A stretch of DNA of 34,562 nt from a virus. The position numbers and the translations under genes are program-made. Below, in pieces: positions 1 to 34,562 of the stretch (the stretch's first letter is position 1; the number at the start of each line of letters is the position of its first letter). The notes under the pieces are model-generated. The model made no database searches. It saw only the letters and a list, made by a program, of their open reading frames with translations, and was not told the origin of the DNA. The stretch lies in IMG/VR virus record IMGVR_UViG_3300043449_000437, positions 1 through 34,562 of that record; one strand, given 5' to 3'.

Positions 1-798
1 CCGCATCCGCTCAGTTGAGTTTGTGCTAACCGCAACCGTATCCGCCGCAGGGCGGAACACGCCAGTATTGGTATCAGCATTAAAGGCATATGCCGGGGCA
101 GCAGCAGTCCCTCCTGTGGAAGTCTTTACATACCGTGTTTCCGAGTCATTAGCATAGTAACTCAGGAAGGTGAACTTACTAGGCGGCACCTCATACTTAA
201 GGCGGACACTAAGACCCGCAGCCCCTACAAATCCAGCAGGAACGCTTTGAACCAACGAACTCCCTTCAATGCCGGTGGAATTAGCCAGCTCATAGAAGTT
301 TCCATTAACAGGAGTAAGAGCCCCAAGAGCTGCTAGATCCAGAACAGGGGCATAGTCAATCAAAGATGAAACAGAATTCAAAGCAATATCTGCCTTATCA
401 TCAGCACTATTTGCGGTAGCAAGAGCCGTGGTAGAGTTAGCAAGAGCAGTTGCTGAATCCGTAATGGATTCCTCCGCTAGGTTTGCTGCTTCTTGGGAAA
501 TAAACAGAACTTGATCAAAGTTATCATTAAGATCAGCTGCCTTAATGGATGACCCAGGAAAGAAGGTAGCTTGAAATGCCGTATCATCAGTAGTACGGTT
601 TAGGACAACCGTAGCACCATTGGCTGGAGCAGTGACAAATTCAATCGTGGTGGCGTTGGCAAACGAATATTGAGTTGTAATGGTCTGAAGAACATCGTTG
701 ACATAAACATCAACGTCCTCAGGGTTTAGGTATTCAAATGAAATGGAGAACAGCTTGTTAGTGCCGTTCCCCGTGTATGTGTTTTTAGTGATTGCCAT
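1..798 (-). CDS. Tail fibre protein, N-terminal part (T7 gp17-like), cut by the window edge
   Basis: The frame starts at an ATG whose A is at 798 and stays open for 266 codons to base 1, so the C-terminal receptor-binding part lies outside the window. The N-terminus (MAITKNTYTGNGTNKLFSIS, then FEYLNPEDVDVYVN and GSSIKAADLNDNFDQ) matches the T7 tail-fibre N-terminal domain, which attaches the fibre to the tail. It is followed by an Ala/Ser/Thr-rich, probably coiled shaft at about residues 115-145. Near the cut edge is TNTGVFRPAADTVAVST, a motif type common in phage fibres and often found before a chaperone or tip domain. It begins three bases after the stop of the large internal virion protein gene, where T7 gene 17 also lies. 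The fibre call is firm; the receptor is unknown. Confidence 0.88.
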   Translation of the reverse strand, partial: MAITKNTYTGNGTNKLFSISFEYLNPEDVDVYVNDVLQTITTQYSFANATTIEFVTAPANGATVVLNRTTDDTAFQATFFPGSSIKAADLNDNFDQVLFISQEAANLAEESITDSATALANSTTALATANSADDKADIALNSVSSLIDYAPVLDLAALGALTPVNGNFYELANSTGIEGSSLVQSVPAGFVGAAGLSVRLKYEVPPSKFTFLSYYANDSETRYVKTSTGGTAAAPAYAFNADTNTGVFRPAADTVAVSTNSTERMR

Positions 799-801
799 TT
801 G

Positions 802-3800
802 TTATGGGTTGCCAAATTTAATCAAATTAGTACCAAGATCTGAAGTTCCACTACTTTGCAAAGCCCTTTCATTGAGAAATTCAGCTTTACGCTTAAGAAA
901 ATCAGGATTAGTGGCTTCTACTTCCTGCTTAGCCGCATTAATATATTGCATAAAAATCTCCTCAGTACGACGTTTGTACCAAGGTTCTACAAGCCTTTCA
1001 CTTGGAGTTAGCGATCCTTCTTTTGTCCGTTGTTCATCAGCTTTAAACTCTTTAGAAGCGAAGTGTTTAGCCAATGCTTGCTCCAATCCATACTTGGCGA
1101 CAAGAGCTTTAATCTGTGCTCGTTCTAGTCCAGTATAAACTTGACCAGTGGAAGCAGTTTTAAAGTTTCCTTTATGCCAAACATTCATCTCCATCAATTT
1201 TTGAGCAACAGGACTCCTGTTCTCTTCCATCATTTCAAATGGAATGTTAGCATTAAAAGGTCCGCCTGTAGACCGCAGCATGGGTTTGCCAGTCAAGATA
1301 TCTGGTTCAAACGGAGCATTCTTACTGATGTCTGGCCAAATTTGAGCCATTGTTTTTTGATAGAACGAATCATATTCCCGATAATATGGATCGCTAGAGT
1401 TTGCCCAAGCCCGGCGAGTTGCAGTATAAGGAAGTAGATTATTAACCGCACCTAAACCCAATCCAGCCATAAGATCAAGGAAGTTATTAGGATTCCCTGG
1501 AATGTTACTCTTCTTACCTGTTAGTTGAGCAAAGGTATCCTGAGGATTAAAAATAACACTTAGTCCATCAAGGTTGGCAAGATAACTCTTTTCGGTGAAT
1601 CCAGCCGTGAAGCCATACAACAAGGTTTCAGCAACTTTATTGAGTTCGTTGATTTCACCATACCTAGACAACATGCCAAGATCAGCCGCCGCCGCAATCC
1701 AGTTAGAAAGTGGTTCAAACCATCCATAAGAAACCCACTTATCACCGATTTTAACGGAACGTGGTTGAATGCCTTGTTGCCTCCACCGTTCCCGTTCATC
1801 TGGATCAAAAGGAATGTTTCCAGTCATCATGCCGCTGGTACCAGCACTATAGCCAAGACTGATAACAAGGGCTCCAACGGATTCCCTACCACGAAGTTCT
1901 GCCAAAGCAAGTTCATCACCAGCTTCCAACGCAGCACGATAACCACCCATAAACTTACCAATCAATGGTGTAAAGGAGGTTTGATATGCCATAATGTTGG
2001 CTGGTGTCCGAATAAACGGCATGATAAATTTGCCAACCGGAATTTTGGCATCAGGACCACCACTTACCAATAGTTCCAATTGCCGGGCAAAATATCCAGG
2101 ATCGTTGGTATAGTTGGTTTCCATACCATACTTTTTAAGAGCTTCGTCTGTGACTTGGCCTGTTTTAGGATCAAAGCCACGCTCTAGTGCTTTAGTAGCC
2201 ATTTCAATATTGGCAGCCAGATTAGTACCACCTTTATCAGCAGCACTCTTAAAGGCTTCCATATTGATCTTTTGACGCACTGCCATGGTTGTGATGAAGT
2301 CATCAGAAGTCATCATCAAACGGCTTGGGATTTCTGTATACTTAATCCAAGCATCTAGCCACCGAAGATGTCCAGCAACCATTTTCTTTGCTGGAGTATC
2401 AGCCGTCATTTCCAAAGCATTTAGATAAGATTGAGTTTCGGCCCTAGAAAGAACCGAAGCCGCACTCCACGATGCTGGTACTTGAGTTTTAAATGTAGTG
2501 GCAGCAACCTGAGCCGCCTCAAGGGACCCCTGAAACAGAGCAGCATATCCAGCTCCAGCAGATGCAATAAGGGTCTCATCTCCTTCAGCCAAACCCCTTA
2601 GCCCAATCATGGTGGGTGTCATCACCAAACGGAACGTACCAGAAAGGTTTCTGATAAAGGTTTTAGGAGCAGAAAGAATGTTGTTATAAAACATTCCCAG
2701 AACACGTTTGCCTGAGTACTTAATAAGAGTTGCTCCATAGTTAATAACTTTAGATGGATCTCCTCCAGCCAAAGTCATTGCCAAATAGAATTGACGAGCT
2801 TCATCTCTGTATTTTGGATCATTAGAGCGAGCAAGATCTTTGACATAATCTGCCCACTTACGCATAACTTCTGCGGAGCTAAAAGTCCTATCTTTGGCCC
2901 CAGGTTCAGATCCTTCAGAAACAACCTCATCGAGAAGCTGATTCCAACGTTTACCAGCAGCAAGTCGTCTTCCAGTTTCCAAAGACCAAGCTTCCTTACG
3001 GAGCATGATAAGTCCAACTGCTTGATCAACAAGACGATCAAAGTGGTTACCATCAGTAATGCCATTAGCTTCAGACATGAGAGCATCTTGGCCAATGTTA
3101 GATGCCTTTTCCCCAAGCCTGCGAATCATTGCTTGAGTAACTCTAAGTGCTGGAATTTTAATTTGTTCCGTTCCCGCTTCACCGATAAAGGTTTGACCTT
3201 CTTCTCGGAAAGCTTTTAGCATAGCTTCGGTCACCTCATTAGGCGACTTGGCTGTGTTAAGAACATCTTCATAAAGTTTAAACGATTCAGCATCCAGAGC
3301 TTTAAGAATTTTTGTAGCATCAGCTTCACCAAAACGGCGATACAGAGCATCAAGTTGATTCTTATTTTGACTGGACTCAAGAGCCTCATCAATTTTAGCT
3401 TTCCAACCACCTGTCATGTTGGCACGTTTGGTGGCTGCATCTGTAATCCAGATACGATTCTGAAGTAAAGATTCTGGTTGTTTACCAATGTCAGCAGCAG
3501 TTTCAATACGTGTATTGGATTTGACACCAGGACCAATGTTATTAACGCCAGAAAGAATGGTGTTATCCATATCTTTCAGTTCATCATTAGCATTGTCTAG
3601 TTGCTTTTTAAGTTCAGCAGCATCTTCCCATGGATTAGCCTGACGTTCTTTAATGTTATCAATTTTGTTGAGAATTTCATCACGACGCAATTGATTGACA
3701 TCATCCCAACGCAGACTTTCCTCTACCTCCTTAACGGATGCGTCTTTTGCCTTTTGATCGAGTTCTTTTTTAAGGGTATCAATAGAATCGTCAATGGCTT

Positions 3801-4890
3801 CAGCAGTGGTTTTCTTTCTCAGGACTCCGTTAATTTTAGAAACAGCATTCTTAGATGTTTGGAAAATATCCAATGCTTTAAATACTGCTCCAGCAGCCTC
3901 AGCTACCTTACCAAGACCCATATCTTCCAAACCAGCAATGATTCGGTAACGAGCCTCACTATCATAATTTGGATCAGCAGTAAGAGCTTTGGGAACAAGA
4001 GGCTTAAGGTTAGGAGGCAAAACCTCTTCCAAACGTGCGCCTAGTGTAGGCCCACCCTTTTCAGAAGTATCCGCATGAATAAAACCTGCGAAGAAATCAA
4101 GACCACCTGACCGGATCAGTTTCTTCAGTTTCCCAGCATCTGGTCCTACTTGTGGGGCAACACGATTAAGAAACCGCATTCCGTTAACCAGCTTAAGGAA
4201 CTCAGCAGCACCAGCCGCCGTAGGATCGTCTGGAGTAAGTCCAAAATCAATTTGAGCCTTAATGTACCTATCGCTGCGAGGATCCTGTTCTGGAGCCACA
4301 GGGCGGCCAATCGCTTCGCCTACACGAGCCATTCCCTCCTGCCCAGCCTTAATCAGTTGGGAACCATAATCCTCAATGATACCAGGACCAGATCCTTTTA
4401 AAACAACCTTAGCAGTTTCAACAAGAGGTTTAAGACTTTTCTTGGTAGGCTCTAAATTCTTTTTAAACTGTTCATTTAGTTTTGCCTTTTCAGCTTTATC
4501 TCCAGAACGCAAACGCCTACGCTTAGCAAGCTCTTGAGTATCCTTGATGCCATAAAGATTTTTATCGACTTGCTCACCCACATCAGCAACAACTTTGTTA
4601 ACTGGAGCAAGAACTTCATCAAGTTTTGCACTGACATCTTTAAGAGGTCGAGCAATAGCTTCTTGAGCAACCTTGGCTGGATTCCAAGTTTGACGATTAC
4701 GTTGAGTACGACCAGCAGCCTTTTCCTTTTCTTTACCCTTTTTAATCTGTCTAGATTTTTGGATGGCCGCTTTAGTTTCTCGATCTAGATTCTCTTGATC
4801 AATTTGTTCTTGAGTTTTACCTGAATTAAGAAGCGGAGTTTGATCGCTAAAATTGTAAGTGGCCTCTGAGGACCAAGGACTACTAGGCAT
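802..4890 (-). CDS. Large internal virion protein (T7 gp16-like)
   Basis: This is a 1362-residue protein, close to the 1318 residues of T7 gp16, and it lies in the same place, just before the tail fibre. In T7, gp16 leaves the virion during infection and helps form the trans-envelope channel that pulls in DNA. The N-terminal 140 residues are very rich in Lys, Glu and Gln. Residues of about 360-440 are strongly charged and look coiled-coil. I see no lytic transglycosylase domain at the N-terminus, unlike T7 gp16; the cell-wall-lytic modules are in the neighbouring 4968..7961 protein instead. The ATG at 4890 follows a 77-base spacer with a stable hairpin. Function is assigned by size and position more than by recognisable motifs. 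Confidence 0.75.
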   Translation of the reverse strand: MPSSPWSSEATYNFSDQTPLLNSGKTQEQIDQENLDRETKAAIQKSRQIKKGKEKEKAAGRTQRNRQTWNPAKVAQEAIARPLKDVSAKLDEVLAPVNKVVADVGEQVDKNLYGIKDTQELAKRRRLRSGDKAEKAKLNEQFKKNLEPTKKSLKPLVETAKVVLKGSGPGIIEDYGSQLIKAGQEGMARVGEAIGRPVAPEQDPRSDRYIKAQIDFGLTPDDPTAAGAAEFLKLVNGMRFLNRVAPQVGPDAGKLKKLIRSGGLDFFAGFIHADTSEKGGPTLGARLEEVLPPNLKPLVPKALTADPNYDSEARYRIIAGLEDMGLGKVAEAAGAVFKALDIFQTSKNAVSKINGVLRKKTTAEAIDDSIDTLKKELDQKAKDASVKEVEESLRWDDVNQLRRDEILNKIDNIKERQANPWEDAAELKKQLDNANDELKDMDNTILSGVNNIGPGVKSNTRIETAADIGKQPESLLQNRIWITDAATKRANMTGGWKAKIDEALESSQNKNQLDALYRRFGEADATKILKALDAESFKLYEDVLNTAKSPNEVTEAMLKAFREEGQTFIGEAGTEQIKIPALRVTQAMIRRLGEKASNIGQDALMSEANGITDGNHFDRLVDQAVGLIMLRKEAWSLETGRRLAAGKRWNQLLDEVVSEGSEPGAKDRTFSSAEVMRKWADYVKDLARSNDPKYRDEARQFYLAMTLAGGDPSKVINYGATLIKYSGKRVLGMFYNNILSAPKTFIRNLSGTFRLVMTPTMIGLRGLAEGDETLIASAGAGYAALFQGSLEAAQVAATTFKTQVPASWSAASVLSRAETQSYLNALEMTADTPAKKMVAGHLRWLDAWIKYTEIPSRLMMTSDDFITTMAVRQKINMEAFKSAADKGGTNLAANIEMATKALERGFDPKTGQVTDEALKKYGMETNYTNDPGYFARQLELLVSGGPDAKIPVGKFIMPFIRTPANIMAYQTSFTPLIGKFMGGYRAALEAGDELALAELRGRESVGALVISLGYSAGTSGMMTGNIPFDPDERERWRQQGIQPRSVKIGDKWVSYGWFEPLSNWIAAAADLGMLSRYGEINELNKVAETLLYGFTAGFTEKSYLANLDGLSVIFNPQDTFAQLTGKKSNIPGNPNNFLDLMAGLGLGAVNNLLPYTATRRAWANSSDPYYREYDSFYQKTMAQIWPDISKNAPFEPDILTGKPMLRSTGGPFNANIPFEMMEENRSPVAQKLMEMNVWHKGNFKTASTGQVYTGLERAQIKALVAKYGLEQALAKHFASKEFKADEQRTKEGSLTPSERLVEPWYKRRTEEIFMQYINAAKQEVEATNPDFLKRKAEFLNERALQSSGTSDLGTNLIKFGNP

Positions 4891-4931
4891 TTAAAGTGAC
4901 CCCCTCAAGGGTAAATAAATAAAGATTGGGA

Positions 4932-4957
4932 GGAGCCTACTCCGCAGAGTAAACTCC
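4932..4957 (-). promoter_or_regulatory. Hairpin in the leader of the large internal virion protein gene
   Basis: In the 77-base spacer 4891..4967, the minus-strand RNA can form GGAG-(UUU)-ACUC-UGCG-GAGU-(AGG)-CUCC. This is an inner 4-bp stem closed by a UGCG loop of the UNCG type, plus an outer 4-bp stem. No long T-run follows directly, so it looks less like a terminator than an RNA-processing or promoter-associated element. The segment CGGAGTAGG also occurs in the capsid leader near 14140, which suggests a shared control element. Confidence 0.45.
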
Positions 4958-4967
4958 TTTGTTCCCA

Positions 4968-7961
4968 TTAATTAAATGAAACGTGAAGATGATCGTCATG
5001 GTTAGGAATTGCTTTGGACCTCGGTCCACCAATCATCTGACCATCACGATAATAACCTTTGCGGTCCCAGTAAATTTCACTGATACCCAATGCCTCAGCA
5101 TTTTTTAGCAGGTAGTCGTAAGTAGAATCCAGCTGAGTAACAGTGTTATGAGACAATGGCAAATCTAAGGCTTGGTTTGAGTTATGGAAAGAACGGTCCC
5201 TAGGTGCAACCCTAGCACCACCACTAACAAACCCTTTGTTAAGATCAAAGTTAGGATGTTGCCAGATTTTAATACCTTTGGCTAGAAGCGTTTTACCAAC
5301 TTCAACCGTGCGGGCTGGCCCTGGCTGTGCTGAAACTTTCGGATCAACAACAGAGGTTTGTTCCAACCTAAGATCACGCAGCATTTTTCCTAATTTAACA
5401 TCAGGAATCTTTTGAGCACCTTGCCATTCAGTTACAAGATCAGCCATTGCTGCTGCCAAATTTTGTGTAGTATCGGGAACTTTACCTGACATATAGTCAT
5501 TAAGTTTAGTCCGCCAAGGCAATGCTCCACCAACAACAAGAGCTTGGAATGCTTTATCTTGGGTAGCTTGGTTAAATGATTGATCAGGTGAAATACCAGC
5601 AGCTTTAATTACGGCCTTAAGCGTTTCCGGCTTAAATTGATAAGCCCCATAATGTATCACTTTTTGACCATTAATTGTAAAGTCGCCACGAATTACATCC
5701 TTTACTTTAAGGTTTGTAATAGCTGGATTACCAGGACCAGAACGTGTTACTCCGAAATTATACTGTCCATAATCTCCACCACTTTCAGTGCGGATGATTT
5801 CTTGTTGCAATGTTGAAAGAGCATTACCAGAAACAACAGGTGTTTGTTGAGACATCTGCCTAGCAGTTTCAAGTGCTTTAATTTGACTCAAAATAGCCCT
5901 TCGATCAGTGGGCGTTAAATCTCCACTTAATTTTTTAGCCAAAGCAGGACTAAGTTGCCTTACAGTTGAAAGGTACTGCTCTTGCGCCGGATTAGGCTTC
6001 CAAGGGGCATAGCCATTATCAACAGCTTGTCTAGCAAGAAAATCATTAGCATTAGCGTAGCCAGCTTGTTTAGCTACATTTGAAATTGAAGTGGGAATTG
6101 GTCCACCTGTATTAACTGCCAATTGAGCAGCATCATACATGTCCCTAGGCACCGTCACTGAAGTAGCGGGAATTACCACTCCAGACATGGCGTTATTAAC
6201 GATGGCGTTAATAGTATCAGTAGGTAACCTAGTGTCAAATGTGGCATTAAGGTTAGGTTTTTGATCAGTTAACTTATCTTTATTGGGAGCCGTCTTTCCC
6301 TGTAAGCTCCAATAAAGTGGGCTTTTTTGATCACTCAAATATTGTTTAGCTAAATTAGCAATTGCTTCAGCATCGGCAGATACATCAGCAGGCTGATTTG
6401 CGTCAATACGGCGTTGAATAACTTCTTGATACTTACTTTGAGCTTGAGCAATAGCTAGATCTCGAACAAGTTTGGCTTCAGCTTTTTGAGTTTCAGGTGT
6501 TACTGATGCTGGTCCCCACCCTTTCTGTTGCCACGCAATAACAGCTAATTCAGCAAGAGGAACACTTAACTTGTAATCATCTTCAACAGTACGCGTACCT
6601 TCAGGCAAACCAGGGATTGCCTTGGCACTGGCAGCCACACTAGAGTCAATTACCTTGGAAGCTTCAAGTTGATCAATCCGGGCTTTTGTAAGTCCGTATT
6701 TACCTCCTATCAACCTTCCGCTGCGAAGACCTTCAAGAATAGCATTTTCAAATGGAGTACTACCGCCTGATATAAGTTTAGTAATATCCTCCTCAGGCAA
6801 TCCAGCCGCCCGTGCTCGTTTGGCTAGATCATCTATTTTTGGTTGCCTTTGCTTTGGAGGCAATTGATCATAAGATTTAGCTTCAAACGTGAACTGTCCA
6901 AGACGTTCCTGAAGAATTTGCTTAATTTTATCAGCACCTGCCTGCTGTGTTTTTCCTTCTAGTTCCGTGTAAAGAGCACTGAAATATTGCCGATAAGTAC
7001 CGGCTTTGCTGGGATGCAGAATATCTCCTGAATTTTGCAAAATAGAGTAGGCTTTATCACTCTGATTATTTGCAAGAAGTCCAGTAATTGTTTCTGTTAA
7101 AGTATCTTTAAAATTATTGTTTTTATCTTTTGTGGGGCTAGGATCATTTCTTTCAATAGTGGCCAGCCCTGTTTCAGCAGAAGCACGATCTGTAATTGTT
7201 AAAAGGATACTTTGTCCTTGAACATTGTTTTTAATCCTGGCTTCTTCTTTGGCATTATCATCCAAAGTTTGACCAAAAGTTTCATTAAGACGAGCCCTAG
7301 CAACAGCAAGATTATTACTACCGTACTCCATCATAATGGATGGATTAATACGGTTGTAACCAGCTTCTTGCCCCCAAAGACCAATAAGAATCTTTTCAGC
7401 ACGGTCCCATTCTGTGCGGGTCATCCGTTGATTAAGTTGAATGATTCCGCCTGTATCAGGATCCTTTAAAGTTCTACCTTCGTTAATTGCTTGATTAACA
7501 TAATTGGTATAAGAAACGGCTGCCCCTTGCGCCATAGCTCGTGAAGCACCGATTGCCTCTAATCCTCTAATTGCTGGAGAAGTTCTTCGGATTTGCGCTG
7601 CCATTCCTTTTTGATCAGGAAGTGTTTCCGCAGCATTGGCAGTAGCAACAGCATTTGCCGCTGCTTTTTCCATTAAAGCTTCTTTTTGTCTAAACTCATT
7701 AGCATCAGCGTCATATGTTATTTCGCCGGTAATGAATTTAGTAAAACCCTTAGCAATGGTTTCATTTTTTATTTCTTCTCCTCTTTTTTTTAGAACACCT
7801 CCAAGCGTTTCACTGAATTGAGCAAGAGCTTCAAGATCGCGTTCTGATTGAGCAAGCATTATCCGCGAAGGATCGTAAGCTTGCACTACTGGAGTAGAAG
7901 ATGTAGATTGAAATCCAGTTAGGTCAACCTGCTGGCCAGGGGATTCATAGATACTAGCCAT
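4968..7961 (-). CDS. Internal virion protein with lysozyme-like and M15-peptidase-like domains (T7 gp15 position)
   Basis: This 997-residue protein sits where T7 gp15 (747 aa) lies, between the gp14-like and gp16-like genes. The first 700 residues are Ala/Gln/Lys-rich and unrecognised. Residues 712-850 look like a muramidase or transglycosylase module: a candidate catalytic Glu726 in IIRTESGGDYGQYNFG, then HYGAYQFKPETL at about 770-781. The last 80 residues have a VanY/M15 zinc-peptidase pattern: His926 and Asp933 in FHNSNQALDLPL, and a terminal HDDHLHVSFN with His991 and His993. Such domains would open the peptidoglycan locally as DNA enters. T7 carries its single transglycosylase on gp16, so the enzyme modules have moved or been gained. 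The domain calls come from motif reading and were not tested by a profile search. Confidence 0.75.
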   Translation of the reverse strand: MASIYESPGQQVDLTGFQSTSSTPVVQAYDPSRIMLAQSERDLEALAQFSETLGGVLKKRGEEIKNETIAKGFTKFITGEITYDADANEFRQKEALMEKAAANAVATANAAETLPDQKGMAAQIRRTSPAIRGLEAIGASRAMAQGAAVSYTNYVNQAINEGRTLKDPDTGGIIQLNQRMTRTEWDRAEKILIGLWGQEAGYNRINPSIMMEYGSNNLAVARARLNETFGQTLDDNAKEEARIKNNVQGQSILLTITDRASAETGLATIERNDPSPTKDKNNNFKDTLTETITGLLANNQSDKAYSILQNSGDILHPSKAGTYRQYFSALYTELEGKTQQAGADKIKQILQERLGQFTFEAKSYDQLPPKQRQPKIDDLAKRARAAGLPEEDITKLISGGSTPFENAILEGLRSGRLIGGKYGLTKARIDQLEASKVIDSSVAASAKAIPGLPEGTRTVEDDYKLSVPLAELAVIAWQQKGWGPASVTPETQKAEAKLVRDLAIAQAQSKYQEVIQRRIDANQPADVSADAEAIANLAKQYLSDQKSPLYWSLQGKTAPNKDKLTDQKPNLNATFDTRLPTDTINAIVNNAMSGVVIPATSVTVPRDMYDAAQLAVNTGGPIPTSISNVAKQAGYANANDFLARQAVDNGYAPWKPNPAQEQYLSTVRQLSPALAKKLSGDLTPTDRRAILSQIKALETARQMSQQTPVVSGNALSTLQQEIIRTESGGDYGQYNFGVTRSGPGNPAITNLKVKDVIRGDFTINGQKVIHYGAYQFKPETLKAVIKAAGISPDQSFNQATQDKAFQALVVGGALPWRTKLNDYMSGKVPDTTQNLAAAMADLVTEWQGAQKIPDVKLGKMLRDLRLEQTSVVDPKVSAQPGPARTVEVGKTLLAKGIKIWQHPNFDLNKGFVSGGARVAPRDRSFHNSNQALDLPLSHNTVTQLDSTYDYLLKNAEALGISEIYWDRKGYYRDGQMIGGPRSKAIPNHDDHLHVSFN

Positions 7962-7967
7962 TTTTTA

Positions 7968-8513
7968 CTAGGTATTTTTATTGAAATCGCCGCCAGCACC
8001 TGTGTAGGCAGTGACACCGGAAAGAGCTGCACCAGCCAATCCAAGCACAAGTCCGCCTGTACTGGGTTTAGCAATGCGTTGAGCCGCTGCTTGATTAATT
8101 TCAGATTTTGCTGCCAAGAAGTTATTCTCCATATTGAAATAAAGATCCTGTTGAGCATAAGCAAGGTTCATACCAAGTGCTCCAAGATCCTTCCCTTCAA
8201 CACGCTCAGCATCGGCTAGAAGGCCTCCTATGGACTGTCCAGTACGTCCGGCAGCCAACGCGGTTCCCTGCGCTTGGAGACGCCTCACAAGGCCCTGCTC
8301 AGCCGCTTGAGACGCCTTTTCCAACTCACCTTTCATCTTAAGCTGAGCTTTTTGATCTTCGGTATTACGTCGTTGTAAAGCCAGATCTCTATTTTGCTGA
8401 TAGGCACGTTGGGAAACAGCCGCAGCTTGACTTGTAGCTTGATAACCAGCAATGGATTGAACGGCACTCATCAAGCCCGTTGCAAGGCCTATGGCAATGG
8501 CGGGATTACACAT
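7968..8513 (-). CDS. Internal core protein (T7 gp14-like)
   Basis: 181 residues, close to the 196 of T7 gp14, and in the same order (gp13-gp14-gp15-gp16). It starts MCNPAIAIGLATGLMSAVQS, a hydrophobic Gly/Ala-rich N-terminus. A long Gln/Ala-rich helical middle (about 30-135) follows, and then a second Gly/Ala-rich stretch (GGLVLGLAGAALSGVTAYTG, about 152-171). In T7 the equivalent protein is ejected and forms a pore in the outer membrane. The ATG at 8513 overlaps the end of the gp13-like gene by 25 bases, so the two are probably translated together. Confidence 0.8.
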   Translation of the reverse strand: MCNPAIAIGLATGLMSAVQSIAGYQATSQAAAVSQRAYQQNRDLALQRRNTEDQKAQLKMKGELEKASQAAEQGLVRRLQAQGTALAAGRTGQSIGGLLADAERVEGKDLGALGMNLAYAQQDLYFNMENNFLAAKSEINQAAAQRIAKPSTGGLVLGLAGAALSGVTAYTGAGGDFNKNT

Positions 8514-8959
8514 TTCGTTAATTTAGCAAATTCAACATAAGTAAGATTGGTTTGAGTGGTAACATACATAAGCTTTTTAAATCCAAGCATATGAAGCAGT
8601 TTCATGTGCATCTTATTTCTTGGATCAGCAATGTTATGTAGCATCTCATAGGAGGTCTGTTGTTCGACCCATTTCTTAGCCTCCTTAAAAAATAGCTTGG
8701 GATACGGACGGACACATGGCGTAGTAAGCATCCATATGGCTCCGCAATGGGCATCGGTTCTGGATACCCCCGCTACCCCGCAGATCTCTCCAAGAGGGTT
8801 CCTGAAGGTTACAGGGTTGTCTGAGAGATCCATAGAAAGGCAGAGGGTTGCTTCCATAATTTTATGGCCAAGACCCTCTAGTTCCCTTCGATCATCTTCT
8901 TGTAGGTGCTGAGCCACCCAGATTGCGTCTGAGCGGCTCGCTGGGTGGATTAGCGACAT
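8489..8959 (-). CDS. Internal virion protein with acetyltransferase-like fold (T7 gp13/DUF2833-like)
   Basis: 156 residues from the ATG at 8959 (MSLIHPASRSDAIWVAQHL). This ATG is 8 bases past the end of the tail tubular B gene, which is why I prefer it to longer upstream starts inside that gene. Size and position match T7 gp13 (138 aa), an internal protein needed for virion assembly. The opening 'HPASRSDAIWVAQ', the GEICGVAGVSR segment at about 68-78 and the 'KLLHMLGFKK' near the C-terminus resemble GNAT acetyltransferases (the last is their 'N/R-x-x-x-x-LGF' end). Similarity of DUF2833 proteins to GNATs is known for the family. Whether this one binds acetyl-CoA is unknown. Confidence 0.7.
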   Translation of the reverse strand: MSLIHPASRSDAIWVAQHLQEDDRRELEGLGHKIMEATLCLSMDLSDNPVTFRNPLGEICGVAGVSRTDAHCGAIWMLTTPCVRPYPKLFFKEAKKWVEQQTSYEMLHNIADPRNKMHMKLLHMLGFKKLMYVTTQTNLTYVEFAKLTKCVIPPLP

Positions 8960-8966
8960 TGTGGGA

Positions 8967-11885
8967 TTACAGTGATTGGATTCCTTTATTATTGTAAGTT
9001 CCTTCCCAATCCAGAGAAGTAAACGAAGTGGGAAAAGGACTATCAACAACAAGGTCAACTTCTACCTGATTTCCCCTGGCCATGATGGGGACCGTACTCT
9101 GAGCGTTACGGATAATAGGAATGTTATTAGCCAAGTAATTATTGGCAGTAATCTGAGGAAGAAGTAGTTCATACTCATTCCTACCAACAGCCCTAGTAAC
9201 CACCTTATATGGACCAGAGTTATAACTATTGATTTTAAGCCTCGTCACAATAGGCACGTTAACCGTATCCTTACTGGCGGAGCTGACATCCTTCACAAAG
9301 TAGAAAGCTGGCAGTGTCGCCCGCGATTCATACTTATAACCAATAGCAAAGTTTGAACTTGTTTGATCTCCCTCTACGGTTAGAAAATATTTTTCCCCAA
9401 CAGGCTTAGTTGCATCATATTGCATCGTTTGCTCTTCAAAATAACCAGCCACATCAGGATCAATAAACATCAAGACAGGCTGCTCATTCATATCCTCAAA
9501 CCCATCCTTAAAGCAGACGTGAGTAAGATCAGCCACTGCGTCATAGGTAAGGGTTGGGTTATAATCAAAGAGATCCAAACGAACGTCAATATACTGCCCT
9601 TCAAACAGCAACGATTGGCTGGGGGTATCCGTCAACAAAGCTACCTTACTAAGAACATAGTTACTACCATGTTTGGTAACAACATACATGATGTCCTGAT
9701 CGAAATCAAAGGTTTCAATTGTTCCAGGAAGGTTCCACTTAAACCATGCTGAAATTCTACCTTGATCACCATTTTGGAACCAACGATAGATGTAAAGAGA
9801 ACTTGGAGTTTCCCTACTATGAGCAGCAACGAGTCCAGCCGTAATGGTTCCCTTCATGTCATAGACGGCAGAAGGAATATACGTTGGAATAAACCGCGTT
9901 AGTTCCACAACGGTAGGACGCCCACCACTGCTGCTACCAATGTCCATATCATAAATGGATGAAGCAGTATCGCCTTCCTCAAGGAATAGGTAGCTAGGAC
10001 CAATATCAACAGGATTGATTCGGTCAGTAGTGTTATAAGAAGACAGTAGGTTAATCTCCGCTGTCTTAGGAGCAAAAGCTTCGGTGGTTGTTTCCAACAC
10101 GTACTGTCCGTTATTCGCAAATAGCAAGAGGCCCCTAGGACACGGCAGCGCACTCTTAAACCTCAGGGGCTTTAGAGATCCAGCACTAAGGTCAATCGGA
10201 TCGCTATCCAGAATAGTGATAACGGTATCAGCAAAGAAGTCAAAATAATCACCTGCTTGTGAGCAGATAACATTTTCACGAGAAGTAAAGATCAGTCGGT
10301 TCTTGAAGAATGAAATAGAATCAACTGGGTTACCAACAAAGGTTGGCATAGGATTTGTGATTTCATCCCCTACCAATCTAGTCTTCCAATACTTCAATCG
10401 AGATTCATCACCTTCCCGAAGTTGACTTGCAACTGTATCAATCCTAAAGGTATCTCCTGCCGTGTTGGTAACGGTGTTGAGAGCTGTATATCCCTGACCT
10501 GCTTGCTGGATGTCAATTGTATCAATAACACCAGTAACCGTCGTAGTGATGGTAATACCCGCCCTAACTTGATTGCTGATAGTTGTGAAGGCTCCATTGA
10601 CGGTATAAACTGTATTACCAATTCTCAATGATGTTACGTTACTGGTACCAATAAGGGCATTATTGACATACCAATAGTACACAGGCCCACTGGTCCTACG
10701 CACGTAGTTGGGCGACGTAGCAGCATAGCTGTTGGTGGTAACTACGGTTTTTGTTTTCCGCACTACCAATCGTAGGTTAGTACCAGATCCACCAATTGCG
10801 GAGAATTGTTCATCAACAACATGACCGCCGCTGGTGGCACTAAGTACTGATACAGCCGTAGGAATACCAGTAATCAGAGAAGTACCAGCACTAGCAATAG
10901 CAGAGGCTTCATCTAGTAACCGATAGGTAAACGTGCCATTAGCTTCCCTGATAATGACATGAGGCATTGTTTCCTCATTAAGTTTAGTAAGCGTACTAGG
11001 AGCAATTGTTTCTTCCCAGTAACCTGTACCAGAACTTGTATTATCAGTAGTCCTAAAGATTACCCAATAGTCATCAGCACCAGTATCATTAGAGCCAGCA
11101 ACTTTAATCTTCAGTCCATTTAAGAATTGCTTTGGTAGTTGAGCAGCTGACGTAACAGTACCCTTAAACGCATCAATCGAAGTACCGGCATTACCACCTC
11201 GCGCTTGAATAGCGAAGTTTGCATTATCAGCTCTTCGGATGTGGATATTATTACCAATAGCAGTTGCTACCCACGAAGCATTAGCATTGATGGTAGTGGT
11301 AAGGTTATCAACAATATCCTTTACGTTAAGCTGGTTTGTGGTTCCAGACGTAACGTTTTCAGGAGTAGTATAAGTGAACTCCGTGCTGTCCAGCCTGACT
11401 GTATAGGTGGACTTATACGCAATGGTATTAATCGAAACAAAAGCATACGGATTAATAGCAGCACTGGTAGTAACACTAGCCGCAACTGTTTTAGTACGAT
11501 TAAGAATAAAGATATAATCGTTGATCTGAAGAACCTGGAGGTCATCCGAGTTATCATGAACAGCATACGATGTTGCCTCAGCCGCAACCGCATTGACAGT
11601 CTGCTGTGCGCCACTGTTAGCACTCCAAATCTTAAGAGCACCAGCCTTACTAAATTGAAGGATGTACTTCTCCTTATCATCCCTAAACACCATAAACCAA
11701 GTGCCGTCACTTGTCGCATTAGCCAATTTACTAATGCCTTGAAGACCAGGACGCTTTGTCAATCCTGAGGCAACATCAGGATAATAGTTATCACATACCC
11801 GAAGTTGACCATTAAATTTAACAGTATCGGGTTGTTGGGAAACACCACCAATGAGGTTTCCAATCTTTTGAGAAACTGCTGCCAT
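8967..11885 (-). CDS. Tail tubular protein B (T7 gp12-like nozzle)
   Basis: This 972-residue protein is longer than T7 gp12 (794 aa). The N-terminus MAAVSQKIGNLIGGVSQQPD, followed by a Tyr/Pro segment ending GLTKRPGLQG, is the hallmark of the T7 gp12 family: 'GGVSQQPD', then 'N...D...GL.KRPG'. In the virion six copies make the nozzle at the tail tip, to which the fibres attach. The middle (about 200-480) is Thr/Asn/Ser-rich beta structure and probably contains the insertion that accounts for the extra length. The ATG overlaps the last base of the tail tubular A gene at 11885, giving tight translational coupling. Confidence 0.9.
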   Translation of the reverse strand: MAAVSQKIGNLIGGVSQQPDTVKFNGQLRVCDNYYPDVASGLTKRPGLQGISKLANATSDGTWFMVFRDDKEKYILQFSKAGALKIWSANSGAQQTVNAVAAEATSYAVHDNSDDLQVLQINDYIFILNRTKTVAASVTTSAAINPYAFVSINTIAYKSTYTVRLDSTEFTYTTPENVTSGTTNQLNVKDIVDNLTTTINANASWVATAIGNNIHIRRADNANFAIQARGGNAGTSIDAFKGTVTSAAQLPKQFLNGLKIKVAGSNDTGADDYWVIFRTTDNTSSGTGYWEETIAPSTLTKLNEETMPHVIIREANGTFTYRLLDEASAIASAGTSLITGIPTAVSVLSATSGGHVVDEQFSAIGGSGTNLRLVVRKTKTVVTTNSYAATSPNYVRRTSGPVYYWYVNNALIGTSNVTSLRIGNTVYTVNGAFTTISNQVRAGITITTTVTGVIDTIDIQQAGQGYTALNTVTNTAGDTFRIDTVASQLREGDESRLKYWKTRLVGDEITNPMPTFVGNPVDSISFFKNRLIFTSRENVICSQAGDYFDFFADTVITILDSDPIDLSAGSLKPLRFKSALPCPRGLLLFANNGQYVLETTTEAFAPKTAEINLLSSYNTTDRINPVDIGPSYLFLEEGDTASSIYDMDIGSSSGGRPTVVELTRFIPTYIPSAVYDMKGTITAGLVAAHSRETPSSLYIYRWFQNGDQGRISAWFKWNLPGTIETFDFDQDIMYVVTKHGSNYVLSKVALLTDTPSQSLLFEGQYIDVRLDLFDYNPTLTYDAVADLTHVCFKDGFEDMNEQPVLMFIDPDVAGYFEEQTMQYDATKPVGEKYFLTVEGDQTSSNFAIGYKYESRATLPAFYFVKDVSSASKDTVNVPIVTRLKINSYNSGPYKVVTRAVGRNEYELLLPQITANNYLANNIPIIRNAQSTVPIMARGNQVEVDLVVDSPFPTSFTSLDWEGTYNNKGIQSL

Positions 11886-12484
11886 TATCGTGCAATAGTA
11901 CGGAACGGAGTGTAAGAAATGTAGAAGTTCTGACCCGTTTCAACACCGAAGATATTTACTTCAGACGTTCCTGTATCATAAGCAATACAGTTAGCCCTTA
12001 GAATACCTTCGTCTTGTTGGTTAAACTGGAACATTTCTTTTGATCCAACCGCACTGCCAGCAAAGACACGGGTAGCACGTTGGGTAATATAATCCTTAAA
12101 GACCTGAGGAAGATCTTCAAAATCAAAGAGCCACACTACATCACAAAGGACAGGATCAGGTCCAGTGAATTCATAGGTGTGAAAGACTTTATCATAGAGC
12201 TTGCCATTCCTTAGAACAGTTTGATATTGCTGTGAATTAGAGGTTTTGTTATCAGAGAGTTGAAGTACATTAGGAGGTATAACAATCTCACCGTTAGCAT
12301 CAGGGGTAAATGGAAAATTAGTTTCAGAGTTAAAGTGCCAGCCTTCCCCCTGAACTTCACGGTTAACGCTTTCTAGAATAGAAAGGGCCGAAGCAATTTC
12401 TGGGTTGGCAATATCAAGGGAAACAACAGGAGCCTGGCCGATGCCAGTTAGCATCTGATTAATTGCTTGGAGTTGTGTGGTCAC
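11885..12484 (-). CDS. Tail tubular protein A (T7 gp11-like gatekeeper)
   Basis: About 199 residues, matching T7 gp11 (196 aa). The sequence TTQLQAINQMLTGIGQAPV and then 'ILESVNREVQGEGWHFN' fit the gp11 pattern of an N-terminal helix followed by 'VNREVQ..GW.FN'. Twelve copies form the ring between portal and nozzle. No ATG is available at the right place. The best start is a GTG at 12484 (VTTQLQ); a TTG at 12496 is also in frame. No Shine-Dalgarno-like sequence precedes either. The upstream neighbour, an HNH endonuclease gene, ends inside this gene at 12459. Translation may therefore depend on coupling, or the endonuclease's arrival may have changed the start. Confidence 0.85.
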   Translation of the reverse strand: MTTQLQAINQMLTGIGQAPVVSLDIANPEIASALSILESVNREVQGEGWHFNSETNFPFTPDANGEIVIPPNVLQLSDNKTSNSQQYQTVLRNGKLYDKVFHTYEFTGPDPVLCDVVWLFDFEDLPQVFKDYITQRATRVFAGSAVGSKEMFQFNQQDEGILRANCIAYDTGTSEVNIFGVETGQNFYISYTPFRTIAR

Positions 12485-12890
12485 AATAATTATCAAGATA
12501 AAGAGCGGCTTTTAAAAGGAGAAATTTTTGGTCTTTAAAGTGACCCAGACCTACATTGCAGTGGTGGCACAGTAATCCACGAATTTTTCCAGAAATATGA
12601 CAATGATCAACATGAAAAGTACCCTTGCCGCCTGGAGTATCCGTATCACAAATGACACAGCGACCGTTCTGGGCCTCTAGGATTTCCAGATACTTTTTAA
12701 GAGTAATGTTATATTGATATTTTAATCCATTATTTTTAACTTTATCCGCATTTGCTTGTTGCCATTTTTTTGTTTCTAATCTATTGCAAATATTACAACG
12801 ATGATGCTTTCCATCTTTTCTGGATTTATTAGAAGAAAATTCTGTTAGCAGCTTTTCTTCCTTGCATTTAGAGCAGATTTTAACAGTCAT
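12459..12890 (-). CDS. HNH endonuclease of the recombination endonuclease VII family (probable homing endonuclease)
   Basis: 143 residues. N-terminal zinc-ribbon cysteine pairs are CSKC (6-9) and CNIC (32-35). The C-terminal core is CVIC, then FHVDHCHISGKIRGLLCHHC, the T4 endonuclease VII signature: a His-Asp-His catalytic patch and two Cys pairs holding zinc. Free-standing genes of this type in phages are usually mobile and cut intron-less or gene-less relatives. It lies between the capsid terminator and tail tubular A, where T7 has no gene. It is visibly more A/T-rich than its neighbours and its 3' end runs 26 bases into tail tubular A. The start has an A/C-rich leader (AACAACAACATG) with no Shine-Dalgarno. 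Homing is inferred; a role in resolving branched DNA is the alternative. Confidence 0.85.
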   Translation of the reverse strand: MTVKICSKCKEEKLLTEFSSNKSRKDGKHHRCNICNRLETKKWQQANADKVKNNGLKYQYNITLKKYLEILEAQNGRCVICDTDTPGGKGTFHVDHCHISGKIRGLLCHHCNVGLGHFKDQKFLLLKAALYLDNYCDHTTPSN

Positions 12891-12901
12891 GTTGTTGTTA
12901 T

Positions 12902-12937
12902 TAAAAGAAAAGGGGCCAACCTTTAATAGCCAGCCCC
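12902..12937 (-). terminator. Intrinsic terminator after the capsid gene
   Basis: On the minus strand GGGGCTGG pairs with TTGGCCCC (five G-C pairs and three G-U type pairs) around a 10-base A/T-rich loop, and TTTTCTTTT follows at once. This is a textbook rho-independent terminator. It lies 24 bases after the capsid stop, the place of T-phi after gene 10 in T7. It would limit read-through into the endonuclease and tail genes and so keep capsid RNA in excess. Confidence 0.85.
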
Positions 12938-12960
12938 AGTATTAAAAGAAGGTTTTACCC

Positions 12961-13980
12961 TCAAACATTCCGAAACGCGCCCGCGACACCAACGCGCACA
13001 GCACCGCAACCATAGGCCAGACGGCCCACGATCACGTCACCTTGATAGATAACCTTGGTATCGGCACCCGTGGTTTGCACGGAAGGACCGATAGCTTCCA
13101 CAACGCCAGCAGCATCACGGTGGAAGATCAGGCCGCAGCTATTGGTGAAGTCAGTAGCAATACCATAGCTGTTGTTCTCACCAGTCACGGCAGCAGCATC
13201 AATAGCAGCGCCAGAAGCCGAACCATACTTCCCAAGGAAGGGGATGTTGTTGGACTTCTTGATGGAGATACCAGCGATCTCATAGAGACCGTCACCAGAG
13301 TTCATGCTACCACCGGCAGCACCATACTCACGGTTGAGGATGTTGGTATCGACCTGAGAGATCAGGGCATAGTATTGACGGGGGCTCAGAACAGCCACAC
13401 GGCCATCCTTAGGAGCAGCCACTTCATCCAGACGGGCAGCAGCTTCAAAGAAGCCATCAACCAGGGCCTGAGCATCATACTCTTTGTTGGAACCAAGGTT
13501 GATTTGGAAGCCACCAGGCTCGCCGGTCACAGCAGCCGAAGCGGAGGAAGCCTTGTCCAGAACGCGGAAGATACGGCGATCATAGAACTCAGCCAGGCTT
13601 TGACCGATCTGACGGGCAATAGGGCCACGGATGTCATACTGGCTCATGATTTCGTCGAGGTTATCAACGAAGGCAGATGCCACCAGCAGGTCATCCAGCG
13701 CGATGGTGGTTTCGGCTGCCGGGGGGTTGCCCGAACCGAGGATAGGCACACCAGGCGTGCGATAACCAGCCGAGATACGGCCAGTGTGAATGAATTGAGC
13801 TTGCTTACCACCACGGAGGGTCCGGTTCATCACCAGATCCTTAGCAATAGTAGAGTTACGGAAAGCCTCATACACTTCGCCCGTAAAGAGCTTCAGGAAG
13901 AGGTTAGTACGTTGAGCGTAAGTAGGGGATTGGCCGCCAGTCTTATTAGACTCGCCAAGATAAGATACAGTTGCAGTCAT
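12961..13980 (-). CDS. Major capsid protein (T7 gp10-like)
   Basis: 339 residues from the ATG at 13980 (MTATVSYLGESNKTGGQSPT), against 345 for T7 gp10A. Longer in-frame starts upstream lie in the palindrome-rich leader and are unlikely. Features of the family include the N-terminal arm, 'LFLKLFTGEVYEAFRN' at about 29-44, 'RIFRVLDKA' near 145, and a C-terminal 'VGRLAYGCGAVRVGVAGAF'. The HK97-like fold is expected for the family. Codon use is more G/C-rich at third positions than in the small early genes, as expected of a highly expressed gene. The gene stands alone between a long leader with hairpins (13981..14164) and a strong terminator, consistent with high independent expression. Confidence 0.92.
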   Translation of the reverse strand: MTATVSYLGESNKTGGQSPTYAQRTNLFLKLFTGEVYEAFRNSTIAKDLVMNRTLRGGKQAQFIHTGRISAGYRTPGVPILGSGNPPAAETTIALDDLLVASAFVDNLDEIMSQYDIRGPIARQIGQSLAEFYDRRIFRVLDKASSASAAVTGEPGGFQINLGSNKEYDAQALVDGFFEAAARLDEVAAPKDGRVAVLSPRQYYALISQVDTNILNREYGAAGGSMNSGDGLYEIAGISIKKSNNIPFLGKYGSASGAAIDAAAVTGENNSYGIATDFTNSCGLIFHRDAAGVVEAIGPSVQTTGADTKVIYQGDVIVGRLAYGCGAVRVGVAGAFRNV

Positions 13981-14012
13981 TAGAATAATAAATAAAAAAG
14001 ATTTATAACGAT

Positions 14013-14026
14013 TACAAGCGCTTGTA
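14013..14026. repeat. Perfect 14-bp palindrome in the capsid leader
   Basis: TACAAGCGCTTGTA is its own reverse complement. It lies 33 bases before the capsid ATG, in a stretch that is otherwise very A/T-rich. It could be a protein-binding site, or in RNA a short hairpin close to the ribosome-binding region. No direct evidence of function. Confidence 0.6.
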
Positions 14027-14052
14027 TTTGAAGATAAGGCAATAGATGTGTT

Positions 14053-14096
14053 GTATTGGGTGTCCACCGCAGCGGGCCAATACTCCAACCGGTTGG
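14053..14096. repeat. Two adjacent inverted repeats in the capsid leader
   Basis: GTATTGG at 14053-14059 pairs perfectly with CCAATAC at 14077-14083, across a 17-base loop that itself can form CCG/CGG. Directly next to it is the perfect 12-bp palindrome CCAACCGGTTGG at 14085-14096. Together with the 14130-14154 hairpin this makes an unusually structured 180-base leader for the capsid gene. The roles could be mRNA stabilisation, RNA processing or a promoter region; none can be shown here. Confidence 0.55.
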
Positions 14097-14121
14097 TTTT
14101 TTAACGAGGTATCCTTCCTCA

Positions 14122-14154
14122 ATAGAAAAGGGGGTCCTACTCCGAGGTGCCCCC
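14122..14154 (-). terminator. Hairpin with T-run after the RlpA-like gene; possible phage promoter region
   Basis: On the minus strand GGGGG (14154-14150) pairs with CCCCC (14134-14130). Inside are CCT/AGG, and TTTTCTATT follows, so it has the form of an intrinsic terminator 10 bases past the stop of the RlpA-like gene. The same segment reads ATTGGGGGCACC on the minus strand. That resembles the ATTGGGCACC core described for the Syn5 phage RNA polymerase promoter, and it has CGGAGTAGG in common with the 4932..4957 hairpin. It may be a terminator, a phage promoter for the capsid transcript, or both. Confidence 0.5.
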
Positions 14155-14164
14155 AATCCAAAAG

Positions 14165-14461
14165 TTAATTAAGTCGAGTCACTTTGACTCTACCAACTCC
14201 AGAGCCGGTTAGACCGATCTTGTCAGCCGCACCTTTACTTAGATCAAGACTCCTACCATGAGCGTAAGGACCCCGATCATTGACCCGAACAACGGCACAC
14301 CTATCGAAACAAACCTTGAGGCGTGTTCCAAAGGGTAGTGTCTTGTGCGCTGCCGTAAGGCCGTTTTGATTGTATCGTTCGCCATTGGCAGTTAGGTTTC
14401 CGTGGAAGCCAGGACCATACCAAGAGCTGATAACAGACAGAGTAGTTAGAAGAGGTAGCAT
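14165..14461 (-). CDS. RlpA-like double-psi beta-barrel protein (candidate cell-wall lytic enzyme)
   Basis: 98 residues. After a hydrophobic start (MLPLLTTLSVISSWYGPGFH) comes an almost complete RlpA domain: LTANGERYNQNGLTAAHKTL, LPFGTRLKV, VVRVNDRGPYAHGRSLDLSK and 'AADKIGL'. RlpA in Pseudomonas is a lytic transglycosylase whose key residues are the His of 'AAHKTLP' and the Asp of 'NDRGP'. Both are present (His39, Asp62). The short hydrophobic N-terminus could be a weak export signal, or the protein could be packaged in the virion. It lies between the scaffold and capsid genes and ends 10 bases before a terminator-like hairpin. T7 has nothing here. Expansin-like carbohydrate binding without catalysis is the main alternative. 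Confidence 0.82.
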   Translation of the reverse strand: MLPLLTTLSVISSWYGPGFHGNLTANGERYNQNGLTAAHKTLPFGTRLKVCFDRCAVVRVNDRGPYAHGRSLDLSKGAADKIGLTGSGVGRVKVTRLN

Positions 14462-14516
14462 GAGGTTTTTGCAAAGAACTTTTATATTGCTTACAACGCG
14501 TCAAGTGGGAACCAAT

Positions 14517-15368
14517 TTAGAGCAAGTCGCCAGAAGCGGCTAGTTTTTGTTCGACATCATACCGATAAGCAGGGTCAGTCCGATACCGTCGATCACTGAT
14601 AGCAGATGCTAGTTCAGCATTAGAACGGAATCCTTTGACCGTACTCTTCGGTGCCTTGCCCGACACTTGTTGACCTTCAAACCCAACGGAATCCTTATAA
14701 CGTTGATTGAGGGCTTGAACAGCAAAGAAGATGGCATCCTTGTTGCCGCTATTAACAACATTATCATAAGCAGCAACTTCCTCAGGTTTGAGGTTATCGG
14801 CTGCCCACGCTAGGGTGTCATTATAAGCTTCCTGTCCCCCGACAGAAGCAACAATATCCTTAGCAGCATCCTCAGAAAGGGGCTGTGACTGGACGGTTGG
14901 ATTACCTTTTTGCCATTCCATGTATGCCTCGATGAGGTCTTCCGAAGGCATCTCCTTAAGCTTCTCGATTGTTTCAGGCTTAAGTTGATTATCATTAGAG
15001 TAATACTCTTCTGATGCCTCCTTGAGGAAGCTGACACGTTTGGCTACTGGGGATTCAGTTTCTTGTTCCTCAGTATCCTCGGAATCATCGCTCTCGGTTT
15101 CTTCGGTCGAAGAGGACTCATCGGTTTCTTTCTTACCTAGTTTCTTTTGAAGTTCTAGGTAAGCTTTTTCAAGATCTTCTGCTGATTTAAATTTGCCAGC
15201 ATACTGACTGTGTTCTTCTGCTTCAAGTTGACTGCGGCGATACTTTTCTTCGACCTCAGCTTCTTGTTTTTCGATGAGCTGATTACCTTGCTCAATGAGC
15301 CTTAGCTCTTCTGTTTCACGGGCAGACGTAACATCTGGATCCGTAGCATCAAAAACAATTTCAGACAT
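14517..15368 (-). CDS. Capsid assembly (scaffold) protein (T7 gp9-like)
   Basis: 283 residues (T7 gp9: 307), between portal and capsid, the T7 position. It is very acidic and helical, with an extreme stretch at about 84-104 (SSTEETESDDSEDTEEQETE) and long Glu/Lys/Gln-rich segments before it. The C-terminal part, 'SNAELASAISDRRYRTDPAY' at about 249-268 followed by 'DVEQKLAASG', resembles the basic helix-loop-helix end by which scaffolds bind the coat protein. Low sequence conservation is usual in this family, so the call rests on position and composition. Confidence 0.85.
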   Translation of the reverse strand: MSEIVFDATDPDVTSARETEELRLIEQGNQLIEKQEAEVEEKYRRSQLEAEEHSQYAGKFKSAEDLEKAYLELQKKLGKKETDESSSTEETESDDSEDTEEQETESPVAKRVSFLKEASEEYYSNDNQLKPETIEKLKEMPSEDLIEAYMEWQKGNPTVQSQPLSEDAAKDIVASVGGQEAYNDTLAWAADNLKPEEVAAYDNVVNSGNKDAIFFAVQALNQRYKDSVGFEGQQVSGKAPKSTVKGFRSNAELASAISDRRYRTDPAYRYDVEQKLAASGDLL

Positions 15369-15373
15369 TTGGT

Positions 15374-15541
15374 TTAGTGGATAACAATAGAAACGCGACC
15401 AACACCAGGAGAGGTGACTTTCACATCACCATATTTAAATTGCTCCTTAGGGGTGATCTTTACCGGAGCCTCTTCAGCCTCACTGGGGAGGTTGGGCTGG
15501 CTGTTGTTGGCCGGTTGCTTGCGCTGCGGAGTTGACGACAT
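15374..15541 (-). CDS. Small protein of unknown function between portal and scaffold
   Basis: 55 residues from the ATG at 15541 (MSSTPQRKQPANNSQPNLPS). Its 5' part overlaps the last 62 bases of the portal gene in another frame. The N-terminal half is Pro/Gln/Asn-rich and disordered, and reads through the same DNA as the portal's Gln/Ala/Pro-rich tail. The C-terminal half, 'FKYGDVKVTSPGVGRVSIVI', looks like a small beta unit. It ends 5 bases before the scaffold ATG. I recognise no family. A minor virion or assembly factor would fit the position. Confidence 0.55.
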   Translation of the reverse strand: MSSTPQRKQPANNSQPNLPSEAEEAPVKITPKEQFKYGDVKVTSPGVGRVSIVIH

Positions 15542-17126
15542 TTTGAAGTGCTTCAATAGAATCAGGGTTTTTGGTTGGATCCATCATAGGAGCCTTAGCA
15601 AGTTGTCCTGCTTGTCCAACAAGACTTGTGCTCATGTTAAGTTGCATGGCCTTCTGTTGTTCTTGTTGACGCATTTCAGCAGTCTTAACAAGCTTGAGCG
15701 TATCAATACCTTGAGCAGCAGCAAGACGCTTAACGGCTTCCTCTGGATCAATGTATTGAGCCATTGCTTCAGGACCAAGGGCTTGTGAGATTGTTTGAAG
15801 GAACATCATAAGAGATTCCCTATCTTGTCCCCTACCAATGCCTTCAAGTCCAGCAATGATGGTGGGGAATACAATGCCCTTAGGAAGCTGAGGCAGCTCC
15901 TTGGAACGTTGAAGGGTAAAGAGTTTCCGTTGGAGGTACGGGCGAACCAGTTCTACGGTAAGGTTACCATAGATGCCTCCAAGCTGCTCGTTGAGTTCCT
16001 GCTGGGTAGCACGGATCTCCTCGGCAGTGGTACGTTCCGATTGCCGCACCGACAGAATCAGGAAGGCTTCCGACAGCCGCTGGGTCAGGGACTGGATCAT
16101 TTGATAGGCAGAAGAGAAGTCAGCCTGCTTGCTCACTTGAACAGCAGTCACGTCCTCAGCCCTGCCTTGAATGATTGCTCCATTACCTGCCTTAGCAAGC
16201 GTAGAAGGCTTCACAGTGGCCGCTGGGCTAACCAGGAACACTACCTTGGCAGCAGCAGCAGAACCCTCCACCATGGCTTGCATGAGCCCCTCAAGGGACT
16301 TCAGATCGCCAAGATACTCCTCAATACGTCCACGTCCATAGTCTTCCCCATCAACCACGTTAAAGCGGAGAGGAAGCCAAGGAGTGGTATTCTTAGGAGC
16401 CTTACCAAGAGAGTCAGGAAGAATCTTTCCTTCTACTTCTTGACGCCATCTCCACTGTCCATCCTTGAGCTTAGCCCAAGTATAAACGGCTACTTCATTT
16501 TCACCAACAGTAACATCAACATTAGGAACACTAGTGTTGTCTGCTACATCATTGACATTTCTAATTGCTTCCGTTTGGAATTCAGCAGGAAGGAATTGAC
16601 GGTCAATTGATTCAACAGTAACGATCTCGGTGGGATTACCCTCTCCATCACGGACGACCACAAAACGGTCAAGAGGATAAAGTTTAACACCACCTGAACC
16701 CATGTATACCAGAGCATTTCCGGTTACAATCAAGTGCTTCATTGCCTGGTGGAGGATAACTCGATCCTGTGATTCGGCAATGTTTTGCATGACCACCCGT
16801 TCCATTTTGGAAAGGGAAAGATCAATCTCTGATTTAACAGCAGCACTCAAAGTGGGGTCCAAGCTGAGCTTACCATCATTCACTTGAAGCTTAAAGAAAG
16901 TTGCGTTCACAGGGAACAAACTTAGCATCAGCTTCGATGCCATGACGTTAACGCCTTTAGCGCCCATAGATTGCCAAGGAGTGGGCAGCTTCTGTCCATT
17001 AACAACACCCGTAGGGGTCAATAGATAAGGAACAGAAAGAGCTGCACAATCCCTAGCAGTATCGAGAAAGATCGTTCTGTCGCTAGCCAGCTTTGCATAA
17101 CGACTTGCGGCAGATTGATTTTCCAT
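15480..17126 (-). CDS. Portal protein (T7 gp8-like head-tail connector)
   Basis: 548 residues, against 535 for T7 gp8, directly before the scaffold gene. Typical family segments are 'LTPTGVVNGQKLPTPWQSMG' near 36-55, 'GAKGVNVMASKLMLSLFPVN' near 55-74, 'VTGNALVYMG' near 133-142, and 'RTTAEEIRATQQELNEQLGG' near 365-384. The protein forms the dodecameric ring at the packaging vertex. The C-terminal 30 residues are Gln/Ala/Pro-rich and overlap the next small gene. The stop of the upstream gene and this ATG share base 17126. Confidence 0.92.
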   Translation of the reverse strand: MENQSAASRYAKLASDRTIFLDTARDCAALSVPYLLTPTGVVNGQKLPTPWQSMGAKGVNVMASKLMLSLFPVNATFFKLQVNDGKLSLDPTLSAAVKSEIDLSLSKMERVVMQNIAESQDRVILHQAMKHLIVTGNALVYMGSGGVKLYPLDRFVVVRDGEGNPTEIVTVESIDRQFLPAEFQTEAIRNVNDVADNTSVPNVDVTVGENEVAVYTWAKLKDGQWRWRQEVEGKILPDSLGKAPKNTTPWLPLRFNVVDGEDYGRGRIEEYLGDLKSLEGLMQAMVEGSAAAAKVVFLVSPAATVKPSTLAKAGNGAIIQGRAEDVTAVQVSKQADFSSAYQMIQSLTQRLSEAFLILSVRQSERTTAEEIRATQQELNEQLGGIYGNLTVELVRPYLQRKLFTLQRSKELPQLPKGIVFPTIIAGLEGIGRGQDRESLMMFLQTISQALGPEAMAQYIDPEEAVKRLAAAQGIDTLKLVKTAEMRQQEQQKAMQLNMSTSLVGQAGQLAKAPMMDPTKNPDSIEALQNVVNSAAQATGQQQPAQPPQ

Positions 17127-17341
17127 TAACGATTACCAATACTAAGATTAGACATACTAGGCATAGCACCACCAGTGCTCAGGGGAATAGTAAGACTAGA
17201 AGTCCCTTTGCTGGCCTGTTGGAGGGAAGCCCTACGAGAAGGGGTCCTAACGGTGGTAGGTTGTGCGCCTGGAGCAATAACAGACTCCGGGGGCGGGGGC
17301 GGCGGTTCAGGAGCCGGAGGGATTTTAGGAGAAAGGCACAT
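17126..17341 (-). CDS. Small proline-rich protein before the portal gene
   Basis: 71 residues. The N-terminal third is dominated by proline (MCLSPKIPPAPEPPPPPPES) and the rest is Ser/Thr/Arg-rich, ending 'MPSMSNLSIGNR'. No membrane segment or catalytic motif is visible. It ends on the first base of the portal gene and follows the small gene after RNR, at the switch from nucleotide metabolism to virion genes. I do not recognise it. A small head or assembly protein is a guess from position only. Confidence 0.6.
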   Translation of the reverse strand: MCLSPKIPPAPEPPPPPPESVIAPGAQPTTVRTPSRRASLQQASKGTSSLTIPLSTGGAMPSMSNLSIGNR

Positions 17342-17345
17342 GATG

Positions 17346-17549
17346 TTAAAGCTTTCGTTTTGATTTAAGGAATCGAATCACTTCAATCACACCAGCCATC
17401 CTTCCAGCTTCCCACGGAGTCATTTCGTGGTCTGGATAGTGGTCTGGATACATACGATCAAGTTCTTCAATGAGAGTGTTTAGATCAATTCTCCCACCAA
17501 TAACACTGGTAAGAGGAATGGTTTCGGTGTCGAAGTAGGCGTCAGCCAT
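17346..17549 (-). CDS. Hypothetical protein after the RNR small subunit
   Basis: 67 residues from the ATG at 17549 (MADAYFDTETIPLTSVIGGR). The ATG sits inside the last codons of the RNR small subunit gene (8-base overlap). Ending at 17346, it is 4 bases from the next start. It has an acidic, helical C-terminal half (LIEELDRMYPDHYPDHE) and ends in a basic 'RFLKSKRKL'. I do not recognise a family. Tight coupling to RNR is the only hint of function. Confidence 0.6.
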   Translation of the reverse strand: MADAYFDTETIPLTSVIGGRIDLNTLIEELDRMYPDHYPDHEMTPWEAGRMAGVIEVIRFLKSKRKL

Positions 17550-18273
17550 ATTGTGGAAGATCAGTGTTCGCTGCTTCAAAGAAAGCAGGCATCCTGGCAC
17601 GTTGGGTATCCTTTAGGCCGGGGGCTTTCCCCTTTTCATACAAGGAATCTGATTGAGCCAACCAGAAATCCTTATCAAGATACTTGCTTTCAGATTTACC
17701 AAGCCCATCAACTACCCATCCCACAGTAGCACGACGTAATCGGTTAAGGCTTTGCGTTGATTTAAGTCCAAGCTCGGAGCAGACCATTGAGTGGATGGCG
17801 ACATGCGTTTGCTCATCTCGGCTGATGTCGGCTGCTGTGGTACGGATTCCGATGTCTCCATTGAATCGGAAGAATGGGAGGATGACGAAGAAGACACTGC
17901 GTTCAAGGATAGCGGCTTTCAGGAGTGGATGTTCAGGGGCATCCAGCCACGCCTTAAGAATGTGTTTTGCTTCGGATTCAAACTTTTCATTTGAACCATG
18001 AGCAGCCACTACATAATTAAGGGCTTGATCATGCCTCTCTTCATCCAATTGATTAGACATTAGAGCTTCCCGAACACCAGGGGTATTGGGTAGTTCCTTA
18101 TCGAGCCCCTGTTGTAGGAACTCTCGCACCGGCAATTCAAGATGACGGAGACCAAGGGCACGATAAATCGCATCCTCAGCCCCATCAACGAGTTTCCCCT
18201 TTTGAACAGCAACCGGAGTCCATTTACGTTTACGAGAAATTACCTGATCATAGGGGGAAAGAGTTGCGTTCAT
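17542..18273 (-). CDS. nrdB: Ribonucleotide reductase small (beta) subunit, cyanophage type
   Basis: 243 residues from the ATG at 18273, which overlaps the stop of the large subunit (TAATG). The ferritin-like di-metal ligands fit: Glu46 in 'HLELP', Glu78 and His81 in 'DEERH', Glu124 in 'AILERS', and Glu154 and His157 in 'DEQTH'. It would build the radical that the large subunit uses to reduce ribonucleotides. In ordinary class Ia proteins a tyrosine lies four residues after the first His; here that position is Leu85 (HDQAL), with a Tyr at +6 (Tyr87). The cofactor may therefore be of a tyrosine-independent kind. At 243 residues it is shorter than typical R2 (about 375). The C-terminal 'NTDLPQYG' is a likely docking tail for the large subunit. 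Confidence 0.8.
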   Translation of the reverse strand: MNATLSPYDQVISRKRKWTPVAVQKGKLVDGAEDAIYRALGLRHLELPVREFLQQGLDKELPNTPGVREALMSNQLDEERHDQALNYVVAAHGSNEKFESEAKHILKAWLDAPEHPLLKAAILERSVFFVILPFFRFNGDIGIRTTAADISRDEQTHVAIHSMVCSELGLKSTQSLNRLRRATVGWVVDGLGKSESKYLDKDFWLAQSDSLYEKGKAPGLKDTQRARMPAFFEAANTDLPQYG

Positions 18274-19703
18274 TATTCTCCGCAGGGAATACAAATTTCG
18301 TTTTCTGGTTTAACAGTGGGACAACCACAATCTTCCTCCTCAAAAGAGAAAAGATCTTTAAAGTCATCATCAAGCGCAGCAAGGGCATCATCCTTTGCTT
18401 GAGTGTCGGGCATGACTTGGAGTGCGTAATAAAGGGAGGTTTGAGAGGATGCCATCCAGTCCCTTAGAAATTCACGATCATACGTCACCACATCAGACCA
18501 GCTATTAAAGGAGTAGCCATGAAATAGCATTGTGGATCGGAACAGAGTAACAATCCCATCAACCACCTTACGGTAGTCATGCCACCCTACTTCCGATGCG
18601 ATTTCGCAGTCAGGCGGGTACGCAAATGATTGAACTCCAAACGTCCCAGAATCGCGGTCAACGTGGCGGCTAATAGGAGGAGCCAACTCTGGAGTGGTAG
18701 TGTAGCCCCGAAGATCAATGTTGTTGTAACTACAAGAAGCGGTAGGAGCAATGGCAAAGGCCCTAGACATGCCCGCTTGACGTGCAATTTGAGCGGCAAT
18801 TTCAATCGACTTGGCAAGTTCCGAGACGAGGATATATGCCGGGGTGTGGGCAGGTTGGTGTGAGTGGTAAGCATCTAGGGCTTCTCCAAATTCTTTGTAA
18901 GTTACTTTGTTCTGACATAGGAAGTTAGCCAGCCCAAGAACACCCAGTCCAACCTGCTTATCAATCTCAGGGGAAAGATATTCTCCTGTTTCTCCAACAC
19001 CAGTACGGGCATGGAGATTAACAAGAGAAGTCATTCCTTCTACGAAAGCAGGGGTGAGGTCTTCAAACTTACAAGCACCCAGATTGACGTGCTGAAGTAA
19101 ACAAGTACCACGGCTAGGAAGATAAACTTCAAGGCAGACATTTCCATAAATACGATTACCTTCCGCGTCGTAGCGAATCTTATTAAGCCAAATATCACCC
19201 TTTTTAATACCATCAAGGGTGGCTTCAATCAACTCAGGAGAAGCATTTGTGAGAAAGCCGGGGTCCACGTTAAGACAACGCTTTACCCAAGATAGCTCAG
19301 TACGGCTAGCCTTGATGAATTCAATAGCATCAGGATGGGTGTAATCAAGATGGCACACAACAGCACCATTCTTATAGACACCACCCCTGCGAAGAGTCTC
19401 GTTTAAGACGGAGTAGATCTTGGCGAATGACACAGGGCCTGACGCCATGAGTCCTCTTCCATTCTCGCTGCCTCGTTCACGGAGTTTAGAAAGGTGTACA
19501 GCGACTCCAGCTCCGTTGCGGAGAGCGTGTGAGACGAACCTCCAAGAGGCTTCAATTCCTTCTGGTCCCTCCATGCTGTCCTCAACAACGAAGACGGTAC
19601 AGGAGACGGGCAGGCGGGACTCAGGGTTGTCGATCCAGTTTTGAACACGTCCGGTACGGGCAATGGTGTTTGGGGTGTCTCCAAGGTCAGCGAAGGCAGT
19701 CAT
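18273..19703 (-). CDS. nrdA: Ribonucleotide reductase large (alpha) subunit, short cyanophage type
   Basis: 476 residues, much shorter than bacterial R1 (about 750) and without the N-terminal ATP cone. Visible active-site parts are Cys35 (RLPVSC), the N-x-C-x-E set Asn188/Cys190/Glu192 (GNVCLEV), the second redox Cys211 (HVNLGAC) and the swinging-arm pair Cys471/Cys474 (ICIPC) at the C-terminus; two further cysteines are at 459 and 461. 'PTASCSYNNIDLRGY' is the usual substrate-phosphate region. A Tyr425-Tyr426 pair (SLYYALQV) matches the radical-transfer tyrosines of class I R1, and a beta-subunit gene follows at once. This supports class I, although short phage RNRs like this were long annotated as class II. 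It makes deoxynucleotides for phage DNA synthesis. Confidence 0.85.
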   Translation of the reverse strand: MTAFADLGDTPNTIARTGRVQNWIDNPESRLPVSCTVFVVEDSMEGPEGIEASWRFVSHALRNGAGVAVHLSKLRERGSENGRGLMASGPVSFAKIYSVLNETLRRGGVYKNGAVVCHLDYTHPDAIEFIKASRTELSWVKRCLNVDPGFLTNASPELIEATLDGIKKGDIWLNKIRYDAEGNRIYGNVCLEVYLPSRGTCLLQHVNLGACKFEDLTPAFVEGMTSLVNLHARTGVGETGEYLSPEIDKQVGLGVLGLANFLCQNKVTYKEFGEALDAYHSHQPAHTPAYILVSELAKSIEIAAQIARQAGMSRAFAIAPTASCSYNNIDLRGYTTTPELAPPISRHVDRDSGTFGVQSFAYPPDCEIASEVGWHDYRKVVDGIVTLFRSTMLFHGYSFNSWSDVVTYDREFLRDWMASSQTSLYYALQVMPDTQAKDDALAALDDDFKDLFSFEEEDCGCPTVKPENEICIPCGE

Positions 19704-20077
19704 ACGAGGTCGTCAAGAAATGGTGGTTGGTAGTTGGGCCCCTTGAGTATCTTACCATCTTCGCGGCGGAGGGGCTTCCCATCCACGAACTTGCTCATGT
19801 TGGATTCAAACACACGCTTGAGGGCGATGTCCAAGTTCCAATTACGAGCAACGGCATATTGGTAGCAGACGAAAACAAGATCAGCAAGTTCCTTTAAGGT
19901 GTGGATCTTATCTTCATCGGTATCCTCATTAATGTGTGACTCAAGAAGTTCATTGAATTCCTCTCGTATGAGAGTCATTTGCATTTCTTGAACTAGCTCA
20001 TCATTTGGATCAATGGATTGTTCAGCGGCAAGTCGAAAGACAAACGCCTGTTCAATCAAGTGTTCAGGAGTTTCCAT
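19700..20077 (-). CDS. MazG-like nucleotide pyrophosphohydrolase
   Basis: 125 residues, all-alpha. The MazG metal-binding pattern is present: Glu39, Glu40 and Glu43 in 'REEFNELLE', then Glu63 and Asp66 in 'KELADLVFVCYQYA'. A C-terminal 'RVFESNMSKFVDGKP' resembles the 'SN.SKF.....' loop of this subgroup. The family hydrolyses (d)NTPs to monophosphates; in cyanophages a role in ppGpp or nucleotide balance has been proposed. It lies directly before RNR with a 4-base ATGA overlap and after the DUF3310 gene (14-base overlap), so it belongs to the nucleotide supply block. Confidence 0.8.
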   Translation of the reverse strand: METPEHLIEQAFVFRLAAEQSIDPNDELVQEMQMTLIREEFNELLESHINEDTDEDKIHTLKELADLVFVCYQYAVARNWNLDIALKRVFESNMSKFVDGKPLRREDGKILKGPNYQPPFLDDLV

Positions 20078-20438
20078 CTTTTAGTGCTTTGATTTTACGG
20101 TCAACATAGGCTTTAACTTTGAGCCAGTCGTCGATCTCAGACTCCTGATCTTTGTAGCCAGCACGGCAGATATACTTAATGACATTGCCAGCCAGAAAAT
20201 CCAGCTGCTGATCCACAATAAAATCCCAAACCTGGATACGTCCACGCTGATAATGTTGGGGGTCATACTTCGTCACGGAAGAATTCTCGATAGGCTGGGT
20301 TGTTTCGGATTCCTCGGAGTTGCTGGTCCCGTAGAAATCGTCCCACTGGTCCCGGTCGTAGCGATTGTTTGTCATACCAAAGTCGGATTCTAAATACTCC
20401 TTGATAGATAAGTAGTCTGCTGTTGATAAATTGTTCAC
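20064..20438 (-). CDS. DUF3310-family protein
   Basis: Up to 124 residues. The C-terminal half has the DUF3310 pattern: 'DPQHYQRGRIQVWDFIVDQQ' at about 59-78, 'FLAGNVIKYICRAGYKD', then an acidic helix and 'VKAYVDRKIKAL'. The family is common in phages, often beside MazG or nucleotide-kinase genes, and its activity is not established. The longest start is a GTG at 20438; an ATG at 20378 (MTNNRYDRD) would drop an N-terminal stretch not needed by the domain. The 72-base gap before it carries a TATCTT/AAGATA inverted repeat at 20440-20457. Confidence 0.75.
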   Translation of the reverse strand: MNNLSTADYLSIKEYLESDFGMTNNRYDRDQWDDFYGTSNSEESETTQPIENSSVTKYDPQHYQRGRIQVWDFIVDQQLDFLAGNVIKYICRAGYKDQESEIDDWLKVKAYVDRKIKALKDGNS

Positions 20439-20510
20439 TTATCTTTAATTTAAGATAGTATGGAAGGTTAGGTTCAAGAATATAGACAATAGCTAGCAGT
20501 AAGCCAATGT

Positions 20511-21230
20511 CTAATCCGATGTAGGTGGGGTCCATAGAATAGGTTCCTTCGTTGTTGAGTTGTACTCTCCAGGCCGAAGGATCCGTGCCAATCGAGCATT
20601 ACGGATGGCGTCTTCCTCAGTCTGCCCCGCTTTGATGTAACTGGCCAAGATGGCCTCCCATGGATCCTTAGCATCATCAAGGATCTTCTTTGCTCCAACA
20701 CCACCAATACCTGGAACACCTTTGTACCCATCCACAGGATCTCCTGTAAGACATTGGGTCCAGAACCAATAGTCAGCTTCCTCAGGGGTTACATCAAATT
20801 CCTTATCACCATTAAACAGGCGGCAGGAAATCTGTTTCATATCCTTGTCAGGAGAGACAAGAACAAACTCACGAGGATCAAGATGACACTCCAAACCAAG
20901 AGCATCATCAGCTTCAATGTTCTTGTAGCGGACTACCTTATAATGTTTAGAGCACCAGTCTAGGAGTCTCCGGTAGCCCACAGGTTTCCTTTTAGTGCGT
21001 TTTCCCTTGTAGTCGGGACATACAGTCTTACGGAAGTTGTTGGTATCTGAGAAGTAGAGCGTGACCCAATCGGTGTCGAACCGTGATCGGAGGTTATTGA
21101 GTTCTCCTTCAAAGATGTCGAGGACAACTCGGAAGTTACTAGCAATGGTGATGAGGTCATCCCCCCAATCAAGTTCAGTTTCAGCCGATTGACAAGCGCG
21201 GTAAGCATAGAAGTCAGCGTCAACACGCAA
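20511..21230 (-). CDS. 5'-3' exonuclease (T7 gp6-like)
   Basis: 239 residues if it starts at the TTG at 21230, 7 bases after the DNA polymerase stop. The next in-frame ATG upstream is at 21353, inside the polymerase gene, and would add a low-complexity tail unlike any exonuclease. The FEN/gp6 motifs follow in order: 'LRVDADFYAYRACQS', 'DYKGKRTKRKPVGY', 'IEADDALGLE', 'VLVSPDKDMKQI' and the helix-three-turn-helix 'GDPVDGYKGVPGIGGVGAKK'. Acidic residues in these motifs bind the metal ions. In T7 gp6 removes RNA primers, degrades host DNA and helps concatemer processing. The stop at 20511 is followed by a 72-base gap. Confidence 0.85.
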   Translation of the reverse strand: MRVDADFYAYRACQSAETELDWGDDLITIASNFRVVLDIFEGELNNLRSRFDTDWVTLYFSDTNNFRKTVCPDYKGKRTKRKPVGYRRLLDWCSKHYKVVRYKNIEADDALGLECHLDPREFVLVSPDKDMKQISCRLFNGDKEFDVTPEEADYWFWTQCLTGDPVDGYKGVPGIGGVGAKKILDDAKDPWEAILASYIKAGQTEEDAIRNARLARILRPGEYNSTTKEPILWTPPTSD

Positions 21231-21237
21231 TTGAAGA

Positions 21238-23025
21238 TCAGTGGCAGTCCGCCCACGAGAGGCCGCTTTTTGCTTCAGAGGCAAGTGGGACTTTGAGGTT
21301 GTAGTATTCGCCCGCTTGGACGATTGCCCATTCAAGTTGGAATTTGAAGTCATTGATTAGTTCTGGTTTAACAGCGAGTTGAATTTCATCGTGGATCCAT
21401 CCAAGCCATTGGTAATCAATGCCCCACTGGTATCCCATTTCGTTGATTGTATTGTAAGTGATGACGTTCCACCGCTTACAAACAATCGCCCCAGCACTTT
21501 GGAGTAGGTAGTTAAGAGCAGCATGTTTCTTTCCTTGGAGCAGGATGGGACGCCCATCAAGACCCTTAAGAACATCAGTGGCTGACTTCTTATTGACCAT
21601 ATTGAGAAGATCCTCAAGCCCAGGAATTGCTTCAAGGAACTTAGCGCGGATCTCCTTTCCTAGTGCTGCTGCCTTCTTGTCATCTAGGGACTTATCCAGT
21701 GACACGCCGATCTTCTTGTCGGAGGCCCCATATATAAAGGCATACGTCAGGGTTTTAACGTCCTTGCGTGAGCAGCCAACTCGATCAGCATTCTGTTGAT
21801 GAATGTCCCCATTGACAACAACGTCAGCAAAAGAGCCTCCATCGAAATAAGAAAGATAATGACCAAGCATACGAAGCTCCAAGCCAGAAGCATCCGCACC
21901 CACCTGAGCCATGCCTTGACCCGGTAGAAACAACTTACGGCAGCGCGGATCACTGCTCGTTTGTCCAAGATTGGGACGTGAGTGTGCATTACGACCTGTG
22001 TTGGTTGCGAGTTGACATACGTGGTGGATACGTCCCTCTTTAGTGACTACCTTAAGCCAGGCATTGGCACCATCAGAGAGCTGTCCAAGGGCTTTCTGTA
22101 GTTCAAGGATACGGGCAAAGATCTTAGCCTCTTCCGTATCAATACCCATCAACACCCCTTCATCAATCTTGGGGCGACCACTGTCGGTAAACACCTCAGG
22201 TTGCCAGCCCCTCCACGTCATAAAGGCCCAGCCAATATGATCACGGCTTGTTGGATTGAACTCCTTAAGCTTTGTAAATGGAGCATCCTTTATGTAACCC
22301 CGTGTTGCGTTGGGACGTTTGGGTGTCATCTGTCCCCCATCAACATACGGAAAAGCTTCCCGCATTTGATCTGCTAGTTGATCCATCTCTGTTCGGAGAG
22401 TGGCTTCTAACTTTTGAGCAGCAACAACATCGAAGGGCCAGCCAGATACTTCTTGCTTAGCCATAATGGTGGCCAAGTCATGCTCCAACCTTATGGAGTC
22501 TTCGTATCGGGTGAGGCGATCCTTTTGTCCCATTAACTGAAACAGGGAATCAACTACGTGAACATCTTGCTCACAGTAATCCTCCATTTCTTGGGACCAG
22601 TCAGCCCAGTCCGTGGTCTTTCCAAACTCACCTTTGTAATCACCAAGGCGGTAACCCCAAGACTCCAAAGAATGCCTACCGTATAGTTTTGCGGGCATTC
22701 CAATGGGCTTTTTGCGGAAGTCCCTAGAAAGAATGTCCGGGTAGAACATCCTACTAAGAATCAGAGTATCGAATAGGGTGGCTGTGGTTTGGAAGAACGG
22801 GTAGATTTGTTGAATAACTGGTATGTCAAAGCCAACAATATTATGGCCGACGAGAACATCAGCTTCTTGGAGAAGGGTAATACCATTGGTTACAGAATTA
22901 GAAGAACCTGTGTCGTTAAAACGAAATACCTCTCCAGTGTCAATGTCTTTGGCGACAATACAGTGGATACAGTCAAGCCCCTGACGGGGCAGGCCGTTGG
23001 TTTCAATGTCGAAGAGTAATCTCAT
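21238..23025 (-). CDS. DNA polymerase, family A (T7 gp5-like)
   Basis: 595 residues. The N-terminal proofreading domain keeps its acidic residues: Asp6 and Glu8 (LLFDIETNG), Asp68 (GFDIP), Tyr150 and Asp154 (YCEQD). Polymerase motif A is GADASGLELR with Asp378. The O-helix is R420-x3-K424-x3-Tyr428 in SRKDVKTLTYAFIYG. Motif C is His545-Asp546-Glu547 in 'GWIHDEIQL'. Tyr at the O-helix position is as in T7 (Phe in E. coli Pol I). The protein is about 110 residues shorter than T7 gp5 (704), so the long thioredoxin-binding insert is probably reduced or absent. The ATG overlaps the stop of the small upstream gene (ATGA). Confidence 0.95.
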   Translation of the reverse strand: MRLLFDIETNGLPRQGLDCIHCIVAKDIDTGEVFRFNDTGSSNSVTNGITLLQEADVLVGHNIVGFDIPVIQQIYPFFQTTATLFDTLILSRMFYPDILSRDFRKKPIGMPAKLYGRHSLESWGYRLGDYKGEFGKTTDWADWSQEMEDYCEQDVHVVDSLFQLMGQKDRLTRYEDSIRLEHDLATIMAKQEVSGWPFDVVAAQKLEATLRTEMDQLADQMREAFPYVDGGQMTPKRPNATRGYIKDAPFTKLKEFNPTSRDHIGWAFMTWRGWQPEVFTDSGRPKIDEGVLMGIDTEEAKIFARILELQKALGQLSDGANAWLKVVTKEGRIHHVCQLATNTGRNAHSRPNLGQTSSDPRCRKLFLPGQGMAQVGADASGLELRMLGHYLSYFDGGSFADVVVNGDIHQQNADRVGCSRKDVKTLTYAFIYGASDKKIGVSLDKSLDDKKAAALGKEIRAKFLEAIPGLEDLLNMVNKKSATDVLKGLDGRPILLQGKKHAALNYLLQSAGAIVCKRWNVITYNTINEMGYQWGIDYQWLGWIHDEIQLAVKPELINDFKFQLEWAIVQAGEYYNLKVPLASEAKSGLSWADCH

Positions 23026-23267
23026 TCGGGCAGGGCCTCCAACTCGTCGGCTATGGCAAGAAGATTATTACGCACTTTTCGCTTGGTTTCCCAAACTGCG
23101 CGATCTTCTCCATTGACATTATAAAGAATAGCTGGCACCACCTGATCCACAGCAGCTCGCAGGGCGGCGGCGATTGCGGGCAGGTAGTGCCAGTCGTCTG
23201 GCTTGCCGCTGGCAGCACGGTTGAACTCCCAGAACACCGCCTGCGCAACGGGGGAAAGGTCAGTCAT
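23022..23267 (-). CDS. Small GC-rich hypothetical protein 2 of the helicase-polymerase cassette
   Basis: 81 residues from the ATG at 23267, which overlaps the end of the previous gene by 8 bases; its stop overlaps the polymerase ATG (ATGA). The sequence (MTDLSPVAQAVFWEFNRAAS, then 'AIAAALRAAVDQVVP' and 'NNLLAIADELEALPE') follows a pattern I know from small proteins scattered through Synechococcus phages and hosts: 'LSPAAQAV....AAALRAAADQVVP....LLAIAAELE'. Function is unknown. The DNA is much richer in G+C than the flanking replication genes. This fits gene transfer from a high-GC Synechococcus pool (inference). Confidence 0.7.
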   Translation of the reverse strand: MTDLSPVAQAVFWEFNRAASGKPDDWHYLPAIAAALRAAVDQVVPAILYNVNGEDRAVWETKRKVRNNLLAIADELEALPE

Positions 23268-23598
23268 CGGGCAGGACCTCAAGGGCGCGGCGGATGGTGT
23301 CAACTTCGTTGGATGTCAGGGAAGCACCAGGGGCAGTATCGCCATCCTCCAATGCCATCAGCGCCTGCTCCTTCAAGCTCGGCGGCTTGGGGCGGCGTGC
23401 GGCGCGGAGGTCGGACGCTTCAAGCCCCCAGTCATCCATCAGCTCGCAACACGCCTCCAACTCCTGGTCGGCGCCCCATTGGGCGGCGCGTTCGGCGGTT
23501 GCCTGCATCCAGCACACAACATCTGGATCGTCGTCGCGCTGAGCTTCTCTAAACCATTGCCCTACCAGCTCCGGCGGTGGGGTGATTGGATGAGTCAT
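23260..23598 (-). CDS. Small GC-rich hypothetical protein 1 of the helicase-polymerase cassette
   Basis: 112 residues from the ATG at 23598, which overlaps the stop of the zinc-ribbon gene (ATGA). The N-terminus MTHPITPPPELVGQWFREAQ is a recurrent opening of small proteins in marine Synechococcus phages and hosts. The body is acidic and helical with clustered Cys (ACCELMDDWG), then a basic linker 'RAARRPKPPSLKEQAL' and 'VDTIRRALEVLP'. Function is unknown. The DNA is strongly G+C-rich, with many GGCGGCG-type runs, unlike the helicase and polymerase genes on either side. Confidence 0.7.
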   Translation of the reverse strand: MTHPITPPPELVGQWFREAQRDDDPDVVCWMQATAERAAQWGADQELEACCELMDDWGLEASDLRAARRPKPPSLKEQALMALEDGDTAPGASLTSNEVDTIRRALEVLPDD

Positions 23599-23753
23599 GA
23601 CCAATTGCCGGGCTCTTCCCGGTCGAGAAGTTCTTGTGTTTTGGCGGATGGTGTGCCGCATTCTTCGCAGAACCAGCCACCAGGAATCATTTCACTGTAA
23701 ATGAATTGGTTCCATCCACACGTAATACAAACCTCATCAGAATCCACATTCAT
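23595..23753 (-). CDS. Small zinc-ribbon protein
   Basis: 52 residues, with two CxxC pairs, Cys9/Cys12 (VCITCGWNQF) and Cys29/Cys32 (WFCEECGTPS), spaced as in a zinc ribbon. The ATG at 23753 lies inside the last codons of the primase-helicase gene (17-base overlap), and the stop overlaps the next start as ATGA. A zinc ribbon between helicase and polymerase genes could bind DNA or a replication partner, but nothing proves it. Confidence 0.65.
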   Translation of the reverse strand: MNVDSDEVCITCGWNQFIYSEMIPGGWFCEECGTPSAKTQELLDREEPGNWS

Positions 23754-25350
23754 AGTCGTCATCATCAGTTTTAATTGTTGGCTTAAAGGCAGTGGTGAGG
23801 TCTTCAGTCATTCTACCAGTAGATCCGTTAAACGCAATGGTTCCAGCCTGTCCTGTCTGTCCGTTGAAACGGTTCTTAAGAACTCGGATGTTGGCCATGT
23901 TGTCTCCTGCGGATAGGTTTCGCTCAAGGGCAATCACCATGTCGGAGAGCTGAACGATGCTGTGAGAGCCCCGTAGCTGCCCTAGGCTGACCTGTTGACC
24001 ATCCTCATGCCCCTTGTCACCCTGAGGGCGCTTTAGGTGGCTGATGAGCAGCATACCAATACCAGTCTCCTCCACAAAGGAACGGAGTTTGGTCATGGTT
24101 ACATCAATGAGCTTACGTTCGTCATGACTCTCATTGCCGGACATAAGAATAGATAGGTGGTCCAGAATAATCCAACCAACCTCCTTGGCAAGGGCCATAA
24201 AACGACAATCGCTAAGAATGCTGTCAGGATCCACAGACCCAAAGCCATCACGTAGATATACGCTACCGGTGCCCAAAGAAGCATCAAAAGCCCTCTTAAG
24301 ATCTTCCTCAGGCAGTTCATTGTTTAGATGAAGTGGTTTATTTGCCTTAACGGACATGAGCCGAAGCGCAGTGCGTTGAAGACTTTCCTCCAGGGCAATA
24401 TAACCAACCTTCTCGCCTTGATCGACAAGTGATTGAGCTATCTCACCGCAGAAGGTACTTTTTCCAACCCCTGATCCAGCTGTGATCGTGACAAGTTCCC
24501 CCCGCCTAAGACCACTAGTGATACTGTCAAGAGCAGTAAAGGGCCAATTAGCATCCCGACCATGAAGAGGGCGAGTTGCCAAGGTGAAGAGATCTCGTCC
24601 ATCAATGACGGTCTTAGGGCTAAATGGTTTCTTGTTCCATAGGACAGCGGAAGTAATTGCTTCGTAGTCCTTAGCAATGAGGGCTTCATTAGCATCCTTG
24701 TAGGAATCAAGTCTCGCAATGAACAAGCGATCATGAGGAAACAAACTAGCACAGTCTTGTGCTGCCTGCTGTCCAGCATCATCGTTATCAAAGAAGAGAA
24801 TGATTGATTCAAACCCCATGAGCCACTTCAATTGATGTTGAAGAGACTTCTTAGCGCCTGCTGCTCCATTAGGGAGACTAACAACAGGCCAGGTCTGACG
24901 CAACTGGAACACACTAAGGCAATCCAGTTCCCCTTCGGTGATGACTATTTCCTTACCACGTCCCCATAGCTGTTGGCCAAATAGGGTGTGGTCTTCGTTC
25001 TTTCCTGTCCATCGAAAGTCCTTCTCTGCGTCCCTACTCTTATAGGCGATCAGCTGACCTGTTTGTGAGTAATACGGAAAGCGGAGAGTTTTGGAGTCGT
25101 GGTCATATCGAACGTTGAACTTCTTTAAGGTATCTTCCCTAAGGTTTCTACCCTTGAGAGGAACAAAGTCCCCAGTAAAGTTCATGAGATGGGTGGTGCG
25201 GGTGGTGGTGGTTGGTGGTGTGCCGTCTCCATGTTCATAGTGGAGGCAGGAAAAGCAATGCCCATGTCCGTCAGTATAACGAGCAAGGGCATCACTACTG
25301 CCACAACTAGGACATGGTTCGTGCCTAAGAAACTCGCTCTCGGAGTGCAT
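23737..25350 (-). CDS. DNA primase-helicase (T7 gp4-like)
   Basis: 537 residues from the ATG at 25350 (MHSESEFLRHEPCPSCGSS), chosen because it aligns with the start of T7 gp4A; an ATG at 25371 would add 7 residues. Parts in order: a zinc finger with two CxxC pairs 15 residues apart, as in T7 gp4; a TOPRIM primase domain with 'ITEGELD' and 'FFDNDDAG'; the helicase Walker A 'TAGSGVGKSTF' and Walker B 'WIILDHLSIL'; and the RecA-like motif 'QLRGSHSIVQLSDMVIALER'. The C-terminus is an acidic tail ending in Phe (TDDDDYECGF), like the T7 gp4 tail that contacts the polymerase. It unwinds the fork and primes lagging-strand synthesis. Confidence 0.95.
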   Translation of the reverse strand: MHSESEFLRHEPCPSCGSSDALARYTDGHGHCFSCLHYEHGDGTPPTTTTRTTHLMNFTGDFVPLKGRNLREDTLKKFNVRYDHDSKTLRFPYYSQTGQLIAYKSRDAEKDFRWTGKNEDHTLFGQQLWGRGKEIVITEGELDCLSVFQLRQTWPVVSLPNGAAGAKKSLQHQLKWLMGFESIILFFDNDDAGQQAAQDCASLFPHDRLFIARLDSYKDANEALIAKDYEAITSAVLWNKKPFSPKTVIDGRDLFTLATRPLHGRDANWPFTALDSITSGLRRGELVTITAGSGVGKSTFCGEIAQSLVDQGEKVGYIALEESLQRTALRLMSVKANKPLHLNNELPEEDLKRAFDASLGTGSVYLRDGFGSVDPDSILSDCRFMALAKEVGWIILDHLSILMSGNESHDERKLIDVTMTKLRSFVEETGIGMLLISHLKRPQGDKGHEDGQQVSLGQLRGSHSIVQLSDMVIALERNLSAGDNMANIRVLKNRFNGQTGQAGTIAFNGSTGRMTEDLTTAFKPTIKTDDDDYECGF

Positions 25351-25552
25351 GTCGAACCGATTCAGCAGCATTGGTCATTGAAGCATGATAAGCCATCCAA
25401 TCTTCAAGCTCATCAATAATCAACTTGGCAATGTCATCAGGAGTTATATTCTTAGTATGGATATAATCCAGACACTCAACAAGAGAATCAGCAAACTGTT
25501 CGCCAAGACGCTTGAGGATTTCCTCTTTAGTTGCTGTTGCAGTGGAGATCAT
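25325..25552 (-). CDS. Hypothetical protein between endonuclease I and primase-helicase
   Basis: 75 residues from the ATG at 25552 (MISTATATKEEILKRLGEQF). It is predicted helical and acidic, with 'ITPDDIAKLIIDELEDWMAY' in the middle and a basic end, 'VRHALRERVS'. It overlaps the endonuclease I gene by 26 bases and the helicase gene by 26 bases, so all three are probably translated together. No family recognised. Confidence 0.65.
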   Translation of the reverse strand: MISTATATKEEILKRLGEQFADSLVECLDYIHTKNITPDDIAKLIIDELEDWMAYHASMTNAAESVRHALRERVS

Positions 25553-25904
25553 CGAACCAATCAAGTGGAATAGCGTGGAAAGGTGCCCACAAAAAACCAT
25601 TCTTTTCTGCCCACATTGCGTAGGTAGTTTTGCTGGTCTTTGTGAGCGTGTTTAGGGGCTGCTGGAAGACAAGTCGAATATCAAGGTTTGGATGCTGCTT
25701 CTTTACGGCAAGCATCTTTCTTCGATCTTCTGGTTTGAAGTAACCTTTGGCTTCCAAGATAACCCCATTGGGCAAGATAAAGTCTGGTGTATAAACAGCA
25801 GACAAGGTGTAGTTGAGCTTTAGAGTTTCATATTCAAACTGGTGCCCATTCAGTTCAAACCACCGTGCCAACCTTTCTTCAAGACGGGAACGGTATGTTG
25901 GCAT
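25527..25904 (-). CDS. Endonuclease I, Holliday-junction resolvase (T7 gp3-like)
   Basis: 125 residues from the ATG at 25904, which is part of a TAATG overlap with the preceding gene (T7 gp3 has 149). The family core is clear: 'YRSRLEERLARWFE' at the N-terminus with the first catalytic Glu, then 'YTPDFILPNGVILEAKGYF' carrying Asp, Glu and Lys of the PD-(D/E)xK site, and 'EDRRKMLAVKKQHPNLDIRL'. The C-terminus, 'SKTTYAMWAEKNGF' and 'IPLDWF', also fits. In T7 the enzyme resolves branched DNA before packaging and helps break down the host chromosome. Confidence 0.92.
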   Translation of the reverse strand: MPTYRSRLEERLARWFELNGHQFEYETLKLNYTLSAVYTPDFILPNGVILEAKGYFKPEDRRKMLAVKKQHPNLDIRLVFQQPLNTLTKTSKTTYAMWAEKNGFLWAPFHAIPLDWFDDLHCNSN

Positions 25905-26047
25905 TAGCCTGCCCTGAGATCCTCTAACCAATCTTCAAGGTTCTGGATCTGCCGATCAATCTCATACCGTTTGGGTTCGGTATAATCATACATCAGCATC
26001 TCTTCCTCAAGATCAGCAATGCGTTCCAAGACTGCGTACTTATCCAT
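25904..26047 (-). CDS. Small acidic helical protein
   Basis: 47 residues (MDKYAVLERIADLEEEMLMY, then 'EIDRQIQNLEDWLEDLRAG'), almost all predicted helix with a heptad-like Leu/Ile spacing, so a short coiled coil is likely. The ATG follows the SSB stop by two bases in the context ATCATGG, and the stop overlaps the endonuclease I start (TAATG). The continuous coupling argues that it is real. Function unknown. Confidence 0.6.
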   Translation of the reverse strand: MDKYAVLERIADLEEEMLMYDYTEPKRYEIDRQIQNLEDWLEDLRAG

Positions 26048-26049
26048 GA

Positions 26050-26628
26050 TCAGAATGGTACGTCGTCTTCGTCATAACCAACAGGCCCTTCCCCTGGATC
26101 CTCGTTAGGTTCAAAGCTGGGGCTACCAGTCTTAAAGCCTTCCGACTTACCAAAGAGAGCAGCCACACTGCTTTCATCCAGGCCGCCGCTATCAGAACCT
26201 CCGCCGCTAACCAGCTTGAGAACCTGTGCGCCACGTACCTTGAGGGAACAACCCACCTTTGCTCCGAACACATAGGGCTTCAGATCAACAATGAGTTTAA
26301 CAACAGTACCCTTCCAGATCTGAGTATCGAGATCAATCGGAACACCATCAGTATCAACCCAAGGGAACATTGGGCTGGAGCTGTCACCACCATAAGACAC
26401 CTTTACCATTCCCTCTTCATCCCACTTAGGGAGTTCAGCAGAGAATCGTTTGCCTGCCATCTTGTTCTTACCCCACTCAAGGGCTTGCTCATAGACAGCA
26501 TCGAACTTAGGAATCTCTTCCTCAGGAATACGAAACCCAATGGTACAGTTATTAAATTTACCAGAAGGAACAAGGGCGTTGATGTAGCCCTCAAGGGTGG
26601 TGGTGATAATGAAACGAGAGTCAGACAT
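26050..26628 (-). CDS. Single-stranded DNA-binding protein (T7 gp2.5-like)
   Basis: 192 residues from the ATG at 26628 (MSDSRFIITTTLEGYINALV). Conserved features of the cyanopodovirus gp2.5 group are 'IPKFDAVYEQALEWGKNKM', 'GTVVKLIVDLKPYVFGAKVG' and an OB-fold-like beta pattern. A Gly/Ser linker is followed by a strongly acidic tail ending in Phe (GYDEDDVPF). In T7 the same kind of tail regulates DNA binding and contacts the helicase and polymerase. The primase-helicase here also ends in an acidic tail with a terminal Phe. It coats the lagging-strand template. Confidence 0.85.
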   Translation of the reverse strand: MSDSRFIITTTLEGYINALVPSGKFNNCTIGFRIPEEEIPKFDAVYEQALEWGKNKMAGKRFSAELPKWDEEGMVKVSYGGDSSSPMFPWVDTDGVPIDLDTQIWKGTVVKLIVDLKPYVFGAKVGCSLKVRGAQVLKLVSGGGSDSGGLDESSVAALFGKSEGFKTGSPSFEPNEDPGEGPVGYDEDDVPF

Positions 26629-26836
26629 TTTTGGTGATTTGTTCGTGGGTAGCGAAAAGAGAAAGATGATCAATCAAATTGTCATCCAAAAGTAGGTCAG
26701 CTTTGGTGGCCAGGTACTGAACGTACTCAGGAACCCAACGAAGACCATACTCAATGTTGAACTGCTCAGCCAACTCCAACGCATAAGCATCAGAGGGGAT
26801 GATAGAGTCCATCAACATTTCTTCAGTATCAGTCAT
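26621..26836 (-). CDS. Hypothetical acidic protein before SSB
   Basis: 71 residues (MTDTEEMLMDSIIPSDAYAL at the N-terminus). It is acidic and helical, with no cysteine or membrane segment. It overlaps the gene before it and SSB after it by 8 bases each. I do not recognise it. Confidence 0.6.
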   Translation of the reverse strand: MTDTEEMLMDSIIPSDAYALELAEQFNIEYGLRWVPEYVQYLATKADLLLDDNLIDHLSLFATHEQITKNV

Positions 26837-27089
26837 CAGTCAGAACACCCTCGATGTTGCCATAGGTTTCATCGTAGGCTTCAAGACAAACCATCGCCTC
26901 ACTGCCAGCAATAGCTTCCAATAGGAAGGTACATTCAGCAAAGGTACGACACAGGAAATCAGTAAAAGATTCCGTAATGAAATCTTCTTCCTCACTCTCC
27001 TGTTCTGCCAGCCATTCTTCTTCGTAGTTTTCCACCACAGAAGTGTGAATGCCCAGCCGTTCAGCGATGTTTGGAATCGAATAATCCAT
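26829..27089 (-). CDS. Hypothetical acidic protein after RNA polymerase
   Basis: 86 residues from the ATG at 27089, which overlaps the RNA polymerase stop (TGATG). The N-terminus (MDYSIPNIAERLGIHTSVVE) resembles a short helix-turn-helix-like segment. The rest is very acidic (EEEWLAEQESEEEDFITESF) with a later hydrophobic helix. T7 makes small acidic inhibitors of host enzymes near here (gp2 inhibits host RNA polymerase), but I see no sequence match, so that role is only a possibility. Confidence 0.6.
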   Translation of the reverse strand: MDYSIPNIAERLGIHTSVVENYEEEWLAEQESEEEDFITESFTDFLCRTFAECTFLLEAIAGSEAMVCLEAYDETYGNIEGVLTDD

Positions 27090-29425
27090 CAGCAAAAGAA
27101 GTAGGAGGATTGTTGGACATCATTGATGTCAAGGGTATTCAACATGACACTCTCATCAAAGTCAACCCCCAGTTGCATGGACCAATCCTTAAGAATTGGC
27201 TGTGAGTAGATTTCGACAAACTTGTCCCGGATCGCACTGCCCATGTCATCCATGTCACAGGAGCGACCCAACACGCAGTCATGTATCACAGTAAAGGGTC
27301 TGCCCCATTCAGCAAAGACCAGATGAAGCAGAGCAGCATCTAGACTGTGAATAAGATTAGGGCTTGCTGCTGTCTTGGCCTTTTGTAGGTCAATTGTTCG
27401 TTCTTCCCAATCCTTCAAAAGTTCACATCGAACTCTTTGACCAAGCAGTTTAGTGTTAATAGTTTCTGCTTCGTTGCGTCGATACTCTTGAACAACTGGG
27501 AATCCGGAAGGAGTGACCCACTCAATTGTTGTTGCCCCTGATTTGATACGTTCCCCAGCAGCCTTTTGGATAAACTCCATCGACCGACAAGGACCATCAA
27601 ATACTTTCCTCACACCATAACGGTAGATAGCCTTGACTATCTTTTGCAGCTCACCTTTCTCAAGTTCAACGCCCTTGAGTTCCTGACGAATGTAATCTCT
27701 AGCACTGTTTTCCGTTACCCCATAAGGCGTTGTCATAACAGTGCGTTTGGTTACTTTCCTGGTGATGTGATCGTGAAGATGCTCAGGAAGAATTTCCTTT
27801 GCCTTTTCCGCAACAATCAAATACCCATCAGAAGGTTTACTAGTGGGAACAACATTAACCATTTCAGCAGCAGTCCGATCCAATGCCAATGCTGACAAAT
27901 GTTGGAGTCCAGAACAGGTAGCATCAACAGACACAGGAAGACCAGAAGTCTTTTTAGTCCCTTTGATGACACATTGATCATACTCCAACACAGCAGCAAT
28001 AAAACACCAAGGTTCTTCTACTGATGACCACTCAGAGATTGTTCCCTCAGGATCATCAGCAAGATGACTCAAGAAATCATGGTTCTTAACGACCCAATCA
28101 ATTCTCTCTTCCATTGGTGCTTTATCCAGTCCATAAGTAGTAGCAACTTGAAAGGCTAACCACCATTCATTAACTGGTCCTTCCTCCTCAAAGTAAATAA
28201 GACTCTTATCAAAGTCTGTTCCTTGAGGACTAAGGCTTGTTGGTATTGGATATACTCTTCCCCTAAAGTCAAATGACCAGGGAATCCAGAAGGTGTCTCC
28301 TTTGTATTTGTTGGCTACATACAGGGCTTCAGTTGTCCTGTAATTCTTCTGTGCCAGAGCTGAGTTCTGATCTTCAATCTCAGTTCTCATTCTCCGATAG
28401 GCAAGTTTATCCTCTTCTGAGGCACTTTCCCATGGCTCTGGCTTTGGCGGTGGGGGTGTTGGTTCCTCCGCTCGAAACTTACCCACAGTGATGCGGTGTT
28501 CCATACAGAAGTTTGCCAGCTCAAGAACTCTGTCGTTGATCCGATAGGGCACCTTCTGGAGCAGGTTCAGCATGACGAGGGCCTTGCTGTCCTGTAATAA
28601 TAGGCACCTTCTTGGAATCCTAGTCCTGATCAGCTTTGTCAGCTTCCTCAGGTCGTTCGTGAGGTAACCCCCCTTAAACTCCTCTGTCCAGTCGTTCGGC
28701 TCGCACAGCATAGGCCACATACACCCAGCAAACGCCTCAGCCTGCGCTAGAAGCGCCATCCTGGCCTCTATGAACTCAGGTTGGTAGGTCAAATAGGTCA
28801 CCCTGTCATTGGGCCCCTTGGCGGTCATTCTGGTGGCCACCCATCCAGTAGCAACCGACAGCCGATCCAAAAGCCATCCCCCAACAAGGTGCCTAACGCT
28901 TGTCGGCCACCGCAAAGGCTCAACATCATTGCGCCTCATCACCGCCCGGTAACGCTGTACCTTGTAGGAATAACCTTTGTGATCGTGGATGTGTAGCCGT
29001 GCCTTGTTAAATAACTCAGGATGTTTACCACAAAATTGATCTAACATCACTTGATGGTAGACCAACGTTCCAATATGGGTAGTAGCTGCTTGATAGGTAA
29101 GGTGTTCGATTCTCCTTACACCCAGAATGTCAATGACACCCTTTGCTGTAATGAGAGCCAACACGGCAGGATCACAACCCTTGATAGGCAATACAGCCTG
29201 AGCCTTTTCCTGAACCCAACCCTGACTCACACGATGGAGCTTACTGCTGATCTCATTAGTAATAAGTTCAAGCCCCTTGTTAATAAAGGCAGACCCATAA
29301 ACGGTAGAGCTGGCATATTGCCTATCCTCAGCCGTCCTGGTGCGTTCTCTAAGCCTCTTAATTGCTTCGCTACGTGCATCAAGTTCTCGCTGTAATTGTC
29401 GGGCGAGTTGCTCAGTGGTTGCCAT
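27089..29425 (-). CDS. Single-subunit DNA-directed RNA polymerase (T7 gp1-like)
   Basis: 778 residues (T7: 883). The palm and fingers motifs are intact: 'SFDFRGRVYPIP' at about 384-395; Asp501 in 'SVDATCSGLQHLSAL' (T7 Asp537); Lys560 and Tyr568 in 'TKRTVMTTPYGVT' (T7 Lys631 and Tyr639, same spacing); and His715-Asp716 in 'VIHDC' (T7 Asp812). 'ASPNLIHSLDAALLHLVF' at 687-704 is another family signature. It would transcribe the later phage genes from its own promoters. The shortening is mainly in the N-terminal half, which in T7 recognises the promoter and interacts with lysozyme. It begins 6 bases after the preceding early gene. Confidence 0.95.
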   Translation of the reverse strand: MATTEQLARQLQRELDARSEAIKRLRERTRTAEDRQYASSTVYGSAFINKGLELITNEISSKLHRVSQGWVQEKAQAVLPIKGCDPAVLALITAKGVIDILGVRRIEHLTYQAATTHIGTLVYHQVMLDQFCGKHPELFNKARLHIHDHKGYSYKVQRYRAVMRRNDVEPLRWPTSVRHLVGGWLLDRLSVATGWVATRMTAKGPNDRVTYLTYQPEFIEARMALLAQAEAFAGCMWPMLCEPNDWTEEFKGGYLTNDLRKLTKLIRTRIPRRCLLLQDSKALVMLNLLQKVPYRINDRVLELANFCMEHRITVGKFRAEEPTPPPPKPEPWESASEEDKLAYRRMRTEIEDQNSALAQKNYRTTEALYVANKYKGDTFWIPWSFDFRGRVYPIPTSLSPQGTDFDKSLIYFEEEGPVNEWWLAFQVATTYGLDKAPMEERIDWVVKNHDFLSHLADDPEGTISEWSSVEEPWCFIAAVLEYDQCVIKGTKKTSGLPVSVDATCSGLQHLSALALDRTAAEMVNVVPTSKPSDGYLIVAEKAKEILPEHLHDHITRKVTKRTVMTTPYGVTENSARDYIRQELKGVELEKGELQKIVKAIYRYGVRKVFDGPCRSMEFIQKAAGERIKSGATTIEWVTPSGFPVVQEYRRNEAETINTKLLGQRVRCELLKDWEERTIDLQKAKTAASPNLIHSLDAALLHLVFAEWGRPFTVIHDCVLGRSCDMDDMGSAIRDKFVEIYSQPILKDWSMQLGVDFDESVMLNTLDINDVQQSSYFFC

Positions 29426-29431
29426 AAATGT

Positions 29432-29758
29432 CTAGGATTCCGCTGCTGGTTGCTGTTTAATTAATCCTCTAGCATTACGAATAATCATAATGCGAGATAA
29501 AACTTTAACTAAATCCTGTGTACTCTCAGCCTCCTCCTCAGCCCCATCAAGACCAAGTTGAGCTAATAACAATGCCTCAGGATGTACATCGGGAAGTTTA
29601 GTCATTTTCCCTGTTTCTGTGTCCTGTTCGTGGGTAGCTAACACGTCTCCGTGTGCCTCTAACCTAGACCCAAGATCAATCAATCTATCAAGACCACAAT
29701 GCAACAACTCATAAAGCTGTGCCTCATAATCATCCTGCGTGTACGATTTCCAACCCAT
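29432..29758 (-). CDS. Hypothetical early protein just before RNA polymerase
   Basis: 108 residues from the ATG at 29758 (MGWKSYTQDDYEAQLYELLH); a longer form from 29803 would overlap the upstream gene more. It is acidic and helical. The middle 'LATHEQDTETGKMTKLPDVH' is polar, and 'EEEAESTQDLVKVLSRIMII' follows. No family recognised. Confidence 0.6.
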   Translation of the reverse strand: MGWKSYTQDDYEAQLYELLHCGLDRLIDLGSRLEAHGDVLATHEQDTETGKMTKLPDVHPEALLLAQLGLDGAEEEAESTQDLVKVLSRIMIIRNARGLIKQQPAAES

Positions 29759-29975
29759 TGATTTGAGGATAACGTGATGCCTTGTTAAAGGCTTGATAAG
29801 CAAGAACAGTAGCTAACCCCTTCTTGTTAAGGTAGCTGTATTGTTTAATGTTGTTTCGTTTGGCCAACCTACGCAGTTGTCTCCAAGTAAGAACATCAGC
29901 AAGGTGTCCCGCTAATTCTTCTGGGTTTGGTAGGTGTTGACGGCTGGTGATTCGCAAAGCGGATTCGAAGTCCAT
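29730..29975 (-). CDS. Small basic early protein, possibly nucleic-acid binding
   Basis: 81 residues. The segment 'LTWRQLRRLAKRNNIKQYSY', followed by 'LNKKGLATVLAYQA', resembles the helix-extended-helix pattern of SAP and Rho-N domains ('LT..QLR.LAK..NI..YS.LNK..L'), which bind nucleic acid. The match is short, so the domain call is tentative. It overlaps the gene before it by 64 bases and the one after it by 29. Confidence 0.6.
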   Translation of the reverse strand: MDFESALRITSRQHLPNPEELAGHLADVLTWRQLRRLAKRNNIKQYSYLNKKGLATVLAYQAFNKASRYPQINGLEIVHAG

Positions 29976-30118
29976 TCAGGTTCCAAATTGATGGATAGGT
30001 TAATAATAAGTTGCGTAGGATTGAGTTCCATAATAGTCATAATGGCCCTGGCCTTAGTCTCTGCCATGACGCAGCCAAACGTACCATCAGGAAACCAATA
30101 AGAATAAGGCTTGGTCAT
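29912..30118 (-). CDS. Hypothetical early protein
   Basis: 68 residues (MTKPYSYWFPDGTFGCVMAE, then 'TKARAIMTIMELNPTQLIIN'). The first part reads like a small beta hairpin followed by a helix, as in short 'YWFPDG..G.V.A....A' phage proteins. Its start overlaps the stop of the preceding gene by 4 bases (ATGA). Function unknown. Confidence 0.6.
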   Translation of the reverse strand: MTKPYSYWFPDGTFGCVMAETKARAIMTIMELNPTQLIINLSINLEPEWTSNPLCESPAVNTYQTQKN

Positions 30119-30360
30119 CGTTTTCTTTTTGCTGGTAACCTAAAACAATACTCTAGGTGAGCCTCCTGAATCTTATTACGGATGTGAATAATCCTCTTTT
30201 CATCCGTCATAGCAGCAACCCTAAAGATTTGAACAACCAACATACGTTGCATCTCATCTAAAGCATCACTACCATACCTCCTAATAGTGTCAATAACTCG
30301 TTTTAATTCTGGTGGATAGGAGTCCCAATCTGGTTCTTTATTGTGAGTAGCGTTTGCCAT
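30115..30360 (-). CDS. Hypothetical early protein
   Basis: 81 residues (MANATHNKEPDWDSYPPELK at the N-terminus). It is helical, with a basic C-terminus 'FRLPAKRKR'. It is joined to both neighbours by 4-base overlaps. No motif or family recognised. Confidence 0.6.
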   Translation of the reverse strand: MANATHNKEPDWDSYPPELKRVIDTIRRYGSDALDEMQRMLVVQIFRVAAMTDEKRIIHIRNKIQEAHLEYCFRLPAKRKR

Positions 30361-30524
30361 CAGCTGTAATAAACAAATGGAAAGTAATAGGGTTGATCCA
30401 ATTTGGAGGGCTTCTTAGGTTTAGGTGGTTTAGGATTCTCTAGGGACTTTAATAACTTAAGGGCTAACTCAGTCTCGCCACGTTTAATAGCAGCCCTAAC
30501 TTGTTGCTTTAAAGAACTTGCCAT
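30360..30524 (-). CDS. Very small basic early protein
   Basis: 54 residues (MASSLKQQVRAAIKRGETEL at the N-terminus). A basic amphipathic helix of about 30 residues is followed by a Pro/Lys-rich arm (NPKPPKPKKPSKL) and an aromatic end (YYFPFVYYS). The Lys/Pro arm suggests binding to nucleic acid or an acidic partner (inference). Its stop overlaps the next start as ATGA, which supports it as a real gene. Confidence 0.55.
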   Translation of the reverse strand: MASSLKQQVRAAIKRGETELALKLLKSLENPKPPKPKKPSKLDQPYYFPFVYYS

Positions 30525-30528
30525 TTAC

Positions 30529-30681
30529 TTAATTCCCATTAGATGTCGGTACATCTTGATGAGACATACCAGCATGATTAGGGGAACCATAATAATTGCC
30601 GGGCTTGCCAAGATCGGAGACGACAGCATACGTGATCGTGAAAGGGATTAGGAACAAGAATAGATTTGTTAGATGCTTCAC
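30529..30681 (-). CDS. Very small exported or membrane peptide (GTG start)
   Basis: 50 residues starting with GTG at 30681, which overlaps the stop of the methyltransferase-like gene (GTGA). The N-terminus MKHLTNLFLFLIPFTITYAV is a typical signal peptide or single membrane anchor. The remainder is short and polar (NYYGSPNHAGMSHQDVPTSN). It could act at the cell envelope early in infection, for example on the membrane or on superinfecting phage, but there is no direct evidence. Confidence 0.5.
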   Translation of the reverse strand: MKHLTNLFLFLIPFTITYAVVSDLGKPGNYYGSPNHAGMSHQDVPTSNGN

Positions 30682-31259
30682 TTTAGTGCCCCCCATTGAG
30701 TAGCCATAGCATCAGCAATTCCCTGGTAGGTTTTACTACGTTCCTTCCAACGATTAGGACCGGGGCTGAGTTTATTCTGCCCGCTTGGGGTTTGATTAGA
30801 CCAATACCCACACTCTGGCTTAGTAAGAACATCAGTAGCACTTAGGGCAGGTAAACCCTTTAACCAAAGACAAGTAGCTTTAGCTTCAGGATGACCAAAC
30901 ATCCATGGCTGGATGATCTGCTCCGGCTTCCTAATCCGAGAAGAGATAATACTAATAGGATTCTCAATAGCAATCTTATCAATAGGAGCATCCATTAACC
31001 GTTGAACAAACTCAAGGGCTTCCCTTTGTTCATTAACCTTATTCTTAAACCATCGCGCACCAGATACAGCAAGGTGCGTACATGGTGGGTGGGCAATCAT
31101 AAGGTTCCAACCATCATTGATAACATCAAATACATCTCCTTGATAATGTGGGCCATCAACATCAGTGGGCAATAAATCACAACTCATTGCATCATGTCCC
31201 TGGGCAATGAAGGCATCTCTAACAGTGCCAGAATACTCACAAGCAATTAGAACTTTCAT
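30678..31259 (-). CDS. DNA cytosine-C5 methyltransferase-like protein, compact phage form
   Basis: 193 residues. Motif I is seen as 'LIACEYSGTVRDAFIAQGHD' followed by 'CDLLP'. Motif IV has the catalytic Pro-Cys, 'AHPPCTHLAVSGARWF' with Cys60. The ENP motif is Glu99-Asn100-Pro101 (IENP). The C-terminal 'KTYQGIADAMATQWG' resembles motif X. There is no room for the target-recognition domain between motifs VIII and IX, so it is about half the size of usual enzymes. It may methylate with relaxed specificity, act with a partner, or have another use of the fold. It is an early gene, so protecting phage DNA from host restriction is plausible (inference). Confidence 0.75.
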   Translation of the reverse strand: MKVLIACEYSGTVRDAFIAQGHDAMSCDLLPTDVDGPHYQGDVFDVINDGWNLMIAHPPCTHLAVSGARWFKNKVNEQREALEFVQRLMDAPIDKIAIENPISIISSRIRKPEQIIQPWMFGHPEAKATCLWLKGLPALSATDVLTKPECGYWSNQTPSGQNKLSPGPNRWKERSKTYQGIADAMATQWGALK

Positions 31260-31264
31260 TGTGA

Positions 31265-31456
31265 TTAACCTTTGATAGGTAGAGGACGCTTACCTTTAGA
31301 CAGTGTTGCTACATAATGGCCGGGGTGTCCGTCACGCAATAGCTTAGCATCAACAAAGGCCTGAGCCTTATTGCTATACCCAAAGCGGCAACAATACCAT
31401 TCCTCCCAACCATCATTATCATCATTAGGACAAGCAATCCAAATGAACCAGTTCAT
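31265..31456 (-). CDS. Hypothetical early protein, Trp/Cys-rich
   Basis: 63 residues (MNWFIWIACPNDDNDGWEEW, then 'YCCRFGYSNKAQAFVDAKLL'). Aromatic and Cys-rich at the N-terminus, basic at the C-terminus (SKGKRPLPIKG). Its start overlaps the stop of the preceding gene (ATGA). No family recognised. Confidence 0.6.
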   Translation of the reverse strand: MNWFIWIACPNDDNDGWEEWYCCRFGYSNKAQAFVDAKLLRDGHPGHYVATLSKGKRPLPIKG

Positions 31457-31599
31457 TGTAGTCTCTCAGGATAGTAAGTAACTTTGAGATCGTGATCATC
31501 TTCATCAACATCATCATTGTTGGCGATGTCATCATAGGCTCGATCTTCCATCCGTTCATACCATTCATCCAGTTCATACGTGTTGAGAAAGTAGCTCAT
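31453..31599 (-). CDS. Very small acidic early protein
   Basis: 48 residues (MSYFLNTYELDEWYERMEDR at the N-terminus), extremely acidic with a run NNDDVDEDDHDL. Such proteins can mimic DNA or bind basic host proteins, but this is only a thought from composition. A GAGG ribosome-binding sequence lies 8 bases before the ATG, and both ends overlap neighbours by 4 bases, which supports it as a gene. Confidence 0.55.
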   Translation of the reverse strand: MSYFLNTYELDEWYERMEDRAYDDIANNDDVDEDDHDLKVTYYPERLQ

Positions 31600-32204
31600 T
31601 TGATTAGCCTCCGATAGGTTACCCAAGTCACAGCTTGAACCTGAGTAGGTGTTAGTTTATGACCGCAGAGTGAATCACTGCGATCTGCTACTAATTTGTA
31701 AGCACGTTGGATTGTTTCATACAGCTTAGGCGTGATGGATGGCGTCTTGCTAGTAGCAATACGTTCCCCAATAAAGATAGCATACGCGTGACCATCAACA
31801 CAAACAGCATTTCTATCACCCATAATGGATCTGTAAAAGGCGACAACTTTTTGACCCTTAAGTATTCCCGCAATAGCCTCAGTGTCTACTGATTCTAAGT
31901 TAAGAATAGCAATGGCCTTTTGTTTGTTCTTGTTAAAGGTACATACCTTGATGGCATTGTAGTCGCCCCCAATGGCCCATGTCTTGATCATTGCCTCAGC
32001 ATCAATGCAATTCCTTTCCCATTTATTATTGGGGGAAAGTGCTGCGATGACACCTACTGCTTGGCCCATAGTGAGACCCTCATAGGCATGAATGAACCTA
32101 ACAGCAAGATCATAGGCTCGCTGATACCATTGTAACCCTGAGATAATGTCTGCTTGGCTTGCTAATTGGAGCATTCCAGAGATGTGGCGGGTGTTAGCGC
32201 GCAT
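31596..32204 (-). CDS. Conserved phage protein with 'AALSPNNKWERN' motif
   Basis: 202 residues from the ATG at 32204 (MRANTRHISGMLQL); a TTG two codons upstream is the other option. The recognisable parts are 'GQAVGVIAALSPNNKWERN' at about 47-65, 'GQKVVAFYRSIMGDRNAVCV' followed by 'DGHAYAIFIG' in the middle, and 'LTPTQVQAVTWVTYRRL' at the end. I recall this order from uncharacterised proteins of cyanophages and actinophages. The all-helical outline and the 'VDGHA' segment remind me of helix-hairpin-helix base-excision glycosylases, but the match is weak. An early DNA-acting role beside the methyltransferase-like gene is inference. Confidence 0.65.
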   Translation of the reverse strand: MRANTRHISGMLQLASQADIISGLQWYQRAYDLAVRFIHAYEGLTMGQAVGVIAALSPNNKWERNCIDAEAMIKTWAIGGDYNAIKVCTFNKNKQKAIAILNLESVDTEAIAGILKGQKVVAFYRSIMGDRNAVCVDGHAYAIFIGERIATSKTPSITPKLYETIQRAYKLVADRSDSLCGHKLTPTQVQAVTWVTYRRLIK

Positions 32205-32206
32205 GA

Positions 32207-32428
32207 TCAAATAACCTCAGTGGCAATAAGGAATTCAGAATCAATACCAAAGAATTCAACTAATTCATCAGGATTGAGTGATTCAATAAGAACATCATTA
32301 ACATTCTTAATAATCACTTGATACGTACCATCATCACGTGTGAAATAATCATTGAAATAACCTTCATCCATGTACTCATCGACAGGACATTCCTGATCAA
32401 GTGTAAAGCGCAGGTTAATAGTTTCCAT
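32207..32428 (-). CDS. Hypothetical early acidic protein
   Basis: 73 residues (METINLRFTLDQECPVDEYM at the N-terminus). Alternating beta segments and strong acidity (DEYMDEGYFNDYFTRDDGTY). The leader is TTAACATCATGGA without a Shine-Dalgarno sequence, shared in form with the starts at 32622 and 32990. Function unknown. Confidence 0.6.
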   Translation of the reverse strand: METINLRFTLDQECPVDEYMDEGYFNDYFTRDDGTYQVIIKNVNDVLIESLNPDELVEFFGIDSEFLIATEVI

Positions 32429-32436
32429 GATGTTAA

Positions 32437-32622
32437 CTAATGATTGATGTTGTTATTTTTACAAAAAGTCTCAGCCCATTCGTCAATTTCGGTAGCAATA
32501 CTGCTGTAATCAAATTGGCTCCAAATGCTTTCGGCCAGACGTAAAGCCTGATCTCTGGGGATTTCAGGCCAGCAATCGTTCAAGTGGGCTCCAATGTCGT
32601 AGTAAACGCTGAATTTGTCCAT
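32437..32622 (-). CDS. Hypothetical early protein
   Basis: 61 residues (MDKFSVYYDIGAHLNDCWPE at the N-terminus). Helical and mildly acidic, with 'QALRLAESIWSQFDYSS' in the middle. The leader is TTAATTATCATGGA without a Shine-Dalgarno sequence. No family recognised. Confidence 0.6.
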   Translation of the reverse strand: MDKFSVYYDIGAHLNDCWPEIPRDQALRLAESIWSQFDYSSIATEIDEWAETFCKNNNINH

Positions 32623-32627
32623 GATAA

Positions 32628-32828
32628 TTAATAGAGTTGGTGTGCTGTGATCGTGGAATCATTGATCTCATTAACGCAGGTAAAGCCTAAGTCCTCCATA
32701 ATAGTTAGTGTGTTTGGCAGCAGAGTCTTAAACCCACTTAGCTCACAAAGTAGCTTAGCAGTGGCGTCAACCGGATAACAGCGAACGTTGCCGTAGCTAG
32801 TTGTGATGCGGAAAGTTGCGGTTTTCAT
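32628..32828 (-). CDS. Hypothetical early protein
   Basis: 66 residues (MKTATFRITTSYGNVRCYPV at the N-terminus). A beta-rich first half, 'ATFRITTSYGNVRCYPVDAT', and a helical second half. An AGGA sequence lies about 12 bases before the ATG. It begins 3 bases after the stop of the preceding gene. Function unknown. Confidence 0.6.
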   Translation of the reverse strand: MKTATFRITTSYGNVRCYPVDATAKLLCELSGFKTLLPNTLTIMEDLGFTCVNEINDSTITAHQLY

Positions 32829-32831
32829 TAC

Positions 32832-32990
32832 TCAAATCCTACCATTAGCTAGATCATCCATAAACTCAGCCAAGGTATCAGTGCTGACATAGTTAGATAA
32901 TGCCCGCAATAAATACTCTTTGCCAATCACTTGCTCCTTCCACAATTCAGCGAAGTCATCACGAATTTGTTGTGGTGTGCGGTCATCCAT
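32832..32990 (-). CDS. Very small early protein
   Basis: 52 residues (MDDRTPQQIRDDFAELWKEQ, ending 'TDTLAEFMDDLANGRI'). Helical and acidic. The leader (TTAACTATCATGGA) is of the same type as at 32622 and 32428, and the stop is 3 bases from the next ATG. The regular spacing in the series supports it. Function unknown. Confidence 0.55.
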   Translation of the reverse strand: MDDRTPQQIRDDFAELWKEQVIGKEYLLRALSNYVSTDTLAEFMDDLANGRI

Positions 32991-33023
32991 GATAGTTAAT
33001 TAGATTAGGTTGAGTGAAACAAT

Positions 33024-33209
33024 TCAGATACCGTAGTTTAATGCGGTATCACTAAACGCATCAAGAAAGCTATGCAGAGTGCTTAACTCTTTAGACGTAA
33101 ACAAAGAACGTTTATCATCACAAAGAGTAGCGTACTTAATAGCCTTCATGATAGGCTTAAACTCATCAGGATAAACTTCAACATTAACAGCGAGACAATG
33201 CTCAGTCAT
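33024..33209 (-). CDS. First early gene after the promoter: hypothetical protein
   Basis: 61 residues (MTEHCLAVNVEVYPDEFKPI at the N-terminus), a helical small protein with no recognised motif. A good sigma-70-type promoter lies just upstream. Its expected transcription start falls on or beside this ATG, so the message would be almost leaderless or the gene would need an upstream promoter. The ATG context is AACAACAATG with no Shine-Dalgarno sequence. As the first gene read by host RNA polymerase it is a candidate host-takeover factor (inference). Confidence 0.6.
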   Translation of the reverse strand: MTEHCLAVNVEVYPDEFKPIMKAIKYATLCDDKRSLFTSKELSTLHSFLDAFSDTALNYGI

Positions 33210-33213
33210 TGTT

Positions 33214-33242
33214 GTTATAAAGTGTGCCTAACTCAGTGTCAG
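33214..33242 (-). promoter_or_regulatory. Host sigma-70-type early promoter
   Basis: On the minus strand CTGACA (33242-33237, five of six matches to TTGACA) is followed after exactly 17 bases by TATAAC (33219-33214, five of six matches to TATAAT). It points into the early gene cluster. This is the best host-type promoter seen in the 0.8 kb region and fits the T7 scheme of early transcription by host RNA polymerase. The start point should be near 33207-33209. Confidence 0.65.
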
Positions 33243-33254
33243 GCAATGGGACAG

Positions 33255-33289
33255 TCAGCGAATCGACGCTGATAAAATAGCTGGCTATT
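33255..33289. repeat. Two small dyads upstream of the early promoter
   Basis: TCAGCG at 33255-33260 pairs with CGCTGA at 33267-33272 across 6 bases. AATAGC at 33276-33281 pairs with GCTATT at 33284-33289 across 2 bases. They lie 13-47 bases upstream of the -35 box, where an activator or repressor could bind. Confidence 0.45.
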
Positions 33290-33975
33290 CTGTCCAATAA
33301 AGAATAGAAACCTGGCGCGCCCTTTCAGTTGCTCTAACCCACACCAGTCCCTGAAGGTTCACCGGGAAGATAGGTGCGGCAGCATTAACCTACTAAGCCT
33401 GTTGCGCCTGTTATTCGGTTGTCTAGGTTCAATGCTCAGCCTACAGCCTATCAGGGCTCAGGTTGGCAGGCTGTTCATGATCTGTAACAAGTGGGCGGGC
33501 CGGATCGTATTGATACTGGCCCTATCGGTGTGGGCTGGGCAGGTGGCGTTCCCGCTTTCCTCACCGATGTACCCAAGGTAGAGCCTGACAAGCCCAAGAG
33601 TCAAGAATCCAGCAGATTTCTTAAGATTCTCAACAAGGAAGCGTTATTGCGAATCGCACAGATTTCATAGCAAATTGAGACGCACGCGACACACGCGCCC
33701 GCGTTACCTATGTAGCACTGATGCATTTGTACTGCTGCCCCTGTCCAATTGGCCTGCGTATCTGTCTATTGAGCAGTGACGCGGCCCAGTGATAGCAAGG
33801 GGTTTGGGCTGTCCAGCGCCAGGTTGGACACGGTTTGGACACAATGGGGCCGGGGGATGGTTAATTTGTACTAGGACGGGGGGCCATGGGGGGATTCCGG
33901 CGCCGCCGTACATGCGTAAGGGGTTTACAAATTTGTGTCAAAAATCATGAGTGACCCCTACAAGCCCCGTTAAGG

Positions 33976-34025
33976 CCCCTCTGAGGAGTCGGAGGTGTAT
34001 GGACACCTACGGGGAGTCAGAGGGG
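33976..34025 (-). terminator. Large hairpin spanning the end of the small membrane protein gene
   Basis: CCCCTCTGA at 33976-33984 is a perfect 9-base inverted match to TCAGAGGGG at 34017-34025. The 32-base loop holds a second perfect stem, AGGTGT/ACACCT (33993-33998 and 34003-34008), which covers the stop codon of the membrane protein gene. There is no T-run directly after it on the minus strand; TTTTT comes only about 35 bases later. It could be a terminator that works without a T-run, an RNA-processing site, or a structure near the genome end. Confidence 0.55.
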
Positions 34026-34306
34026 GGTTCCCGGTCCACCCAGGGCGCAGTGAGACGCATCTCGTCAAAGAAGCCACTACCCGATTCGGAATAAACAGGA
34101 GGCGACACAACAGGAGTAGGTGGGTCAATCTTTTCATATTCTTCCAGGGCTTCATCAATGGTGTTGGTTATTCGTCTATTGATGGTCTTCTCCTCAACCC
34201 ACACCAGAAACCCCAAGAGAAGAAACGAGGCCCACTCTGGTAGACCCCGCCTCATTACTAGATAGAACTTACGAAACTCATTAAGTTTTAGTTTATCACT
34301 TCCCAT
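34007..34306 (-). CDS. Small single-pass membrane protein
   Basis: 99 residues. A basic N-terminus is followed by one hydrophobic segment at about 25-37 (WASFLLLGFLVWV), then a charged helix (RRITNTIDEALEEYEKI) and a Pro/Ser-rich tail (PPTPVVSPPVYSES). It overlaps the thyX end by 19 bases. One membrane helix with a soluble helical tail would fit a spanin-like or pinholin-like lysis protein, but no signature confirms it; I leave it unnamed. Confidence 0.6.
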   Translation of the reverse strand: MGSDKLKLNEFRKFYLVMRRGLPEWASFLLLGFLVWVEEKTINRRITNTIDEALEEYEKIDPPTPVVSPPVYSESGSGFFDEMRLTAPWVDREPPSDSP

Positions 34307-34562
34307 AGGTTTGGCATTTCCTTGTTAAGGACTTGATAGATCTGATCAGCAATCTGTCGATGCTCAAGTTGTGTTTCCGGACCCCGCCTTACGGAAAGGT
34401 AATGGATCCAGCTCCTAATTGTTCCCGACATGTAAAGCCGAGTAGGACTGTTCATCGGAAGAATCTTACGGGCACTCTCTTTAGCAATCCCGCAACTGAG
34501 CATCTCCTGGTAGAGGTGTTCCAGGTCTTCAAACACACTGGAGATCCTGCGATAAAACGCCT
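34288..34562 (-). CDS. thyX: Flavin-dependent thymidylate synthase ThyX, C-terminal part, cut by the window edge
   Basis: The frame is open from the window edge (AFYRRISSVFEDLEHLYQEM) to the stop at 34288, so only the last 91 residues are seen. The ThyX C-terminal signature is clear: 'ARKILPMNSPTRLYMSGTIR' and 'SWIHYLSVRRGPETQLEHRQ', the latter with the 'YL..R....TQ.E.R' pattern of the active-site helix. The GTG at 34536 is not the real start. The enzyme makes dTMP from dUMP using FAD and methylene-tetrahydrofolate, and complements the RNR and MazG genes. The flavin-binding RHR motif lies upstream, outside the window. Confidence 0.88.
   Translation of the reverse strand, partial: AFYRRISSVFEDLEHLYQEMLSCGIAKESARKILPMNSPTRLYMSGTIRSWIHYLSVRRGPETQLEHRQIADQIYQVLNKEMPNLWEVIN

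Follow-up and report, generated by a model that had tools for sequence, protein, structure and literature searches.

We consider it likely that the 997-aa product of the gene at positions 4968 to 7961 is an ejection protein, encoded at the gp15 position of a T7-like virus, that carries two complementary peptidoglycan hydrolases in the virion and opens the cell wall for genome entry. Its C-terminal third is predicted to hold a lambda-lysozyme-like glycosidase followed by a zinc peptidase of the MT3/VldE type, and these predictions put two enzymes together on a core protein that a podovirus ejects. In addition, they relate the peptidase to mt3 of TM4, a motif whose part in DNA injection has been tested, and to VldE, whose active site is known from its structure. 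The enzyme pair and the modular slot in which it lies appear to be new; the gp15-position lysozyme itself is already known. Domain identities, intact motifs, constraint and modular exchange rest on sequence comparison and structure prediction.

Gene context and body of the 997-aa protein

The window, by which we mean the whole stretch of DNA analysed, is identical to its record, a linear fragment of 34,562 nt. The earlier note had placed an ORF at 4968-7961; its coordinates are right and the gene is real, and it is encoded on the minus strand (997 aa), the plus-strand reading being riddled with stops. The gene order is nozzle, gp13, gp14, 997-aa protein, gp16-like protein and tail fibre (Table 1). 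By synteny the 997-aa protein thus occupies the gp15 position, downstream of the nozzle gene and flanked by the gp14-family and gp16-like genes. The phage RNA polymerase is nearest to those of the cyanophages SS120-1, S-CBP42, S-CBP2, Syn5 and P60 (42-46%), and the nearest relatives of the gp16-like protein are those of cyanopodoviruses. Because of these two affinities a cyanobacterial host is likely, and the virus is probably a T7-like cyanopodovirus.

Table 1. Coordinates of the genes, domains and residues discussed in the text
Feature	Position	Strand	Basis
Tail fibre, N-terminal part (cut off by the contig end)	1..798	-	Pfam Phage_T7_tail 2e-21
gp16-like internal virion protein, 1362 aa; hydrolase domain sought and not found	802..4890	-	phrog_6651, E 2e-86
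gp15-position internal virion (ejection) protein, 997 aa	4968..7961	-	Flanked by gp14-family and gp16-like genes; homology of the body to the gp15-position proteins of S-CBP42/Syn5
gp14-family internal virion protein, 181 aa	7968..8513	-	Pfam T7_gp14 1.2e-13
gp13-position protein	8489..9058	-	phrog_308
Nozzle / tail tubular protein B (gp12)	8967..11885	-	Pfam Phage_nozzle 1e-180
N-terminal body, residues 1-700, presumed tunnel/core part	5862..7961	-	hhalign to S-CBP42/Syn5/SS120-1/S-TIP28 proteins
Predicted lysozyme-superfamily (lambda-lysozyme-like) domain, residues ~712-860	5382..5828	-	tblastn, hhalign, AF2 model, Foldseek, profile search
E726, putative catalytic acid	5784..5786	-	Invariant in 13 relatives; ~E19 of lambda lysozyme, with a one-column gap shift
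Predicted MT3/VldE-type clan MD zinc peptidase domain, residues ~880-997	4971..5324	-	tblastn, Foldseek, hhalign
H926, predicted Zn ligand (VldE H301)	5184..5186	-	Alignment; PMC11667670
D933, predicted Zn ligand (VldE D308)	5163..5165	-	Alignment; PMC11667670
W965, counterpart of the conserved W in TM4 mt3	5067..5069	-	Alignment; PMC1796659
H988-x-x-H991-x-H993, predicted catalytic histidines and third Zn ligand (VldE H370, H373, H375)	4983..5000	-	Alignment; PMC11667670

Residues 1-666 of the body align with residues 1-675 of the gp15-position family of S-CBP42, Syn5, SS120-1 and S-TIP28 (hhalign 98.4%), which is phrog_19560, 'virion structural protein'. Past the body junction, profile comparison found the C-termini of the window protein and of this family to be unrelated. 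The body had no detectable relation to T7 gp15 (hhalign 0.1%), phiKMV gp36 or SP6 gp36. We therefore do not class the protein as a T7 gp15 homologue; it is named here by its gp15 position within its own group, and its proposed tunnel role rests on synteny. Between phage groups, gp15 is in general assigned from size and synteny (PMC8954989).

The full-length protein was found at ten IMG/VR loci (44-94% identity to the window protein), and in all 11 proteins E726, the GAYQF motif, S924, H926, D933, W965, H988, D989, H991 and H993 are invariant. Two further loci, L033 and L034, align with the window protein up to residue 865 only; they keep the glycosidase-like domain and end in another domain. 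Comparison of the window with its 94%-identical relative gave a dN/dS of 0.088 in the body; the glycosidase domain had 0.115 and the peptidase domain 0.016. Both C-terminal domains are therefore under purifying selection, the peptidase most strongly.

Two predicted hydrolase domains in the C-terminal third

Searches of Pfam, NCBIfam and PHROGs with the intact protein gave nothing usable; neither C-terminal domain matched Pfam or NCBIfam, and a Pfam scan of 13 C-terminal relatives returned chance matches only. Pfam is likewise silent on the TM4 region that holds a known hydrolase motif, so we read the missing matches as a gap in the libraries. A Pup/tag match from a profile search of the whole C-terminus against the PDB was spurious.

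For the peptidase region, tblastn matched S-B64 (4e-11), in an unannotated ORF of the baseplate region of this cyanomyovirus, and mycobacteriophage tape measures including those of Muddy and TM4 (7e-5 to 1e-2 for the better ones). By hhalign it reached 97% against a mycobacteriophage and Gordonia phage set and 92% against VldE, with shuffled decoys at 31% or below. Furthermore, Foldseek with the model of the C-terminus (mean pLDDT 70) ranked the C-terminal domain of VldE first and second (9flk and 9flh; prob 1.00 and 0.99, E 0.017 and 0.087); in the AF2 peptidase model the first zinc-ligand loop, with H926, has a pLDDT below 50. The MT3 domain of VldE is a clan MD L-Ala-D-Glu endopeptidase in which each of H301, D308, H375, H370, D372 and H373 is essential (PMC11667670); their counterparts in the window protein are H926, D933, H993, H988, D990 and H991. 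The predicted zinc ligands H926, D933 and H993 align with those of both TM4 and VldE and are invariant in 11 proteins; D990, the counterpart of the essential D372, is T in several relatives.

From these results residues ~880-997 are identified as a zinc peptidase domain of clan MD and of the MT3/VldE type, for which homology predicts cleavage at L-Ala-D-Glu. The residues that the earlier note had singled out (H926, D933, H991 and H993) are present, correctly numbered and invariant in the full-length relatives. Its assignment of the domain to VanY/M15 holds at the level of the clan but not of the family, which is MT3/VldE and not VanY D,D-carboxypeptidase; no Pfam M15/VanY match was obtained at E ≤ 1 for the window protein or 13 C-terminal relatives. 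An M23 domain is absent from the window protein and confined to a sister clade. No close cellular relative of the MT3 domain was found among 84,980 species genomes using exact peptide patterns, which miss distant kin.

The earlier note had also proposed a glycan-cutting module at residues 712-850, and a lysozyme-superfamily domain is indeed predicted there. Here tblastn found tail proteins of cyanophages and other phages, the better matches at 4e-7 to 1e-3; among them are p045 of S-SRP02, ACP17/V45v66 proteins and proteins from the tail locus of many T4-like cyanophages. In S-SRP02, a cultured freshwater Synechococcus phage, p045 lies at the gp15 position. The hhalign probabilities were 98.2% to S-SRP02, 97.7% to cyanomyovirus tail proteins and 95.5% to loci L050-L052, with column-shuffled decoys reaching 2.8% at most. 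An AF2 model of the glycosidase alone, made from a 44-sequence alignment, had a pLDDT of 89.8 and a pTM of 0.84. When it was compared with the PDB by Foldseek, the six top matches were i-type and lambda lysozymes or the baseplate protein of cyanophage A-1(L), the list being led by leech destabilase (an i-type lysozyme), lambda lysozyme and the A-1(L) protein; single E-values were weak (best 0.16), as was the match to lambda lysozyme 1am7 (prob 0.66, E 0.21). The 44-sequence profile reached lambda lysozyme at E 0.047 (hmmsearch), and hhalign reached it at 86.8% via the cyanomyovirus profile only. E726 lies at the end of the first helix of the AF2 model, and the window protein has the lambda-type motifs (E726, G772-A-Y774-Q775 and Q801-D802, against E19, GRYQ and QD of lambda R). 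Kinship with T7 SLT, SP6 Phage_lysozyme or phiKMV gp36C was sought and gave no match, and a Phage_lysozyme2 identity was discarded (hhalign 0.1% against the Syn5 group).

Residues ~712-860 are thus a predicted lysozyme-superfamily domain of the phage-lambda-lysozyme type (GH104-like), a putative muramidase or transglycosylase. We judged it very unlikely that this domain is instead a wall binder with a lysozyme fold, or an enzyme that cuts capsule or S-layer glycan, leaving the peptidase to act on the wall alone. The fold matches are remote only, and no biochemically characterised member of the cyanophage glycosidase family was found, both of which would fit such a binder; however, the catalytic-acid motif is strictly conserved and the GxYQ and QD motifs are shared with lambda lysozyme. 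As the earlier note had it, two different hydrolase domains are predicted on the gp15-position protein, by profiles and by models.

Enzyme modules at the gp15 position and the gp16-like neighbour

We surveyed the gp15 position of T7-like cyanobacterial phages and their metagenomic relatives. The window clade carries the lambda-type glycosidase with MT3; L033 and L034 carry the same glycosidase with an M23 domain (Pfam 2e-8), and L050-L057 and S-SRP02 carry it alone. The isolate S-CBP4 has a goose-lysozyme-like domain (E 0.009) with an M23-like domain, S-CBP2 has an M23-like domain inside the protein with no glycosidase recognised, S-CBP1 and DSL-LC07 have a GH73 glucosaminidase, and Syn5 gives a weak tail-lysozyme match. 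Domain scan and profile comparison detected no hydrolase module in the gp15-position protein of P-SSP7. An M23 reading of the S-CBP1 and DSL-LC07 tails, raised by a GID motif, was dropped (hhalign 0.1% against the L033 M23). A tree of gp16 recovered the MT3 lineage, the M23 lineage and the metagenomic lineage with the glycosidase alone each as monophyletic with full support, and MT3 and M23 as sisters; S-SRP02 sat on a very long branch and its placement is unsure. In addition, the T4-like cyanophage S-RIM8 has MT3 and then the glycosidase in a single tail-locus protein, which is the reverse order, and in S-SZBM1 the two modules lie in the adjoining genes gp67 and gp66. Judged by these sequence comparisons, the C-terminus of the gp15-position protein is an exchangeable slot for predicted hydrolases in cyanobacterial podoviruses.

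The M23-like domains of this slot show replaced zinc ligands (Q-P-G-x-D for H-x-G-x-D and S-[IV]-D-F for H-L-H-F), and for this reason they may not be classical peptidases. That these ligands (Q for H, S-x-D for HxH) are replaced in L033/L034, in S-CBP4 and inside the S-CBP2 protein indicates that loss is tolerated in the slot. This, like the change of D990 to T in relatives of the window protein, would be expected if one or both of the window's domains were catalytically dead and served only to bind peptidoglycan or to shape the tunnel tip. We nevertheless regard dead domains as improbable, since in the clade of the window neither E726 nor any of the predicted zinc ligands varies, and MT3 there shows the low dN/dS given above.

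The survey also bears on whether the protein is an endolysin acting at the end of infection, or has a dual role in entry and lysis, as proposed for ORF45 of S-SRP02. That ORF is a gp15-position protein with the same glycosidase domain as the window, and its authors assigned it to lysis in a phage without another lysozyme (PMC8790148). A lysis role for the window protein is made less likely by its closest relative (94% identity), in which a separate candidate lysis gene, C39-like, follows the tail fibres; the window itself ends within the tail fibre. Furthermore, the length of 997 aa, the structural body and the position in the ejection cluster argue against an endolysin, and SP6 and phiKMV pair a gp15-position lysozyme with a separate endolysin. 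We therefore give little weight to lysis and keep to wall opening at entry as the probable function; by the same comparison S-SRP02 ORF45, which the literature calls an amidase lysis gene, would be an ejection protein.

The earlier note had suggested that the gp16-like protein lacks a hydrolase, and a transglycosylase in the 802..4890 protein, which it had set against its own reading, was sought and not found. No hydrolase family, SLT included, was detected at E ≤ 1 in the 8 family members scanned, and hhalign against the transglycosylase region of T7 gp16 gave 0.3%. As a positive control, the same library detected SLT in T7 gp16 at 1.7e-31. The further claim, that the enzyme load had been rearranged relative to the T7 norm, is not supported in that form. 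A gp15-position lysozyme is already known in SP6 (gp36), K1-5 and phiKMV (gp36) (PMC8954989, PMC5380687), so moving an enzyme from the gp16 to the gp15 position is not new, and neither window protein can be aligned with T7 gp15 or gp16.

Proposed mechanism and comparison with known systems

We propose that the protein would leave the capsid during infection, as in T7 (PMC8954989). By analogy with T7 gp15, its ~700-residue body may become part of the internal core and trans-periplasmic tunnel, and the C-terminal third would carry both enzymes to the wall with the ejectosome. The lambda-lysozyme-type domain would cut the glycan strand with E726 as acid, and the MT3/VldE-type zinc peptidase would cut the stem peptide, most likely at L-Ala-D-Glu; the two cuts combined would free wall fragments better than one enzyme, and the tunnel could cross the wall through the local hole. 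Virion location, activity, bond specificity, tunnel role and host are what we infer here. The benefit would be greatest where the wall is thick or highly cross-linked.

According to published descriptions, virion lysins of Gram-negative phages have a single catalytic domain, and those with two are a Gram-positive feature associated with thick walls (PMC9863714). Two-domain cyanophage endolysins were noted as an exception, with a thicker, more cross-linked wall proposed as the reason (PMC8310338), and the thick cyanobacterial wall, which the earlier note had also invoked, is a plausible reason for the paired enzymes here. In the literature searched, which covered few subscription papers, we found no description of the enzyme pair on a podovirus ejection protein, of the MT3 identity or of the exchange pattern. 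The TM4 mt3 motif aids DNA injection into stationary cells (PMC1796659). A tentative extension, which we hold to be possible and rather doubtful, is that the C-terminus is a plug-in slot stocked with glycosidase and peptidase pairs that are swapped with T4-like cyanophage tails and tuned to host wall chemistry, with the MT3 L,D-endopeptidase deciding DNA entry into slow-growing cells. The findings point to interchangeable enzyme modules with which the wall would be breached as DNA enters. With two active sites now named, point mutants could directly address an old question, namely whether the enzyme load of the ejectosome is set by the chemistry of the wall or by the growth state.

Among known systems, phi29 gp13 likewise joins lysozyme-like and endopeptidase domains on one virion protein (PMC9863714), but it is a tail-knob protein of a Gram-positive podovirus and not an internal core protein, and it is set beside the window by description only. 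T7 gp16 resembles the window protein in being an ejectosome component with an ejected wall-cutting enzyme, an N-terminal lytic transglycosylase; it differs in that this single enzyme is of the SLT family and sits on gp16 rather than gp15, whereas the window glycosidase is lambda-lysozyme-like. SP6 gp36, K1-5 gp35 and phiKMV gp36 share with the window a C-terminal hydrolase on a protein between gp14- and gp16-like genes. However, they have a single catalytic domain and no peptidase (in SP6, Phage_lysozyme, Pfam 6.6e-10), and no sequence link to the window body or glycosidase was detectable. The tape-measure mt3 of TM4 gp17 and pneumococcal VldE have a homologous peptidase that keeps the zinc ligands, the extra His and the conserved Trp; TM4 gp17 is a siphophage tape measure and VldE a host enzyme, whereas the window peptidase lies on a podovirus ejection protein. 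S-CBP4 AGK86641, also at the gp15 position, has a C-terminal glycosidase-like and a peptidase-fold domain, but the former is goose-lysozyme-like and the latter M23-like with replaced zinc ligands; among cultured phages, S-CBP4 and S-SRP02 come closest to the window in the architecture of this protein. Finally, S-RIM8 YP_007518108 and S-SZBM1 gp67/gp66 bring both domain types of the window together, in one protein or in neighbouring genes, although in contractile-tailed phages, on another structural body and in the reversed order, MT3 and then glycosidase.

Zinc ligands of the M23-like domain

In the gp15-position proteins of two related loci (L033 and L034) and of S-CBP4 and S-CBP2, the M23-like domain retains fold-level motifs. 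Its first zinc histidine is replaced by Q and its HxH by S-x-D, changes common to three separate lineages, so that the degeneracy of this domain is conserved.

Features in the window and in other viral loci
Feature	Location	Strand	Remark
Ribonucleotide reductase barrel-domain protein	window 18273-19703	(-)	only 476 aa
C39-like cysteine peptidase gene	L036:15334-15894		Pfam 2.6e-10; window's closest relative, outside window
P-SSP7 gp15	L015:5320-7833		
S-SRP02 ORF45	L016:6577-9483		gp15 position; lambda-lysozyme-like C-terminus
S-RIM8 tail-locus protein	L077:1267-3873		annotated 'endolysin'
M23-like domain	L033:7614-8072; also L034, L156 (S-CBP4), L157 (S-CBP2)		within gp15-position proteins

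Enzyme labels and neighbouring genes

S-SRP02 ORF45 has been described as an N-acetylmuramoyl-L-alanine amidase and lysis gene (PMC8790148); its position and C-terminal domain suggest that it is an ejection protein. The RefSeq label 'endolysin' on gp17, the tape-measure protein of mycobacteriophage TM4 (L079), masks a tail-lysin relationship. The C39-like gene lies downstream of tail-fibre genes and encodes a candidate lysis or tail-associated enzyme. The gene for the ribonucleotide reductase barrel-domain protein is located upstream of the structural genes.

Comparison with known cyanophages

The P-SSP7 gp15 C-terminus carries a W-x-K-I-P-N-x-I-G-Y-[YF]-V-like motif twice; no hydrolase was recognisable there, in contrast to most other cyanopodovirus gp15-position proteins examined. 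In the S-RIM8 protein, an MT3 peptidase is followed directly by a glycosidase of the window-protein type, whereas the window protein has the reversed order, glycosidase then MT3.
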